From Sulfuricurvum sp. (GTDB taxonomy: Bacteria > Campylobacterota > Campylobacteria > Campylobacterales > Sulfurimonadaceae): a stretch of DNA of 64,000 nucleotides. A program made the translations under genes and the position numbers. Positions within the stretch are counted from its first letter, which is position 1. Each line of letters begins with the position of its first letter. The notes beneath the pieces were generated by a model that was not told the origin of the DNA, searched no databases, and saw only the letters and a program-made list of their open reading frames with translations. The stretch lies in assembly GCF_028710345.1 (NCBI RefSeq), contig NZ_JAQTUH010000003.1, positions 248,001-312,000 on the forward strand, in the 5' to 3' direction. This document shows, piece after piece, positions 1 to 64,000 of the stretch.

Positions 1-385
1 CCAATTGTGTGTAGTGACCACACACTTTTCCCACAGCACACTCGTTTTTGCCATGATCGTAATCTCTCTTTTCATTTGCCCATGCGCTCACAGGATCAGC
101 CGAACGAATATCCTGAGCAGGACCGTTTGACCAACCACCTGCCCAAAAGAGATTTTCACCGTTTGAACCGTTAGAATGGGTCATTTTACAATTATTAGTC
201 GATTTGAGATGATCTGCCCAACTTTGCGCCGAGGCGGCAACTTCTGCGGAATAGGTGATGGACGGGACACCAACTTCTGCACGAACACTATTATGGGTAG
301 CGACGATCTCAGCAGGGTTCACATCACCGCACCATGCTGAGATAGAAAGCATAAGTGTCAACCAAATACTAAAACTTTTTTTCAC
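1..385 (-). CDS. CAP-domain (SCP/PR-1-like) secreted protein, C-terminus cut by window edge
   Basis: The minus strand reads from a GTG start at 383-385, with GAGGAG just upstream, through 128 codons to the window edge without a stop. The first 20 residues form a signal peptide (VKKSFSIWLTLMLSISAWCG). What follows has the CAP/SCP layout: an N-terminal helix ending in HNSVRAEVG, a long helix with AQSWADHL, the NGENLFW segment, and GHYTQ, the CAP signature motif, near the edge. CAP proteins are secreted; bacterial members have been given various roles, and no specific activity can be assigned here. The conserved C-terminal half of the fold lies outside the window. It is the last of a run of exported proteins on this strand. 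Confidence 0.85.
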   Translation of the reverse strand, partial: MKKSFSIWLTLMLSISAWCGDVNPAEIVATHNSVRAEVGVPSITYSAEVAASAQSWADHLKSTNNCKMTHSNGSNGENLFWAGGWSNGPAQDIRSADPVSAWANEKRDYDHGKNECAVGKVCGHYTQL

Positions 386-433
386 TTTTTCTCCTCACTG
401 TAAAATAACTTTTAATAATTTTAGTCGATTCAT

Positions 434-1174
434 CTAAATTGCTTCTGAAAAGTAGCGTTTTATTGCCTCTTTACCCTGTGCAATAATCTCTAAAGGGGGA
501 GATTGGATAGGGTTATCCTCGATAATAATTCCCCCGTTGTCATCATCATACAGTTTTATCTCCAGAGACAAATCCATCATTTCTTTTGGAATATGGGTAA
601 TGCTATTTCCCTCTAAATCCAATGTCGTGAGCTTTTTAAGTGCTGAGAGAGGGGCAATATCGGTGATATGATTCCAATACAGCTCCAACTCTGTGAGATT
701 AATGAGGTTTGATAAAGGTGCAATATCACACAGTTCATTGTTAAACAAATAGAGTTGAGAGAGCTGTCTAAGAGCGGAGAGTGGGGAGAGATCAGTGATT
801 TGGTTGTGACCTAATGAAAGCATAGTAAGCTGTGTCAGATCGAATAAAGGCGAAATATCGGCAATATGGTTTTCCTTGAGATTCAATACTCGAAGCTCTT
901 TAAGTGCTGAGAGCGCTGAAAGATCAGTAATAGAATTATCTTCTAACGAGAGACTATGGAGCTGTGTGAGTTTTGAGAGTGTGGAAATATCGGTGATTTG
1001 AGTGTCATCCAAATAGAGTTCATTCAGCTGCGTAAGCTCTGAAAGGGGTGAAATATCACCCACTATCGTATAGGATAAATCCACTGTAGTGAGCTTTTGG
1101 AGAGAGTCTTTATCGTTCCAATCTACGTGATACTTTTTTTCGATAAGAGCGATAATAATATTGTTCATAGTCAT
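434..1174 (-). CDS. Leucine-rich repeat protein with Roc-linker-like C-terminus
   Basis: About 246 residues with no signal peptide, so probably cytoplasmic. Residues 20-200 are about eight 22-residue LRRs of the bacterial (internalin-like) type, with the recurring pattern ITDISPLSxLxxLxxLxL. The reading frame extends to a TTG at 1201, but that codon has no ribosome site; the ATG at 1172-1174 has GAG six bases upstream and is preferred. The C-terminal 25 residues (NPIQSPPLEIIAQGKEAIKR and following YF) resemble the segment that joins LRRs to the Roc GTPase in bacterial Roco proteins, but the gene stops where Roc would begin. Function unknown; LRRs normally bind proteins. Confidence 0.85.
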   Translation of the reverse strand: MTMNNIIIALIEKKYHVDWNDKDSLQKLTTVDLSYTIVGDISPLSELTQLNELYLDDTQITDISTLSKLTQLHSLSLEDNSITDLSALSALKELRVLNLKENHIADISPLFDLTQLTMLSLGHNQITDLSPLSALRQLSQLYLFNNELCDIAPLSNLINLTELELYWNHITDIAPLSALKKLTTLDLEGNSITHIPKEMMDLSLEIKLYDDDNGGIIIEDNPIQSPPLEIIAQGKEAIKRYFSEAI

Positions 1175-1268
1175 CACATTCTCTATTAACGAATGAGACA
1201 ATTATGAAGATAATGGTGATTACCTGCAACGTGTTGACGATATTGCAGGAGGGTAAATTTCAAATTGG

Positions 1269-2459
1269 TCATTTTCTAAGAAATTCGCTATTTTTATATT
1301 CAGCATTTCTACGTTTTGAATCCGCATTTTGCATATTTTCTAAATCCCTTTTAGCCGCATCAACGTTCATTTGCCAATAACTAGGTTCACGACTTTGAAC
1401 TTCTTGCATTTGCGTTGCCTGATTAACACTCACAAATGTTTCATTGTAGCCGCACCATTGACTTTTATGAATATCATCGCGAGCGAGATTGGTCGCTTCA
1501 CTTTGATCATCAGCAGTCACTTCATAGCGACGTTTATCCTTAGTCGATAAACATTCAAATATCACGATATAATCGTGTAAAAACGATGAGCGACTTTTAT
1601 CTCGTAATAAGTTGATCTTAGATGATGTAAAGTTAGCATGTTCTTCGACTGGCTTAGGATGTGACTCAGCTCGCTGTTTGGCAGAAAGTTCTTCAGTAGC
1701 TCGCACATTATCCCAATAAGCTTTCCAATTCTCTGATGGAGTATAACCTTGCTTATTCTTGATATTCGGATTAGCCCCTTTTGATTCCAATAAACTTTGT
1801 AAACCTGTAAGTGTCGCATAATGGTATGCTGTATTTCCTCCACAGTCAACGGCATTAATATCATATTGGTAATAGTTCAGTATTTGATTATAATAAAGAT
1901 TGCAACTAGTTTGCTGAGCCATTTTCAATAATGGAGTAACACCGCACGCTTCTTTTACAGAGTACGACGCACCATTCGCTTTTAGGAGCTTTGATATCTC
2001 TAAATAGTCCTCTTTTTTACCCGAAATACCAAAATATTTTTTTTCTTTGTCATCGGTAGACGTTGCCCCGATATCTGCCCATCCTAACGGCAACTGTCCG
2101 CAATTGTCCATGATATTTGGATTAGCATTTCGACTAAGTAATAATTTTACCATTTCAAGTTTTCCAAGCTGTGAAGCTTTATGCAACGCTGTTAACCCTG
2201 ATGTATCTTTTGAATCTGCAGCATACCCTGAGTTCAGTAATAATTCAAGAACCTCTTTTTTGTCAAAAAATATTGCGTGTTCCAAATAGTATTCAGGGGG
2301 AAATGGATGTGTAGTTTTAACTCCCTCTTTCACCATTTTATCAACACTAGAAATATCTCCGTTTCTGATTGCTTTAGTAAATTGCTCCTCTAGGGTAGGT
2401 GTCGCACACCCACCCAATCCCAAAAGAATCATCAGCCCTGAGAATATAATTTTAACCAT
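1269..2459 (-). CDS. Ankyrin-repeat lipoprotein with shared C-terminal domain
   Basis: 396 residues from the ATG at 2459, which has AGGAG eight bases upstream; the in-frame GTG at 2468 is too close to that site. Signal peptide with lipobox LGGC, lipid Cys at residue 18. Ankyrin-type repeats occupy about residues 55-235 (for example GLTALHKASQLGKLEMVKLL and a GANPNIKNKQGYTP unit). Residues 282-346 are a distinct domain (RDKSRSSFLHDYIVIFEC through SQWCGYNETFVS) that recurs almost unchanged at the C-terminus of the TPR lipoprotein at 4791-6518. A charged helical tail follows. Probably attached to a membrane facing the periplasm or surface; the partner is unknown. Confidence 0.85.
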   Translation of the reverse strand: MVKIIFSGLMILLGLGGCATPTLEEQFTKAIRNGDISSVDKMVKEGVKTTHPFPPEYYLEHAIFFDKKEVLELLLNSGYAADSKDTSGLTALHKASQLGKLEMVKLLLSRNANPNIMDNCGQLPLGWADIGATSTDDKEKKYFGISGKKEDYLEISKLLKANGASYSVKEACGVTPLLKMAQQTSCNLYYNQILNYYQYDINAVDCGGNTAYHYATLTGLQSLLESKGANPNIKNKQGYTPSENWKAYWDNVRATEELSAKQRAESHPKPVEEHANFTSSKINLLRDKSRSSFLHDYIVIFECLSTKDKRRYEVTADDQSEATNLARDDIHKSQWCGYNETFVSVNQATQMQEVQSREPSYWQMNVDAAKRDLENMQNADSKRRNAEYKNSEFLRK

Positions 2460-2477
2460 AGTGTTCACTCCTAAATT

Positions 2478-3044
2478 TTAATGGTTCCACCGTCGGATCT
2501 TACGACCCGATGGTGACATCAGCCAATCACGATCCACCGAACCGCCGCCTTGTACATATTCGTGTTTATTTACCACGAGATAGCCTGCGTATTTGCCTTT
2601 CGATAGGACGCGTATATCGTTTCCGTCTGTAATATAGCTTTGTTTATGGGTGTGCAAATCATACTTATATACCGCATTCGACGTTGCCCACGCCTCACTC
2701 AAAAAATAAATTACCCCGTCGTCATAACTAAACATCAAGGTATTCATATTCGTCAAATTTTTCTTCGGACCGTTGTCTGTATGACTGCGGACTAAACAAT
2801 GAGATGCATGTCCATTAATATCAACCATCCAGATTTCAGACTCTTCTCCTACCGTATGCACATACGCTACCTTCTTGCCATCATGCGATAGAATTGCTTC
2901 TGAATTATTCGCATCGGTGGTGAGTTGACGGACTTGTGTAGCATCACGATAGAATATATCACCATTGTGTACAAATACGTCAGCTGCAAATAATGTAGAA
3001 GCCGATATCAATAAGACAAGCAATGCAAGATAGTGTTTTTTCAT
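2478..3044 (-). CDS. TolB/PD40-like beta-propeller secreted protein
   Basis: 188 residues with a clear signal peptide (cleavage likely after LFA, residue 20). The mature part carries PD40-type propeller strands: the NGDIFYRDATQVRQLTTD blade, then SEAILSHDGKKVAYVHT and EIWMVDINGHAS, as in TolB and similar periplasmic propellers. It is much shorter than TolB (about 430 residues), so it has only half a propeller unless it oligomerises. The start lies 6 bp after the stop of the SEL1 gene upstream, with no obvious separate ribosome site, so it is probably translationally coupled. Function not known. Confidence 0.75.
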   Translation of the reverse strand: MKKHYLALLVLLISASTLFAADVFVHNGDIFYRDATQVRQLTTDANNSEAILSHDGKKVAYVHTVGEESEIWMVDINGHASHCLVRSHTDNGPKKNLTNMNTLMFSYDDGVIYFLSEAWATSNAVYKYDLHTHKQSYITDGNDIRVLSKGKYAGYLVVNKHEYVQGGGSVDRDWLMSPSGRKIRRWNH

Positions 3045-3050
3045 ACGAAA

Positions 3051-4784
3051 TTAATACTGCACACGTAGTTCATCGAGTCTCTTTTTCGCGTCAGGACTAC
3101 CGAGGGAAGCGGCCACTTTCCACCAACGTATCGCTTCATTCATATCTCTCGTAACCCCTAATCCTCCCTCATAGAGTTCTGCAATACCGTTAATCGAATT
3201 TAGATTATTTTTCGCAGCAGCGAGTCGATACCAGTGCATGGCTTCGGTATAGTTGACAGGTACTCCTTCACCTTTATGATTGAGATACCCCCAAGCATTT
3301 TGAGCAAAATTATTTCCCGATTGTGCCGCAGATTTCCAAAATCTTGCTGATAATGAAAAATTCTTTGCTATTCCGTCACCAGTGTAGTACATCAAGCCAA
3401 TCTGCACTTGAGCGTCAGTATCACCATTTTCGGCACCTTTTTGAAACCATTGCGCTGCTTGAGCATGATCGTTTGGTAAACCTCCCCAACCGTTCAAGTA
3501 ATATGCACCCAATAGCCCTTGCGCTGAAGAACGACCTTGCTCTGCCGATTTGCGCAGCCACTGAGCTGCAATTTTGATATCGGATTGTACCCCATCTCCA
3601 GACGCATACATTTTCGCAAGATTGTATTGAGCCTGTGAATCACCATGTGCGGCACCCAAACTCAGCCAGTGAAAGGCTTGCGCGCTATCTTTCTCGCCCC
3701 CCTCACCAAACAAATACATACTGCCGACAGTCCCTTCCATGACCGGATCGCCCTGCTGTGCTCCAAGCAATGCATAGCGACGAGCTTTTACTAAATCTTT
3801 CGGTACATTCACACCACTGCCGTATTCTGCATAGAGGTTATAAGGGGAACCTCCCCCTGCTTGTACTGCTTGTTCCCAAAGTCGTATAGCCTCTGCTATA
3901 TTTTTATTGACACCAGAACCTTGATAATAAAAATTACCCAATGTTTCTAATCCAGTAGGATCGCCCGCAGAGACCGCTTGTTTTACAAACTGTAACCCTT
4001 TTTGCGGATTTTTAGGTGTCCCTATCCCATTCATCAAATACTCACCCCATGCTGCCATCCCTTGAGGGTCACCGGAAACTGCCGCTTTTTCCATCCAGTG
4101 TGCTGATGCGATTAGGTCATTTTTATTATTTTTCAATGTAGCAGCATACGCAAATGCCCCTACAGGACTACCCGCTTCAGCAGAACGTTTAAACAAAGTT
4201 TCTGCTTCGGTTTGGTTGGTTTGTGTACCCAATCCCAATGATTTAGCGATACCTAAATACGCCATTGCATCCGATTGTCCCTGCGACACAGCACGATTTA
4301 GATAGTTCAAACCGCGTGCTTGATCTTTGCCTACGTTCATCCCATTTATCAAGCTCCAGCCATAGTATGATTGTGAAAATGGATCCCCGGCATCGGCAGC
4401 TTTGGCAAACCATTGCATCGCTTTATTCATATCTTTTTCGACTTTGGTACCCGTTGCATATCCTCCTGCCAGTGCTCTCATAGAGCCAGCATCACCTGCA
4501 TTGGCTTTTTCCATGATCTGTTCGAGTACACTTTTTTGCGGTATCTGCTCTCTTTTCACATTTTCTTTTGCTTGCAAAGACTTATTCAGCGCATCAAATG
4601 GGTCACTCATTTGACCTGATATAATCTTGCCATAATCTTGACTAAAAACATGACGAGCTTGACTCTGTCGATTGTATTCAATCTCACGTTTCAAATAATT
4701 ATTCGAATAAAGATCCGTCGGAGAACCCCATGTTACCGATTGTGATAACATGAGCATTGTTACTAATTGATGGGGTTTCATCAT
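3051..4784 (-). CDS. Exported SEL1-repeat protein
   Basis: 577 residues from the first of two adjacent ATGs; the second (4781) is better spaced from AAGGA. A weak signal peptide spans about residues 1-20, then a polar linker to residue 90. The rest is about 13 SEL1 repeats of 36 residues plus one partial repeat, each with the A..WF.KAA..GD..AQ..LG..Y..G.GV pattern. SEL1 repeats form alpha-solenoids that bind other proteins. The gene starts 6 bp after the TPR lipoprotein's stop and continues into the TolB-like gene with 6 bp between, so these form an operon. Probably a periplasmic scaffold; no enzymatic residues seen. Confidence 0.85.
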   Translation of the reverse strand: MMKPHQLVTMLMLSQSVTWGSPTDLYSNNYLKREIEYNRQSQARHVFSQDYGKIISGQMSDPFDALNKSLQAKENVKREQIPQKSVLEQIMEKANAGDAGSMRALAGGYATGTKVEKDMNKAMQWFAKAADAGDPFSQSYYGWSLINGMNVGKDQARGLNYLNRAVSQGQSDAMAYLGIAKSLGLGTQTNQTEAETLFKRSAEAGSPVGAFAYAATLKNNKNDLIASAHWMEKAAVSGDPQGMAAWGEYLMNGIGTPKNPQKGLQFVKQAVSAGDPTGLETLGNFYYQGSGVNKNIAEAIRLWEQAVQAGGGSPYNLYAEYGSGVNVPKDLVKARRYALLGAQQGDPVMEGTVGSMYLFGEGGEKDSAQAFHWLSLGAAHGDSQAQYNLAKMYASGDGVQSDIKIAAQWLRKSAEQGRSSAQGLLGAYYLNGWGGLPNDHAQAAQWFQKGAENGDTDAQVQIGLMYYTGDGIAKNFSLSARFWKSAAQSGNNFAQNAWGYLNHKGEGVPVNYTEAMHWYRLAAAKNNLNSINGIAELYEGGLGVTRDMNEAIRWWKVAASLGSPDAKKRLDELRVQY

Positions 4785-4790
4785 ATTTCC

Positions 4791-6518
4791 TTATTGAGCC
4801 TGCTGTGCACTCACGAACGATTCGTTGTAACTGCACCACTGGCTTCTGTGCATATCATCACGGGCGAGGTTGGCTGCTTCGCTCTGATCGTTTGCGCTCA
4901 CTTCATAGCGACGCTTATCTTTGGTCGATGGACATTCGAAAATCACGATGTAATCGTGTAAAAACGATGATCGGCTTTTGTCACGCAACAGATTAAATGT
5001 AGTCGTAGTCGGTGCCGAGGTTGCAGAGCTTTGTGCATTGTAGTACGATGGATAACGGACTCTGTTTTCAGTGTCTTTAGATCGATATTCTGCATCACGG
5101 CTTTTTGCCATCAGATCCTCAGCATTGGCAGGATCAAGTTCTGCGGCATTTTTATAAGCATAACGGGCATCTCCATAGGTATAAGCCATATCTAAACTAA
5201 GATACTCATAGCTATTTGCCTTGGCTATGGCACCTTCCGCACGCGTAATCCAATAGCGCGCTCTATTGTCTAAATTATAAGCCGTAGAACAATCATTCAT
5301 CCATCGATCAATATATCCATTCCCCTCATTCCAACTCTCGCTGATAGCTCGACGCCAATAGTAGTCAGGGTATTTCGGATTTAGCTTGATCGCCGCCGTG
5401 TAATCGGCTATCGCTCCGGCATAGTTTTTATCCGTCTGTTTTTGGATACCGCTCAAATACAAGGCATAGGCATCAGGATGATCACGCTTTTCAATCCGTT
5501 CTAATACATTTTCTCGATGCTCTTGATAGGTAGAATAATCAGAGTTCATCACACTCAGCATGATTGATTTGTTGATGTCTTCTAATGCACCGTTATACTC
5601 CCCCAACCAATCTTTGGCAATACTGCGTGTATACAAATAATCTGAACGATATGGAGAGAGTTGTAGAGCTTTATCCGCATCAGACAGCCCCAGTTTATAA
5701 TCCTTGATGCTGATTGCGGAAAGTGCATGATAATTATAATAAGGGGCAAAATTTGAATTTGCCTTGATTGCATCGCTTAGCACTCCGATAGCACCAAAAT
5801 AATCTTTTTCTCTGAACATATGGACACCATTTTCATATGCCTGATAGGCTTCAGGGTGCAATGCTTTTTCACTCTCAGTATTTTTTCTATCAAAACGTGA
5901 TAATGCATCGGCGAGTCGCTCACGAGCGTGTTTACCAATATTCTCTGAGGTATTATCGGGCTTTATCAGCAAAGCCGCCGCCGCATAATCAGCCATCTCT
6001 TCCATCGATTTATCTAACGATTGATAAACTTTTGCCCGTGCGATGAGTGTCTTCGCATATTGCAATTTTTGATCGTACGTGGGAGTTACTTTCTCGCTCA
6101 TATCTAACGCCATTGTAAAATCACTCAAAGCTCCGGTATTATCTTTTAAACGTGTTTTGAGTTCTCCTCGCAGCATCAAATAGATCATTTTATCACTCTG
6201 GGCTTTGGTGTTTGCGATAAGGCTGTCATACTCTTTAAGTGCCTCTTTCGGATTGATCTGCTCTTGAAGTGCAGCACGTTTTTTGACGTAATACGCTACA
6301 TCCTCCGGCGGGGCTTTCGAAATGGCGCCGGCATAACTTTCAAGGGCACTTGATAATTCACCTCGCGCAATCTTTGCGTTCGCTTCTTGAGAGTATTCAT
6401 AAGAGGTCATGGTCGAGCAGGAGGAAAAAGTGATCAGACTCATGACAAGCATTGAATGTATCACTACACGTTTCATATCTTTTTTTGATACTTTTTCATT
6501 TAATTGTGCTGTTTTCAT
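4791..6518 (-). CDS. TPR lipoprotein with shared C-terminal domain
   Basis: 575 residues. Its ATG overlaps the stop of the upstream SEL1 gene (ATGA at 6515-6518), which suggests coupled translation; an internal ATG at 6476 would give a more typical short signal peptide. Lipobox ITFSSC places the lipid Cys at residue 34. TPR units run from about 50 to 470, including HPDAYALYLSGIQ and YAGAIADYTAAIKLNPKYPD, which match units of the neighbouring TPR protein at 7493-9772. Residues 508-575 are the same C-terminal domain as in the ankyrin lipoprotein (RDKSRSSFLHDYIVIFEC; SQWCSYNESFVS), about 85 percent identical by eye. Presumed membrane-attached scaffold in the cell envelope. Confidence 0.85.
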   Translation of the reverse strand: MKTAQLNEKVSKKDMKRVVIHSMLVMSLITFSSCSTMTSYEYSQEANAKIARGELSSALESYAGAISKAPPEDVAYYVKKRAALQEQINPKEALKEYDSLIANTKAQSDKMIYLMLRGELKTRLKDNTGALSDFTMALDMSEKVTPTYDQKLQYAKTLIARAKVYQSLDKSMEEMADYAAAALLIKPDNTSENIGKHARERLADALSRFDRKNTESEKALHPEAYQAYENGVHMFREKDYFGAIGVLSDAIKANSNFAPYYNYHALSAISIKDYKLGLSDADKALQLSPYRSDYLYTRSIAKDWLGEYNGALEDINKSIMLSVMNSDYSTYQEHRENVLERIEKRDHPDAYALYLSGIQKQTDKNYAGAIADYTAAIKLNPKYPDYYWRRAISESWNEGNGYIDRWMNDCSTAYNLDNRARYWITRAEGAIAKANSYEYLSLDMAYTYGDARYAYKNAAELDPANAEDLMAKSRDAEYRSKDTENRVRYPSYYNAQSSATSAPTTTTFNLLRDKSRSSFLHDYIVIFECPSTKDKRRYEVSANDQSEAANLARDDMHRSQWCSYNESFVSAQQAQ

Positions 6519-7411
6519 TTGATATACCCGTGATCATTGAGCCATTTCATAGCGAGACGTTTCCCCTCTTCGACCTGTTCGGGAGTCATCATCTTTACCA
6601 ATTTAGCTTCCAAATCGTAGGCATTCTCATCATGCCCGGTTTCTACAGCGAGAAATACCCACTTAAAACCTTCTGCTTTATTTTCTGGAACGCCATCACC
6701 CAAAAAATAGCCTACACCATATTGTCGCTGAGCATTATTATCGCCGCTTTCAGAGCCTTTTTGGAGCCAATACATCCCTTGCTTATAATCTTTGAGCTTC
6801 ATATAAATACCGCCCAATTCACCGTACGCAATCACCAGTTCCTGCTTAGCTGCCAGAGTGTACCATTTAATCGCTTCTTGGTCATTTTGCTCAGCTCCTT
6901 GACCATTACTATACACGTAACCCATATTACGCTGAGCATCGGCATTTCCCTGTTCCGCCGCTTTTTTATACAAATAAAATGCGGTTGAGCGGTTTTGGGC
7001 AACATCGATACCGTCAAAATAATCATCACCCAGAGAATTTTGTGCACGGGCAGAGCCCAATTCTGCCGCTTTTTTCAGCCATTGCATTGAGGCTGTCTTA
7101 TCCTCCTTGATCCCTTGCCCCTTAGCATATGCGATACTCATAATATATGCCGCTTCAGGATGGTTTTGAGTAGCGGCTTTATTGTACCAACCGATCGCCT
7201 TATCCATATTAGACTCTGTCCCTAAGCCAGCACCATATATCACACCAAGATTGAACTGCGCTTCGGCATTACCCTTGTTGGCGAGTGCAGTCCACTCCTT
7301 AATTGCAGTTGCAAAATCTTCCTTTTGCATCGCCGCTTTTGCCTCTTTGATTCCGGCAAAAGTGGGAACAGTAGCCATTAGTAGGCTCATAGCCAATACT
7401 AAATGTTTCAT
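6515..7411 (-). CDS. Exported SEL1-repeat protein
   Basis: 298 residues from the ATG at 7411, chosen because GAGGAG lies just upstream and the product then starts with a standard signal peptide (MKHLVLAMSLLMATVPTFAG). The longer frame to 7465 lacks a ribosome site. Six to seven SEL1 repeats cover residues 30-265 (for example AQFNLGVIYGAGLGTESNMD), followed by a short helical C-terminus (EEGKRLAMKWLNDHGYIK) seen at the end of many SEL1 proteins. It heads the SEL1/TPR operon and overlaps the next gene by 4 bp. Likely a periplasmic protein-binding solenoid. Confidence 0.85.
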   Translation of the reverse strand: MKHLVLAMSLLMATVPTFAGIKEAKAAMQKEDFATAIKEWTALANKGNAEAQFNLGVIYGAGLGTESNMDKAIGWYNKAATQNHPEAAYIMSIAYAKGQGIKEDKTASMQWLKKAAELGSARAQNSLGDDYFDGIDVAQNRSTAFYLYKKAAEQGNADAQRNMGYVYSNGQGAEQNDQEAIKWYTLAAKQELVIAYGELGGIYMKLKDYKQGMYWLQKGSESGDNNAQRQYGVGYFLGDGVPENKAEGFKWVFLAVETGHDENAYDLEAKLVKMMTPEQVEEGKRLAMKWLNDHGYIK

Positions 7412-7492
7412 CTTTATAACTCCTCTGTAAAATATGTATTGACCAAGGAGCATAAATGTTCCCAACTTATATGATGATTATTTCCATTCTAT

Positions 7493-8641
7493 TTAATGCT
7501 GGGCACTCTTCGCTGCATTGAGTTTGTCTTTATAGCCCTGATCATTCGGATCTAGCTGAACTGCTTTTTCCCAATCCGCGATACTCCCTACATAATCTTT
7601 TAAATAGGACTTTACGATAGCTCTGTCCGAATAGTAGTATGCAATATTCGATTCCAAGCTGATCGCAATGTCCATATCAGCCAACCAACCTTGATTATCA
7701 TCCAACCACCCTTTTGAAATTCCTCTTCGCTTATAAGCAGGTGAAAATTTAGGATCAGCTTCTATTGCGCTGGTAAAATCAACAATTGCGCCTTGATAAT
7801 CTTTAGCATTATGTTTCTTGATCCCGCTTTGGAAAAGTGTATACGCCTGAAGATTTAATTTTTCTTCCACACCCACAACTATATCCCATCGAAGACTGCT
7901 CTTTGCGGTATTAAGCTTATTTTTGTACTCTTGATTATTCGGATCGAGGAGAACCGCTTTTTCATAATCCGAAACACGCCCTGCCCAATCTTTTAAATAC
8001 TCTTTTGCTACTGCACGGTCAGCATAATAAGCAGGATTTTTTGCCTCCAAACTAATCGCCTTGTTTAGATCCTCCAACCACCCTTGATTATCATCAAGCC
8101 AGCCTTTGCTATTTCCTCTAGCTTTATACGCTTCTGCAAATTTCGGATCAAATTTGATCGCGCCAGTATAATCTGTTATAGCACCTTGATAATCTTTGGT
8201 TCTAAATTTTGTCATGCCGTTTTGATAGAGTGCATACGCCTTTGGATGTGATTTTTCTTCTGCAGCCATCATAGTATCCCATTGCAGGGTACTTTTCGCA
8301 CTATTCAACTTATTCTTATAATCCTGATTATTCGGATCGAGTGCAATCGCTTTTTCATAATCCGAAACACGCCCTGCCCAATCTTTTAAATACTCTTTTG
8401 CTACCGCCCTATTAGCATAGGAAACGACATCCTTAGGGTCTAAGCTAATCGCTTTATTTAGATCATCTAGCCATCCTTGATTATCGTCAAGCCACCCTCG
8501 TGAGCCGCCTCTTCGTCGATATGCTTCGGCGTATTTTGGATCTAACACTATCGCATTGGTGAAGTCAGCAATGGCTCCTTTATAATCTTTTGCACCATTT
8601 TTTGCAATTCCGCTTTGAACCAAATTAGCCGCTTGCTCATG
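7493..8641. repeat. Three tandem 393-bp coding repeats (TPR supermodules)
   Basis: Stretches such as the one encoding DYEKA..LDPNNQ.YKNKLN are nearly base-for-base identical between the first two modules (compare 7925-8020 with 8317-8412). The third module has diverged more. The spacing equals one 131-residue module, pointing to internal gene duplication. Confidence 0.75.
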
Positions 8642-9772
8642 AGGAGTGAGTTTGACGGGAGGTTTCGGAATAGATGGCTTATAAGGCTTGAAATATTCCG
8701 TCTCAGGATGCACAATCAAACTCGCATACAGCTGACCGTACGTAAGCTTGTTTTCTTGTTCCATTATATCACCGACATCATTCCACATAATAAATTTTGC
8801 ATCTTTACCAAGATAAACGTGAGCGTCTGCTTCTGCTTCTAGTAAGCTGCCATTTAGTCCATTATTAATCAGCCCCAGTGTTTCTTGTGCAAGAAATCTT
8901 GCTTTCTCTTCCGATTTCTCCATCCCTATCCCATTTCGCGCCATATATATCTGGGCATAATACGAAAAAATCACATATTTATCTGCCCAAAAATCCAACC
9001 TTTTGTTTTTACCATGACAATCGTCGATCATAGCATTTTTCCACTCGGATGCTTGCTTGAAGTAATCCAATGCTTTTTGAGGATCGGCCGTCACCCCGGC
9101 ACCGTTTAGATAGATCATCCCTAGTAGAAATCTAATACGTGGAGCATCAGTATATTTACCTGCATTATAGAGCTCTCCATCCTCTATGAGAAGTCGATTG
9201 AGTATTGTTAGAGCCCGTTTCGGATCAGGTTTATATATCCCTGGTTCACGCAAACCTAATAAAAAACTGGCTTTGGCGATTTCAAGACCCCGTCGTTGAT
9301 CAAGACGATAAATCCGATCATGATCACTATTCTCTCGCTCTCGCGAATAACGCAAATTATACTCAATGGTGTAATACGCTCTTTCGGCATAGTTGGGCAT
9401 ATTGCCAATAGGTTCATCATTGCCTATTTTTTGCTGCATTTCAAAATCGTCACCTTTGCTTTCGAACGATCGGTAGTTATCCTCTTCGTCTTTGGTACAA
9501 AACATACATTCAAACAATCCTTCTTTCGTCGATCCTGCACGAGAACGCTGTTCCATCCGATTTACAAAGTCTAATGCCGAACCGAATTGATTGGAATTAA
9601 AATTCTGATTGTCCAAACGATTTTGACGATCTTGCGCAATAGCGTTTTCTTGTGAGCTGTACCCGAGGGTATTGTTGCGTATCACTTTTTCCCGCGAACT
9701 GTCTTCAGCAAACGCTACATTACTTAAAGATGTTAGAAGTAGTGCACTCAATACGTAATGGGCTGATTTCAT
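7493..9772 (-). CDS. Exported TPR protein with three tandem 131-residue modules
   Basis: 759 residues, AAAGGA six bases before the ATG, signal peptide cleaved about after VAFA (residue 22). Residues 85-95 hold a CxxC pair (ECMFC). The middle has SEL1-like helices (IRFLLGMIYLNGAGV). From residue 378 three consecutive modules of about 131 residues repeat the same order: HPKAYALYQNG, KDYQGAI.DYT.AI..DPK, GWLDDNQGW, YLKDWAGRVSDYEKA, DPNNQ.YKNKLN. The module copies are also close at the DNA level, with a 393-bp period (roughly 7493-7855, 7856-8248, 8249-8641). A periplasmic scaffold is the likely role; no catalytic motif seen. Confidence 0.85.
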   Translation of the reverse strand: MKSAHYVLSALLLTSLSNVAFAEDSSREKVIRNNTLGYSSQENAIAQDRQNRLDNQNFNSNQFGSALDFVNRMEQRSRAGSTKEGLFECMFCTKDEEDNYRSFESKGDDFEMQQKIGNDEPIGNMPNYAERAYYTIEYNLRYSRERENSDHDRIYRLDQRRGLEIAKASFLLGLREPGIYKPDPKRALTILNRLLIEDGELYNAGKYTDAPRIRFLLGMIYLNGAGVTADPQKALDYFKQASEWKNAMIDDCHGKNKRLDFWADKYVIFSYYAQIYMARNGIGMEKSEEKARFLAQETLGLINNGLNGSLLEAEADAHVYLGKDAKFIMWNDVGDIMEQENKLTYGQLYASLIVHPETEYFKPYKPSIPKPPVKLTPHEQAANLVQSGIAKNGAKDYKGAIADFTNAIVLDPKYAEAYRRRGGSRGWLDDNQGWLDDLNKAISLDPKDVVSYANRAVAKEYLKDWAGRVSDYEKAIALDPNNQDYKNKLNSAKSTLQWDTMMAAEEKSHPKAYALYQNGMTKFRTKDYQGAITDYTGAIKFDPKFAEAYKARGNSKGWLDDNQGWLEDLNKAISLEAKNPAYYADRAVAKEYLKDWAGRVSDYEKAVLLDPNNQEYKNKLNTAKSSLRWDIVVGVEEKLNLQAYTLFQSGIKKHNAKDYQGAIVDFTSAIEADPKFSPAYKRRGISKGWLDDNQGWLADMDIAISLESNIAYYYSDRAIVKSYLKDYVGSIADWEKAVQLDPNDQGYKDKLNAAKSAQH

Positions 9773-9803
9773 CGTGATCCTTTGTTTTAATATTCAACCT
9801 TCG

Positions 9804-11111
9804 TTACTGTGCTAATCCATAACAAGTAAACTGAGTGCTATTATTTAAATTTCCGGTTATTGTCACATATCCGGTAGTTCCCCAAACATTGATTTGTGCC
9901 CATTTTCTTTCAGTTCCAGCTTCAGAAGCCATGATATACATAGGGTCACTTCCAGTTTTAATGCGATCATCTACATCGCCGTTTAAATAAACATTGACAG
10001 TTGTAGTACCATCTGAAACAATCATTGTTCCATCAGTATAGCTCATGGTACATGTTGCATTTCTTCCAGAATCAGTAACGGTTGTTGCAAAATTAGTGAC
10101 AGCACTAGCATGACATTGATCATAACGTGTTCCTAATGTCCCCAATGAAGCATTCGAATCACATATAGATGTATCAACTGTCGGGATTTTAGCTACTGCT
10201 CCCCCCCCGCTCGAAGTACTCACATTAAACGACCCTGCTGTTACCACACCTGTACCGTTGAAATTAGCAAGGGTGATAGTCGAATTACCTACCGACAATC
10301 CAGTTGGAACCGTTACTGTAATTGATGTTGCCGTTGCACTTGAGACCGTAGCAACTGTCGTGCCGAATTTGACCACTGGTGCAGGTGTAAAGTTACCCAA
10401 ATTGGTACCACTGATAGTAACGCTCGTCCCCACAGCACCCGTAGCTGGAGTAAATCCGCTTACCGTTGGTGTTGGTGTACTGCCTCCGCCCGTTGAGGTA
10501 TTATTATCTACTGTACCTGTATTAATCCCCATACCGTTCAATGTTGAGAGCATATGCGCTTTTGCGTCCACTGCCGTAATTGTTTTCGCGCTTGGGAAGA
10601 GATTTTTAGCAAAAGCAACGGTTGTGTTTTCATCCGCTGTTTTAAAATCAAATACAGGAGGGGTAGTTCCTCTGAACTGTGGAACCGCCGAGGTCAAATC
10701 GATTCCGTTGGATGCGTTTCCATCACTGTCAAGCGATTGAAGTAATATTGCGAGGTTGGTGACGTTCGCATCGGTATAGTTACTCGCTCCCATCAGCTCT
10801 TTTGGGGTGATAATGGCATTAGCACCGGTTGGTGATACTGTCCCTATTATCATATCTCCGATTTTAAAAGTACACTTATCTCCCGCTTTATAGGTAAAGG
10901 CTCCGTTGGCATCACTCGTACCATTGGTATCTACCGCTCCCGCAGATGATTTGCACTCAAAACTCACCCCGCTGACATTTCCATCGACGATATTTCCGTT
11001 TAACACGTTTGATTGTGTTCCACCTGTTGATGTGCTATCGCTTCCGCCGCCACATCCCACTAAAGCAACCATTGCAACTATCGACAATCCAGTTAGATAA
11101 CGTTTTTTCAT
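9804..11111 (-). CDS. IPT/TIG-domain lipoprotein
   Basis: 435 residues with GAGG upstream of the ATG. Signal peptide with lipobox ALVGC (lipid Cys 20), then a Gly/Ser/Thr-rich linker. Residues about 36-200 carry a domain often found in bacterial surface lipoproteins, beginning NVLNGNIVDGNVSGVSFEC, with Cys pairs. Residues about 212-297 are an IPT/TIG immunoglobulin-like fold (VSGFTPATGAVGTSVTISG; then SVGNSTITLANFNG). The C-terminal 130 residues contain four Cys and are unrecognised. Expected at the cell surface or outer membrane. A pentanucleotide tandem repeat lies in its upstream region. Confidence 0.8.
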   Translation of the reverse strand: MKKRYLTGLSIVAMVALVGCGGGSDSTSTGGTQSNVLNGNIVDGNVSGVSFECKSSAGAVDTNGTSDANGAFTYKAGDKCTFKIGDMIIGTVSPTGANAIITPKELMGASNYTDANVTNLAILLQSLDSDGNASNGIDLTSAVPQFRGTTPPVFDFKTADENTTVAFAKNLFPSAKTITAVDAKAHMLSTLNGMGINTGTVDNNTSTGGGSTPTPTVSGFTPATGAVGTSVTISGTNLGNFTPAPVVKFGTTVATVSSATATSITVTVPTGLSVGNSTITLANFNGTGVVTAGSFNVSTSSGGGAVAKIPTVDTSICDSNASLGTLGTRYDQCHASAVTNFATTVTDSGRNATCTMSYTDGTMIVSDGTTTVNVYLNGDVDDRIKTGSDPMYIMASEAGTERKWAQINVWGTTGYVTITGNLNNSTQFTCYGLAQ

Positions 11112-11124
11112 CTTAAGAACCTCT

Positions 11125-11150
11125 TATAATATAATATAATATAATAATAT
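11125..11150. repeat. (TATAA)n pentanucleotide tandem repeat upstream of the IPT lipoprotein
   Basis: About five units of a TATAA-type pentamer lie 14-39 bp upstream of the lipoprotein ATG, in the position of the 5' leader or -10 region on the minus strand. Confidence 0.7.
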
Positions 11151-11341
11151 TCTATTCATATAAAAATGCACTTAAGCTGTAGTATTTTATGTTTTATTTT
11201 AACGTCACAATTAGATTAGTTACTTTTTTATACAGGATTGATGATTGTAAATTATGCAGTAATGAAAATTTTATTTAAGCAAGTTTATCAAGAGTTAGTG
11301 GATTTTTATCCTATATATTATGGTGCGCATGAATCTAAAAA

Positions 11342-11674
11342 TCACTTCTTAAATCTAAACTCCATTTTTTCGAGCTGTTCACGCACTTTTGGAGCAATAT
11401 CACCCTGAAACTCCATCCAACCCTCTTTGTACGCACCACCGCACGCGAGTGACTTTTTAAGGGTTGAGAGGAGTTTTTGAGCATCCTCTTCACTTAGGTT
11501 AAACACCCCTACGAGAGTGACAACTTTCCCTTTACGCTTCTCTTTTTGAAATACCAAACGATGCGCGGAGGGTTCGAGGATTGTCAGGACTTTCGAGGTT
11601 TTTTCCTCTTCCATACTCCACCCATCACCCCATGAAGAGCCAAACTCCAAAGAAATTTTTTCACCCTTCGCCAT
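11342..11674 (-). CDS. yciH: SUI1/YciH-family translation factor-like protein
   Basis: 110 residues when started at the ATG at 11674, which has GGAG six bases upstream; the frame runs further but only this start gives the usual family length (E. coli YciH 108). The C-terminal half has the SUI1/eIF1 core: [18 protein letters not shown], the [18 protein letters not shown] helix-loop, then [19 protein letters not shown]1 proteins bind the small ribosomal subunit; the bacterial homologue's role is not settled. It overlaps the DUF1653 gene by 14 bp, so the three genes at 12702-11342 are co-expressed. Confidence 0.85.
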
Positions 11675-11876
11675 CAGATGCTCCATTATAGGTAAATCGT
11701 TTTTCTCCATCATCAGTGAAACCATCAAACATTTCTAACGGTCGAACCCATAATTCATACTCTCCATAAAGAGCACGGTATACTACCAACTCTTCCTCGG
11801 TTTCAGAGTGTTGAGCGATTCCCATCACCTCATACAAATTCCCTTTGTAGTGGCGATAGATCCCCTCTTTAACCAC
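11661..11876 (-). CDS. DUF1653 family protein
   Basis: 71 residues from a GTG at 11876 with AAGG six bases upstream, overlapping the previous stop by 8 bp. The sequence [20 protein letters not shown], then [20 protein letters not shown], is the DUF1653 pattern (a small beta-rich, SH3-like fold). Molecular role unknown in this family. Confidence 0.85.
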
Positions 11877-12702
11877 GTACTACCTTCTGAACCAATGCAC
11901 TCACACCCTCTTGATTCAAATCTCCTCGATTGACCATCATCATCAGTGGATTCATACAGTATAGATTGTTATCATACACCACAACAACAATCTCATCCCC
12001 CTCTTGGAGAAAATTAGTTTCACCGAAATGGGTATAACGGGTCGCTCCAATACTGATAATCGCCTGCGTCGGAAGTCCTGCTTCTCGTAGATATTCACTG
12101 ATCGGCTCAAGCGGTCCGGTAGAGCCTTGGGTATTGATCTGATGGGTCATCCACTCAATCAGTTTACTGTAAAAATAGCTGTAGCCACTTAACTCAACAT
12201 CTTCACCGTAGCGCATGGTCATGCCGTCTCGTCGTAAAAATGAGGCGATTCGATAACGATCCATAATACCGCCACGCCCGAACCGATCAATCGGTATCAA
12301 CGTAGAGGAAAGCCCTTTTGATGATGCGCCCCAGTTTTTTTTGTGACTGATTTTAGGAGCACCCTCGATGCGGAGTGAACAATCATTATAGGCACCAAAA
12401 AATTGTGGGGTTATTTCGATCACATTGCCAAGCATATCGTAGCTCAAATCACAAATCAATGCTACTTCCGGCTCAATTTGGACATTGCATGTTTTTTGTG
12501 GGAGAATGATAGTGTCATGACTCAGAGGATAAATCCCTAAAAAATCGTTCCGATTAGGGATATAAAAAGGGAACATCCCTTTGGGACCATTCGGGTCATC
12601 GGTGACAACCTCTTTAAAGTCGGCACTCTCACCTGCTTGTTCAAGATGAAGGGCAAAATTGCCCGCAACGCCGAGTCCGATAAAATTTGTGTAGTCGTTC
12701 AT
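11869..12702 (-). CDS. Conserved Campylobacterota protein, DUF5718-like
   Basis: 277 residues, AGGA seven bases before the ATG, no signal peptide. The start [20 protein letters not shown] and internal [15 protein letters not shown] segments recall a family conserved in Campylobacterota that I remember as DUF5718, with distant likeness to fumarylacetoacetate-hydrolase folds ([10 protein letters not shown], then [10 protein letters not shown]). No metal-binding set could be confirmed by eye. First gene of a three-gene overlapping operon with DUF1653 and SUI1. Function unknown. Confidence 0.6.
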
Positions 12703-12723
12703 ACAAAATTCCTAAATTTCATA

Positions 12724-12848
12724 TTGCCCTCGAAACACACCTAGAGCAAGGTCGCATGCGTCTAACCGCAAACGCGTACCGTCAGCATTTTGTTGAGAGG
12801 GCGCTTTTCTTTTGGTACTTTTATTTTTTAAAAAGAAAAGTACATAAA
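12724..12848. repeat. Palindromic intergenic repeat element downstream of the ABC-F gene
   Basis: Contains a long AT hairpin, GTACTTTT (12814-12821) paired with AAAAGTAC (12836-12843), with partial pairing inside, next to GCGCTTTTCTTTTG. This layout (a GTAC-bounded hairpin next to a second partial copy, CGCTTTTCTTTTGGTAC) is common among dispersed proteobacterial intergenic repeats. It may also act as the ABC-F terminator on the minus strand. Confidence 0.5.
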
Positions 12849-12849
12849 A

Positions 12850-14454
12850 TTATAAACTTCCGTTCGCTTTCGCTTCAGCAAACTCTTCATACGAACCTTT
12901 GAAATCGATATAGGTTCCATCGAGATGCAGTTCAATAATACGATCCGCAAACGCATCGAGCAACTCACGGTCATGGCTCACACAAATAACATTCCCTTCA
13001 AAATCGAGTAACGCTTCACCGAGCGCGATAATCGCTTCAAGGTCGAGGTGATTGGTAGGCTCATCCAGAACGAGAAAATTTCCCCCCTCTAGCATCATTT
13101 TAGAGAGCATCATACGATGTTTTTCTCCCCCTGAAATCTTCTCAACACTTTTCTCTTGCTGTTCACCATTGAAAAGCATACGTCCAAGACAGTTGCGAAT
13201 CTCAGAGATTTCACGTTTTGGATCAAACCCGCGAAGCCAATCGTATAATGTACCATCGCCTTTGATTTTATCAGTCGTATCTTGTGGGAAATAACTGTAT
13301 TCAATCGTTGCACCCCACGTAACACTTCCGGCTGTAGGTTTCATCTCTTCCATGAGAATTTTGCACAGAGTTGATTTACCAGCACCATTGGCACCGATAA
13401 CCGCAATTTTTTCCCCCGGAGCAACCAAAATATCAAAATCACGTAAAACTTCTAGATCACCATAGCTATGAGAAACATTCGCAACACGCAAAGCTTCATC
13501 CCCCATTTGGCGTTTCGCTTTAAAAACGATGCTCGGGTCACGTCTGCTTGATGGCTTAATATCTTCGATGGTTAATTTGTCAAGCTGTTTTTGACGAGAG
13601 GTTGCTTGTTTCGCTTTTGATGCATTCGCGGAGAAACGGCGAACGAACGCTTCGAGTTGCTCTTTCTCTTTTACTTTTTTATCCCGATCTAGCTGTGCTT
13701 GATTCGCCATTACCGTCGATGCAAGATACCAGTCATCATAGGTTCCAGTAAATTCACGGATTTTTTGAAAATCGACGTCGAGGATATTGGTAACAACCGC
13801 ATTGATAAAGTGACGGTCATGCGAGATGATAACCAATGTCCCCTCGTGGCGCTGAAGCTCACGTTCCAACCATCCGATAGTATCGATATCGAGGTTATTG
13901 GTAGGCTCATCGAGGAATAAAACATCCGGTTTCGGATAAAGGACTTGCGCCAACAAAACTTTGAATTTTTCTGATGATGGGAGGCTCGACATCAAATCTT
14001 GATGATTTTCAGCCGCAATCCCGACATTCTCCAAAATTTTCGCGATTTGAACATCGTATTCATAAGTTGGATCTTCTTCAACCGAAATCATCTCCAGCTC
14101 AGCAAGACGATCATTAGTTTTATCGTCCTCAAAATCACCATTGGCGTATAGATATTCTTTCTCTTTGATCGCATCAAAAAGACGTTTATTCCCCCATAAT
14201 ACAGCATCAGCGATAGTAAAATCTTCAAATGCAAACTGATTTTGTCCTAAAATTCCCACTTTAAGACCCGGTTCAATGGAGATATCTCCCTCATACTCTT
14301 TGATCTCACCACTAAGAATTTTTAAAAATGTTGTTTTTCCCGCACCGTTGGCACCGATAAGCCCGTAACGTTTGTTACGGTCAAGTTTGAGGTTAATCCC
14401 CTCAAATAAAATTCGGCTGCCGAAGCGCATTGTTAATTTTGTAACTTGTACCAT
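12850..14454 (-). CDS. ybiT: ABC-F family ATPase, YbiT-like
   Basis: 534 residues with two ATPase domains and no membrane segment. First domain: Walker A GANGAGKTT near residue 35, degenerate signature (LPSSEKFK instead of LSGGQ), Walker B VLFLDEPTNNLD. Second domain: Walker A GANGAGKST, signature ISGGEKHR, Walker B FLVLDEPTNHLD. The inter-domain linker is rich in Lys/Glu and contains RRFSANASKAKQATSRQKQ, typical of ABC-F. The start (VTKLTMRFGSRILFEGINLK) and the QFAFEDFT segment resemble E. coli YbiT. ABC-F proteins act on the ribosome during translation rather than in transport. A TATAAT box at 14493-14498 precedes it on this strand. Confidence 0.92.
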   Translation of the reverse strand: MVQVTKLTMRFGSRILFEGINLKLDRNKRYGLIGANGAGKTTFLKILSGEIKEYEGDISIEPGLKVGILGQNQFAFEDFTIADAVLWGNKRLFDAIKEKEYLYANGDFEDDKTNDRLAELEMISVEEDPTYEYDVQIAKILENVGIAAENHQDLMSSLPSSEKFKVLLAQVLYPKPDVLFLDEPTNNLDIDTIGWLERELQRHEGTLVIISHDRHFINAVVTNILDVDFQKIREFTGTYDDWYLASTVMANQAQLDRDKKVKEKEQLEAFVRRFSANASKAKQATSRQKQLDKLTIEDIKPSSRRDPSIVFKAKRQMGDEALRVANVSHSYGDLEVLRDFDILVAPGEKIAVIGANGAGKSTLCKILMEEMKPTAGSVTWGATIEYSYFPQDTTDKIKGDGTLYDWLRGFDPKREISEIRNCLGRMLFNGEQQEKSVEKISGGEKHRMMLSKMMLEGGNFLVLDEPTNHLDLEAIIALGEALLDFEGNVICVSHDRELLDAFADRIIELHLDGTYIDFKGSYEEFAEAKANGSL

Positions 14455-14492
14455 GAAAGACTCTACTCTCTTATTGAGGTTATTTAGTCGCG

Positions 14493-14498
14493 ATTATA
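14493..14498 (-). promoter_or_regulatory. -10 box upstream of the ABC-F gene
   Basis: Reads TATAAT on the minus strand, about 40 bp before the ATG. No convincing -35 box. Confidence 0.5.
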
Positions 14499-14673
14499 AC
14501 TGAGGAGAAATAAGAAACGCCTTTTAAAATATCTTTTATTACACTATCCTTCTATTATTCTTTGTGATTTTACGATTTTTTCACCTTTTTTAACATTAGC
14601 CTAAGATTGGAGGCGATAAAATAAGTCTAAGGATTATGCAGGCTATAGTTCGATTTTTCTCACGGAGCACAAT

Positions 14674-14949
14674 GTGACACAAATTTATGTCGGGAATATT
14701 CCCTACGGCAAAAATGAAAACGATCTTAAAGATCTTTTCGGACAATACGGTGAAGTTAGTTCAGTAAAATTCGTAAACGACAAAGAAACAGGACGTTTCC
14801 GTGGTTTCGGTTTTGTTGAAATGGTTAATTCTGATGAAGCAAACAAAGCAATTACTGCTCTTGAAGGTAACGATTTCGGTGGACGTACTCTCCGTGTAAA
14901 TGAAGCACGTCCTCGTGCTCCACGTCCTCCACGCGAACCTCGCTGGTAA
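14674..14949 (+). CDS. RRM-domain RNA-binding protein
   Basis: 91 residues from a GTG with GGAG seven bases upstream. A single RNA recognition motif fills the protein: RNP2 is IYVGNI (residues 4-9) and RNP1 is RGFGFVEM (about 43-50), with aromatic residues in the usual positions. The tail is Arg/Pro-rich (RPRAPRPPREPRW). This matches the short single-RRM proteins of cyanobacteria and many proteobacteria, which bind RNA and may act in cold or stress responses. The 220-bp upstream region is unusually long and could hold a leader. A terminator-like hairpin follows the stop. Confidence 0.92.
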   Translation: MTQIYVGNIPYGKNENDLKDLFGQYGEVSSVKFVNDKETGRFRGFGFVEMVNSDEANKAITALEGNDFGGRTLRVNEARPRAPRPPREPRW

Positions 14950-14952
14950 TTT

Positions 14953-14985
14953 AAAGCTCAAGGCCCCTCTTTGGGCTTTGTCTCT
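14953..14985 (+). terminator. Probable terminator of the RRM gene
   Basis: AAAGCTC (14953-14959) pairs with GGGCTTT (14973-14979), with one G-T pair; an overlapping alternative stem uses AAGGCCC. A short T-rich run follows. Starts three bases after the stop codon. Confidence 0.6.
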
Positions 14986-15042
14986 TAATCATCTCTACAC
15001 ACCCCTTTTTATCGTTTTTCATTTTACTATTTTGGATACATT

Positions 15043-15246
15043 ATGACCTTTACCCTTACCGATGAAACCATCGAACTCTACAAATTATTAAAAGTGTTAG
15101 ACCTCGTCGATTCCGGCGGTCAAGCAAAAATGCTCATAGAGCAAGAGCATGTTTACCGTAACGGGGAACTCGAAACACGTAAACGTGCAAAAATCACCAG
15201 AGGTGAAGTGATCCGTATCGGGGATGTAACCATTCACGTCAATTGA
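15043..15246 (+). CDS. S4-domain RNA-binding protein, YbcJ-like
   Basis: 67 residues, GGA seven bases before the ATG. The S4 fold is visible: TIELYKLLKVLDLVDSGGQA, then AKMLIEQEHVYRNGELETRK and GEVIRIGDVTIHV. Short stand-alone S4 proteins such as E. coli YbcJ bind structured RNA; the target here is unknown. It lies alone between the RRM gene and ctpA. Confidence 0.88.
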   Translation: MTFTLTDETIELYKLLKVLDLVDSGGQAKMLIEQEHVYRNGELETRKRAKITRGEVIRIGDVTIHVN

Positions 15247-15265
15247 TTATTAATCAACTTTTAAC

Positions 15266-15271
15266 TATAAT
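15266..15271 (+). promoter_or_regulatory. -10 box upstream of ctpA
   Basis: TATAAT 33 bp before the ctpA ATG; no clear -35. Confidence 0.45.
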
Positions 15272-15303
15272 TGCACAACTATTTATGTGAAAGCAAATAA
15301 CAA

Positions 15304-16629
15304 ATGAAAAATAAAAAAATGATGGTATTTGGGTTTTTGAGTGCAATAACGCTCTCGTTTGCTCTTTCTACTTCGCTCATTGCAAAAAGTGACACTCAAC
15401 CGCTACCATCTGAAGCCTCTGCCGAAGCTTCACGGCTTCAATCTCTTGCCAAGTTTACCAAAGTTCTTAGCATTGTCGAGCAATACAATGTTGATGGGCT
15501 CGGAGTGGATCAACTTATCGATAAATCCCTTCAAGGGTTACTTTCTAATCTTGATGCTCACTCCACGTTCTTGGATAAAAAAAGTTTTGATTCTCTCAGA
15601 AGTCAAACCGATGGTGAGTTCGGCGGATTAGGGATAACCGTAGGAATGCGTGATAACGCCCTCACCGTTATCTCCCCTATTGAGGGGACTCCGGCAGATA
15701 AAGCGGGGATTAAAGCGGGTGATATTATCCTCAAAATCAATGATAAATCAACTCTCAGCATGAACATCGATGATGCTGTTTCCATCATGCGTGGAACCCC
15801 AAAAACACCGATTGATCTTACTATCGTCCGTAAAGGTTCAGGTGAACCGCTCAAATTTCACATTATTCGCGATATTATTACCGTCGAATCGGTCTATGCA
15901 CGCACTATCGATGACAATATTCTCTACATACGAGTTACCAGTTTTGATAAAAAAGTTGCTAACGATGTTAGAGCCGCACTCAAAAAACATACAGCAAAAA
16001 CAAAAGGGATTATTTTAGATCTCCGCAATAATCCGGGAGGACTACTCGATCAAGCGGTTGAACTGACCGATCTTTTTGTCGATGAAGGGGTAATCGTTTC
16101 CCAAAAAGGGCGTAATAAAGCGGATGATATTAGCTACAGTGCAACTAAAAAAGCAACTGTTACCAACGTACCGTTAGTTGTACTTGTTAATGAAGGTTCT
16201 GCGAGCGCCTCTGAAATCGTCAGCGGGGCGATCCAAGATTTAAAACGGGGTGTAATTGTCGGAACCAAAACGTTTGGTAAAGGTTCTGTCCAAGTGGTCA
16301 TGCCGATTACCGATACCGAAGCGATCAAACTTACCATTGCACGATACTACCTCCCAAGCGGACGTACTATACAAGCTGTTGGTGTCATCCCTGATGTCGA
16401 AGTAGATGCCGGAGAGATCAAAAAGCATGAAAACGGTTTCAATATCAAAGAGGCTGACTTGAAAAAACATCTTGAGAGTGAGCTTGAAAAAACAGAGGGG
16501 ATGGTGGATGTTACCGAGAGCAATGCAAGCAACAAAACCACCATTACCAAAGATCAACTTACTAAAGATATTCAACTCAAAGAGGGTGTCGGTATCCTCA
16601 AAGCACTTATCATTACAAAAGGAAAATAG
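15304..16629 (+). CDS. ctpA: Carboxy-terminal processing protease (S41 family)
   Basis: 441 residues with an N-terminal signal or anchor segment (residues 4-27). A PDZ domain spans about 100-185 ([38 protein letters not shown]). The S41 catalytic core follows: [13 protein letters not shown], then [12 protein letters not shown] with the likely nucleophile Ser301, and TFGKGSVQ with the general base Lys326, 25 residues later as in Tsp. These periplasmic proteases trim or degrade proteins from the C-terminus, including cell-wall and stress substrates. It is directly followed by purC with 2 bp between, so the purine genes may be co-transcribed. Confidence 0.95.
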
Positions 16630-16631
16630 TC

Positions 16632-17342
16632 ATGGAAAAACGGGAACTCATTTACGAAGGGAAAGCGAAACGTCTTTTTAACACCGATGATGCCAATCTT
16701 GTTATTGCTGAATTCAAGGATGATTTAACTGCGTTTAACGGAGCAAAAAAAGACTCCGAAGCCGGCAAGGGGGCATTGAATAATAAAATTTCAACCGAAC
16801 TTTTTAAGATGTTGGCACAAAACGGGGTAGAGTCTCACTTTGTTGAGATGCTTGATGATACCAATATGCTTTGTAAAAAAGTGGACATCATTATGATTGA
16901 AGTAATCGTCCGTAATATCGCTACCGGAAGTCTTAGTAAAAATCTTGGTATTAAAGACGGAACTATTCTTCCCTTTACCCTCGTCGAATTTGACTACAAA
17001 AATGACGCACTCGGTGATCCGAAACTCAACGATCAACATTGTTTGATTTTAGAACTCGTCAAAAATGAAGCGGAACTCGATCAATTACGCGCTATGGCTC
17101 GTCAAGTAAATGATATTCTCCGTCCATTTTTTGCCGAAAAAGGGCTTAATCTTGTTGATTTCAAACTCGAATTCGGACGTGATGAAAATGGTAAAATCAT
17201 CCTCGCCGATGAGATTAGTCCCGATAATTGCCGTTTTTGGGATCTAGAAACCGGAGAAAAAATGGATAAAGACCGCTTCCGTCAAGGACTCGGGGGGCTC
17301 AAAGTAGCCTATGAAGAAGTTTTAAAAAGAATAATGGGGTAA
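16632..17342 (+). CDS. purC: SAICAR synthetase
   Basis: 236 residues, the normal length. Family landmarks: YEGKAKRLF at the start, [10 protein letters not shown], the [15 protein letters not shown] segment, LVDFKLEFG, and [14 protein letters not shown] at the nucleotide/metal site. It joins CAIR and aspartate to make SAICAR, the step after AIR carboxylation in de novo purine synthesis. Begins 2 bp after ctpA and is followed by purS and purQ in a tight operon. Confidence 0.97.
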
Positions 17343-17346
17343 TCAG

Positions 17347-17589
17347 ATGAAAGCAATAGTTAATGTATTTTTGAAAAACGGCGTTTTGGATTCTCAAGGT
17401 AAAGCAGTACAACACGCACTCAGCGGTCACGGTTTTGAAAGTGTTCGCGATGTTCGCGTCGGAAAACAAATCATTATTGAAATGGATGAGTCAGATATAG
17501 CAACGGCTAAAGAAAAAGTAGCTCACATGTGTGAAGAACTTTTAGCGAACACCGTTATCGAAGATTATGAGATCGAGATTCAAGCATGA
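17347..17589 (+). CDS. purS: Phosphoribosylformylglycinamidine synthase, PurS subunit
   Basis: 80 residues, typical PurS size, starting VNVFLKNGVLDSQGKAVQHA and containing VRVGKQIIIEMD. PurS bridges the PurQ glutaminase and the small-type PurL synthetase in the FGAM synthase complex. Starts 4 bp after purC and overlaps purQ by 4 bp (ATGA). purL is not in the window. Confidence 0.95.
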   Translation: MKAIVNVFLKNGVLDSQGKAVQHALSGHGFESVRDVRVGKQIIIEMDESDIATAKEKVAHMCEELLANTVIEDYEIEIQA

Positions 17590-18272
17590 GTACAAAAGTG
17601 AAAGTCGGCATCGTTCAGTTTCCGGGGACTAACTGCGAGTACGATACCCAACACGCATTTGCTGCATTAGGATGTGAAACACAAATCCTTTGGCACAAAG
17701 AAGATATTATCCCTGAGGGGACCGATTTGGTTGTCGTAGCCGGTGGATTTAGTTATGGTGATTATCTCCGTAGCGGTGCTATTGCCAAAATGTCTCCAAT
17801 CATGAAAGCGCTCAAAGTATTCGCAGATAACGGTGGGAAAGTTCTCGGTATCTGCAACGGCTTTCAAGTATTGACCGAAACTGGGCTTCTTCCCGGTGCA
17901 CTTAAACGTAACGAAGGGCTCCATTTTATCTCTCGCCATCACCATCTTAAAGTGATCTCCAACGAGAATACTTTCTTGCGCCATTGCGAAATGGGTGATG
18001 TTGTAAATGTCCCTATCGCACACCATGACGGTAACTACTATATTAATGAAGAAGGGCTTAAAGAGCTTTACGCCAATCAACAAGTTTTGTTGCAGTACTG
18101 TGATGAAAAAGGGTATGTTAGTAATCCAAATGGATCGGTTGATTCCATTGCCGGTATCTGTAACCGTTCTAAGAATGTATTTGGTTTAATGCCACATCCA
18201 GAACGGGCAATGGAAACATTACTCGGAAGTGATGACGGTCGTCGGATGCTAGAGGGCTTTTTATCCGCTTGA
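17586..18272 (+). CDS. purQ: Phosphoribosylformylglycinamidine synthase, PurQ glutaminase subunit
   Basis: 228 residues, class I glutamine amidotransferase. The nucleophile elbow [12 protein letters not shown] holds the catalytic Cys (about residue 94), and MPHPERAM near the C-terminus supplies the His and Glu. [15 protein letters not shown] at the N-terminus is PurQ-specific. It releases ammonia from glutamine for FGAM synthesis with PurS and PurL. Confidence 0.97.
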
Positions 18273-19429
18273 AACAGTTAGCCCTCCTCCTTTTACTCGT
18301 CTCCCATATTGCATTTGCAGAGCCATCGGTACTCACCCCGATAGAATCCGCCTCACCTCAATCGGAAGAGGGTAGAGATCCTACTGCGGATGAAAAAGCG
18401 AGTATTAATCAGCTCTTTTCTAAAGCTGCACCGCAAAATAGCGCTGTTATACTCACTACAACACCGCCCCCTTCCGAACTTTATATCGGTGAAATTTTTC
18501 CCTTAACGATCAAGCTCACCCCTACTGATGTAGCTTCGGGAAATATTGAGTATACCCTTCAAAATGAAGCAGGTATCCGTATTTTTAGTCAGACGCCACA
18601 ACGTGTTGTAAAAAACGATGGAGTCTACGATACCTTTTATTTTCTCGTTCAAGATAGCACTATTAGGCTCCCTGATATTACCGCAACCGTTTCGGCTAGC
18701 GGTGCCGTGTCCGAGCCATTAATCGGTACCTCACTTAATGCATCCGGCCTTAATCCCCCATCAACATACGCTAATGTTTTAGCAAACTCCTTTAAGGTCA
18801 TAGCCTACAAAACAACCGCATACAATCAAGAGAGTAATATTGTTGTTTTTACCGTAAAAGCAACACGATGTAATATCGCTACTTTTTCGCTTGTTAATGC
18901 TATAAAACAAGGCTTTGAATCTAAAACACCCAATGTTGATGAATCAACAATGACCTATTATGCAGTTATCCCTAATAGTGATCAAACGTTAGAATTTTCC
19001 ATATTCAATCTTCAAAAGAACCGTTATGAATCGATTAGTATCCCTATTGTCGTTGATGATGATACCGTATCAACTCAAAGTGACCTCTCACCGACAGATT
19101 CACGCCATACAGAGATTAAAATAGGTGCCTCTGCTATTGCCGGTGTGCTAATGATTGCCCTTTATTATTGGAAACGACAAAAATGGTATCTTATCGCCTC
19201 GGTATTGCCTCTTTTTTATTTTGTATTTGCATTACTACCAAACAATAACATCTGTGTTAAGAAAAATGCCCCCGTCCATCTTTTGCCGATCAAAAATGGA
19301 ACCGTATTTAAAACGACCACCCAAGAAGAGAGTTTTGAAGTTGAAAATACCGTGGGAGAGTTCAAAAAAGTTCATCTTGATGATAATACTTTAGGGTGGG
19401 TTCATGAAAACGATCTTTGCTCGCATTAA
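18269..19429 (+). CDS. Membrane protein with C-terminal SH3-like domain, unknown function
   Basis: 386 residues from a TTG whose G overlaps the purQ stop (TTGA), implying translational coupling. Signal peptide cleaved about after AFA (residue 17). The periplasmic part is beta-rich, with a likely immunoglobulin-like stretch ([19 protein letters not shown]). Two TM helices lie at about 280-300 and 303-320, the second short loop holding WKRQKW. The C-terminal 60 residues look like a bacterial SH3 domain ([16 protein letters not shown] ... [10 protein letters not shown]). Seems conserved with purines and plsC in this lineage rather than part of purine synthesis. Overlaps plsC by 26 bp. Confidence 0.75.
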
Positions 19430-20105
19430 ATGGCTCTATGCCGTAATCATTATTTTTACGGGGATGACGATTATGATCGTCACCTTTTATCTTCTCCCTA
19501 AACCTTACGCCGTTAAGCTCTCATCATGGTTTATACGCCTCTTTATCTTTTCTCCGATCAAGGTCAAAGGTGAGTGCGATGAAGGAACTCAAATGTTCCT
19601 TATTAACCATCAAAGTGATATTGATATCGGTGTTATGGAGACTATCACTTCTCATGATTTAGCGTGGGTTGCCAAACAAGAACTTTTTCATGTCCCATTT
19701 TTCGGATTGGTTCTACGCCTCCCAAATGATATAGCGGTCGAGCGTGAAAGTAAAACTGCCCTTATTAAAATGATGAAAGATTGCAAAGATCGACTTGATG
19801 AGAATCGTGTTATCACAATCTTTCCAGAAGGTACACGCAGTGAAAGCGGTACTATGAAACCATTCAAAGCGGGTGCTAAAATGGTGGCCGATAAATATGC
19901 CCTCAGAGTTCAGCCAATCGTTTTCATCGCAACAGCATCCTATTTTAGCAACAAACAAATGAACTTCTCACCGGGCACCGTTACTGCTATTTTTTTAGAA
20001 TCGTTTGTTGCCGATAAAAGTGATCCCGATTGGCTCACTAATACGCAACTAAAAATGCAAAAGGTGTATGATGATGAGTTTGCAAACCATCCTCGCAATC
20101 GGTAG
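19404..20105 (+). CDS. plsC: 1-acyl-sn-glycerol-3-phosphate acyltransferase
   Basis: 233 residues, one N-terminal TM helix (residues 10-32). Catalytic block I is NHQSDID (the HxxxxD motif), block II surrounds RLPNDIAVERES, and block III is FPEGTRSESG; block IV (VQPIVFIA) is also visible. It transfers an acyl chain to lysophosphatidate to make phosphatidate at the inner membrane. The start overlaps the previous gene by 26 bp. Confidence 0.93.
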   Translation: MKTIFARIKWLYAVIIIFTGMTIMIVTFYLLPKPYAVKLSSWFIRLFIFSPIKVKGECDEGTQMFLINHQSDIDIGVMETITSHDLAWVAKQELFHVPFFGLVLRLPNDIAVERESKTALIKMMKDCKDRLDENRVITIFPEGTRSESGTMKPFKAGAKMVADKYALRVQPIVFIATASYFSNKQMNFSPGTVTAIFLESFVADKSDPDWLTNTQLKMQKVYDDEFANHPRNR

Positions 20106-20460
20106 CGGTGCTTTTTTAGGAGCAGTGCTACGCGCCTATTTAAATGGTGTAGTTAATCACCATCTCCCCCATACCCTCCCCTTTGGGACTATGTCGGTCA
20201 ATCTGCTCGGTAGTTTTATTATCGGTGCACTTCTCGCCTATTTTACCTATACTACGCTCTTTAGTGTCCATATGAAATCGTTTCTCACAACAGGATTTCT
20301 AGGGGGGTTAACCACCTATTCTACTTTTGCCATGGAGACTTTTTTGTTGCTCAGTGGAGGTCATATCATGATGGCAGCACTTAATATGGCACTCAATACA
20401 TTCGGTACAGTATTGATGGCAGCTTCTGGATATTATTTCTTTAAATCGTGGCTAAACTAA
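20068..20460 (+). CDS. crcB: Fluoride ion channel CrcB/Fluc
   Basis: 130 residues with four TM helices. Fluc landmarks: GAFLGAVLRAYLNG, FGTMSVNLLGSFIIGALLAY and GFLGGLTTYSTFAMET (the TYSTF stretch lines the pore). Three consecutive ATGs (20068, 20071, 20074) follow AGGTG; the third is best spaced. It exports fluoride as a dimer. It overlaps plsC by up to 38 bp. No fluoride riboswitch is visible, as expected inside an operon. Confidence 0.93.
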   Translation: MMMSLQTILAIGSGAFLGAVLRAYLNGVVNHHLPHTLPFGTMSVNLLGSFIIGALLAYFTYTTLFSVHMKSFLTTGFLGGLTTYSTFAMETFLLLSGGHIMMAALNMALNTFGTVLMAASGYYFFKSWLN

Positions 20461-20494
20461 TAATCTCATCGACACACCCTCCAAAGAGATTATT
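20459..20494. terminator. Converging hairpin between crcB and the Roc-MPE gene
   Basis: AATAATCTC (20459-20467) pairs with GAGATTATT (20486-20494), loop of 18. It overlaps both stop codons, so it could serve both strands; no long U-run, so moderate support. Confidence 0.45.
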
Positions 20495-23400
20495 GCTTAT
20501 TCTCATACATACAGCTCATTGACCCATCCTCTTGAGGATACAAACAAGCAGGCCTCCAATGTATTGTATGTTTTTCTCGTTCTCTTGTTTCCACAGAAAT
20601 ATTTTTTGTTTCTATATCAATGATAATTACGTTATAACGTAACGGAACCCCTGGAATCATACTCTTAGGATTGGTTGCATAGAAGATACCTGATCCAATC
20701 TGCAATACTCTTTGTGTACTTGCTATTACATCTTGAAATGATATAAGATTATTACGATGGACATGCCCATGAATATATGCTTTATAATCAAATTGGTGAA
20801 GGTTATTAATAAAATCATAATTGTGTTCAAATGATAACGGATGATGCCCAATCACAATTTTAGATTTTCCTTTATCAATTTGCTTTTGCACATTAATAAA
20901 AGAATCTACTTCAAAACTCACTTGCAGAGGTGTAAAATGGTCAATATGTGTAGATGTATTCATCAAAACAAAAGCTAGCTTATCATCTTGCATCACTTTT
21001 ATTTGTTTTGTCGAATCTGTATTAAACGGTTCATGATAAATTGTTTCATAAAGCCTTTCACTAAAGTACTTAAATTTATTTTTCCATTTTTCATCGTCAC
21101 GCTCTAAATAAATTCGATCATTTATTTTAAAATCTTTCTTTTCGCGAAACTTTAAAGCATCAAAATTTCTAATCTGATAAGCTCCATGTGTTATCTCTCG
21201 ACTGTAATCATGATTACCAGGAACGATCAAAACTCTTTCGGCATCTATATCGCAAAGGTCAATCAAACGTGATACAAACTGTGCAACTTTACTAAACTCA
21301 TTAGCGCTTCCCGAAGCAGATAAATCCCCACTCAAAATAATATAGTCGAACTCTTGTAAGCTTTTTTCATTTTCAAAACTATTAAGACGTTTAGCATCCT
21401 CTATCAAATAAGTAATTTCATTTTCAATAATACATTTTTCATCAAAATGCAGATCACTTAAATGTAGAATATTGAGCTTAGTTTTATTATTTTTACTTTC
21501 AAAAAACTTCTCTATTTTTTCATCAAAACCTTTGATCGTTTTTTCAATCTCTTCTTGAATTTTTTGAATAAATCTAATATCGGTAGCACCATTTGAGGAT
21601 GATCTTTTTGTTAATACATACTCTTCCGTTGTTTGAATTATGTCTTCCGAAGTAATTGTTCCCTTGGTCGTTAATGAGACACTGCCAATATGTATATTAT
21701 CCTTTTTATACAAATCAAAAGTTTGATATTCATACATAGATTCTAAACTGTGTTTCAAAATACTTTTGATATTTGCTAACAAATGCTGATTACTTTCTTC
21801 AACATTATTTTTTGCGTATACAATTATTGAAGTCGATGCTTGGTTTTTCTTATCTGCAATAATATCTTCACGGGAAAACTCAACCAAATATTCATTATTA
21901 TGTGCATCTTTTAGTTTAACCCCTTTATTCAGGTGTTTAACTATCTGATATTCACCACAGTAATTAAGTGAACAAACAACTGTGCTAATCGTCACCTCGA
22001 CATTTTTAGTTGATACTAAATCAACACTTCCAACTTTAAAATACTTTTTAGAATCAACTTGCCATTTTTTATAATGAAAACGGGAAGGAAAAACAAACAT
22101 CCCATTTTTAAAGTAGCAAATTTTGTCTTCCAGAAATATTCTAACTAACTCTTTCATAAAGAGCTTTTTGAGGTTATTATGAGAACGATTGCCAAACGTT
22201 TCTTTGTGTATATCTGCATCGGATCGGAAAGAATTTTTATACTCTTTTAAGGACTTTTTCTCACTATCAAGTAATTTGTCAAATTCAACTTTAAAAGCAT
22301 ATTCAAAAAGTGCCTGTTTACTAATACTCGCATGAACTTTTGGATTCTCCTCTGCATGACGTAAAATTGCAGTTGCAAAAATATTTTTCCAGTATGGTCT
22401 AAGGACAATATAATGATCCAACTTTTCAATCATTCCATCATCTGCCATAACTCCCAAAGCATCATCAACACTATTATTCTCGCGCGAATCATTTTCTTTC
22501 AAAGAACGTTTTAGTTCCTCTGCGTTTTCTAAATAGAACTTTTGCTTTCGTAATTTTTTGACTTCCTGCACAACCAATAATCCATCACTATCTAATAGTG
22601 CATCATGTTTTAGTTTGAATTGGTTAGTTATATAAGTTTGCATCTCTGTATAAAGTTCAGAGTCTTCAAACTTTTCTTGTGTCACATCGCATAAAAAATG
22701 TTTAACATAGGATATTTTGCTCATACCCTCAATCTGTTCTGTAATAGTCTTAAGCTTTTGTTTATCCGATCCTTTAGTACCTATAACAAAAATACCAAGC
22801 TGATCTTTGTTCATTTTGTCATAGTGTTCTTTGATACTATTAACCCAAAACAAAATCGAATTATCATCATGATCCGTACGACTAAGATCAACTACTAAAA
22901 AAATTAGACGGGTTTTATCAAAATTTTGTTTATGCGCAATTTGATATTCCGGTTGTCCCCCGAAATCCCATAAATTGAAGCTAAATAGATGCTTTTCCTC
23001 TTTCCCCTGAATTGTGATAGGAATTCTATCATTTAGATCTGATTCAAAAAAACGCATCCCATGCGTAGAATGGATCATATCGTCATGTGTTTTATACTCA
23101 CACCAATGCCCTAATGACGTTTTCCCTACTCCACTGTCCCCAAGCAACAATGTTTTAATATAAAACCGATTTTCTACATTTGGTTTTGTTGATTGAAAAC
23201 GATTTTGTTCTATCTTCTCTACATAAAAGTCTCCTGCTTGTGTTGCAAATACCAATAAATTATTCATATACAGTAGAGCACTCACAGTTGAAGAGACATT
23301 GTAGACTTCACGATTCTTCGGAGTTGTTTTATCACTTATATCTAGCGCACTGATGGTACCGTTACCATCATCAACCCATAACAAGTTATCGTGATACGAT

Positions 23401-25340
23401 ATATTTCTATTTTTTCGTTTTATTTCTCCCAAAGCTTCAATATTGTTCTTATCGCGAATATCCCATAGTTTGATTGTTTGATCACTTGGACTACTACTGG
23501 CAAGCGTATTTGAATCGATAAGGGTTAATGAAACAAGAAAGCTGTTCTGACTTTCAATCGTAGCAATGCACTCATGAGTAGAAATATCCCAAAATTTGAT
23601 TGTTTTATCATGTGAACTACTTACAAGAGTATTTGTATCAACAAGGACTAATGATGTAACTGAACTAGTATGTCCCTCAAGTGTAATACACTTTCCAGTG
23701 GTAATATCCCAAAGTTTAATAGTATTATCATACGAACTACTTGCAAGTGTGTTTTTGTCTACAAGAGCTAATGATGAAACTACGTTGGTATGCCCTTCAA
23801 GTGTAACATTGCACTTATGACTAGTAAGATTCCAGAGTTTAATAGTATTATCATACGAACTACTTGCAAGCGTGTTTTTGTCTACAAGGACCAATGATGA
23901 TATTGATTTAGTATGTCCCTCAAGAGTGGCACTATATATACGGCTAGTTATATCCCAAAGTTTGATGCTTGTATGATCTAATACAATGGCAAGTGTATTC
24001 TTATCTACAAAAGTAAATGATGAAATAATTTTGTTATTCCCTTTAATAGTTGCAATACACTTGTAAGTAGTAAGATCCCAAAATTTGATTTTTTTATCAT
24101 ACGAACCACTAACTAATGTATTTTTCCCCATAAGAGCTAATGATGTAACAGAATTAGAATGCCCTTGAAGAGCAATATATGATTGTTGAGTGATATCCCA
24201 AAGCTTAATAGTATCACCTGAACTTATAGCAAGAGTGTTTATATCCACAACAGCCAATGCTGTGGGTGAGCTAATATTTCCATTAAGGGTCATGGTACAA
24301 TCGTATGTGACTAAGTCCCAAAATTTGATTTTTTCAAGCGAACCACTTACAAGAGTATTTTTATCCATAAGGACTAAAGATGTAACATTACTAGCATTCC
24401 CTTCAAGTGTAACAATACAATTTTGGGTAGATAAATCCCAAAGTTTGATAGTTTTATCATCTGATGCACTGGCAAGAGTGTTTACATCTACAAGAGCTAA
24501 TGATCGAATCCCATCGCTATGCCCTTTTAGGGTAACAATACATTGATATGTTGTCAAATCCCATAATTGAATGAACGGAGAATAGGAACCACTGGCAAGA
24601 ATATTTGAATTAACAAGGATTAGTGATGTGATAAAATAATCCCCTTCCAAAGTAGCAATACATTCATGCGTGGTGAGATCCCACAATTTTATTCTGACTT
24701 CATCTGCGCTGGCAAGAGTATTTTCATCCACAATCACCAATGCAACAATATAGTTTTTATGCCCTTGTAGTGTAGCAACCTCTTTTTTTGTCACCTTATC
24801 CCATAGTCGTATCGTTTCATCATTTGAAGCAGAAATAATATATTGCTCTGTAGTCACAATTGCAGTGATAAAACCAGCATGTCCATTGAGATAGGAGTCT
24901 TGAAGCAAATATTCATGATTAAGAGGGTTAGCACTTTTCGTCGAAAATCGCTGATAAAGCTGTTCGATATATCGATAGGTTTTGGTTGTTGAACGAACTA
25001 ATTTATTTAATGTTCCTGTCCCAGCACCTGGAAAAGCTTCATATTCTTCTTTAAACAACAGTAAAGGCTTAACAGTTCTACGGTGTTCAAACCAATCTAA
25101 ATGAATATCATTTTTTTCTCTAAAAGTAGCCTCACCAGTTATTTCAACAAGTGCTAGAGATTGTTTTCCATGACGAACAAGTACGATATCACCAATTTGC
25201 ATTTGATGGATAAACTGGTGTATTACATTTTTGCCATCCGACCACTCACCTAAACCTATAACCCCTTTTTGTTCAATTATTTCGATTTCTTTATCAAAAG
25301 ATGGATCATTTGGATGCATTTGTAGGTGCCAGAAAGTCAT
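20490..25340 (-). CDS. PUA/EVE-like - WD40 - Roc GTPase - COR-like - metallophosphoesterase multidomain protein
   Basis: 1616 residues from the ATG at 25340 (AAGGGA upstream; a further ATG at 25361 has none). Order: residues 1-135 PUA/EVE-like (FWHLQMHP; GVIGLGEW; MQIGDIVLVRHGKQSLALVEI); 148-700 WD40, with 12 clear WD repeats of about 40 residues plus two weak ones, fitting two seven-bladed propellers; 725-915 Roc-type GTPase with P-loop GDSGVGKTS (734-742), DFGGQPEY (792-799) and GTKGSD (854-859); 955-1110 COR-like (DDGMIEKL, IVLRPYWKNIFATAIL); a beta-rich part to 1240 and a coiled helix; 1288-1575 calcineurin-like phosphoesterase with DLHFD, GDLSASG, GNHDY, GHHPLS and HGHVH, all metal ligands present. 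No signal peptide or TM. It resembles bacterial NLR/Roco-type sensors coupled to a nuclease- or nucleotidase-like effector; defence is inference. Visibly AT-rich, preceded by a small TM gene. Confidence 0.9.
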   Translation of the reverse strand: MTFWHLQMHPNDPSFDKEIEIIEQKGVIGLGEWSDGKNVIHQFIHQMQIGDIVLVRHGKQSLALVEITGEATFREKNDIHLDWFEHRRTVKPLLLFKEEYEAFPGAGTGTLNKLVRSTTKTYRYIEQLYQRFSTKSANPLNHEYLLQDSYLNGHAGFITAIVTTEQYIISASNDETIRLWDKVTKKEVATLQGHKNYIVALVIVDENTLASADEVRIKLWDLTTHECIATLEGDYFITSLILVNSNILASGSYSPFIQLWDLTTYQCIVTLKGHSDGIRSLALVDVNTLASASDDKTIKLWDLSTQNCIVTLEGNASNVTSLVLMDKNTLVSGSLEKIKFWDLVTYDCTMTLNGNISSPTALAVVDINTLAISSGDTIKLWDITQQSYIALQGHSNSVTSLALMGKNTLVSGSYDKKIKFWDLTTYKCIATIKGNNKIISSFTFVDKNTLAIVLDHTSIKLWDITSRIYSATLEGHTKSISSLVLVDKNTLASSSYDNTIKLWNLTSHKCNVTLEGHTNVVSSLALVDKNTLASSSYDNTIKLWDITTGKCITLEGHTSSVTSLVLVDTNTLVSSSHDKTIKFWDISTHECIATIESQNSFLVSLTLIDSNTLASSSPSDQTIKLWDIRDKNNIEALGEIKRKNRNISYHDNLLWVDDGNGTISALDISDKTTPKNREVYNVSSTVSALLYMNNLLVFATQAGDFYVEKIEQNRFQSTKPNVENRFYIKTLLLGDSGVGKTSLGHWCEYKTHDDMIHSTHGMRFFESDLNDRIPITIQGKEEKHLFSFNLWDFGGQPEYQIAHKQNFDKTRLIFLVVDLSRTDHDDNSILFWVNSIKEHYDKMNKDQLGIFVIGTKGSDKQKLKTITEQIEGMSKISYVKHFLCDVTQEKFEDSELYTEMQTYITNQFKLKHDALLDSDGLLVVQEVKKLRKQKFYLENAEELKRSLKENDSRENNSVDDALGVMADDGMIEKLDHYIVLRPYWKNIFATAILRHAEENPKVHASISKQALFEYAFKVEFDKLLDSEKKSLKEYKNSFRSDADIHKETFGNRSHNNLKKLFMKELVRIFLEDKICYFKNGMFVFPSRFHYKKWQVDSKKYFKVGSVDLVSTKNVEVTISTVVCSLNYCGEYQIVKHLNKGVKLKDAHNNEYLVEFSREDIIADKKNQASTSIIVYAKNNVEESNQHLLANIKSILKHSLESMYEYQTFDLYKKDNIHIGSVSLTTKGTITSEDIIQTTEEYVLTKRSSSNGATDIRFIQKIQEEIEKTIKGFDEKIEKFFESKNNKTKLNILHLSDLHFDEKCIIENEITYLIEDAKRLNSFENEKSLQEFDYIILSGDLSASGSANEFSKVAQFVSRLIDLCDIDAERVLIVPGNHDYSREITHGAYQIRNFDALKFREKKDFKINDRIYLERDDEKWKNKFKYFSERLYETIYHEPFNTDSTKQIKVMQDDKLAFVLMNTSTHIDHFTPLQVSFEVDSFINVQKQIDKGKSKIVIGHHPLSFEHNYDFINNLHQFDYKAYIHGHVHRNNLISFQDVIASTQRVLQIGSGIFYATNPKSMIPGVPLRYNVIIIDIETKNISVETREREKHTIHWRPACLYPQEDGSMSCMYENKQ
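23180..24910. repeat. WD40 coding repeats, period about 120-123 bp
   Basis: Repeat units encode GH...SL.LVD.NTLASSS.D.TIKLWD. Two adjacent units are almost identical over about 55 bases (23711-23766 against 23834-23889), exactly 123 bp apart, which points to recent internal duplication or conversion. Confidence 0.8.
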
Positions 25341-25473
25341 ACATATCCCTTTTTTAAACATAATTGTTAAAATGAATTAGTATGTATTATATATTTTGAA
25401 GCTTAGGTTTATGCAGAAAAGTAATAAGAGAGTATAAATAAGTAAATTTTTCTATGATCTAAAATGGAAGAAA

Positions 25474-25950
25474 TTATAATTTCTTCCATACCCAATCATC
25501 GCATCGTATCGTCATCTCTGTTTTAGAATGACCCATCCATTTACCTTCCATCGTTTTGGAATCTTTTATATGCAGTTGAAATGTACCAAAATAACCTCTT
25601 AGATCATCCTTATCATACCAATCGCCAATAAAAAACTCCCCTACAATCTTTCCAAATACAACATATACTTTTTGATTTGCAACCGTTTCCGTATAACAAT
25701 AATGTGCCCATTGTTTGATTATAGGATGTCCATGCCGACCTGTTGATTCAACAAATGTTGTACTGCCTCCACTCTCCCAATGTTGTTCCCACTGTCCCGC
25801 TATTGTTTCAGTTTTAATACGTAAAAAATTCCGTGCAGAAAACCACCAAAAGTATTGTACGAACAATGGCATTATCCGTAAATCAAGTAAATTTTTTATA
25901 ATTAATACAATTACAAATGCAATGACAGGTAAAAATTCTTTATATTCCAT
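25474..25950 (-). CDS. Single-TM protein with C-terminal beta-rich domain
   Basis: 158 residues, AAGGA six bases before the ATG. One TM helix (residues 6-34, with KNLLDLRI) then a cytoplasmic or periplasmic domain of about 115 residues with Trp- and Gly-rich strands: IAGQWEQHWESGG, VYVVFGKIVGEFFIGDWYD, GYFGTFQLHIKDSKTMEGKW, and WVWKKL at the end. This GxW...G.F.L....G.W.G rhythm looks like a lipocalin-like small barrel seen in many uncharacterised bacterial proteins. It starts 12 bp after the ABC ATPase gene and lies 133 bp upstream of the giant Roc-MPE gene on the same strand, so the two may work together. Function unknown. Confidence 0.75.
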   Translation of the reverse strand: MEYKEFLPVIAFVIVLIIKNLLDLRIMPLFVQYFWWFSARNFLRIKTETIAGQWEQHWESGGSTTFVESTGRHGHPIIKQWAHYCYTETVANQKVYVVFGKIVGEFFIGDWYDKDDLRGYFGTFQLHIKDSKTMEGKWMGHSKTEMTIRCDDWVWKKL

Positions 25951-25962
25951 GCTTATTCCTTT

Positions 25963-26532
25963 TTATGAAAGCTGTATAATTTCATCGGCGCACCACTGCG
26001 CTAAAGAATCATCATGCGTAATAATCAAAATCCCCATATCCTCTAAATGTTCTACAATCAATTTCATAATCTCAAGCTGATTTTGATTATCCAATGCCGA
26101 AGTCGGCTCATCGAGCAATAATAATTTCGGCTTCATTAATAGTGAGCGTAAAATAGAACATCGCTGAAGCTGTCCACCGGAGAGTTTGTGCGGTAATACA
26201 TCTAGATATCCCTCTTCAAGCCCCATTGTATCCATTAATCTCTCATACCCCTCCATAGAGACCACATCCCTTATTTGTTCACGAATCGTATAGGTGGGGT
26301 GAAAAGAGCTGTAGGGGTCTTGAAAAACTTGAGAAAGATTAAGAGCAGTTATACTTCCGAGATTGGGTTTTAATCGTCCCAAGATAAGTTCAAAGAGGGT
26401 TGATTTTCCAACACCGCTGGGTCCGACTATCGCTTTTATCTCCCCTTTATTAAGGATTAGAGAGAAATCGTCGAAAACCATCTTCTCTTTGGTGTATCCA
26501 AACGAGAGATTGCTGATCTCTAAAACTCTCAA
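25963..26532 (-). CDS. Solitary ABC transporter ATP-binding protein (Dpp/Nik-like)
   Basis: 189 residues, shorter than the usual 240-330. Walker A GPSGVGKST, Q-loop VFQDPYSSFHP (characteristic of the oligopeptide/nickel class), signature LSGGQLQR, Walker B LLLLDEPTSALD, switch His in ITHDDS. The start overlaps proA by 4 bp (ATGA). No permease or binding protein lies next to it. It may energise a transporter encoded elsewhere. Confidence 0.88.
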   Translation of the reverse strand: MRVLEISNLSFGYTKEKMVFDDFSLILNKGEIKAIVGPSGVGKSTLFELILGRLKPNLGSITALNLSQVFQDPYSSFHPTYTIREQIRDVVSMEGYERLMDTMGLEEGYLDVLPHKLSGGQLQRCSILRSLLMKPKLLLLDEPTSALDNQNQLEIMKLIVEHLEDMGILIITHDDSLAQWCADEIIQLS

Positions 26533-27761
26533 CGAATTTGACCTTTGCCGTAGACTTTATATTTATAAGTGGTCAGTCCTTCAATCCCCATCGGTCCTCT
26601 GGCGTGAAGTTTACTGGTACTAATCCCCACTTCAGCCCCAAATCCAAACATCCCACCATCGGTAAAACGGGTAGAGGCATTGACATACAAGGTAGAAGAA
26701 TCGATACTATTCATAAAAATCTCCGCCGTTGTAATGTTTTCGGTAATAATTGACTCAGAGTGGGCAGACCCAAAACGGACAATATGTTCAATCGCCCCAT
26801 CAACACCATCAACAACACGAATATTCAAGATATTTTCCCCATATTCGGTATCATAATCAATCTCACTAGCCTCTGCGATACTAATAACCGCACGGGTTTG
26901 GTCACACCCTTTTAGCAGTGTCTCCTCTTTATCAAACACCTCTTTAAAAAGAGGCAAAACGGTATCGGCAATCGCACTATCAACCAATAGTGTCTCAATC
27001 GAATTACACGCTGATGGACGTTGTACTTTAGCATTGATCGCAATACGTAGAGCATCGTCGATATTAGCATCTTTATCGACATAGAGATGACATTGCCCTT
27101 TATCGTGCTTGACAACGGGTATACTCGCATTTTTACTCACAAACTGGATTAATGCTTCGCCTCCACGAGGGACAATCAAATCGACATATTTATCCATTTT
27201 AATCAGTTTTGCAACCCCCTCACGTGAGGCATCCGGCAACAATGAAATCAGTTCTTTGGGAAGATTATTTCGAACCAAAACCTGCTGTAGGATATCGGCA
27301 ATGATTTTATTGGATTGCTCAGCCTCTTTCCCCCCTTTGAGGACACATCCGTTAGAGCTTTTAAAACACAATGCCGCCGTGTCGGAGGTAACATTCGGGC
27401 GCGATTCATAGATAATTCCTATCATTCCGATAGGGATGCTCACTTTCTCGATTTTGAGTCCCGCTTCGGTGACCCACCCCTCAATCACCCGTCCTACAGG
27501 ATCTTTAAGTGCCGCAATCTCTTCGATGGCAACCGCCATCGCTTCAATCCGTTTTTCATCGAGCATCAATCGATCTTTGAGTGAAGAAGGGAGATTTTCC
27601 TCTTCGGCACGTTGCATATCGATTGCATTGATTTCAATAATATTCATCGTATTGGCACGTAAACTTTGTGCCATTTCTCGTAAAACACGGTTACGTTCAC
27701 TTCCACTCATTGTTGCAAGGAGACGACTCGCCGATTTTGCTTTTTCTAAAAATTGTTCCAT
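26529..27761 (-). CDS. proA: Gamma-glutamyl phosphate reductase
   Basis: 410 residues, full length. Aldehyde-dehydrogenase fold with the catalytic Cys in QRPSACNSIETLLV (about residue 248), the PIGMIGIIYESRPNVT motif and the C-terminal HARGPMGIEGLTTYKYKVYG segment of ProA. It reduces gamma-glutamyl phosphate to the semialdehyde in proline synthesis. Overlaps the ABC ATPase gene; 13 bp separate it from the gene upstream. Confidence 0.96.
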   Translation of the reverse strand: MEQFLEKAKSASRLLATMSGSERNRVLREMAQSLRANTMNIIEINAIDMQRAEEENLPSSLKDRLMLDEKRIEAMAVAIEEIAALKDPVGRVIEGWVTEAGLKIEKVSIPIGMIGIIYESRPNVTSDTAALCFKSSNGCVLKGGKEAEQSNKIIADILQQVLVRNNLPKELISLLPDASREGVAKLIKMDKYVDLIVPRGGEALIQFVSKNASIPVVKHDKGQCHLYVDKDANIDDALRIAINAKVQRPSACNSIETLLVDSAIADTVLPLFKEVFDKEETLLKGCDQTRAVISIAEASEIDYDTEYGENILNIRVVDGVDGAIEHIVRFGSAHSESIITENITTAEIFMNSIDSSTLYVNASTRFTDGGMFGFGAEVGISTSKLHARGPMGIEGLTTYKYKVYGKGQIR

Positions 27762-27774
27762 TTTCTAGCCCTCT

Positions 27775-28734
27775 TTACTCTATCTCACTGCCGATAAAAA
27801 CAGCCAGTTTTTCCAACTCTTTAGCGTCAAGAAGATCTTTCATCGAAGCCATAATAGCGCTTTTTTGAAAGTTCTTTTGATATCGTAATATCTCATCCAT
27901 GATTTCATTGCAACGGCCTAACTCTTTACGCTGAGCGGCTGATTGTAACTCATTGAGCAACGTGATAAAAAACATATTCTTTTTAAAAGTATAAAAAATA
28001 TCTTTGTTCGTCCCCCCCAGTGCTTCGACATGAGGTAGACTATTATCCTCACTGATTCTATTGTCGTCCTCTTCCACCATGAGTTCAGAATCAACCTCTT
28101 TGAGAGATTCTAACGATTTACTTTCCTCGCTACTAGCTACTTGCGAAAAAAGACGTTTGCGTAGATAAAAGATGCTTCCACCTATTGCGATAAGAAGAAT
28201 AATCATATATATTATAGGTCTAAAATTTTTTGGTTTTTCCTCTTCGGTTATCGAAACAATCTCACTCGCTTTTGGTATTGCAACTTTCTCGGTTATATTA
28301 TTTTCTATCACAGGAGTAACAATGGGAGTTTCTTGTGTTGTATTCTCTTCAACAACGTCTGATTTTCTCTCAGATGCTAACGATACACTCCCCGGAGTTG
28401 GACCAAAATAGCCATTAACATACGCACCCGAATAGAACTTTTTAAACTGTTTTAATACATTTTTTGATCCCGATTCACTCTCGATCGGTTCAATTGCTAG
28501 GATATATGCTTTTCCGGATGGTCGTGCAACGATTTCAAATTTTTCTTTCGCTTGCAATCCTTTCTCTTCATCTCCCAGCTTTTCTCCGATTTTGTTCAAA
28601 GCCCCTTTAGCTTCATCAAAACTCCCAAACGAGGCCAAAACGATTTTATACCCCTTTGGTTCTCCTGCATAAAGTGACAATGCACTCAAAAGTATCGTCA
28701 GTGTTACTATAATTTTCAATCCATAACTTTTCAT
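27775..28734 (-). CDS. Membrane protein with SPOR-like N-terminal domain
   Basis: 319 residues. Signal peptide (residues 1-24, ending LYAG), then a SPOR-like beta-alpha repeat (GYKIVLASFGSFDEAKGALN ... GKAYILAIEPIESE), a low-complexity linker rich in Glu and Thr, one TM helix (PIIYMIILLIAIGGSIFYLRKR) near residue 190, and an acidic/helical cytoplasmic part. SPOR domains bind denuded peptidoglycan at division sites, but the match is by pattern only. Starts in a 4-bp overlap (ATGA) with the EAL/HDOD gene, so the two are coupled. Confidence 0.65.
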   Translation of the reverse strand: MKSYGLKIIVTLTILLSALSLYAGEPKGYKIVLASFGSFDEAKGALNKIGEKLGDEEKGLQAKEKFEIVARPSGKAYILAIEPIESESGSKNVLKQFKKFYSGAYVNGYFGPTPGSVSLASERKSDVVEENTTQETPIVTPVIENNITEKVAIPKASEIVSITEEEKPKNFRPIIYMIILLIAIGGSIFYLRKRLFSQVASSEESKSLESLKEVDSELMVEEDDNRISEDNSLPHVEALGGTNKDIFYTFKKNMFFITLLNELQSAAQRKELGRCNEIMDEILRYQKNFQKSAIMASMKDLLDAKELEKLAVFIGSEIE

Positions 28735-29957
28735 TCTTCCATCGCCTTTTCAAACGTATTTACTTTTTCCATCACTTGGGAGATAATCGGCTCTATTATC
28801 GCATATTTTAACCCTTTTTTATGCAAATAACTCTCCATCAGTTCGGTATCAAAACACTCTATAGAGCGCGTCAAATCCAACAGCTCCCCATAAAATCCTA
28901 CCCCATCAACAACCGCATTTTTAATCTCAACAGTAATATTGAGTTTTTCCAAAACCGCTTTCTGAGGCATGTGGAATAATAGATGAATCAACGAGAGCAT
29001 CCCCACAAAATAAGCTGTTGAAAGCTCTAAATGGGTGACATTCGGCTTGAGAAGTTTAATCAATGCACTCATCATTTCAGTACGATAAACGACCATCAAC
29101 AATAACGGTACTCTCTTCTCAACACCGTTATGCGTTTCTGAAAACATCAACAGCATAATCCACCGTGAAATCGGGTCACGCCCCATCAGTGTAAGGACTT
29201 GTTCTATCGATGAAACCGGATTTCTAAGTGAAAAGGCTGCTGAGTTAATAAATCGGAGAAGTTTCAAACTCACCGCATGATTTTGTTGAAACGCGTCCAC
29301 CAGCTCACGAATTTCAGTATCACGCTGCAAAAGATTCCACAACGTTATAATCCCTATTTGTTCCGGAGAAAAAGAGGCATTTTCGATAATATTAGGGGTA
29401 GAGATAAAATAACCCTGAAAATAATCCAATCCCATCGATTGGCATAATTCATACAGATCATGGGTCTCTATTTTGCTTCCGATTACCTTTATCCCTACTT
29501 CATGGAACATTGAAATCGTATGAGAAATAAGGGTTAAATCGCTTTGGGATATATCGATTTTTATATAGCTCACATACGGTAAAATCAGAGCATAATGCCC
29601 TGCACTCTCAGCCGTATAAATCACATCGTTCAGAGCAAAACAGTACCCCTGCTCCCGTAAAACCTGTACCCTCTCAACCAATTTGTCATCGATTACAGCA
29701 CTGGGTAAAAGAGAATAGACAACCTTATCATGAGAGAGTAAATCAACCACATCGTATTGGAGAAATTCCGCACCGACACGGATAAATCCAAGATGTTTAC
29801 CCAAAATTTTATCGGAAGATAACAATAGGGTACTGATAACGGCTGCGGTAAATCCATTGTCATCATTATGTGTCCCCTCCCGATAAAGGAGATCATACGC
29901 AACAATTTTCGCTTTCCCATCGATAATAGGCTGACGTCCGATGTATTTATTGTCCAT
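28731..29957 (-). CDS. EAL-HDOD signalling protein (CdgJ/YuxH type)
   Basis: 408 residues. Residues 1-195 are a degenerate EAL domain: YIGRQPIIDGKAKIVAYDLLYRE replaces the catalytic EAL motif region, and the usual metal ligands are not all present, so c-di-GMP hydrolysis is doubtful. Residues 200-400 are an HDOD domain (AVSLKLLRFINSAAFSLRNP; SSIEQVLTLMGRDPISRW). Proteins of this layout control motility or biofilm in several proteobacteria through protein contact. GGA lies six bases before the ATG. Confidence 0.88.
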   Translation of the reverse strand: MDNKYIGRQPIIDGKAKIVAYDLLYREGTHNDDNGFTAAVISTLLLSSDKILGKHLGFIRVGAEFLQYDVVDLLSHDKVVYSLLPSAVIDDKLVERVQVLREQGYCFALNDVIYTAESAGHYALILPYVSYIKIDISQSDLTLISHTISMFHEVGIKVIGSKIETHDLYELCQSMGLDYFQGYFISTPNIIENASFSPEQIGIITLWNLLQRDTEIRELVDAFQQNHAVSLKLLRFINSAAFSLRNPVSSIEQVLTLMGRDPISRWIMLLMFSETHNGVEKRVPLLLMVVYRTEMMSALIKLLKPNVTHLELSTAYFVGMLSLIHLLFHMPQKAVLEKLNITVEIKNAVVDGVGFYGELLDLTRSIECFDTELMESYLHKKGLKYAIIEPIISQVMEKVNTFEKAMEE

Positions 29958-30022
29958 GATAATCCAAAAAAAATATTAAATGATTATAACAAAGGTTGAC
30001 TGGGATTAACTAAAATTTATTT

Positions 30023-31309
30023 TTACCCTTTCTCAATCGCGCACCGTACAATATCAACACCGTATTTATCTCTTAAAATGGTAATGTGATTACTCAGATT
30101 ACGAAACTCTTCGTCCCTCTGTGCATCAAGCAATGAAAATGTTTTAGGCTTCGATGCAGTACTAAAATTGGAAGCATAAATCGAGATACTGTGAATAGCG
30201 TATTGGGGAAGATTATCAATTTTACTTATCATCTCCACGGTAATAGAGCGCATAAGCGTTTCGCTAAAAAATCGATCAATCGTCGTAGAGATACTCGATG
30301 ATGCACCGCCACTGTATTTGAGTTTAAAACTGTAGGTAGTAGGATTTACCCCCAGTTTTAGTATCGTATGGGAGAGATGCCGAGAGAGGATAATAGCACG
30401 TCGTTTGATTTCACGACGATCCATTGTTTCGGTAAAATTACGCGATATCCCTATCGATTGGCGATCATGATGGGGATTAATAGGTTCATTATCCGTCCCT
30501 CTGAGTCGTCTAATCAAATCAGTTCCTATCTTCCCCCACGATTGTACCATCCCCTCTGATACCAAAAGCTCCCCTAAAGTTTTTATCCCATAACTCCCTA
30601 ACCGCTTAGAGAGAGCCTTGCCGATACCGGGAAACGTGTTGATACTCATGGGGGAAACGAAGCTGATGATCTCCTCTTTTGGAACGATTGTAATCCCGTA
30701 GGGCTTATTAAAATCGGTCGCTAGCTTCGCAATCCACTTCGCCGAAGATGCCCCTATCGACATCGGAAGATCAAACTTTTCCACTATTTCATTTTGTAAA
30801 TCAGCGATAAAAGGATACACATCCTCCTCATCTACCCATCCTCTCAAATCTCCCCAAAACTCATCGATGCTGTATTGCTCTAAAACGGGAATTTTACTCT
30901 GAAGAAATTCCCGTAATTTTCCCGAAAGGAGCTGATAAAAAAGATGATCTCCCTGCACTACTAAAAGATTCGGACACATACTCAACGCATCAGAGAGGGT
31001 CGTTCCCGTTTTAATCCCGTAGGGTTTGCATTCATAACTTCGAGCAATAACAATCCCATGCACCCGCCCCCACTCATCCATAAACTCTCTCTTCCAACCA
31101 TTGGTATCAAACCCTCTCCACACCCGCTCATGTTGAAAGAGGGAGTTAAACGCCCCCACCCGTTCGGTCATCACACTTGTAGAATCTTCGGTGGAAAAAA
31201 TAGCTCTATCACTGCTTTTAACTACGACTACGGGTTTACCTTTGAGATAGGGGGTGCGGGTACGTTCGGCGGAGACAAAATAGCAGTCTAGATCGAGATG
31301 AATAATCAT
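30023..31309 (-). CDS. Y-family DNA polymerase (DinB/UmuC type) with palm-finger insertion
   Basis: 428 residues. Catalytic residues are intact: D6 and D8 in HLDLDCYF, D149 and E150 in YSIDEFWGD; the steric SYECKPYGIKTG segment follows a strand. A helix-hairpin-helix (TFPGIGKALSKRLGSYGIKT) and the little-finger domain come next. About 50 residues (32-83, from SSDRAIF to DEWGRVH) are inserted before the IVIARSYE strand, where DinB proteins usually have only a short turn. It would carry out translesion synthesis. No recA-type or LexA box was confirmed upstream. AAGG precedes the ATG. Confidence 0.9.
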   Translation of the reverse strand: MIIHLDLDCYFVSAERTRTPYLKGKPVVVVKSSDRAIFSTEDSTSVMTERVGAFNSLFQHERVWRGFDTNGWKREFMDEWGRVHGIVIARSYECKPYGIKTGTTLSDALSMCPNLLVVQGDHLFYQLLSGKLREFLQSKIPVLEQYSIDEFWGDLRGWVDEEDVYPFIADLQNEIVEKFDLPMSIGASSAKWIAKLATDFNKPYGITIVPKEEIISFVSPMSINTFPGIGKALSKRLGSYGIKTLGELLVSEGMVQSWGKIGTDLIRRLRGTDNEPINPHHDRQSIGISRNFTETMDRREIKRRAIILSRHLSHTILKLGVNPTTYSFKLKYSGGASSSISTTIDRFFSETLMRSITVEMISKIDNLPQYAIHSISIYASNFSTASKPKTFSLLDAQRDEEFRNLSNHITILRDKYGVDIVRCAIEKG

Positions 31310-31412
31310 AATGCACTGCCTTATACTAATTTAAAAAGCAGTGTAGTGTGATTTAGTCGAAGAAGTTAAAAATATGTCAGGGTGCAATTTACAGAAGTGG
31401 ACAAAGAGAGCA

Positions 31413-32519
31413 TCATCCAAGATACTCTTTAATTTCTTCCATTACACTGTTAAGTTGGATTTTATACTGGTCAAAAAGGATAAAATAACTCCGTTCCTGA
31501 GTATCACTAAGAGCCAGTTTCATGGTTGAAGCAATTGCACAGAGTGAGTCCGCCCCGATATTTGCAGTAACCCCGATAATATCAAGAAGGTACCCATCAG
31601 CATCTTGAAGATTATTTGAGCGCAAAAGTTCTCCTAATTTATCCGAAGAATTGAGATAGTCAGTTCTAAACTCTGACAAGATTTCACGATAGAAACCTTC
31701 ATCTCCTCCACACGTGTCAAGCCCTTGATCAGCATCTAAAATTTTTGTTATTGTAGCTTCTTCCTGAGTCTCTTTACCTGTATACGCATAAATGATTTGA
31801 TACAAAGATTCCATTCTCAAAGGCTTTTCTAGCTGCTCAGACATCCCTGCATCCTTCATTTTTTGTATGTCGTCTGATGCAGTATCTCCACTAAGTGCTA
31901 CTACTAAAATGTGGTCGTATTTTGGATTTTCTCGGATAATACGTGTTGCTTGAAAACCATCCACTCTTGGCATGTGTGCATCCATCAAAATCATCAAAAA
32001 GTTGGTGTCATTTTCAAGTATATTAAGAGCTTCTTGACCATCGTTAGCTAAAACCAACTCTATACCGCTTCCCGCTAAAAGACCTACAAGAACTTTTTGG
32101 TTAATAACGTTATCTTCTGCAACCAATATTCTCTCACCGGCAAATTCAGCAAAATTCTGTTTTGTAATTTTGCCATGTGGGGGAACGGAACGTTTTTGGA
32201 TTGTCTTGTCACTTTTTCTTCTATCCGTGGACTCTTCAACCCTCTCTTCCAGAGTCGTTGTTCTAACTCCAAAATCGCCTTCTTCTGTTCCATATAAGGG
32301 GATTTCTGAAACGAGCTCTACTATTGGCTCTTCATGTAGCTCTGGAGTTTCTTCTACCGTCTCTTGAGCAGATACAGATACTTCCGCTAAATCGTTCTTT
32401 TCTGGTTCATCACTATGAGTTTGCGAAGTTGAGCTTCTTTTTACGATCAAGTAAAGAACGAATATCCCAACCACTATGGCTACTATAATTATAATCCCTT
32501 GTTGAAATTCATTAAACAT
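31413..32519 (-). CDS. Membrane-anchored response regulator with Hpt-like tail lacking His
   Basis: 368 residues. N-terminal TM helix (residues 8-26), acidic linker (30-110), REC domain (about 129-245) with acidic pair E135/D136, phosphoacceptor D180 in LMDAHMPRVDGF, S210 and K232. Residues 265-368 resemble an Hpt helical bundle: where active Hpt domains read AHxLKGAAANIGA, this reads LLDIIGVTANIGA, so the phosphoacceptor His is Leu312 and the Lys is Ile. It can receive a phosphate on REC but the Hpt tail cannot relay it. Paralogue of the gene just upstream. Confidence 0.85.
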   Translation of the reverse strand: MFNEFQQGIIIIVAIVVGIFVLYLIVKRSSTSQTHSDEPEKNDLAEVSVSAQETVEETPELHEEPIVELVSEIPLYGTEEGDFGVRTTTLEERVEESTDRRKSDKTIQKRSVPPHGKITKQNFAEFAGERILVAEDNVINQKVLVGLLAGSGIELVLANDGQEALNILENDTNFLMILMDAHMPRVDGFQATRIIRENPKYDHILVVALSGDTASDDIQKMKDAGMSEQLEKPLRMESLYQIIYAYTGKETQEEATITKILDADQGLDTCGGDEGFYREILSEFRTDYLNSSDKLGELLRSNNLQDADGYLLDIIGVTANIGADSLCAIASTMKLALSDTQERSYFILFDQYKIQLNSVMEEIKEYLG

Positions 32520-32636
32520 TGGCTACTCTTTTTTTCTTTAATCATACAATATTAACTAACTTTTGTACATAAATTTCAATAAAATAGTGTCGATATATTT
32601 CAAAATTCATTTGAGTCAATAGATAAGATAGAAATA

Positions 32637-33845
32637 TCAAAGATATTCTCTAATATCTCCCATTAATCTATCTAGCTCATCATTGTAGTGATCAAAAAGG
32701 ATAAAGTAGCTCTGTTCATGTGTGTCACTCAGAGCCAGTTTCATACTTGAAGCGATTTCGTACAGGGGATCTGCCCCGATGTTTGCAGCTATGCCGATAA
32801 TATCAAGAAGTAATGCGTCAGCAGCTTTAATATTTCCAGAGCGTAAAAATTCTCCTAACTTGTCCGAAGAATTGGCATAGTTCATCCTAAACTCTGATAA
32901 TATTTCACGGTAAAACTCATCATCTTCTCCACACGCCTGAAGTCCTTTGTCCACATCTAAATTTTTTGTTGTTATAGTTTTTGTTGACTTCTCATTTTGA
33001 ACTTCACTCCTTGTATAAGCATAGATAATTTTATAGAGAGATTCCATTCTCAGAGGCTTCTCCAGATGTTCAGACATCCCTGCATTCTTCATTTTATGTA
33101 TGTCATCAGAGGCAGTATCTCCACTAAGTGCTACTACTAAAATGTGGTCGTATTTTGTATTTTCTCGAATAATCCGTGTTGCTTCAAAACCATCCACTCT
33201 AGGCATATGAGCATCCATCAAAATCATCAAAAAATTTGTATCTTTTTTAAGAATATCTAGAACTTCTTGACCATCATTGGCTATAACTAACTCTATACCG
33301 CTTCCCGCTAATAATCCCAAAAGCACTTTTTGATTAATAGGATTATCTTCTGCAACCAATATTCTCTCACCTGCGAATTCAGAAAAACTTTGTTTGGTAA
33401 TTTTTCCATGTGCTGGAACAGCTCGTTTTGGGATTATTTTGTCACTTTTTCTTTTACTTGTTATCTCTATATCTTTGCGAACTGGTGCGATGAATTCAAT
33501 CTCTTCTTTTTCTCCATGTAAGGAAACCTCTGAAATTGGCTCTATCTTTGGCTCTTCTAGTATCACCGGAAGTATTTCTTCTTCGAGTTCTTCGTGCACC
33601 TCAGGAAGTATCTCTGGTTTTAACTCTTCCTTTACCTCGGGCAACAGCTCTGCTTCCGGCTCTTCTACTATCTCTGGAACTACTTCTACTTTCTCTTGGA
33701 TAACCACTTCCGGTATATCATTTTTTACTATCACATTACTATGAGTTTGTGAGATTGAACATCTTTTTAACATTAGATAAAAAATTATGATCGCTTCTAC
33801 TATGGCTATGGTGACTATAATGCCTTGTTGAAATTCATTAAACAT
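32637..33845 (-). CDS. Membrane-anchored response regulator, tandem paralogue of the downstream gene
   Basis: 402 residues with the same layout as the gene at 31413: TM helix (8-26), a longer acidic linker with a repeated PEV.EEL.PEILPE pattern, REC with D in LMDAHMPRVDGFEATRI, and an Hpt-like tail with LLLDIIGIAANIGADPL, again without the His. Large parts are nearly identical to the paralogue, including the first 12 residues. Expressed on the minus strand, 117 bp upstream of its copy. Confidence 0.85.
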   Translation of the reverse strand: MFNEFQQGIIVTIAIVEAIIIFYLMLKRCSISQTHSNVIVKNDIPEVVIQEKVEVVPEIVEEPEAELLPEVKEELKPEILPEVHEELEEEILPVILEEPKIEPISEVSLHGEKEEIEFIAPVRKDIEITSKRKSDKIIPKRAVPAHGKITKQSFSEFAGERILVAEDNPINQKVLLGLLAGSGIELVIANDGQEVLDILKKDTNFLMILMDAHMPRVDGFEATRIIRENTKYDHILVVALSGDTASDDIHKMKNAGMSEHLEKPLRMESLYKIIYAYTRSEVQNEKSTKTITTKNLDVDKGLQACGEDDEFYREILSEFRMNYANSSDKLGEFLRSGNIKAADALLLDIIGIAANIGADPLYEIASSMKLALSDTHEQSYFILFDHYNDELDRLMGDIREYL

Positions 33846-33944
33846 TAGATACTCTTTTTTTCTTTATATAATACACTATTAATTCAAAAATACTCATTTT
33901 GGCTATAGTATTTGTGGTGTGCAAACATTATCCGAGAGAAATAA

Positions 33945-34040
33945 TTATGAATACCAATTTTCGACTTTCAATCCTTTTACTTTTCCGAACTCTCTTTGGT
34001 TTCGGGTCATTAAAGCGTAATGATGCGCTAATACACAGCC
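33945..34040 (-). pseudogene. C-terminal remnant of a VapC-type PIN toxin
   Basis: Directly after the antitoxin stop and in the same frame, 31 codons read GCVLAHHYALMTRNQREFGK then VKGLKVENWYS before a TAA. This is the tail typical of VapC (A.HAL...VTRN.REF.RV.GL.VENW). The start, the PIN acidic residues and about 100 codons are missing, so the toxin is a decayed fragment. Confidence 0.75.
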
Positions 34041-34238
34041 TTAATCCCGCAAAGATTCTGCATCGGGAAAATCATCCCATGCACCTGCGAGCTGATGGAT
34101 AGCGGGAGACCACTTTTCGTCTAGCTCTTTGCGTATCAGATCGGATACGAACCGACTTAGAGAGATTCCCATCACAGCAACGTTTTGTTTAACTTTGGAT
34201 TCGAGCTCATTATCGAGATAAACACATATTTTTGCCAT
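34041..34238 (-). CDS. vapB: VapB-type ribbon-helix-helix antitoxin
   Basis: 65 residues with a strong GGAGGTG site before the ATG. N-terminal ribbon-helix-helix: AKICVYLDNELESKVKQNVA, then GISLSRFVSDLIRKELDE. The C-terminal AIHQLAGAWDDFPDAESLRD is the toxin-binding tail of VapB antitoxins paired with PIN-domain VapC. Its toxin partner survives only as a remnant downstream, so this is an orphan; it may still repress its promoter or antidote another VapC. Confidence 0.8.
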   Translation of the reverse strand: MAKICVYLDNELESKVKQNVAVMGISLSRFVSDLIRKELDEKWSPAIHQLAGAWDDFPDAESLRD

Positions 34239-34395
34239 GGTACACCTCCACTTAGGAAAAAATTAACTACGATGCAAAAGGCTGAATCATTGCAATCTCT
34301 TTGGCTTCGGACTGCATGGAGCGGTATAAATCCCATCTCGTTACATCGGTTCTAAGAATTCAGCGAGGAATATTTTGCAAAATCTATTGCATAAT

Positions 34396-34635
34396 TTATA
34401 ATAAATAATTTTCTATGATATCAAATAGACCATCTTCATGCTCATGCATAAACATTTTCGATATGATAAACTTTGTTTTATTTTCAATATCAGCATAAGT
34501 GTTTAGATTATTTAAGAAATTAAATTGACCATTTTCAAGTTCAAAAAAATATAAATGTAATTCGTCTTTCATACAATCACTTTCTAATAATAAATATTTT
34601 TTGAAATACTCAATTTTTTCTTCTAGTGTTAACAT
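34396..34635 (-). CDS. Small hypothetical protein, partner of the DUF3883-type nuclease
   Basis: 79 residues, rich in Glu, Leu, Phe and Asn, no TM or signal. It starts inside the last codons of the upstream nuclease-like gene (7-bp overlap), so it is probably co-translated with it. Not recognised. Could be an immunity or regulatory partner; AT-rich like its neighbour. Confidence 0.6.
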   Translation of the reverse strand: MLTLEEKIEYFKKYLLLESDCMKDELHLYFFELENGQFNFLNNLNTYADIENKTKFIISKMFMHEHEDGLFDIIENYLL

Positions 34636-35441
34636 ATTTCACCCACCAAATGATATTCTTTGCTGATTTTAGAATTTATAATTCTTTCTTCAAATTTTAA
34701 ATTTTTTATTGGATTTTCAATGGTTAAGAAAGTAGGTAAATCATTCATATTTAATACTAAAGTTACAATATAATCATTTTGATATTCCAATGCTTTTTTA
34801 TACTCATTTTCAGTAAGTCTAAATTTCCCTTTCTTCTCACGAATACCTTTTATTTCTGCTAAATACGTAGAAGTATTTACATTTACTTGGAAATCGTACC
34901 CATCTCCAAACAATCTTGCATCCTCTAAACTTCCATCATTAAATATACTGATTGCATTAAAATTATTCATAAAGTAAATTTCTGCTTCTAATCCCGTTTC
35001 TTGAAGCTTTTTAAATCTTGATTTAACTATTGGTTTAACACTGATCAAAATATCTTCAACTTCATAATTTTCTTTCATATATAGTTTTACAATATTTGCA
35101 AATCCTTTGGCATCTTCAAGTCCAAATAAACTATCTATCAAAATTTTTCTATGAATATAGGTATCACCTTTTTGCCACCAACCTTTTCTTCCATTATTAG
35201 GAAAAAAATGATCAAATAAATCCATTCTATTTTTAACAGTACCAACTGTTTCAGCTATGTTATGGAGAACACAATACTCATAAAAAGCTGTTTTAGTTGA
35301 AAATCCAAACTCTTTTATAAAATCATCATTAAATTTTGAAAGCCCATAACCTATGAGATTTAAAATTTCATAATTTTGATGTTTTTGTCCAGATTTTTTC
35401 ATAATGTATTGTATTTCCATATATTTAGTAGTTCTTTGCAT
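34629..35441 (-). CDS. DUF3883-like (PD-(D/E)XK-type) nuclease-domain protein
   Basis: 270 residues. The C-terminal 130 residues fit the DUF3883 pattern: a helix with E153 (GLEAEIYFMNNF), then GDGYDFQV with D183, YLAEIKGI with E196 and K198, and FRLTENEYKKALEYQNDY, the typical strand-helix after the ExK. That gives a D...ExK nuclease-like centre. Residues 1-140 are helical and unrecognised (IHRKILIDSLFGLEDA). DUF3883 domains occur in restriction and phage-defence proteins. No ribosome site supports any of the early Met codons strongly; alternatives are 35420 and 35402. Strongly AT-rich compared with the flanks. Confidence 0.75.
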   Translation of the reverse strand: MQRTTKYMEIQYIMKKSGQKHQNYEILNLIGYGLSKFNDDFIKEFGFSTKTAFYEYCVLHNIAETVGTVKNRMDLFDHFFPNNGRKGWWQKGDTYIHRKILIDSLFGLEDAKGFANIVKLYMKENYEVEDILISVKPIVKSRFKKLQETGLEAEIYFMNNFNAISIFNDGSLEDARLFGDGYDFQVNVNTSTYLAEIKGIREKKGKFRLTENEYKKALEYQNDYIVTLVLNMNDLPTFLTIENPIKNLKFEERIINSKISKEYHLVGEIC

Positions 35442-35654
35442 CGAAAATGCTATTCACTTAATTATATCTATATCAGCTTTATAAATTAACACAGAAGGAT
35501 TTGAAAATAAGAGATCCCAACCCTATCTAAATTTAATAAACTAATGAAACTGGATTTTCATTCTACGCGGAAATAGTGGAAAAAGCGGGAGTTTTATCTG
35601 CCATGACAGCATTATAACGTGTAAAAAAAGGGAATGAATTAAGAAAATTTATGG

Positions 35655-35720
35655 GATGGATCCCGTATCAAGTACGGGATGACGGAGATGTTACCCTTCG
35701 ACGCGCTCAGGGCGGACGGG
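35655..35720. repeat. Palindromic intergenic repeat, family A copy 1
   Basis: CCCGTATCAAGTACGGG (35662-35678) followed by GATGAC and a second palindrome CCCTTCGACGCGCTCAGGG (35694-35712). The same two-part element recurs at 36037-36105. Confidence 0.75.
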
Positions 35721-35725
35721 AGAGA

Positions 35726-35938
35726 TTAAAGCTCATCTTCTTTATATAACGGTTTACGGTTTGGAACTTGACTGAGAATGCTACGTGCGTGCTTAATCTC
35801 CTTATATAATTGACCTCCCAATGGATAAGAACCTAGTGCAAATAGTGCTTGTAACTTTTTTTCTTTCTCGACTTGATTGAGTACGAGATGATTAATATTA
35901 GAATTTTGTTGTTTACATTGAGTATCAGAAATATTCAT
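35726..35938 (-). CDS. Small hypothetical protein between two repeat copies
   Basis: 70 residues, AAGGA seven bases before the ATG. Polar and helical (HLVLNQVEKEKKLQALFALG; GGQLYKEIKHARSIL), no TM or signal. Not recognised. It is flanked on both sides by copies of the same palindromic repeat in the same orientation. Coding is plausible because of the ribosome site, but not certain. Confidence 0.5.
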   Translation of the reverse strand: MNISDTQCKQQNSNINHLVLNQVEKEKKLQALFALGSYPLGGQLYKEIKHARSILSQVPNRKPLYKEDEL

Positions 35939-36036
35939 TTTTTATCCTTGATGTCTATTTATACAACTGGATAAATTAAAAAATAGTGAAAGTAAAATTA
36001 TAGATTATAGTTGAGTAAGAAAGTATGCTTGGAGAA

Positions 36037-36105
36037 ATGGATCCCGTATCAAGTACGGGATGACAGAAAGTAGTCACCCTTCGACTAGCTCAGGGCGAAC
36101 GGAAA
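36037..36105. repeat. Palindromic intergenic repeat, family A copy 2
   Basis: CCCGTATCAAGTACGGG (36043-36059) then ATGAC, then CCCTTCGACTAGCTCAGGG (36077-36095). Immediately downstream of the dnaK stop on the minus strand, where it could also act as a terminator. Confidence 0.75.
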
Positions 36106-36107
36106 TA

Positions 36108-37985
36108 TTACTCGATTTCTGCGTCGATGACGTCGTCATCTTTTTTCGCGTTTGACGAAGCGGCTTCACCGCCTTCGTTTTGTTTGTACATTTGCTCTGC
36201 CATTTTATGGCTTGCATCTGCTAGTTTTTTCGTCGCTGCTTCGATCTCTTCTTTGGTAGCATCTTGATTTTTCAAGACCGCTTTGAGTTCTTCGAGAGCG
36301 GTTTCGATGGTTGCTTTTTCGCTTGCGTCGATTTTATCACCCATCTCTTCGAGAGATTTTTCGGTTTGGCTTGCAAGTGCGTCCGCTTGGTTGCGGAGGT
36401 CTACGATCTCTTTGCGTTTTGCATCTTCGGCTTTGTGCGTTTCAGCATCTTGAACCATTTTATTGATCTCTTCTTCGCTGAGTCCTGAGCTTCCAGAGAT
36501 GGTAATCGATTGTGATTTACCTGTCCCTTTGTCAGTCGAGCTAACAGTCAAGATACCGTTCGCATCGATGTCAAACGTTACCTCGATTTGAGGTACACCG
36601 CGACGTGCCGATGGGATACCTGTAAGTTCGAACAATCCGAGAGATTTATTATCACGGGCGAACTCACGCTCACCTTGAGCTACAGAGATGCTAACGGCTG
36701 GTTGGTTATCTTCTGCTGTTGAGAAGATTTGTGATTTTTTCACTGGGATAGTCGTCCCTTTTTCGATGATTTTTGTCATAACGCCACCGAGAGTTTCGAT
36801 ACCGAGAGACAATGGTGTAACGTCAAGCAAGAGAACGTCTTTAACATCTCCACGTAAAACCCCACCTTGGATTGCGGCACCCGCTGCTACTACTTCATCA
36901 GGATTTACCCCTTTGTTCAACGTTTTACCGCCAAACTCATCCGAAACCATTTTTTGTGCGATTGGAAGACGCGTTGATCCACCGACCATGATGATTTCGT
37001 TGATTTCGTTTTTGCTTAATCCCGCATCTTTCATCGCTGTTTTGATGTGGCTGATTGTCTCTTTTACAAGCGTATCAATCATCCCCTCGAATTTCGCACG
37101 AGTAAGTTTTACAACCAAGTGTTTAGGACCTGATGCGTCTGCGGTGATAAATGGAAGGTTAATCTCTGTTTCTTCTGCTGAAGAGAGCTCTTTTTTCGCA
37201 TTTTCTGCCGCGTCTTTGAGACGTTGAAGCGCCATTTTGTCCGCTTTAAGGTCTATTCCGTGGTCTGATTTGAATTCAGTTGCGAGGAAATCTACGATTT
37301 TATTATCGAAGTCATCCCCACCGAGGAACGCGTTTCCATCGGTTGATAGAACTTCGAAAGTCCCCTCAGAGATTTCCAAAACCGTAACGTCGAATGTTCC
37401 GCCCCCTAGATCGTAAACAAGAACTTTTTCATCCCCTTTTGAATCCAAACCATACGCCAATGCAGAAGCAGTAGGCTCGTTGATGATACGAAGGACGTTC
37501 AATCCTGCGATGGTTCCCGCTTCTTTGGTCGCTTTACGTTGTGCATCATTGAAATATGCTGGTACAGTGATAACCGCATCGGTTACCGATTGACCCAAGT
37601 ATGACTCTGCATCCGCTTTCAATTTTGAAAGGATTTTTGCCGAGATTTCTTGAGGGGTATACACTTTACCCGCAACGTCAACCGCAGCCATACCGTTTTT
37701 ATCAACGATTTTATAGGTAACTTTATCGTGTGCTTCTTTCGCTTTCTCTTCGTTCATCATAAGACCCATGATACGTTTGACCGAGTAGATCGTTTTATCA
37801 GGGTTAGTAATCGCTTGACGTTTTGCAGGATCACCTACGAGGATTTCCCCTTTGTCCGTAAACGCTACAACCGATGGAGTTGTATTTTTTCCCTCTTTAT
37901 TCGGGATAATTTTCGCTTCGCCGCCTTCATAGACAGCAACACATGAGTTTGTAGTTCCTAAATCGATACCAATTACTTTTGACAT
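36108..37985 (-). CDS. dnaK: Chaperone protein DnaK (Hsp70)
   Basis: 625 residues, full length. ATPase domain begins [30 protein letters not shown] and [17 protein letters not shown] are the phosphate and adenosine sites. Substrate domain contains [18 protein letters not shown] and the lid helices, ending in an acidic tail [10 protein letters not shown]. It folds and protects proteins with DnaJ and GrpE. It follows grpE on the same strand with a 100-bp gap that holds a palindromic repeat. Confidence 0.98.
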
Positions 37986-38022
37986 AATATTCTCCTGTTT
38001 TTATTTTGTTTTTACTTTTTTT

Positions 38023-38080
38023 CGTCATCCCCGCAAAGGCGGGGATCCAGCTAGATTCCCGCCTTCGCGGGAATGACAGA
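38023..38080. repeat. Palindromic repeat, family A-like, between grpE and dnaK
   Basis: Bounded by GTCAT and ATGAC. Two hairpins: CCCCGC...GCGGGG (38029-38044) and TTCCCGCCTTCGCGGGAA. Lies in the grpE-dnaK gap and would form in the mRNA. Confidence 0.7.
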
Positions 38081-38085
38081 ACACT

Positions 38086-38625
38086 TTAATTTGCAATAAC
38101 GACCATTGCATCGCGCAATGTTCGCTCTTTATATCGAAACCCTTTTTGAAAAGTGTTTACGATTGCTCCGCTCTCATGAGCATCACTGTCCACACGTTGT
38201 ACAGCGTTATGAATATCCGGATTAAACGGCTCATTCTCATCAACAGGGGTTACTCCATGTTTTTCGAGAACGCTTAAAAGCTGTTTCATGGTGAGTTCAA
38301 CACCCTCTTTGAGCTTTTCAAGCAACACGTTTGCATCTGCATCGATAGCCGTAGCTCCTATCGCCATAGAGAGCGAATCGACTACGGGGATCAAATCTTT
38401 GGCAAATTTTTCGTTTGCGTATTCAAGTGCTTGATATTTTTCTCTCTCAAGGCGTTTTTTGATATTGTCGAAATCGGCATGTACACGCGCATATTTATCT
38501 TGAAACGATGCGAGTTCTGCTTGTGCGATTTCAAGATCGCTTTTAGGCTCTTCGATGGTAGATTCTGACCCGTTTTGAGTCATCTCTTCTTCGCCGACAA
38601 CCTCTTCATTTACTTCTGTTGACAT
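38086..38625 (-). CDS. grpE: Nucleotide exchange factor GrpE
   Basis: 179 residues from the ATG at 38625, which has AAGGAG 11 bases upstream; the frame continues to 38679 but those codons lie in the leader downstream of the -10 box. Acidic N-terminus, long coiled helix (RVHADFDNIKKRLEREKYQA), and the C-terminal GrpE signature VNTFQKGFRYKERTLRDAMV. It releases ADP from DnaK. hrcA, which often precedes grpE in this class, is not adjacent. Confidence 0.96.
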   Translation of the reverse strand: MSTEVNEEVVGEEEMTQNGSESTIEEPKSDLEIAQAELASFQDKYARVHADFDNIKKRLEREKYQALEYANEKFAKDLIPVVDSLSMAIGATAIDADANVLLEKLKEGVELTMKQLLSVLEKHGVTPVDENEPFNPDIHNAVQRVDSDAHESGAIVNTFQKGFRYKERTLRDAMVVIAN

Positions 38626-38659
38626 AAATTTGTTAGCTCCTTTGTTGAAATCCAGTGAC

Positions 38660-38689
38660 ATTATAAACAATTGAGTCACTCATTGTCAA
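38660..38689 (-). promoter_or_regulatory. grpE-dnaK promoter with palindrome in the spacer
   Basis: On the minus strand TTGACA (38684-38689) is followed after 18 bp by TATAAT (38660-38665), both perfect sigma-70 boxes, about 35 bp before the grpE ATG. The spacer contains the 11-bp palindrome TGAGTGACTCA. No CIRCE element is seen. Confidence 0.8.
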
Positions 38690-38786
38690 GGGGTATGTGA
38701 ATTTTTTTACTTAAAATAGTTTAGTCTATTAGTATCAAGTTTAAAACCTCTCTTCTAATGCTATAATAGTAGAAAAAGAATAATGG

Positions 38787-40190
38787 ATGACTTTGCCCCT
38801 AAAACGTACCCTTAGCCTCGTGGCACTTTGCCTATTTGCCCTATTACTCTATAGCACGCCACCCCCTTTGGGGATTACACCAAATGCATGGGTTTTGTTT
38901 ACTATCTTTATCTCTACCATTATCTCGATATTGTTTAATCTCCTACCTATCATCACAGCATCCATTATTGCCCTCTCTATCAGTGTTTTATCGGGTGTTA
39001 TCGAGCCTTCCAAAGCGTACGCGGGATTTTCGGAGAGTTTTATCCTCCTCATCGTTGCGGCATTTTTGGTCTCTCATGCCGTCCATAAATCGGGACTAGG
39101 AAAGCGTTTATCACTTCATATCATCCGTCGTTTCGGTCACTCTACATTAGGGCTTGGGTACAGCGTTATTGCTACCGATATTCTCCTTGCCCCTGCATTT
39201 CCAAGTAACACCGCCCGATCAGGTGTCCTCTACCCTATCGTTTACGGTCTCGCACACGATTGTGATTCCAAAGTGGGAAACAATACCCATAAAAAAGCGG
39301 GCGCTTATCTGATGATGACCTCGATGGCGGGGCTCACTATCTCTTCAGGACTTTGGCTCACCGCCATGGCAGTGAATCCGATAGGGGTAGGGATTGCGGA
39401 AAAAATGGGGATTCATATCACGTTCGGAACATGGCTTTTATACGCGATTGTTCCTACACTGGTGGCTTTTCTGATGATTCCATGGATTCTCTACAAAATT
39501 TATCCGCCGGAACTTCGAGATACCCCCGATGCTCCCCAAAAAGCAAAAGAGGCACTTAGAACCATGGGTGGAATCAGCCGCAATGAGTGGATAACGGGAG
39601 CGGTCTTTTTAGGAATGCTGATTCTTTGGTCACTCTCAGGGATTTTTCCCATCGATAAAACCGCCGTTGCCTTCGGAGGGCTTGGGATTCTGATGGCAAC
39701 ACGGGTATTTGGAATCGACGATTTTAAATCTCAAGGGGAAGCTCTTAGCACCCTTATTTGGTTTGCAATCCTTTTTGCCCTCTCAACGCAACTCGCAGAA
39801 CAAGGTTTTATGAGTGCCGTTGCGAACCATTTTACTCTCTATCTCAATGGTCTTTCGTGGATGAGCGTCTATCTTTTACTCGTGATCCTCTATGTTGTGA
39901 TTCACTACCTGTTTGTCTCACAAAGTGCCCATTTGCTCGCTTTGTTTGGAATCTTTCTCTCAGTAGGTGTTTCAGCGGGTGTTCCGGGGGAGTTAATGGC
40001 GATGATGTTACTCTTTGCGACCAATTTTAACGCTACCATCACCCCACAAGGTTCATCGTCCAACGCCATCTATCTCAGCTCAGGCTACATCAGTGCCCGT
40101 GAAATCTATATTTACGGAGGGGCAGTAACACTCCTCAATCTTATCATCTTTTTAGGGGTTGGAACACCGTGGATACTGTTGATAAAATAG
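38787..40190 (+). CDS. DASS-family anion:Na+ symporter
   Basis: 467 residues with about 11-12 TM helices. Family marks: APAFPSNTARSGVLYPIVYG in the first half and NATITPQGSSSNAIYLSSGY in the second, the two inverted-repeat hairpin loops (SNT and SSN) that bind Na+ and carboxylate in the DASS/SLC13 (CitT, YflS) family. Likely imports dicarboxylates such as malate, succinate or 2-oxoglutarate; substrate not determinable. The gene downstream overlaps by 22 bp. Confidence 0.88.
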   Translation: MTLPLKRTLSLVALCLFALLLYSTPPPLGITPNAWVLFTIFISTIISILFNLLPIITASIIALSISVLSGVIEPSKAYAGFSESFILLIVAAFLVSHAVHKSGLGKRLSLHIIRRFGHSTLGLGYSVIATDILLAPAFPSNTARSGVLYPIVYGLAHDCDSKVGNNTHKKAGAYLMMTSMAGLTISSGLWLTAMAVNPIGVGIAEKMGIHITFGTWLLYAIVPTLVAFLMIPWILYKIYPPELRDTPDAPQKAKEALRTMGGISRNEWITGAVFLGMLILWSLSGIFPIDKTAVAFGGLGILMATRVFGIDDFKSQGEALSTLIWFAILFALSTQLAEQGFMSAVANHFTLYLNGLSWMSVYLLLVILYVVIHYLFVSQSAHLLALFGIFLSVGVSAGVPGELMAMMLLFATNFNATITPQGSSSNAIYLSSGYISAREIYIYGGAVTLLNLIIFLGVGTPWILLIK

Positions 40191-41449
40191 AGATAGAACC
40201 TCAACACAGAGACAGAATTCGGGTATTGACCTTGGTGATACTATTCATCATTGCTCTCGCTCTTTTACTCTATACTCTCCTATTTACCCCATTTGGTAAT
40301 CGTCAATTAGCCCCTATTATCGAAAAACACCTCTCCGAAGCATTGGATAGAAACATTACCCTGACCACCTTTAGATTAGGATTGGAAAATTTCGAGATAG
40401 AGTTGTGTGATAATGAGAACAATCGTGCTCATGCAGTGGGAAAATATCTCCTACTCCCTCCAAAAATCGATGCTACTTATACCCTAAACTCTCTATCGGG
40501 CATTCCGGCACTCCCCCTCGCTGTCGATTTGAACGGTTCTATCAAAGGGTCATACTATCACCTCATTCTCCAAGGCTATGCCCATATCTTCGAAGGTGAC
40601 TTAAAATTTACAACCCATTTGTATTTTGCCTCATTACGTTCTTTAGATATTACCCTTCACCGTATTCATTACCAAAACCTCATGGATCTCCTCGAATACC
40701 CGCATAACAGTGATACCCTACTTAGCGGAGCACTCACTATCAACGGAATAGATAAACGTGACCTCAATGCTTCCGTAAGATTAAAAACGACGACACACCG
40801 ATTTATCCCCTCCCCTTTAAAAGAAGATGATAATGAGAGTATCGACTTGTGGTCACTCCTTGCCGATAAAAACGGAAAAATACAACCGTTCAAACTTCAT
40901 GCCGATCTCGAAGGGGAGATGGATGAGTTGGGAATACTAGAGCAATTTGTCTCGTATCCGCTCCGTACTTCCGCAACTCTTCATGCACAAATCGATGGGA
41001 CGCAACATCACCTCTCCCTCAACGCCGACGGTACCGCTGCCAAAGGGAAGCTCACTGCCAAACTCTCACTCTTGAAACTTCGACCTCAACAATTAAACGT
41101 AGAGGCAAAAGCAATCGATGCAGGTGCACTCTTCTCCCTCCTCTCACTCCCCCACCCGATAGAGGGGTCACTCAATGGTACGCTCAATAGCGACTTTACC
41201 AACACGACGTTCAAAATTGCACTCAACAACGCCCAAACCAACCCTGATGTCCTTAAGAAACATTACCATATCACCCAACCGTTTATCCATTTTAACACCG
41301 ATATCACTCTGCGCATAACTCCAAATGCAACCCATACGAGCGGACGGTTCACATCGGATTTAGAAGATTTACGATTTGACAATTCCCCTACTCATAATCA
41401 AATGCTTCAAGAACTCTTGAATCAACTCAATGATAATAGAACACAATAA
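40169..41449 (+). CDS. AsmA-like membrane-anchored protein
   Basis: 426 residues from a GTG, GGA five bases upstream, inside the transporter's last codons. One N-terminal TM helix (residues 20-44), then a long beta-rich periplasmic part; PFGNRQLAPIIEKHLSEALD followed by amphipathic strands resembles the start of AsmA-like proteins, which help move lipids or assemble the envelope. The match is by shape rather than strong motif. Coupled to the DASS transporter. Confidence 0.6.
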   Translation: MDTVDKIEIEPQHRDRIRVLTLVILFIIALALLLYTLLFTPFGNRQLAPIIEKHLSEALDRNITLTTFRLGLENFEIELCDNENNRAHAVGKYLLLPPKIDATYTLNSLSGIPALPLAVDLNGSIKGSYYHLILQGYAHIFEGDLKFTTHLYFASLRSLDITLHRIHYQNLMDLLEYPHNSDTLLSGALTINGIDKRDLNASVRLKTTTHRFIPSPLKEDDNESIDLWSLLADKNGKIQPFKLHADLEGEMDELGILEQFVSYPLRTSATLHAQIDGTQHHLSLNADGTAAKGKLTAKLSLLKLRPQQLNVEAKAIDAGALFSLLSLPHPIEGSLNGTLNSDFTNTTFKIALNNAQTNPDVLKKHYHITQPFIHFNTDITLRITPNATHTSGRFTSDLEDLRFDNSPTHNQMLQELLNQLNDNRTQ

Positions 41450-41508
41450 ACGTTTACACGATTACCTCTCTGACGTCCTTATACGCATTAAAGGATATCT
41501 TTTCTATA

Positions 41509-42915
41509 ATGGAAAAAATGGACTTTTTTATGAACAATGAAATCTTTACCAAAGAAGTAGTAGCTCTCTATCGTGCACTTCCCATACCCATAGTTGCAAC
41601 ACTATTTAATTCCATCATCATTGCTTTTATTTTAAAAGATCAAGTTCCACACGATTCCATTATGTTATGGATCGGCTTGAATTTTTTGATCCTTGCGGTT
41701 CGATTAACCAGTTTTCTCCGTTTTAAAGAATTTATTCACCCTCAAAATGTTACTTTAGCTTATCGAATCTATATGGTTGGAATTATTGGTTCAGGGGTTA
41801 TTTGGGGAACAAGTATTTTTTATCTTCTCCCTAACTCCTCTATCCACATGATGATGCTGATTGTTATCATTGGAGGGATGGTAGCCGGTGGCGTTGGTTC
41901 GAGCTCCTACCGCCCAGAAAGCTATATTTTTTATAACTTATTTGTCATTACACCGTATGCGCTCCATTTTATGCTAGACAACAGCAACGATAATTCATGG
42001 ATGGTCGGAACAGCTCTTGTCCTTTTTGCTGCTATGATGATTATTTCAAGTAAAAATTTTCATGCTAATTTTACAGAAGTTGTTTTACTACAACGACAAC
42101 AAGAAGAGCTAATCGACCATTTAGAGCAAGAACAGCTTTATGTTCAACACCTAAACGATAATCTCCTCCAAGAAATTGTAGAAAAAGAAAAATACCAAAC
42201 GGAACTTATTACTGCCTTAGAAGAGGCCAATCAAGCCGCTATTGCGAAAGACGCTTTTTTTGCCACCATGAGCCATGAACTCCGAACCCCTTTAAACTCG
42301 ATTATCGGGTTTTCACAAATCTTGATGAAACGAAATGATACCCCCAATGAGTTTTCCACCTTTATCGAAAAAATTCTCATATCGGGGAGACATCTTCTCG
42401 ATTTAGTTAATACCATTCTCGATTTTTCGAAAATGAAAGCGGGGAAAATGGAACTTCATCCAACTACCTTTGCGGTGTCTGAAATTTTTCAAGATGTTGC
42501 TATTATCGGCGAACCACTAGCAAATAAACGTCATATTAGCCTCAAATTCCCCACTACTTATGACAAATCCATGCATGGGGATCGTAAAATGATTCAACAA
42601 ATCATGATTAATATTTTGAGTAATGCTATTAAATTTTCACCCGAACACTCATCAATCACCATCAACTACGAATGCAGTGACAACCATCTATTTACAATAT
42701 GCGATCAAGGAAGTGGTATTGCAGCTGAACATTTAGAGACTATTTTTGATCCATTTACCCAAATTGAAGGGGTGACACAAACTGCGATAAAAGGGACTGG
42801 ATTAGGTCTCGCCATCGTTAAAGAGATGATCCATGCCCATCACGGAAAAATTTGGGCTACTAGCACACTGGGTGAGGGGAGCTGCTTTTATTTCTCTATC
42901 CCTATTGAACCTTGA
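41509..42915 (+). CDS. Sensor histidine kinase with multi-TM N-terminus
   Basis: 468 residues. Five to six TM helices in residues 20-185 with short loops, a coiled helix (195-245), then HisKA with H256 in FATMSHELRTPLNSIIGFSQ, and an ATPase domain with N-box (MINILSNAIKFSP), G1 (CDQGSGIAAEHL) and G2 (GTGLGLAIVKEM). A membrane signal is likely sensed. Several in-frame Met codons at the start (41509, 41518, 41530); none has a strong ribosome site. No response regulator is adjacent, so the partner lies elsewhere. Confidence 0.9.
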   Translation: MEKMDFFMNNEIFTKEVVALYRALPIPIVATLFNSIIIAFILKDQVPHDSIMLWIGLNFLILAVRLTSFLRFKEFIHPQNVTLAYRIYMVGIIGSGVIWGTSIFYLLPNSSIHMMMLIVIIGGMVAGGVGSSSYRPESYIFYNLFVITPYALHFMLDNSNDNSWMVGTALVLFAAMMIISSKNFHANFTEVVLLQRQQEELIDHLEQEQLYVQHLNDNLLQEIVEKEKYQTELITALEEANQAAIAKDAFFATMSHELRTPLNSIIGFSQILMKRNDTPNEFSTFIEKILISGRHLLDLVNTILDFSKMKAGKMELHPTTFAVSEIFQDVAIIGEPLANKRHISLKFPTTYDKSMHGDRKMIQQIMINILSNAIKFSPEHSSITINYECSDNHLFTICDQGSGIAAEHLETIFDPFTQIEGVTQTAIKGTGLGLAIVKEMIHAHHGKIWATSTLGEGSCFYFSIPIEP

Positions 42916-43491
42916 TCATTTGTTTTCCGCATCACTGAGGGTGAGACAGAGGATTACTTTTTTCCCGTTAGAATGAAGCACTTCAGCCGCTTCACCGAGC
43001 GTCGTTCCCGTTGTAACGATATCATCCACCAATATCACCTCCTCTTCTTTAAAAGGGGTATAACGAAACTCCCTAGGATTGAGAAGTCGCTCTTCGACAC
43101 TTTTCCCCGCGTATTTATAGTGTTGACTCGCACGAAGTATCCCGTATCGAGGGGTGATGTTGTGTGATTTTAACGCGCGATTCAATATCGCGGTATGAGA
43201 ATACCCACTAGTAGCATGATCGTCGATACCGATGGAAGCGACACGATTAGCATACTGCCATTCACGGGCAAAACTTCCTAATGAGCGCTTCGCTAAAATC
43301 GTGTATATATAGTATCCAACATCGGTATGTTTGGTGAGTAACAACGGTTCGATATCGCTATAGGGAAAAAAAGAGTAGACGGGAATATTCCCTAATATTT
43401 TACGTTTATGGAGCTGGGGAGTTAACAGTGAGTCTTGACACGAGGAGCAGATATGCGAGAGACTGAATCGCTCACACATCATACAACGCAT
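42916..43491 (-). CDS. comF: ComF-family phosphoribosyltransferase-like protein
   Basis: 191 residues. Two N-terminal CxxC pairs (CMMC, CSSC; residues 3-18) for zinc, and the PRPP-binding motif VILVDDIVTTGTTLGEAAEV near the C-terminus. ComF proteins support DNA uptake in naturally competent bacteria; this one is shorter than average. Ends 1 bp after the histidine kinase on the other strand, and lies 6 bp after lepA's stop. Confidence 0.88.
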   Translation of the reverse strand: MRCMMCERFSLSHICSSCQDSLLTPQLHKRKILGNIPVYSFFPYSDIEPLLLTKHTDVGYYIYTILAKRSLGSFAREWQYANRVASIGIDDHATSGYSHTAILNRALKSHNITPRYGILRASQHYKYAGKSVEERLLNPREFRYTPFKEEEVILVDDIVTTGTTLGEAAEVLHSNGKKVILCLTLSDAENK

Positions 43492-43497
43492 AGGTCG

Positions 43498-45288
43498 TTA
43501 GTCCATTTTAAGGACGGACATAAAGGCTTCTTGAGGAAGCTGAACCTTCCCAATCGCTTTCATCCGTTTTTTACCCTCTTTTTGTTTATCGAGGAGTTTG
43601 CGTTTACGGGATATATCCCCGCCGTAACATTTGGCAGTAACATTTTTACCCATCGATTTGACCGTTTCACGAGCAATTACACGATTACCGATACTCGCTT
43701 GAATCGCCACTTCGAAAAGCTGACGAGGGACAATCTCTTTCATGTTTGTAACGAGTCCTCGTCCACGTGATTCCGCGCTACAACGTGGGACGATAACGCT
43801 GAGGGCATCGACCACATCACCCGCTACACGGACATCGAGTTTAACCAAATCCCCTTCACGAAATTCGATAGGATCGTAATCGAAACTCGCATATCCCTTG
43901 GAAGTCGATTTGAGTTTATCGTAAAAATCGACGACGATTTCGTTCATCGGCATGACGTAGATGAGCATCACACGCGTCTCGTTGAGATACTCCATCTTCT
44001 CTTGCATTCCCCGCTTATTGGTAAGCAGAGTAATCACATTCCCCAAATAATCGGTCGGCACAATCACCGTAGCACGAACATAGGGCTCTTCGATTTTCTC
44101 AATCGTTTGCGGCTCAGGAAGTTCGCTCGGATTTTGAACTTCGATCATCGTCCCATCCGTTTTATAGACTTTGTAAACAACCGATGGAGCGGTAGCGATC
44201 AGGTCGAGATTAAATTCACGTTCTAGCCGCTCTTTAACCACCTCCATATGAAGCATCCCTAGAAATCCAACACGGAACCCAAACCCAAGAGCGATAGAGG
44301 TTTCCGGTTCATAACTGAGACTACTGTCATTGAGTTTGAGTTTATCGAGGGCATCCCGCACCGATTCAAACTCATCGGTATCGATCGGATAAATCCCCGC
44401 AAAAACGAACGGTTTTGCAGGGGCATATTCGCCCACAGGCTCACGAGCTGGATTGCGCGCATCAGTGATGGTATCGCCGACACGGATAGAACCCACCTCT
44501 TTGACCCCTAAAATCACGATACCGATCTCACCTGCTTTAATCGCCCCAGTTTTTTGACGACGCAGTGGATGGGGATAGAGAAGTTCGAGAACTTGGTGAT
44601 TCTCATCATTGTGCATGAGCTTCACCATCTGACCTACTTTAATCTCACCGTCAAACACACGCACCAGAGCCATTGCCCCTTGGTACGAGTCAAACCACGA
44701 ATCATAAATGATTGCTTTGGTCGTTGCCGATGGATCCCCTACAGGTGCAGGAATCCGCTCTACTATGGCATCGATGAGGGTACGAATGCCCACACCCGTT
44801 TTTGCTGAAATCATAATCGCATCAGTCGCATCAATCCCGATGGTCGTTTCAATCTCTTCGGCTACCCGTTCCGGTTCTGCGGCGGGAAGGTCGATTTTGT
44901 TGATAACGGGGATAAGGGTGAGGTTATTTTCCATCGCCATGTAAACATTCGCGATGGTTTGCGCTTCGACCCCTTGCGCCGCATCGACGATGAGCAATGC
45001 CCCATCACTTGACGCGAGCGATTTGGAAACCTCATAACTGAAATCGACGTGGCCCGGAGTGTCAATCAAATTTAGAATATAGTGTTGACCATCCTTGACG
45101 TAATCGAGACGGACACTTTGCGCTTTAATCGTAATCCCGCGCTCTTGTTCGATGTCCATCGTGTCCATCATTTGTTTTGAGAGTTCACGATCACTCACCG
45201 CTCCACACTCTTGGATGATACGATCGGCTAAGGTACTTTTCCCATGGTCGATATGGGCGATGATAGAGAAATTGCGAATATTATTCAT
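43498..45288 (-). CDS. lepA: Elongation factor 4 (LepA)
   Basis: 596 residues, full length. GTPase motifs: AHIDHGKST (G1), DTPGHVDFS (G3), NKIDLP (G4). Domain order matches LepA, and the unique C-terminal domain is intact ([20 protein letters not shown] then [17 protein letters not shown]). It acts on stalled or initiating ribosomes. TATAAT at 45323-45328 precedes it. Confidence 0.98.
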
Positions 45289-45322
45289 TAGGTTCTATTA
45301 CTCATTTAGTTTAATTAATGGA

Positions 45323-45328
45323 ATTATA
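45323..45328 (-). promoter_or_regulatory. -10 box upstream of lepA
   Basis: TATAAT on the minus strand 35 bp before the lepA ATG. Confidence 0.45.
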
Positions 45329-45520
45329 GCAGAGCGTTGCTTAGGAGGTATCAAAAGGTTTTGAAGAAATTATAATGATATTGCAATACGATGTCAATAT
45401 CACATCTACTAAACGCTTTTTCCCGCTTCTTGACTTGTTGAGTGTAGGTCGTTATAATTTTATTGCTAACATCACTATTTCTTATGTGCATTTTTGCTCC
45501 TATGCTCAATTGAGTATAGC

Positions 45521-45547
45521 CAAGGGGTTTCACCCCTTGCCCCCCCC
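45521..45547 (-). terminator. Hairpin and G8 tract after the two-TM gene
   Basis: CAAGGGG pairs with CCCCTTG around a five-base loop (45521-45539). A run of eight C (45540-45547) lies next to it on the plus strand. No U-tract on either side, so termination is uncertain. The palindrome CTCAATTGAG lies just beyond. Confidence 0.4.
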
Positions 45548-45552
45548 TAAAA

Positions 45553-46452
45553 TCATTTACTTTTCGCCGCCTCAACCGTTTTTGGAATGATATTGAGTGC
45601 TTCCTTGAGTGCGGTTCCCCATGGTGCCTGAGCATCGGTTGGGATAGTGGCAAAAGCGTTATCCTGCGAGGTATTCCAGTTAAATACTTGATCGAACTCT
45701 TCCACCGTTTGAACGTATCCGTTTTTAAGATGGAGATAAAGTCGTCCTTCGCGCAAAGCATGACGACGGTTAAAAAGCCGTTCAGCCTGATCGATAAGCG
45801 ATTTTCCAAATCGCATCAGCAACACTGACATCAATACCAACAATCCGTAAAATGTAAATGATTTGACAAATGCAACCAATTCCTCACGCCATGAATTTTC
45901 GATCTCTTTGTCCATTACGGATAAAACAAACACCTGATTTGCTGAATGATTATTATCAAGTAGCATATTCGGAGCTATCTTCGTATATGTTTCAAACATA
46001 GCAGTATTATTATGTTCTATATATTTTGGTTCAATCCCTGACAAAGATAGACTAAACTGACTACTGCCTGCAATCCAAATGCCAAATACAATAGGAATCA
46101 AGCCAAATAGAATTGCTAATTTACCCCATAATTGATAGCTATTTGCCTCATTTTCAAGAATGACAATCGCTTTTTCGACAAATAAATCGATAGCTGAAAG
46201 ACGATAAATATTCTCCATTTCGTCATTTTGGCTAATATCCTCTATTTTTTTATTCCGATTACACAACATGCTTACAATAAGATTGTTTTGAAATACTCGA
46301 ATAAACGATTTATGTCTAACATCAAGACGATGTTTAACTCTTGCATTTTCTTCCTTCGGTTCAATTACGTTGGCTTCGTTACACTGATTCTCATCAGAGT
46401 TCTTGCTGTCATCAAAATAATCATGAACTATTTTTTTTATTTCACTGTACAT
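45553..46452 (-). CDS. Hypothetical two-TM membrane protein
   Basis: 299 residues from the ATG at 46452 (AAGGA seven bases upstream); the frame to 46497 lacks such a site. A polar N-terminus (residues 1-105), then TM helices at about 107-128 (KLAILFGLIPIVFGIWIAG) and 200-220 (FTFYGLLVLMSVLLM), separated by an extracytoplasmic stretch, followed by a conserved-looking helical part (LFNRRHALREGRLYLHLKNG). Not recognised. AT-rich 5' half. Confidence 0.6.
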   Translation of the reverse strand: MYSEIKKIVHDYFDDSKNSDENQCNEANVIEPKEENARVKHRLDVRHKSFIRVFQNNLIVSMLCNRNKKIEDISQNDEMENIYRLSAIDLFVEKAIVILENEANSYQLWGKLAILFGLIPIVFGIWIAGSSQFSLSLSGIEPKYIEHNNTAMFETYTKIAPNMLLDNNHSANQVFVLSVMDKEIENSWREELVAFVKSFTFYGLLVLMSVLLMRFGKSLIDQAERLFNRRHALREGRLYLHLKNGYVQTVEEFDQVFNWNTSQDNAFATIPTDAQAPWGTALKEALNIIPKTVEAAKSK

Positions 46453-46590
46453 TGGTGTATCCTTTAGTTTTTTGTTTTGATTTTTGTAGGAGAACATTTG
46501 AGGTAAAAGAAAGTGGGAATATTACGAGGTGTCCATCCACCTCTCCTGTGTTAAATTTTTTTGACGCTACCCTTATGTAAGCTCACCATT

Positions 46591-46620
46591 TTCTCACTCA
46601 CAACTCTATGCAAGTGAGAA
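46591..46620 (-). terminator. Hairpin after the DUF1566 gene
   Basis: TTCTCACT (46591-46598) pairs with AGTGAGAA (46613-46620); loop of 14. It lies 16 bp beyond the stop. No long U-run. Confidence 0.35.
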
Positions 46621-46636
46621 TAATGGAAGCAGAGTA

Positions 46637-47347
46637 TCAATTCGGATACAATTCGTTTCGTTTTACCCATTTTTCCACAGGGGTATTAATCCAGTTATTA
46701 CAATTACCTTTGTAATCGCGTTGTGAACATTGAGAATCATTGGTTTGGATTTTGACTAGATTGCCTTTGATTTGTATAACAATCCCACTGGATGTATCAT
46801 CTCCCTCTTGGAGATTTTTACGGAATTTGGCTATTTTTGCATTATAGGCATCTTCTCTTACTTGTTCAGCTTTTTTTTCGTCAGCCACATACTTGTCATA
46901 TTTCTTAACCAAAGGGTCAGAGGACTTTCCAGAACGAACACAACGAGGATAATTTGTATCTTCCTTTGACGACACACGAGGTTTCCAACAGTCACCGTTG
47001 TAATCACAGTAATACTCAAATATTTTACCATCATTTCTTATAGTAGAACTCCAATAACTGCTATTTTCCTTATGTTTCTCCAATACTGCATTATATTGAT
47101 GCAAATTTTGTAAGGAGTTTATATCTGGTAATTTCCAGTCATCATATCCTGCAAATGAAAGATTTTCACAATAATCCATCGCTTTTGTCCAATCTATATA
47201 TTTACTTCTTACTTCATCATTGTCTTGCCACATTAGATGTGTATCAGTATCAACTATTATCTCCGTGTTGCTATCCCTAAACATTTTTCCATTTGCCATA
47301 CTGCTCATCAAAGCAACTACTATTATTCCGTTTATCCACTTTTTCAT
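46637..47347 (-). CDS. DUF1566 (Lcl-C-terminal-like) secreted protein
   Basis: 236 residues with a signal peptide (about 1-20). The DUF1566 pattern is clear: TDTHLMWQDNDEVRSKYIDW, YCENLSFAGYDDWKLPDINS, and YWSSTIRNDGK, ending with RCVR. Members are extracellular or periplasmic and resemble FGE/Lcl C-type folds. A Cys-rich C-terminus with CSQRDYKGNCNNW follows. Function unknown. Confidence 0.85.
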   Translation of the reverse strand: MKKWINGIIVVALMSSMANGKMFRDSNTEIIVDTDTHLMWQDNDEVRSKYIDWTKAMDYCENLSFAGYDDWKLPDINSLQNLHQYNAVLEKHKENSSYWSSTIRNDGKIFEYYCDYNGDCWKPRVSSKEDTNYPRCVRSGKSSDPLVKKYDKYVADEKKAEQVREDAYNAKIAKFRKNLQEGDDTSSGIVIQIKGNLVKIQTNDSQCSQRDYKGNCNNWINTPVEKWVKRNELYPN

Positions 47348-47375
47348 GTTTTTCCTTTTTAAGTTTTAATTTTCT

Positions 47376-47466
47376 GTCATACCGAACTCGATTCAGTATC
47401 TCAAAAATAGATATACCCCGTGTCGTGGCACGGGATGACTGGATTCTCGCCTTCGCTGGGATGACG
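47376..47466. repeat. Palindromic repeat, family A-like
   Basis: Bounded by GTCAT (47376-47380) and GATGAC; contains CCCGTGTCGTGGCACGGG and CTCGCCTTCGCTGGGATGAC, close to the copy at 38023-38080. Confidence 0.65.
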
Positions 47467-47601
47467 GATACGCTTAATGAGAAGTTCACGGCGGAGCGGT
47501 GTTTTTAAAGAGGATTAGAAATGGGGATGGTGATTTAGAGATACGATGGGAAAAATAATGAGGATAGGATTCTATGCACGACACGCTTGCATCGCCACTT
47601 T

Positions 47602-47635
<34 letters not shown>

Positions 47636-47799
47636 AAGAGCGCAGAGTTGGGGAAGTATCCGTGATGCGTCGAACCATACTATCCCCTCTGTTTGTTTGG
47701 ATTATTATAACAAGATAAGGATTGATTATGCAAGGTTTGTGTTAGATGCTGTGATTAATATGTGGGCAGTGCGAATAAACTTCGCACTATTAAATGAGA

Positions 47800-48729
47800 T
47801 TAACTAAAAAGTGAGTTAACGCTCTCGTTGTGGTAAACACGACGGATAACTTCGGCAAAAAGCGGTGCAACGCTGAGGACTTTAATTTTATCACTTTGAC
47901 CGCTCAATACCAATGTGTTGGAAATTACCAACTCATCCAACTCACCGTTATTAAGGTTGTCATACGCTTTTCCGCTGAGCACGCCATGTGTCGCACACGC
48001 CATAACCGATGTTGCTCCACGTTTTTTCAGTGCAGAAGCCGCTTTTACCATCGTCCCTGCCGTATCGACCATATCATCGATGATAATGATATCTTTACCC
48101 GCTACATCACCAATGATGTTCATTACTTCAGACTCGTTTGCTTTTTCGCGACGCTTATCGACGATAACCATCTCAAGTCCAAGTTTTTCAGCAAAATAAC
48201 GAGCACGCGCAACCCCACCGATATCTGGAGAAGCGATGACAGGATTTGCGAGATTTTTAGAGCGGATATACTCTTCGAAAATAATCGCACCGTAGAGGTT
48301 ATCTACCGGAATATCAAAGAAACCTTGAATTTGACCTGCATGCAAATCGATGGTAACAACACGATCAATCCCTGCGGTTTCGAACATATCAGCAACGAGT
48401 TTTGCGGTAATCGGAACGCGAGGAGCCGCTTTACGATCTTGTCGTGCGTATCCGAAATACGGTACAACCGCCGTAATAGAGTTAGCCGATGAGCGACGAA
48501 GGGCATCGGTCATAATCAACAATTCCATCAAGTTATCGTTCGATGGGGCACCCGTACTTTGGATGATAAAAACATCACGTCCGCGAACACTTTCAGAGAT
48601 TTGAACGTTAATCTCTCCGTCACTAAAACGTTTGACTGAAGCTTTGGAGAGGGGAACATCAAGGGTTCGACACACTTCCGCTGCAAACTCGGTACACGCT
48701 GAACCGCTGAAAATTTTATATCCGCGCAT
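47800..48729 (-). CDS. prs: Ribose-phosphate pyrophosphokinase
   Basis: 309 residues, class I PRPP synthetase. Motifs: FIIQSTGAPSNDNLMELLIM, GYARQDRKAAPRVPITAKLV, the VVTIDLHAGQIQGFF metal loop, and the PRPP site DIIIIDDMVDTAGTM. It makes PRPP for purine, pyrimidine, His and Trp synthesis. A 54-bp repeat lies in its leader and TATAAT is at 48853-48858. Confidence 0.97.
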   Translation of the reverse strand: MRGYKIFSGSACTEFAAEVCRTLDVPLSKASVKRFSDGEINVQISESVRGRDVFIIQSTGAPSNDNLMELLIMTDALRRSSANSITAVVPYFGYARQDRKAAPRVPITAKLVADMFETAGIDRVVTIDLHAGQIQGFFDIPVDNLYGAIIFEEYIRSKNLANPVIASPDIGGVARARYFAEKLGLEMVIVDKRREKANESEVMNIIGDVAGKDIIIIDDMVDTAGTMVKAASALKKRGATSVMACATHGVLSGKAYDNLNNGELDELVISNTLVLSGQSDKIKVLSVAPLFAEVIRRVYHNESVNSLFS

Positions 48730-48759
48730 GGGTTTTCCTACTTATTTTTATACGCCATC

Positions 48760-48813
48760 GGAACTCGTCCCGATTGGCTACGTTAACACTAGGTTTCCTT
48801 CGGCAGGAAGCCC
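48760..48813. repeat. 54-bp dispersed repeat, copy 1 (prs leader)
   Basis: About 46 of 54 bases match the copy at 62038-62091. The right part, TTTCCTTCGGCAGGAAGCCC, forms a hairpin. Located between the -10 box and the ATG of prs. Confidence 0.75.
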
Positions 48814-48852
48814 AAATCACTTGTGATTTATTTTTTGGTTTTTATAGGCGCG

Positions 48853-48858
48853 ATTATA
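48853..48858 (-). promoter_or_regulatory. -10 box upstream of prs
   Basis: TATAAT on the minus strand, about 125 bp before the prs ATG, leaving a leader that includes the 54-bp repeat. Confidence 0.4.
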
Positions 48859-48893
48859 GCAAGAGGAGACTTAGGGTGAGATAATACAGCATT

Positions 48894-48946
48894 GTCATCC
48901 TGAACTTGATTCAGGATCTTAGATTCCGTATCAAGTACGGAATGAC
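48894..48946. repeat. Palindromic repeat, family A, between argJ and prs
   Basis: Bounded by GTCAT and ATGAC. Two hairpins, TCCTGAACTTGATTCAGGA and TTCCGTATCAAGTACGGAA; the second is the family A core. Confidence 0.75.
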
Positions 48947-48954
48947 GAAAGGTT

Positions 48955-50142
48955 TTAGGTTCTATAATCCGCATTAATTTTGACGTATTCATGTCCTAAA
49001 TCACATCCGTATGCAGTAAACGACCCCTCACCCACACCGATATCACAATGGATAGTAAAAGTATTTTTTTTCATTACCGCTGCGGCAAGCGGTTCAAGCT
49101 CTTCATTAAACAACAACTCCCCTTTTTGGTAAACACACACCTCATCAAACCAGATACTGAGAGTCGCTTCATCACATGCAATACCGCTTGCACCGACCGT
49201 CGAAGCGATACGTCCCCAATTTGGATCTTGTCCAAAAAGTGCCGTTTTTACCAATAATGAGTTTGACAATGCTTTGGCACATACTTCCGCTTCACTATTG
49301 TCTTTGGCTCCAGTCACTTTATAGGTCACCAGTTTCGTAGCCCCCTCGCCATCACGCACCATCTCTTTAGCTAAAAAGAGCATAATAGCCTCTAATGTCC
49401 CTTTAAAAGCGGCTCGATGAAATGCACCGCTTTGGGCGTTAGCCATTATCAAAACAGTATCGTTGGTTGAAGTGTCTCCATCCACACTCGCGGCATTAAA
49501 GGTTGTGTGGACACACTCATTCACCATAGCTTGCATCGTCTCTTGATCTACCTCTGCATCAGTCGTGATAAAGCAGAGCATCGTTGCCATGGCTGGATTA
49601 ATCATCCCGGCACCCTTTGCCATTGCACCGATGCGAAATGATTTCCCTCCATCAAGACGCACTTCAAAAGCAATCCGTTTCGCAAAAGTATCGGTGGTCA
49701 TAATCGCTTCCGATGCGGCAATACCATCACGACGAGAGAGGTCAAAATTCATTGCCCCCTCAATAATCTTTGCTTTAGGGAGACGTACACCGATAACTCC
49801 CGTCGAGCTCATAACAGGGTTCTCTATCTGAGGAAATTTTGTATTTACCGCGTTAAGCACTTCATCAATATCACTGATACCGGCACTTCCCGTCATAGCA
49901 TTGGCATTTTTGGCATTAATCAGGACAAAATTACCTTTGAACTTCCCTTTTTGTCGAAAATGGCGGATTGGGGCTGCTGTCATTTTATTGGTCGTAAAGA
50001 CAGAAGCTATTTCACAAGATGTTTCTGAGTAGATAAACGCACAATCTTTAGCGCCCTCTTTTTTTAATCCTATATGGATGCCATCGGCATAAAAACCATG
50101 AGCAGCGCACACACCGCCGTCAATTGAGTGAAGAGTATACAT
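48955..50142 (-). CDS. argJ: Bifunctional ornithine acetyltransferase / N-acetylglutamate synthase
   Basis: 395 residues. The self-cleavage site is PAMATMLCFITTDA, where the Thr of ATML (about residue 185) becomes the nucleophile. Other marks: NAKNANAMTGSAG, SSTGVIGVRLP, ASVDGDTSTNDTVLIMANAQ, and QDPNWGRI. It recycles the acetyl group in arginine synthesis. Monocistronic as far as can be seen. Confidence 0.96.
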   Translation of the reverse strand: MYTLHSIDGGVCAAHGFYADGIHIGLKKEGAKDCAFIYSETSCEIASVFTTNKMTAAPIRHFRQKGKFKGNFVLINAKNANAMTGSAGISDIDEVLNAVNTKFPQIENPVMSSTGVIGVRLPKAKIIEGAMNFDLSRRDGIAASEAIMTTDTFAKRIAFEVRLDGGKSFRIGAMAKGAGMINPAMATMLCFITTDAEVDQETMQAMVNECVHTTFNAASVDGDTSTNDTVLIMANAQSGAFHRAAFKGTLEAIMLFLAKEMVRDGEGATKLVTYKVTGAKDNSEAEVCAKALSNSLLVKTALFGQDPNWGRIASTVGASGIACDEATLSIWFDEVCVYQKGELLFNEELEPLAAAVMKKNTFTIHCDIGVGEGSFTAYGCDLGHEYVKINADYRT

Positions 50143-50219
50143 GAAAATTCTCCTAGAAAAACAAGTGAGACATTATAAGAAATTTTAGATTACAAAAAAA
50201 GAAAGAGAAGAATGGGAGG

Positions 50220-50256
50220 AATCTCCCGAGTATGCGTGGGGACCACGCGAGAGATT
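50220..50256 (-). terminator. Nested hairpin at the rpmB stop
   Basis: Outer stem AATCTC/GAGATT, inner stem GCGTGG/CCACGC. Overlaps the stop codon; no U-run. Confidence 0.4.
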
Positions 50257-50443
50257 ACGAATCTTTTTTAAGGGTACGAAGCTCAGAAGCAGCGATACGA
50301 AGTTTTTTCGTAGTACCGTCTTCAAGTGTTACACGAACAGTACGTAGATTTGGTAAAAAACGACGTTTTGTTCTGTTTTTCGCGTGAGAAACGTTGTTCC
50401 CGCTCATTGGGCCTTTACCACTAATAGCACATTTTCTTGCCAT
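50255..50443 (-). CDS. rpmB: 50S ribosomal protein L28
   Basis: 62 residues, standard size. [20 protein letters not shown], then [16 protein letters not shown], is the L28 pattern. AAGGAGC lies before the ATG. Confidence 0.97.
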
Positions 50444-50571
50444 CTTGGGGCTCCTTGCGTAAATTTAGGTTGCGAATTTTATCTCAAACAACCCAAAGTT
50501 TACCTTAAGGAGAAAACTATTCCTCCCCTAAAGTTTCCTTTAACCAAGAAGTATTACAATAAACAAAAACA

Positions 50572-51396
50572 TTGGATACCCCTGATAACGTGATTACCTC
50601 AGAAGAAATCAATCTTTATATCCAAAACATCCCCTCTGCCCCTACCGTAGTGCGCCAAGCGCTCCAGTATGCCCGAGCTGGTGATCTTATAAAAGCAGCA
50701 AAATCTGCAGAAGAAGATCCAGCATTACGCCATTATTTGAAAATTCTTGTCAATCGCCCCCTTTATGGATTTAAAAATGAAGTAAGTGATGTATCTCAAA
50801 TTTTTGGAATTTTAGGGGTTTCAGCAACACAACAATGTCTCTATAACTATCTATTAAGTATCCTTACTCCCAAAAAATGGGTTCTTTTTTCCCTCACCAA
50901 CCACCAATTCTATGATTTACAAGCCGCTTTGAGCCAACGATGGGAGAAGATTCTTACCCATCTTAAAATCGATAACAAAGAGATTCGTAGTGCCATAACC
51001 CTTATCCCAGCAACTATCATTGTCTGTGAAGCCTTATTTTCTGCCCATAAAAATGAAGTAAACCAACTTCGTAGTGTTAAAGCACTCGATTACAATACCA
51101 TTCTTCACCGATTAAGCACTTATGACCTCTTTAGTCTTGCAGGAACTATCGGAAAATTATGGGAGATGGATGAACTATCCATATTGCTTATTGAGAGTTC
51201 CTCCGGCTTAAAAGAGGAGATACCTTCTAAAATCAAAACACTTGCTCAATGGATCCATCTTCTCCTTTTTTATGAACTCAGCCAAAGTATCTATGTTATG
51301 GCGGGTCTCAATGAGTTTATCGATTTTCAAATCGATTTCGTGGAGGATATCTATGAAGAATTTACAGAGGTAATGGGGTATTCATGCGAGCAGTAG
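50572..51396 (+). CDS. HDOD-domain protein
   Basis: 274 residues from a TTG; the GTG at 50590 is an alternative, and neither has a clear ribosome site. HDOD-like helices: NIPSAPTVVRQALQYARAG, PALRHYLKILVNRPLYGFKN, and VSQIFGILGVSATQQCLYNY, as in the HDOD family (metal-free HD relatives used in signalling). It overlaps the STAS/CheX-like gene by 13 bp, so the two probably act together. Confidence 0.8.
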   Translation: MDTPDNVITSEEINLYIQNIPSAPTVVRQALQYARAGDLIKAAKSAEEDPALRHYLKILVNRPLYGFKNEVSDVSQIFGILGVSATQQCLYNYLLSILTPKKWVLFSLTNHQFYDLQAALSQRWEKILTHLKIDNKEIRSAITLIPATIIVCEALFSAHKNEVNQLRSVKALDYNTILHRLSTYDLFSLAGTIGKLWEMDELSILLIESSSGLKEEIPSKIKTLAQWIHLLLFYELSQSIYVMAGLNEFIDFQIDFVEDIYEEFTEVMGYSCEQ

Positions 51397-52778
51397 TCAA
51401 AGGGCGTATTGGAATATTTCATCTGCAAGGTTTTCTGGATGGAAATAATGCTCCCTCATTCCTCAGTATTGATGATATCAAAGCAACCGAATCGCTTAAT
51501 GTCGATATGCTACTGGTATCGCTCAAAAAAGTGATCTTTTTTAATAAAAACGGACTTGACAGTTTTGTACGTCTCCTCACCAATATCCGAATTCAAAAGC
51601 ATATCTCTGTAGGGTTTTGCGATTACGATCATAAAAAATTCCAAGCCATCAATACTTTTTATGGCAATGAGCTCTCCTTTTCCCTCTTTAAAAGTGAAAA
51701 AATAGCAGAGCTTTTTGTTGCCGGCAATAAATCCGAATCACGCACCGTTCTTCTCTACAACGATGATCCTTCTCAACGCTCTGCTATGGCGATTGAGCTA
51801 TTTGATTTTGGGCACAATCCCATTATTGCCCAAAGTAAAGGGGAGTTTGAAGAGAAAAAAAAGAATAAAGAGCTCTATTACGCCATTATCGAAGATACCT
51901 ATTTAGGTTATTTTGGTCAAAAAGTAGCTACCCGCGTTACCGGAAATGCTATCATTTACACTATTGCAAATTTTTTGGATGCTGAAATCAGCGATAGTTT
52001 TAATATCGCCTATCATAACAATTCACTTAATGTCGGTTTTCGTCTTTTTATATTTGATGCCTATAAAGTCATCTCGATGAACATTCATGCCCTCAATTTT
52101 TTCACCAAACTTGCCTCTTCCGCAGCTGAATATAACGCAACGATTTGTTTTGTCGGACTTACATTTGAAAAAACGCCGGAAAGTTTTAAAAACGACCTTG
52201 AAGATGCTGGGATGCTCTTTTACAAAACCATGGATGATATTCTCAAAAATAAAGAGCTTCTGCAAGAACTCGGTGGCGGTGGCGGAGCAACAGCAAAACA
52301 ACATCGTACCCTCAACAAATCATTAGTGAATGAGTTACCCAATTTTATCGATGCTACCGTTTCCACAATCGCCATGATGACCAATGCTGAAGCGACCAAA
52401 ACGAAAGTCAACATTCAAAAATTAGAGATCGATAATGCATCCGATAAAGTTGCCAGTTCAATCGGATTTTATGGTGATATCGACGGTCTTATCATCCTCG
52501 TATTTCCAAAAAATATTGCTAAAAAAGCGTGTGAACTTCTCATAGGTACCGAAGATGTCACCGATGAAGATGTCTTAGACTCTCTCGCAGAATTTGTCAA
52601 TATCATCGGTGGACGTGCCAAAGTACTCCTCTCAGAACACAAAAAACGACTCGATATCACCTTGCCTCGTACCTATGCCGATATCGATACCCTCCTCGAA
52701 GTTGCCCAAAATAAAAAAGGGGTTCAAGTAGACTTGAGTTTTGAGGGGCAAAGCTTTATCTTCTTTTTGACACGCTAA
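51384..52778 (+). CDS. STAS - REC-like - STAS - CheX-like multidomain protein
   Basis: 464 residues, no TM. Residues 1-105 STAS-like (VKGRIGIFHLQGFLDGNNA; KVIFFNKNGLDSFVRL). Residues 110-180 look like a degenerate receiver (RTVLLYNDDPSQRSAMAIEL) without clear phosphoacceptor context. Residues 185-300 resemble a second STAS fold (NAIIYTIANFLDAEISDS). After a Gly-rich linker (QELGGGGGAT), residues 310-464 fit CheX/CheC: IGFYGDIDGLIILVFPKNIA, and the ExxN-type helix LAEFVNIIGGRAKVLL, then LPRTYADID. A CheX-type phosphatase role is possible but the partner is unknown. Confidence 0.75.
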   Translation: MRAVVKGRIGIFHLQGFLDGNNAPSFLSIDDIKATESLNVDMLLVSLKKVIFFNKNGLDSFVRLLTNIRIQKHISVGFCDYDHKKFQAINTFYGNELSFSLFKSEKIAELFVAGNKSESRTVLLYNDDPSQRSAMAIELFDFGHNPIIAQSKGEFEEKKKNKELYYAIIEDTYLGYFGQKVATRVTGNAIIYTIANFLDAEISDSFNIAYHNNSLNVGFRLFIFDAYKVISMNIHALNFFTKLASSAAEYNATICFVGLTFEKTPESFKNDLEDAGMLFYKTMDDILKNKELLQELGGGGGATAKQHRTLNKSLVNELPNFIDATVSTIAMMTNAEATKTKVNIQKLEIDNASDKVASSIGFYGDIDGLIILVFPKNIAKKACELLIGTEDVTDEDVLDSLAEFVNIIGGRAKVLLSEHKKRLDITLPRTYADIDTLLEVAQNKKGVQVDLSFEGQSFIFFLTR

Positions 52779-52807
52779 AATGTCAAAAAGATTTAAAAGG
52801 TATTTTC

Positions 52808-53449
52808 ATGCTTGTTGCCCCTAGTGTCCTCTCTGCCGATTTTGGTAATTTAGCGCGCGACGTTCGTGCCATTTGTGATGCGGGATGCGATTTAGTCCAT
52901 GTTGATGTGATGGATGGGCATTTTGTCCCCAACCTCACCATCGGGCCTGTTGTGGTCAGTGCAATTGCTGCAGCGGCGACCAAACCGCTCGATATCCATC
53001 TCATGGTTGAGAACAACACTTTTTTTGTCGATCTTTTCGCCCCACTCAAACCTGAATATATCACGTTCCATATTGAAGAGGAGAAACACCCTCACCGCCT
53101 CGTACAGTATATCCGCTCTCTGGGTATTAAACCGGGGATTGTCCTCAATCCTCATACTCCCGCTGAATCGGTCGAGTATCTCCTCGGTGATGTGGATATG
53201 GTTTTAGTCATGTCGGTTAATCCAGGATTCGGAGGGCAAAAATTTATCCCGACTGTTGTTGAAAAAATTGAACGTTTAAAAGCTCTTCGTGATCAAATCA
53301 ACCCTGCGTGTCTCATCGAAATTGACGGTGGTGTCGGAAGCGATAATATCCAGATGCTCAAAAATGCCGGTGTCGATGTTTGTGTTGCAGGCAGCTATGT
53401 ATTTGGACAAAGTGATTATAAAGCCGCTATTGAAAGTTTGAAAATCTAA
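52808..53449 (+). CDS. rpe: Ribulose-phosphate 3-epimerase
   Basis: 213 residues. Typical marks: VAPSVLSADFGNLARDVRAI, HVDVMDGHFVPNLTIGP (metal His and Asp), DIHLMVENN, VMSVNPGFGGQKFIP, and IEIDGGVGSDNI. It interconverts ribulose- and xylulose-5-phosphate in the pentose phosphate or Calvin pathways. Followed by trpF with 1 bp between. Confidence 0.97.
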   Translation: MLVAPSVLSADFGNLARDVRAICDAGCDLVHVDVMDGHFVPNLTIGPVVVSAIAAAATKPLDIHLMVENNTFFVDLFAPLKPEYITFHIEEEKHPHRLVQYIRSLGIKPGIVLNPHTPAESVEYLLGDVDMVLVMSVNPGFGGQKFIPTVVEKIERLKALRDQINPACLIEIDGGVGSDNIQMLKNAGVDVCVAGSYVFGQSDYKAAIESLKI

Positions 53450-53450
53450 C

Positions 53451-54038
53451 ATGCGGGTTAAAATTTGCGGTATCACAAATCTTGAAGATGCTTTTATAGC
53501 TATTAATGCGGGGGCTCATGCCCTTGGATTTGTATTTTATCCCGAATCACCCCGCTATATTTCTCCTAAAAATGCCCAAGAAATCATCGCAAAACTCCCT
53601 CCATTTGTCGAAAAAGTTGCCCTTTTCGTCAATGAAACACCGGAAAATATCCGCTCAATCTGTTTAGAGAGTGGCTGTACTTTAGCCCAAGTCCATTTTG
53701 ATGTTGATGATGATTTTTTTAGCCACGTCAACTTCCCGACATTGCGTGTCGTGCGTGCCCAAAAGCGTGAGGACATACTGAAATATGCCGATGAATACCG
53801 TCTCATTGATGCCTACTGTGAAGTGTATGGTGGAAGTGGTAAACGGCTCAATATCGAGTGGTTTGAGGGGGTTGATTGTTCCAAAATCATCCTTGCCGGA
53901 GGGCTTGATCCTACAAATGTTGCATCTCTCATATCGTATGGATTTTATGGGGTCGATGTCAGCAGCGGTGTGGAAGCCTCCAAAGGAAAAAAAGATCCTC
54001 AAAAAGTGATTGATTTTATAAAACAGGCGAACTCCTAA
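53451..54038 (+). CDS. trpF: Phosphoribosylanthranilate isomerase
   Basis: 195 residues. RVKICGITNLEDAFIAINAG carries the catalytic Cys, GFVFYPESPRYI and AQVHFD (the general acid Asp) follow, and LAGGLDPTNV and VDVSSGVEASKGKKDP are the phosphate sites. Trp pathway step. Overlaps the next gene's ATG (TAATG). Confidence 0.95.
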   Translation: MRVKICGITNLEDAFIAINAGAHALGFVFYPESPRYISPKNAQEIIAKLPPFVEKVALFVNETPENIRSICLESGCTLAQVHFDVDDDFFSHVNFPTLRVVRAQKREDILKYADEYRLIDAYCEVYGGSGKRLNIEWFEGVDCSKIILAGGLDPTNVASLISYGFYGVDVSSGVEASKGKKDPQKVIDFIKQANS

Positions 54039-54811
54039 TGCCGTTGGATTCCAAACTCATTCACCGTCTCACCAAGCCTCAAGGTATCCAAAAAAATGAG
54101 TTTGAGCCCAAAATTGGTGACGATCTCGCAATAGAGATGCTTAAAGCACAAGGGATGAATATTATCCTTCATATGAAAGCTTACAAGTTTCAAACATCCC
54201 TCCTCTCGATAAAAGATACGCTCTTTTGTATCGTAGACGTCGAAACCAACGGTTCCAAAACAGCCCATCATCAAATCATCGAAATCGGTGCCGTCAAATT
54301 TAAAAATGGAGAAATACTTGATACTTATGAGAGCTTAGTTCGTTGTGATTCCATCTCTGAACAAATTTCTGATATTACAGGGATAACGGTCGAGCAAACG
54401 TGTGAAGCACCAGAGCTTAAAACCGTAATGCAAGAGTTTCGCCTCTTTTTAGGAGATGCAGTTTTTGTAGGCCACGATGCAAAATTTGATTATAAGTTTG
54501 TCTCGGCAATGATGGAGAGGGTAGGATTAGGAGTATTACTTAATCGTCAACTCTGCACCATCGATTTAGCAGAACGAACCTTCGAATCGGAGCGTTATGG
54601 GCTAAAATATCTCAACGAGCTCTATGATCTTCACACCGATGCAACTCACCATCGAGCACTCTCTGATGCGATTACCACCACTAAACTCTTAGAGCAGGTG
54701 TTACTGATGCTACCCGATACGATTCATACTACCGAAGAGTTGATTGCGTTTTCAAAAGAGGGAAAAAGAATGGGGCGAATAAAACCCCAAAAAGAGGTGG
54801 AAAAAGGATAA
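54038..54811 (+). CDS. DnaQ-like 3'-5' exonuclease
   Basis: 257 residues. An N-terminal extension of about 60 residues is not recognised. The exonuclease core follows: Exo I with D67 and E69 (FCIVDVETNGSK), Exo II with D151 (VFVGHDAKFDYKF), Exo III with H205 and D210 (HHRALSDAITTTKL). It may proofread as a pol III epsilon-like subunit or serve in repair. Coupled to trpF through a TAATG junction and ends 2 bp before accA's stop on the other strand. Confidence 0.9.
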   Translation: MPLDSKLIHRLTKPQGIQKNEFEPKIGDDLAIEMLKAQGMNIILHMKAYKFQTSLLSIKDTLFCIVDVETNGSKTAHHQIIEIGAVKFKNGEILDTYESLVRCDSISEQISDITGITVEQTCEAPELKTVMQEFRLFLGDAVFVGHDAKFDYKFVSAMMERVGLGVLLNRQLCTIDLAERTFESERYGLKYLNELYDLHTDATHHRALSDAITTTKLLEQVLLMLPDTIHTTEELIAFSKEGKRMGRIKPQKEVEKG

Positions 54812-54813
54812 TT

Positions 54814-55749
54814 TTATTCGCTAAATTGTCCAACACCGACAAGACGGTTATACCGTTTTTCTAATCGTTCTGCATCACTAAGCTTACGAAGCTCTTTCAC
54901 TTGGGATAAAAAGTACTCTTTAACTGCTGTAACAGCACCTGCTTTATCGCGGTGCGCACCGATTAACGGTTCATCTATAACATCATCGATCAAGTCCAAT
55001 GATTTTAGATCTTCACTCGTAATCTTAAGTGCTTTTGTCGCTGCTTCTACTTTTGCCGGATCATTCCACAAAATAGCTGAGCACCCCTCAGGAGAGATAA
55101 CACTAAACACCGAGTAACGCATCATTGCTAGACGATCAGCCACACCGATAGCCAATGCTCCACCACTTCCACCCTCACCAATAACTACCGAGATACTAAT
55201 GGTATTAAGATTTGAGAGTTCTAATAAATTACGGGCAATCGCTTCACTTTGATTACGCTCTTCTGCACCAAGTCCAGGATAGGCGCCCGGAGTGTCGATT
55301 AACATAAGAAGAGGGATTTTAAACTTTTCAGCCATTTTTGCCATACGCAATGCCTTACGGTACCCTTCCGGATTTGGCATACCAAAATTACGCTTAAGTT
55401 TATTTTTGGTTCCGCGCCCTTTTTGTTCACCAATAATCATAACACGCTCATCACCAATCATCCCAAGATAACAGATAATAGAGAGATCATCACGAAAATG
55501 GCGATCTCCATGTAGCTCATATTTGGTATCAAACAGGGCATTTATATAATCAAGCGCATATGGGCGATCGGCATGACGTGCTAGCTGAAGCTCTTGATAG
55601 GGAGAGAGATTACTGTAGGTTTGCAGAACCTCTTTGTCTAAATCTTGCTTGAGAATATTAACGGCATGGTGATCATAACGAACCTCTGCTGCAATAATAT
55701 CCTCTTGGATTTGACAAATTTTTTGTTCAAAATCGAGATAGGTAGCCAA
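54814..55749 (-). CDS. accA: Acetyl-CoA carboxylase carboxyltransferase subunit alpha
   Basis: 311 residues, standard length. [40 protein letters not shown] and [17 protein letters not shown] are typical AccA blocks. With AccD it moves the carboxyl group to acetyl-CoA to make malonyl-CoA. Last gene of the fabG-acpP-fabF-accA operon, 9 bp after fabF. Confidence 0.97.
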
Positions 55750-55758
55750 AGCAGACCC

Positions 55759-56976
55759 TTAGATTTTCTTGAAAATAACAACACCATTGGTGCCGCCAAA
55801 TCCAAAGGAGTTAGACATAACGATATTAAGCTCCGCTTTACGCGCTTGATTTGGAACAATATCCAAATCACAGTTTTCATCCGGATGCTCAAAGTTGATG
55901 GTTGGAGGGATAATACCATCACGCATTGCCATAATACTCACCACCGCTTCGATACCGCCGGCTGCTCCAAGACAATGTCCAGTTTGCCCTTTGGTCGAGC
56001 TGATCGGAGGACAGTTCTCTTTGCCTCCAAATGCAATTTTAAGGGCTGCTGTCTCATTTTTATCATTCGTAGGTGTACTGGTTCCATGGGCATTAACGTA
56101 ATCGACTTTTGGATTTCCTGCCATACGAAGTGCCGCTTTCATAGCACGAAGAGGCCCTTCAAGACTTGGAGTAGTGATATGATTTGCATCGCCGCTCTCT
56201 CCAAAACCGATAAGTTCTGCATAGATATGAGCACCGCGTGCCACTGCCGCATCATACTCTTCGAGCACCAATGCCGCAGCCCCTTCACCCATAACAAATC
56301 CGTCGCGCTCTGCATCAAACGGGCGTGACGCGTGTTTTGGATCATCATTACGGGTACTCAATGCTTTCATTGAGGCAAACCCGCCGACACCCACACCGCT
56401 AATCGCTGATTCTGCCGCAACGACGAGCATTTGATCTGCTCCACCGGTCATAATGGTTTTTGCTGCTTCGCTGATACCATGCGTTCCTGCCGCACACGCT
56501 GTAACACACGAAAGATTTGGTCCTTGCAAACCATGATCGATGGTTACGAATCCGCCAAGCATATTAACCAATGCCCCCGGAATAAAAAATGGAGAGATAC
56601 GACGAGGTCCTTTTTCTGCCAAAATAATAGAATTTTTCTCGATTGAAGGGAGCCCGCCGATACCCGATGCGGCACTAATACCAAAACGCTCTTTATCAAA
56701 ATCTTCCGGAAAATTGGCATCTGCCATTGCTTCTTGCGCCGCTTTGATTCCAAGATGGATGAAACGGTCCGCTTTTTTCACTTCACGTGCATCCATAACC
56801 GATTCTGGATTAAACCCTTTTACTTCACCAGCTATTTGGGCACTTTGAGTCGATGCATCGAAAATTGTAATGATGTCGATACCACATTCACCGTCACAGA
56901 TTGCTTTAAATGCACTCTCTTTATCATGACCAACTGCGTTAATCATTCCCATACCGGTTACTACTATTCGTTTCAC
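55759..56976 (-). CDS. fabF: 3-oxoacyl-ACP synthase II (KAS II)
   Basis: 405 residues. Catalytic Cys in SCVTACAAGTHGI (about residue 162), His in VNAHGTSTPTND and SSTKGQTGHCLGAAG, as in FabF. It extends the acyl chain, using malonyl-ACP. Preceded by a 97-bp gap with two small hairpins after acpP. Confidence 0.97.
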   Translation of the reverse strand: MKRIVVTGMGMINAVGHDKESAFKAICDGECGIDIITIFDASTQSAQIAGEVKGFNPESVMDAREVKKADRFIHLGIKAAQEAMADANFPEDFDKERFGISAASGIGGLPSIEKNSIILAEKGPRRISPFFIPGALVNMLGGFVTIDHGLQGPNLSCVTACAAGTHGISEAAKTIMTGGADQMLVVAAESAISGVGVGGFASMKALSTRNDDPKHASRPFDAERDGFVMGEGAAALVLEEYDAAVARGAHIYAELIGFGESGDANHITTPSLEGPLRAMKAALRMAGNPKVDYVNAHGTSTPTNDKNETAALKIAFGGKENCPPISSTKGQTGHCLGAAGGIEAVVSIMAMRDGIIPPTINFEHPDENCDLDIVPNQARKAELNIVMSNSFGFGGTNGVVIFKKI

Positions 56977-57009
56977 ATTTTCTCCTGCTGATCGGTGTTC
57001 TTAATAGCA

Positions 57010-57061
57010 GGCTTCGAAAAGCCAACCGTTAAAATCACAAGCACCAAGGGATTCCCCTTGG
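57010..57061 (-). promoter_or_regulatory. Intercistronic hairpins between acpP and fabF
   Basis: GGCTT/AAGCC (57010-57023) and CCAAGGG/CCCTTGG (57044-57061) are two perfect stems in the acpP-fabF leader. They may tune the acpP to fabF ratio by attenuation or mRNA processing. Confidence 0.4.
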
Positions 57062-57073
57062 AGATTTTTATGA

Positions 57074-57304
57074 TTATTTTTTACCTTCGATGTAATTAAT
57101 TACATCTTGAACTGTTTGGATTTTTTCTGCTTCATCATCAGGAATTTCGATATCGAATTTCTCTTCAAGAGCCATTACCAATTCAACAACGTCAAGGCTG
57201 TCTGCACCGAGATCTTCTACGAATTTTGAATCCGCTTTTACTTCGTCTGGGTTAACGCTTAATTGCTCAACCACTACTTCTTTAATGTCTTCCAAAAGTG
57301 CCAT
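57074..57304 (-). CDS. acpP: Acyl carrier protein
   Basis: 76 residues, acidic. The phosphopantetheine Ser lies in [19 protein letters not shown]. Strong AGGAGC ribosome site before the ATG. TATAAT at 57338-57343 suggests its own promoter. Confidence 0.98.
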
Positions 57305-57337
57305 AATAGCTCCTGTTCATATGAATAAAATCGTCGA

Positions 57338-57343
57338 ATTATA
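57338..57343 (-). promoter_or_regulatory. -10 box upstream of acpP
   Basis: TATAAT on the minus strand 34 bp before the acpP ATG. Confidence 0.45.
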
Positions 57344-57375
57344 ACACATTTAACTTAAGAGGGGAAGCTTTTGCT

Positions 57376-58119
57376 TTACATAAACATTCCGCCATTGACT
57401 TTTAGGGTTTCTCCAGTGATATAACTAGCGTGATCACTGAGTAAAAATGCGGTCGCTTCAGCCACTTCTACAGCATTACCAAAGCGTGCCATTGGGATTT
57501 TTGCAGTGAATGCCGCTTTTACCTCTTCTTTAAGTTCATCCGTCATATCAGTTGCAATAAAACCTGGAGTGATACAGTTATAGCGGATACCGCTGGTTGC
57601 CGCTTCGATCGCAAAACTTTTGGTCATAGCAATCATCCCACCTTTTGATGCCGCATAGTTGGTTTGCCCTGCATTACCTGTTTCACCCACAATGGATGCC
57701 ATGTTTACGATACTTCCAAATTTTTGTTTACGCATCGCTTTCATCGCTTCACGGCATCCGATAAATGCCGAAGTAAGATTTGCATCGAGTACACTTGTAA
57801 ACTCTTCTGCTTTCATACGGAGTGCTAATTTATCATTCGTAATTCCTGCATTGTTAACGAGATAGGAGAGTTCACCATCTGCATCGACAATGGTTTTGAT
57901 CGCATCGACAAATGCCGTTTCATCCGCCACATCAAACCCGATTACCGCCGCTGTTCCGCCAGCCGCCTCAATTTCCGCTTTTACCGCGTCTGCCGCTGCC
58001 GCACCGCTTCGGTAGTTGATCCATACTTTTAGACCATAGCTTGCCAAAACTTTCGCCACTTCTGCACCGATTCCTCTACTTGAACCTGTTACCAATACAT
58101 TTTTACCTGTGAATTTCAT
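57376..58119 (-). CDS. fabG: 3-oxoacyl-ACP reductase
   Basis: 247 residues from the ATG at 58119 with AAGGA eight bases upstream; a longer frame to 58173 covers the leader and is not preferred. NADP motif TGSSRGIGAEVAK near residue 8, catalytic Ser in ASIVGETGN, and Tyr-x-x-x-Lys in NYAASKGG. It reduces 3-oxoacyl-ACP in each elongation cycle. Starts after a clear terminator for gpmI. Confidence 0.96.
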   Translation of the reverse strand: MKFTGKNVLVTGSSRGIGAEVAKVLASYGLKVWINYRSGAAAADAVKAEIEAAGGTAAVIGFDVADETAFVDAIKTIVDADGELSYLVNNAGITNDKLALRMKAEEFTSVLDANLTSAFIGCREAMKAMRKQKFGSIVNMASIVGETGNAGQTNYAASKGGMIAMTKSFAIEAATSGIRYNCITPGFIATDMTDELKEEVKAAFTAKIPMARFGNAVEVAEATAFLLSDHASYITGETLKVNGGMFM

Positions 58120-58185
58120 ACGCGATTTCCTTATTATTATAATTTTGTTTTCTGTCACTATCGGAACTGACACTTTAGTGTCGGT

Positions 58186-58210
58186 AAAAAAGCGGGGTTA
58201 AAACCCCACC
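58186..58210 (-). terminator. Rho-independent terminator of gpmI
   Basis: On the minus strand GGGGTT pairs with AACCCC, followed by GCTTTTTT (58186-58207). A perfect stem with a U-run 11 bp after the gpmI stop. Confidence 0.85.
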
Positions 58211-58220
58211 TCCAAAAGCA

Positions 58221-59696
58221 TCAAATCAATGGTGTATCCATTTCGGATGGAATTTCAAGCCCCATCAACTTCAAAACTGTCGGTGCGATATTGTTCAGTG
58301 CACCCGAATGAACGTTATCAACACCCTCTGCCATGACGAAACACCACACTTTCCCTACCGTATGGTTGGTCAGAGTATTGCCCGCATCATCGCGCATCTC
58401 TTCACAGTTTCCATGATCGGAGGTAAGTACCATCGCATAGTCATGTTGACGTGCAGTCTCTATAATACGACCAAGCTGTTCATCAACCGCCTCAACCGCA
58501 GCTGTTGCTGCTTCAAAATTGCCGGTATGTCCGACCATATCACCGTTAGCAAAATTAACAACGACAAAATCAACTCCTTCATCCATCGCTTTGAGAACCG
58601 CATCACCCACTTCGGGAGCTGACATTTGCGGTTGCATATCATAGGTTTTGACCTGAGGACTAGGGATCAATACCCGTGTCTCATTTTCATAAGGCTCTTC
58701 GACACCGCCGTTAAAGAAAAAGGTTACATGGGCATATTTTTCGGTTTCTGCCGTATGAAGTTGACGTAATCCTGCACGGCTAATCACTTCACTAAGGGTA
58801 TTTATCGGTGCATCTTTAGGAAATAACACCGGATAAGGGAAACTTTGATCGTACTGAGTAATAGTCGCAAAATGGATAGGTACAAAACGGCGTTCAAACC
58901 CACTAAATTCGGAATCTCCCAATGCGGATGAGAGCTGACGCATCCGATCACTTCGGAAATTAAGCGTTAGGACTGCATCCCCCTCACTAAATCCCTCATA
59001 CCCCTCAAATGCCGTGGGGAGGATAAACTCATCATTTTCCCCTTTGGCGTATGAATTTTCTATATAATCAACAACACTTTGATCCGTATTTGGGGTAGCA
59101 TTGACTATAGCATCGTACCCTTTTTGGACACGTTCCCAACGGTTATCCCGATCCATCCCATAAAATCGCCCACCCAAAGAGGCAATTTTAATATTACGGC
59201 GACCATGCGCTTTTATCGTTTGAACAAAATGGATAGCCGATGTCGGTGAAACATCACGCCCATCAGTAATAAGATGCAACCACACCTCCTTACCCGCATC
59301 AGCGGCGATCTCAGAGACACCGATAATATGATCGATATGAGAATGAACTCCCCCATCACTCAAGAGAGCAATCAGATGGAGACGATTACTTGTTTTGATG
59401 AGATTACTAAATACTTCGTTGTGCTCAAAACTTCCATCTTCTAATGAGAGCGAGATTTTTACCAAATCTTGATACAACACACGACCACTTCCGATACTCA
59501 TGTGCCCCACTTCCGAGTTCCCCATTTGCCCCTCGGGCAATCCTACACTCAATCCAAACGTATCGATCAACGAATAAGGGGTTGAGGCAAATAAGGCATC
59601 ATAGGTTGGTTTTTTTGCCGCATGAAAAGCATTAAAACTCTCTTTTGGCGAATATCCGATCCCGTCGGTAATGACTAAAACGGTTTTTTTGCCCAT
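58221..59696 (-). CDS. gpmI: 2,3-bisphosphoglycerate-independent phosphoglycerate mutase
   Basis: 491 residues. VLVITDGIGYSP at the start (metal Asp), the Ser nucleophile in GQMGNSEVGHMSIGSGR, ITDGRDVSP, GRFYGMDRDNRWERV, and the C-terminal LTSDHGNCEEM and NHTVGKV metal sites. It interconverts 3- and 2-phosphoglycerate with Mn2+. Terminated by the hairpin downstream. Confidence 0.97.
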   Translation of the reverse strand: MGKKTVLVITDGIGYSPKESFNAFHAAKKPTYDALFASTPYSLIDTFGLSVGLPEGQMGNSEVGHMSIGSGRVLYQDLVKISLSLEDGSFEHNEVFSNLIKTSNRLHLIALLSDGGVHSHIDHIIGVSEIAADAGKEVWLHLITDGRDVSPTSAIHFVQTIKAHGRRNIKIASLGGRFYGMDRDNRWERVQKGYDAIVNATPNTDQSVVDYIENSYAKGENDEFILPTAFEGYEGFSEGDAVLTLNFRSDRMRQLSSALGDSEFSGFERRFVPIHFATITQYDQSFPYPVLFPKDAPINTLSEVISRAGLRQLHTAETEKYAHVTFFFNGGVEEPYENETRVLIPSPQVKTYDMQPQMSAPEVGDAVLKAMDEGVDFVVVNFANGDMVGHTGNFEAATAAVEAVDEQLGRIIETARQHDYAMVLTSDHGNCEEMRDDAGNTLTNHTVGKVWCFVMAEGVDNVHSGALNNIAPTVLKLMGLEIPSEMDTPLI

Positions 59697-59781
59697 TTTG
59701 CCTCCTGATTAATCAAACTTTTGAGTAATTATATTAAAATGTCACTTGCTTTACAATTTTGTTATTCAAAGAGTCTTCATA

Positions 59782-60840
59782 ATGTTATATTGGTTTCACA
59801 AATCTCTCGGTATTAATATTTTTCAATACATTACGGTGCGAGCTGGATTAGCTTTTTTTATAGGTCTTTTACTTACCCTTTTTATTATGCCCCGTTTTAT
59901 CGCATGGGCACAACGCGGTGCGAAAGTTCAACCGATCAACGAATATGTCAGTGCCCACCAAGGGAAAGCCAAAACACCTACCATGGGCGGTATCGTTTTT
60001 ATTATCTCTACCGTTATTGCCTCGTTCCTAACCGTAAATATCTTCAACCCTTTTGCCATCGGCGGATTATTGACTCTTGTATTTTACGCCTATATAGGAT
60101 TTACCGATGACTGGGGAAAAATTCGCGGAGGTGACAACCTCGCAGGGCTAAGTGCTCGTGCAAAACTTACCCTCCAAATCATTTTTGGATTGGCTATCGG
60201 ACTGTTTCTCATCTATGTTGCTAAACTTGAAACTGGCTTTTACGTTCCATTCGTTAAAACAAGTCTTTTTGATATGGGATATTTTAGTATTGCGTTTTGG
60301 GTTTTAGTGATGATTGCCACCTCAAATGCCGTAAACCTCACCGATGGACTCGATGGTTTGGCTACCGTCCCCTCTGTCTTTGCACTTATCTCATTGAGCG
60401 TCATCGTTTATATTGTCGGAAATGCCGCGTTATCCCACTATTTATTAATGCCAAAAATTCCTGGGGGGGAAGTGGTTGTTATCGCAGCTGCCCTCATCGG
60501 CTCATTAGTAGGCTTTTTATGGTTTAACTGCCACCCTGCACAAGTGTTTATGGGAGATAGCGGTTCACTCACCATAGGTGCTTTTATCGCCTACATGGCA
60601 ATCATCGGTAAAAGCGAAATCTTGCTTATCCTCATCGGATTTATCTTCGTCATCGAAACGGTTTCGGTAATCTTACAAGTGGGAAGCTACAAACTCCGTA
60701 AAAAAAGGGTCTTTTTGATGGCACCGATCCACCACCATTTCGAGATGAAGCAGTGGGCGGAGAATAAAATCATCGTCCGTTTTTGGATTATCGCTTTGCT
60801 CTCCAACATCCTCGCCCTCATCACTCTAAAGATTCGCTAA
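59782..60840 (+). CDS. mraY: Phospho-N-acetylmuramoyl-pentapeptide transferase
   Basis: 352 residues from the ATG at 59782 (an upstream ATG at 59746 would add 12 poorly conserved residues). About ten TM helices. Catalytic marks: [13 protein letters not shown] (the DD pair), [25 protein letters not shown] and [13 protein letters not shown]. It makes lipid I at the inner membrane. Joined to murD with no gap. Confidence 0.97.
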
Positions 60841-62064
60841 ATGGAAAAGATGACTATCGCCTGTTTCGGCTACGGCAAAACGACCCGTGCTATCGCCAAA
60901 CGTTTCGGACCGTGTACCTTTTTCGATGACAAAGCTATCGAATCGTATAGTGATGAGGATGGCAATACCATCCATCCTGTCTCGAAATTCGACACCACAA
61001 AATTTACCCACGAAATCCCCTCACCCGGTATGCCACCTTATCACCCGCTAATCCAAAATGCAACCCATCTCATCAGCGAATACGATTTTTTTGCCCCTAC
61101 CACTCCCTTTAGTATTTGGATCAGTGGAACCAACGGCAAAACGACCACTACTCAAATGGTGGAACATCTCCTCAGCGATAAAGGTGCAATCAGCGGCGGC
61201 AATATCGGTACACCGCTTGCCGATATGTCGAGCGAAGCCCCTATCTGGATATTAGAGACCAGTTCGTTTAGTATGCACTATAACCGTACTGCCGTCCCGA
61301 ACATCTACGCCCTCCTCCCTATCACCCCCGATCATGTGAGCTGGCATGGGAGCATGGAAGAGTATTACAAAGCCAAACTCAAACCTCTCACACAAATGAG
61401 AGAAGGAGAAGCAATAATCTTGCCCAAGATGTTCGCCGATGTTCCCACTAACGGATTTAAAATCCTCTATGAAACAGAAGATGACCTCGCCAAGTATTTT
61501 GGATTTGATACGTCGAAAATCAAGTTCAAAGGGGCATTTTTGATGGATGCCCTCATCGCGATGGGGATTGATAAGATTCTCTATGATCGATGTGATTATG
61601 ATAAAATCAACGCCTTTATTCTCGACCCTCACCGTCAAGAAGAGTTACGTGACACTCAAGGACGTCTTTGGATTAACGATTCCAAAGCAACCAATATTGA
61701 CGCCACCCTCGCGGCACTACGCACCTACAAAGAGGAAAAAATCCACCTCATCCTCGGCGGAGATGACAAAGGGGTGGAACTCGAAGAGCTATTTACCCCT
61801 CTCAAAAACTACGATGTCACCATCTATGCCATCGGAAGCAATGCAGAGCGTCTCAAGACCCTCTGTGAGCACTACGCAATCCCCTGCACCCTATGTCATA
61901 CCCTCGATAAAGCAGTAGAGCAAATCGACAAAAATCATACCCGTCATACCATCGCTATGCTCTCCCCTGCAGCGGCAAGCTTGGATCAATTTAGCTCATA
62001 CGCTGAACGTGGGAATCTATTTAAAGAATACGCGATTGGAACAAGTCCCAATTCGCTACGCTAA
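60841..62064 (+). CDS. murD: UDP-N-acetylmuramoylalanine-D-glutamate ligase
   Basis: 407 residues, short for the family (E. coli 438), with a compact N-terminal domain. ATP site SGTNGKTTTTQMVEHL, ISGGNIGTPL, ETSSFSMHY, DHVSWHGSMEEYYKAK, and INDSKATNIDATLAAL in the C-terminal domain. It adds D-Glu to UDP-MurNAc-L-Ala. The last nine codons and the stop lie inside a 54-bp dispersed repeat, so the C-terminus was apparently set by repeat insertion. Confidence 0.96.
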   Translation: MEKMTIACFGYGKTTRAIAKRFGPCTFFDDKAIESYSDEDGNTIHPVSKFDTTKFTHEIPSPGMPPYHPLIQNATHLISEYDFFAPTTPFSIWISGTNGKTTTTQMVEHLLSDKGAISGGNIGTPLADMSSEAPIWILETSSFSMHYNRTAVPNIYALLPITPDHVSWHGSMEEYYKAKLKPLTQMREGEAIILPKMFADVPTNGFKILYETEDDLAKYFGFDTSKIKFKGAFLMDALIAMGIDKILYDRCDYDKINAFILDPHRQEELRDTQGRLWINDSKATNIDATLAALRTYKEEKIHLILGGDDKGVELEELFTPLKNYDVTIYAIGSNAERLKTLCEHYAIPCTLCHTLDKAVEQIDKNHTRHTIAMLSPAAASLDQFSSYAERGNLFKEYAIGTSPNSLR

Positions 62065-62091
62065 CGCTGAGTTTCCTTCGGCAGGAAGCCC
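62038..62091. repeat. 54-bp dispersed repeat, copy 2 (murD 3' end)
   Basis: Second copy of the element in the prs leader; it overlaps the murD C-terminus and stop (62062-62064). The right half forms the same hairpin. Confidence 0.75.
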
Positions 62092-62163
62092 GGTGCAAAA
62101 GTATGAATTTAAGGGTGACTCGAAACAAAATAACGATTAAGCTTATTTTTAAGCTTGTATCGC

Positions 62164-62169
62164 TATAAT
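62164..62169 (+). promoter_or_regulatory. -10 box of tRNA-Phe
   Basis: TATAAT 18 bp before the mature 5' end of the tRNA. Confidence 0.55.
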
Positions 62170-62186
62170 TGCACTCCACAAAACGT

Positions 62187-62262
62187 GGCTAATTAGCTCA
62201 GTCGGTAGAGCAAATGACTGAAAATCATTGTGTCCTTGGTTCGATTCCGAGATTAGCCACCA
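62187..62262 (+). tRNA. tRNA-Phe (GAA)
   Basis: 76 bases with encoded CCA. Acceptor GGCTAAT pairs with ATTAGCC, D-arm GCTCAGTCGGTAGAGC, anticodon GAA in GACTGAAAATC, T-arm CTTGGTTCGATTCCGAG. All stems pair fully. Confidence 0.97.
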
Positions 62263-62401
62263 CCTTATAAAATAATCCCCTCTAATACAATCTAAAAAGA
62301 CAAACAACAACCCCTTAAATAGTCACTTTAATCACTATTTTTGATCATTTCGGCTAAAATATTCTTTTTAATATTCATGATTTGCGAGGGAGAATGTTTT
62401 A

Positions 62402-63475
62402 ATGGATGAATTTGTTCTACCTCCTTTGCCACCAAAATTTGATTTTGACACGGTTGCAATACTCAAACAACTCTCTAAAGCACACAAGGCATTAGCCGAA
62501 TTAAAAGGGTTTGCCGATCAAATCCCAAATAAAGAGATACTCATCAATTCTCTTACGCTCCAAGAAGCAAAAGACAGTTCAGAGATTGAAAATATTATCA
62601 CCACTCAAGATGAACTTTTTGAAGCTTTAGCAAGTGAATCCCACCATATTCCTGATAATATCAAAGAGGTTTTGAATTACCGCAAAGCATTGCGTTTTGG
62701 TTTTACTCAATTACAACACCGCCAACTTTTAACGACAAACGATATTGTTGCCATTCAACAAGAACTCTCCGGTAATAATGCAGGTATCCGAAAACAAGCC
62801 GGCACAGTATTACGCAACGCTAAAACAGGTGAGGTTGTTTACACTCCTCCTCAAGATGAGGCGATGATTTATGAACTGCTTGCTAACTTAGAAAAACAAA
62901 TCAACGAGCCCGATGAATTAGACCCTTTGATTAAAATGGCGATACTGCATTATCAGTTTGAATCGATTCACCCGTTTTACGATGGAAATGGTCGAACTGG
63001 GCGTATCCTCAATATTCTCTATCTTTGCCTTGAGGGCTTGTTAGATGCACCGATACTCTATTTGAGCGGTTATATTATCCGAAACAAAAATGATTACTAC
63101 CGCTTATTACAAGAGGTGCGAGTCAGCAATGCATGGGAAGAGTGGACTTTGTATATGCTCAAAGGTATTGAAGAGACAGCCGTTCGAACACTAACGAAAG
63201 CTAAGGCAATTAAAGAACTTGTAGATGAAACGTCAAATGAGGTCAAAACTAAATTGCCAAAAATCTATAAACGTGAACTCATTGATGCCATTTTTACCGA
63301 AGTCTATACAAAAACGGCTCATGTTGAAATTGCTTTGGATGTTGAACGACATGCAGCAGCTAAGTATCTAAAAGAACTCGAAAAAATTGGAATACTGACT
63401 TCGCAAAAAAGATCGCGAATTGTTCTCTATATCAATCCTAAACTCTATGCGCTGTTGGGTGAGGGGATATGGTAG
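62402..63475 (+). CDS. Fic-domain protein, autoinhibited class II
   Basis: 357 residues. The Fic active motif HPFYDGNGRTGR is intact (H190 to R201). The N-terminal inhibitory helix motif (S/T)xxxE(G/N) appears as SSEIEN with E63, so activity is probably self-blocked. Residues 280-350 look like a winged helix (AHVEIALDVERHAAAKYLKE). Fic proteins transfer AMP or related groups to Tyr/Ser/Thr. GGGAG precedes the ATG. A decamer repeat overlaps its stop. Confidence 0.92.
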   Translation: MDEFVLPPLPPKFDFDTVAILKQLSKAHKALAELKGFADQIPNKEILINSLTLQEAKDSSEIENIITTQDELFEALASESHHIPDNIKEVLNYRKALRFGFTQLQHRQLLTTNDIVAIQQELSGNNAGIRKQAGTVLRNAKTGEVVYTPPQDEAMIYELLANLEKQINEPDELDPLIKMAILHYQFESIHPFYDGNGRTGRILNILYLCLEGLLDAPILYLSGYIIRNKNDYYRLLQEVRVSNAWEEWTLYMLKGIEETAVRTLTKAKAIKELVDETSNEVKTKLPKIYKRELIDAIFTEVYTKTAHVEIALDVERHAAAKYLKELEKIGILTSQKRSRIVLYINPKLYALLGEGIW

Positions 63476-63546
63476 TCAAACTACCATATAATTTAAATAT
63501 GGTAGTTTTTTATATTATTTCTACTATATAAAATAAATATGGTAGT
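63467..63546. repeat. ATATGGTAGT decamer repeats after the Fic gene
   Basis: Three direct copies (63467-63476, 63497-63506, 63537-63546) and one inverted copy (63480-63489). The first two form a perfect 10-bp inverted repeat around a three-base loop at the Fic stop. Confidence 0.85.
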
Positions 63547-63689
63547 TTTAATCTAAGTAAAGATAATCCTAAAAATAGAAAAAGATCATAGAGCAGTATC
63601 ATACAAATATCAAGTTACATTGTTGCTAATGTACCTTTTAATGTACCTATTATATTTTAAAACCTTTAAAATATAACAAAATAGGGACT

Positions 63690-63756
63690 AGGTGGTTGAG
63701 AGATTACCACTGCCTCTTCAAACTTTCTCTCAGAGAAGATTTGAAGAGGCTTTTTT
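63690..63756 (+). ncRNA. Possible small RNA ending in a Rho-independent terminator
   Basis: A short stem GTGGT/ACCAC (63692-63710) is followed directly by the strong terminator hairpin at 63712-63750 with T6. Two stems and a U-tail suit a short transcript, but no clear promoter was found; this may only be a trailer of fic mRNA. Confidence 0.3.
63712..63756 (+). terminator. Strong Rho-independent terminator
   Basis: GCCTCTTCAAA (63712-63722) pairs with TTTGAAGAGGC (63740-63750), 11 perfect pairs, followed by T6. Oriented plus, 237 bp past the fic stop. Confidence 0.85.
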
Positions 63757-63804
63757 CGTTTATACCCCTTCCCTTCTCCATTTTTTAAACTTGAATTGAC
63801 GGTA

Positions 63805-64000
63805 TTATTGCTCTTTATAAAGCACCACTTGGTTACGCCCTTTGTCTTTTGCACAATACAGTGCTCTATCGAGTTGATGAAACAGATTTTCTGCAAGGGT
63901 AGCAGAGTCGTACTGCGCAATCCCGAAACTAGCTGTTTTTTTCCCAACGATATTAAAATTATATTCCTCAATACAAGAACGGAGATTTTCTGCAATTACT
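63805..64000 (-). CDS. GGDEF-domain protein, C-terminal part
   Basis: The minus strand enters from the window edge and reads 64 codons to TAA at 63805. The sequence has the C-terminal GGDEF pattern: AENLRSCIEEYNF, KKTASFGIAQYDS, then LFHQLDRALYCAKDKGRNQV. It is the end of a probable diguanylate cyclase; the GGDEF motif itself lies outside, so activity cannot be judged. Confidence 0.85.
   Translation of the reverse strand, partial: VIAENLRSCIEEYNFNIVGKKTASFGIAQYDSATLAENLFHQLDRALYCAKDKGRNQVVLYKEQ

Follow-up and report, generated by a model that had tools for sequence, protein, structure and literature searches.

The 64,000-nucleotide stretch of Sulfuricurvum sp. DNA analyzed here (hereafter the window) carries a gene for a 158-amino acid protein with one transmembrane (TM) helix and a predicted beta-barrel (25474..25950, minus strand; found in the ORF listing and through homologs in genomes G426 and G164). 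We tentatively favor the reading that this small protein is a membrane-anchored, ligand-binding barrel whose function would be that of a defense effector or regulator, reused beside different defense genes. It has the look of a reusable defense part more than of a partner dedicated to the giant, immune-sensor-like gene that follows it, which encodes WD40 repeats, a Roc GTPase, an unassigned region in the COR position, and a C-terminal calcineurin-like metallophosphoesterase.

The small gene has an ATG start codon preceded at short distance by a ribosome-binding site (AAAGGA), and 12 nt separate this start from the stop of the adjacent ABC ATPase gene. No family in Pfam, NCBIfam, PADLOC, or PHROGs matched the protein at an E-value of 0.001 or better. 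Protein and profile searches of 397 phylum genomes and 228 from the same bacterial family recovered two relatives, in G426 (46% identity) and G164 (35% identity); because homologs at these identities exist in two other genomes, the ORF is not a chance reading frame. The G426 copy lies on a contig of Sulfurimonas sp. STA_12 and was the sole copy to emerge from a separate scan of genome contigs. The three members align over nearly their full length, with about 45 invariant residues, and occur in 3 of the 228 genomes of the bacterial family. The family is therefore real but rare, and it is unnamed. Searches of plasmids, phages, and viral contigs yielded no further members, and a nucleotide search of E. 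coli gave no match. Several weaker candidates were rejected: a single motif-pattern match in a viral contig arose by chance within a phage gene, weak matches within the phylum (e.g., G212 and G285) cover parts of the protein only, sequence-profile matches to PadR regulators in the PDB (E 0.3) were judged to be chance, and a match to the PADLOC "2TM effector" family (E 0.097) involves the TM region and linker only.

The initial annotation described a TM helix and a small beta-rich domain, and both were recovered. The TM helix spans residues 6-24 (25879..25935, minus strand), with a mean Kyte-Doolittle hydropathy of 2.34 over 19 residues and a predicted helix at 7-23; beyond residue 30 the best 19-residue window scores only 1.04. 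Hydropathy thus indicates one clear TM segment, which in the structural models is followed by a short aromatic helix. The C-terminal domain, at about residues 51-157 (25480..25800, minus strand), is made up of predicted strands with the conserved pattern DWYDKKD...GYxGxFQL...MxGxWxGHS...WKK. The model of the window protein itself (pLDDT 54, six strands) is too poor to support fold claims; its matches to outer membrane proteins (OMP), TbpB, and designed barrels reflect barrel-like arrangements only, and no viral structure matched it well. A model of the relative with 46% identity, for which the window protein supplied the second alignment row, is better; it has a pLDDT of 65 and a pTM of 0.55 and contains a TM helix (residues 5-26), a short helix (30-36), and then eight antiparallel strands arranged in a barrel. 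An eight-stranded up-and-down barrel is thus predicted with moderate confidence for the relative, and more weakly for the window protein. The invariant residues include polar and aromatic ones (W54, W58, R72, Q80, Y84, E88, D113, K114, D116, Y120, Q125, W138, H141, and S142) that would suit a putative binding site.

The structures that match the relative's model best are those of Cap15, avidins, and designed eight-stranded barrels, with little between them. Superposition on the Cap15 structure 7n35 gave a VIA Z of 11.2 and an rmsd of 2.4 over 97 of 104 residues, and Foldseek returned a TM-score of 0.71 by target length, with 7n34 at rank 7; avidins and designed barrels match equally well (Z 11-13), and Foldseek E-values never fell below 0.0015. 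Avidin-type and other calycin-like barrels share the eight-stranded up-and-down topology, and no sequence similarity between avidin-type barrels and the small protein was detected. Avidins are secreted biotin binders that lack a TM anchor. To our knowledge, Cap15 alone among the top structural matches is a membrane-anchored defense protein with an equal order of domains.

Like the small protein, Cap15 (a CBASS effector of the S-2TMbeta type, PF18153; PDB 7n34 and 7n35) has an N-terminal membrane anchor ahead of a C-terminal beta-barrel and resides in defense neighborhoods. Cap15, however, has two TM helices where the small protein has one clear TM segment, profile similarity between the two does not exceed chance, and the small gene has no adjacent CD-NTase. 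The Pfam model PF18153 (Cap15_CD_rec) matched neither the window protein nor either relative, and scanning the host genome (G000) and G164 with it gave no match. When aligned by hhalign to a Cap15 alignment, only 20 columns of the TM region were paired (probability 37). A profile of the barrel alone scored 16.6 against Cap15, a value that some of 100 column shuffles reached (maximum 18.7); the best barrel-only alignment, at the first-strand motif I/L-x-G-x-W, was likewise no better than the shuffles. The ORF listing and family scans found no CD-NTase, mCpol, or cyclase among the neighbors at any of the three loci. The host genome has a single SMODS gene, which lies on a different contig, and none is present in the genomes of the relatives; mCpol was found in neither the host genome nor G426, and G164 gave only a sub-threshold match. 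That host gene, of the SMODS CD-NTase type, is located at 5421-5909 of contig C21 (locus L068, G000). OptE, the 2TMbeta protein of Panoptes, offers a second likeness, in that it too joins a TM anchor to a barrel within a small two-gene defense unit; its partner, however, is an mCpol synthase, whereas the neighbor of the small protein is the WD40-Roc-metallophosphoesterase protein (PMC12657218, PMC12657230). On the modeled fold, the best reading is that the small protein is Cap15-like, but not Cap15.

The two relatives lie beside other genes. In G426, the small gene is 55 bp downstream of a candidate defense gene of the DUF4917 family (PADLOC PDC-S21, E 4.5e-102) and is followed by a retron-type NDT gene and a reverse transcriptase; farther along lies a phage-type integrase. 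In G164, it adjoins a D12-type methylase and a type II restriction enzyme. The giant was found in neither of these genomes. Its one homolog in a 200-genome sample of the phylum, in G051, has no small TM neighbor, and that genome contains no match to the small protein. The initial annotation proposed that the small protein is the giant's membrane partner; the two co-occur only in the present genome, and these comparisons do not, at present, support a dedicated partnership. The family does occur without the giant, an outcome anticipated there as counting against partnership, although this was seen in two genomes and not across many, and in neither of them does the small gene adjoin proA or the ABC gene. 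All three members sit in acquired, AT-rich stretches with defense-type genes. The counts are small but consistent with an association of the small protein with defense genes in general rather than with the giant in particular, and, given the small numbers, its pairing with the giant here may be opportunistic. The G426 stretch (L008 8225-16479) comprises the DUF4917/PDC-S21 gene, the small-protein relative, a retron (NDT-like gene and reverse transcriptase), a 376-aa gene, and the integrase, and is possibly an undescribed mobile defense island.

The same neighborhoods could be explained by a small gene that is an independent single-gene defense, or a passenger that travels with any nearby cassette, such that its proximity to the giant is functionally meaningless. 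Three different sets of neighbors in three genomes, a rare and scattered distribution (3/228), and the position of the present copy, directly after the proA-ABC genes with a gap of only 12 nt, all favor this possibility. We nonetheless regard it as somewhat doubtful, in that a same-strand, defense-type neighbor in every case suggests a functional link to defense.

The giant (20490..25340, minus strand) was delimited by domain scans and start analysis: its longest ORF begins at 25361, but the Met at 25340 (MTFWHL) is its likely start, giving 1616 amino acids, because a AAAGGGAT-type ribosome-binding site lies just upstream of that codon. With this start, the small gene is 133 bp upstream of the giant on the same strand, precisely as first annotated. 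The intergenic gap (25341..25473) is about 20% GC and has no terminator-like site; promoter and terminator scans of it gave nothing above chance.

Both genes occupy an insertion at a conserved chromosomal junction. The ABC ATPase gene (25963..26532, minus strand; Pfam ABC_tran), a conserved host gene beside proA into whose 3' end the insertion went, occurs in all 41 same-genus genomes. Of 29 same-genus loci, 23 have it directly against the convergent crcB gene, the aligned ends being -5 to +7 bases apart in nearly all of them, and the other six lack crcB at that spot; neither the small gene nor the giant is found in any of the 29. In the window, the ABC gene and crcB are separated by an AT-rich insertion of ca. 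5.5 kb whose contents are the small gene and the giant only. At the two ends of the insertion lie the arms of a 19-bp direct repeat, which is imperfect, with 16 of 19 bases identical. The arm on the crcB side (GGTGTGTCGATGAGATTAT; 20460..20478, minus strand) is a remnant of the native ABC 3' end and continues as the relatives' native ABC 3' ends do; the arm on the ABC side (GGTGCGCCGATGAAATTAT; 25976..25994, minus strand) is the 3' end of the present ABC gene. These arms are the only two copies in the whole genome, and a match of this type arises between random 45-mers of the window with a frequency of about 0.0015. No recombinase gene was found inside the insertion. The arrangement would fit an element that targets a gene's 3' end and reconstitutes the gene on insertion, which we presume from general knowledge of such elements.

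The AT-rich composition noted initially for both genes holds: their GC contents (0.342 for the small gene, 0.329 for the giant) and GC3 values (0.253 and 0.244) agree with each other and differ from those of the host genes proA, ABC, plsC, and crcB (GC3 0.39-0.43). Because the relatives' genes are likewise AT-rich (GC3 0.235 and 0.279) beside other neighbors, composition alone is weak evidence for joint arrival and marks acquisition, not partnership. The claim that the two genes arrived together draws stronger support from the repeat-flanked insertion in a conserved junction, which supports movement of the small gene and the giant as one unit in this one genome. Elsewhere in the window, the gene at 34629-35441 (GC3 0.156, with a NOV_C domain, Pfam PF13020) is probably another acquired gene.

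Exactly two genes of matching composition, on one strand, 133 bp apart and within one repeat-flanked insertion, would be expected of a dedicated system in which the giant senses through its WD40 repeats, switches through its Roc GTPase, and cuts through its metallophosphoesterase, while the small protein serves as its membrane effector or anchor. Such a system is nevertheless unlikely, in that the two families were not found together in any other genome (the small gene in G164 and G426, the giant homolog in G051), and the intergenic gap of 20% GC gives room for separate expression. More improbable still is a role for the small protein as a regulator or protective partner, antitoxin-like or an anchor, that restrains neighboring toxic effectors at the membrane: potentially self-harmful enzymes do adjoin the small gene at 3 of 3 loci, but type II methylase-endonuclease pairs bring their own protection, and the neighbors are unrelated enzymes without a known common binding surface.

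The reading that we favor, a reusable membrane-anchored barrel, would have an N-terminal TM helix, a short second helix, and then an eight-stranded barrel that probably faces the cytoplasm. It would be a small defense-island part, carried here on a two-gene insertion with the WD40-Roc-metallophosphoesterase gene. In the published picture of both Cap15 and OptE, binding of a cyclic dinucleotide by the barrel controls oligomerization and disruption of the inner membrane, with the dinucleotide acting in opposite senses in the two systems (PMC12657218, PMC12657230); Cap15-dependent membrane damage is also described in PMC10686824. Architecture and context suggest that a mechanism of the same kind is most likely for the small protein: the barrel may sense a small ligand or else a molecule of phage or host origin, such sensing would change the oligomeric state, and the TM segments would then disturb the inner membrane as they do in Cap15 and OptE. 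Counted against the barrel reading are the tie of Cap15 with avidins and designed barrels, the chance-level profile score, the poor model of the window protein, the one clear TM segment in place of two, the lack of an adjacent synthase, and a family of three known members. It is highly improbable that the barrel effector is kept inactive by a bound nucleotide that the triggered WD40-Roc metallophosphoesterase destroys, thereby freeing membrane attack in a Panoptes-like logic without a dedicated synthase, a scheme whose sole basis is the nucleotidyl phosphodiesterase role proposed for calcineurin-superfamily domains in related conflict systems (PMC7159879).

If the favored reading is true, Cap15 and OptE share their TM-plus-barrel architecture with a family that is unrelated to them in sequence, or extremely diverged, and whose neighbors are WD40-Roc, SIR2-like/retron, and restriction genes rather than cyclases. 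Bacterial immunity would then have a wider set of candidate membrane effectors, one not confined to second-messenger systems, and the three-member alignment allows searches for this unnamed family.

Further observations concern the giant, which occurs in 1 of the 228 genomes of the bacterial family, that of the present strain. The ca. 120 residues at its N-terminus (24882-25361), ahead of the WD40 repeats, gave no match to Pfam families or PDB sequences; on visual inspection, they are reminiscent of PUA/EVE-like readers of modified bases. In the G051 homolog (L064 2150-10672), WD40-Roc and metallophosphoesterase are encoded by separate ORFs that overlap by 4 bases. This homolog begins 9 bp downstream of an MksE-like gene and an SMC-like (MksB/JetC-type) gene, in the position expected for the MksG/JetD nuclease of Wadjet-type systems. 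The best relative of the giant's metallophosphoesterase (29% identity over 34% of the query) is on a plasmid of Nostoc sp. C057 (L061 3412-9476), where it is part of a long protein and a NACHT-domain gene follows directly.
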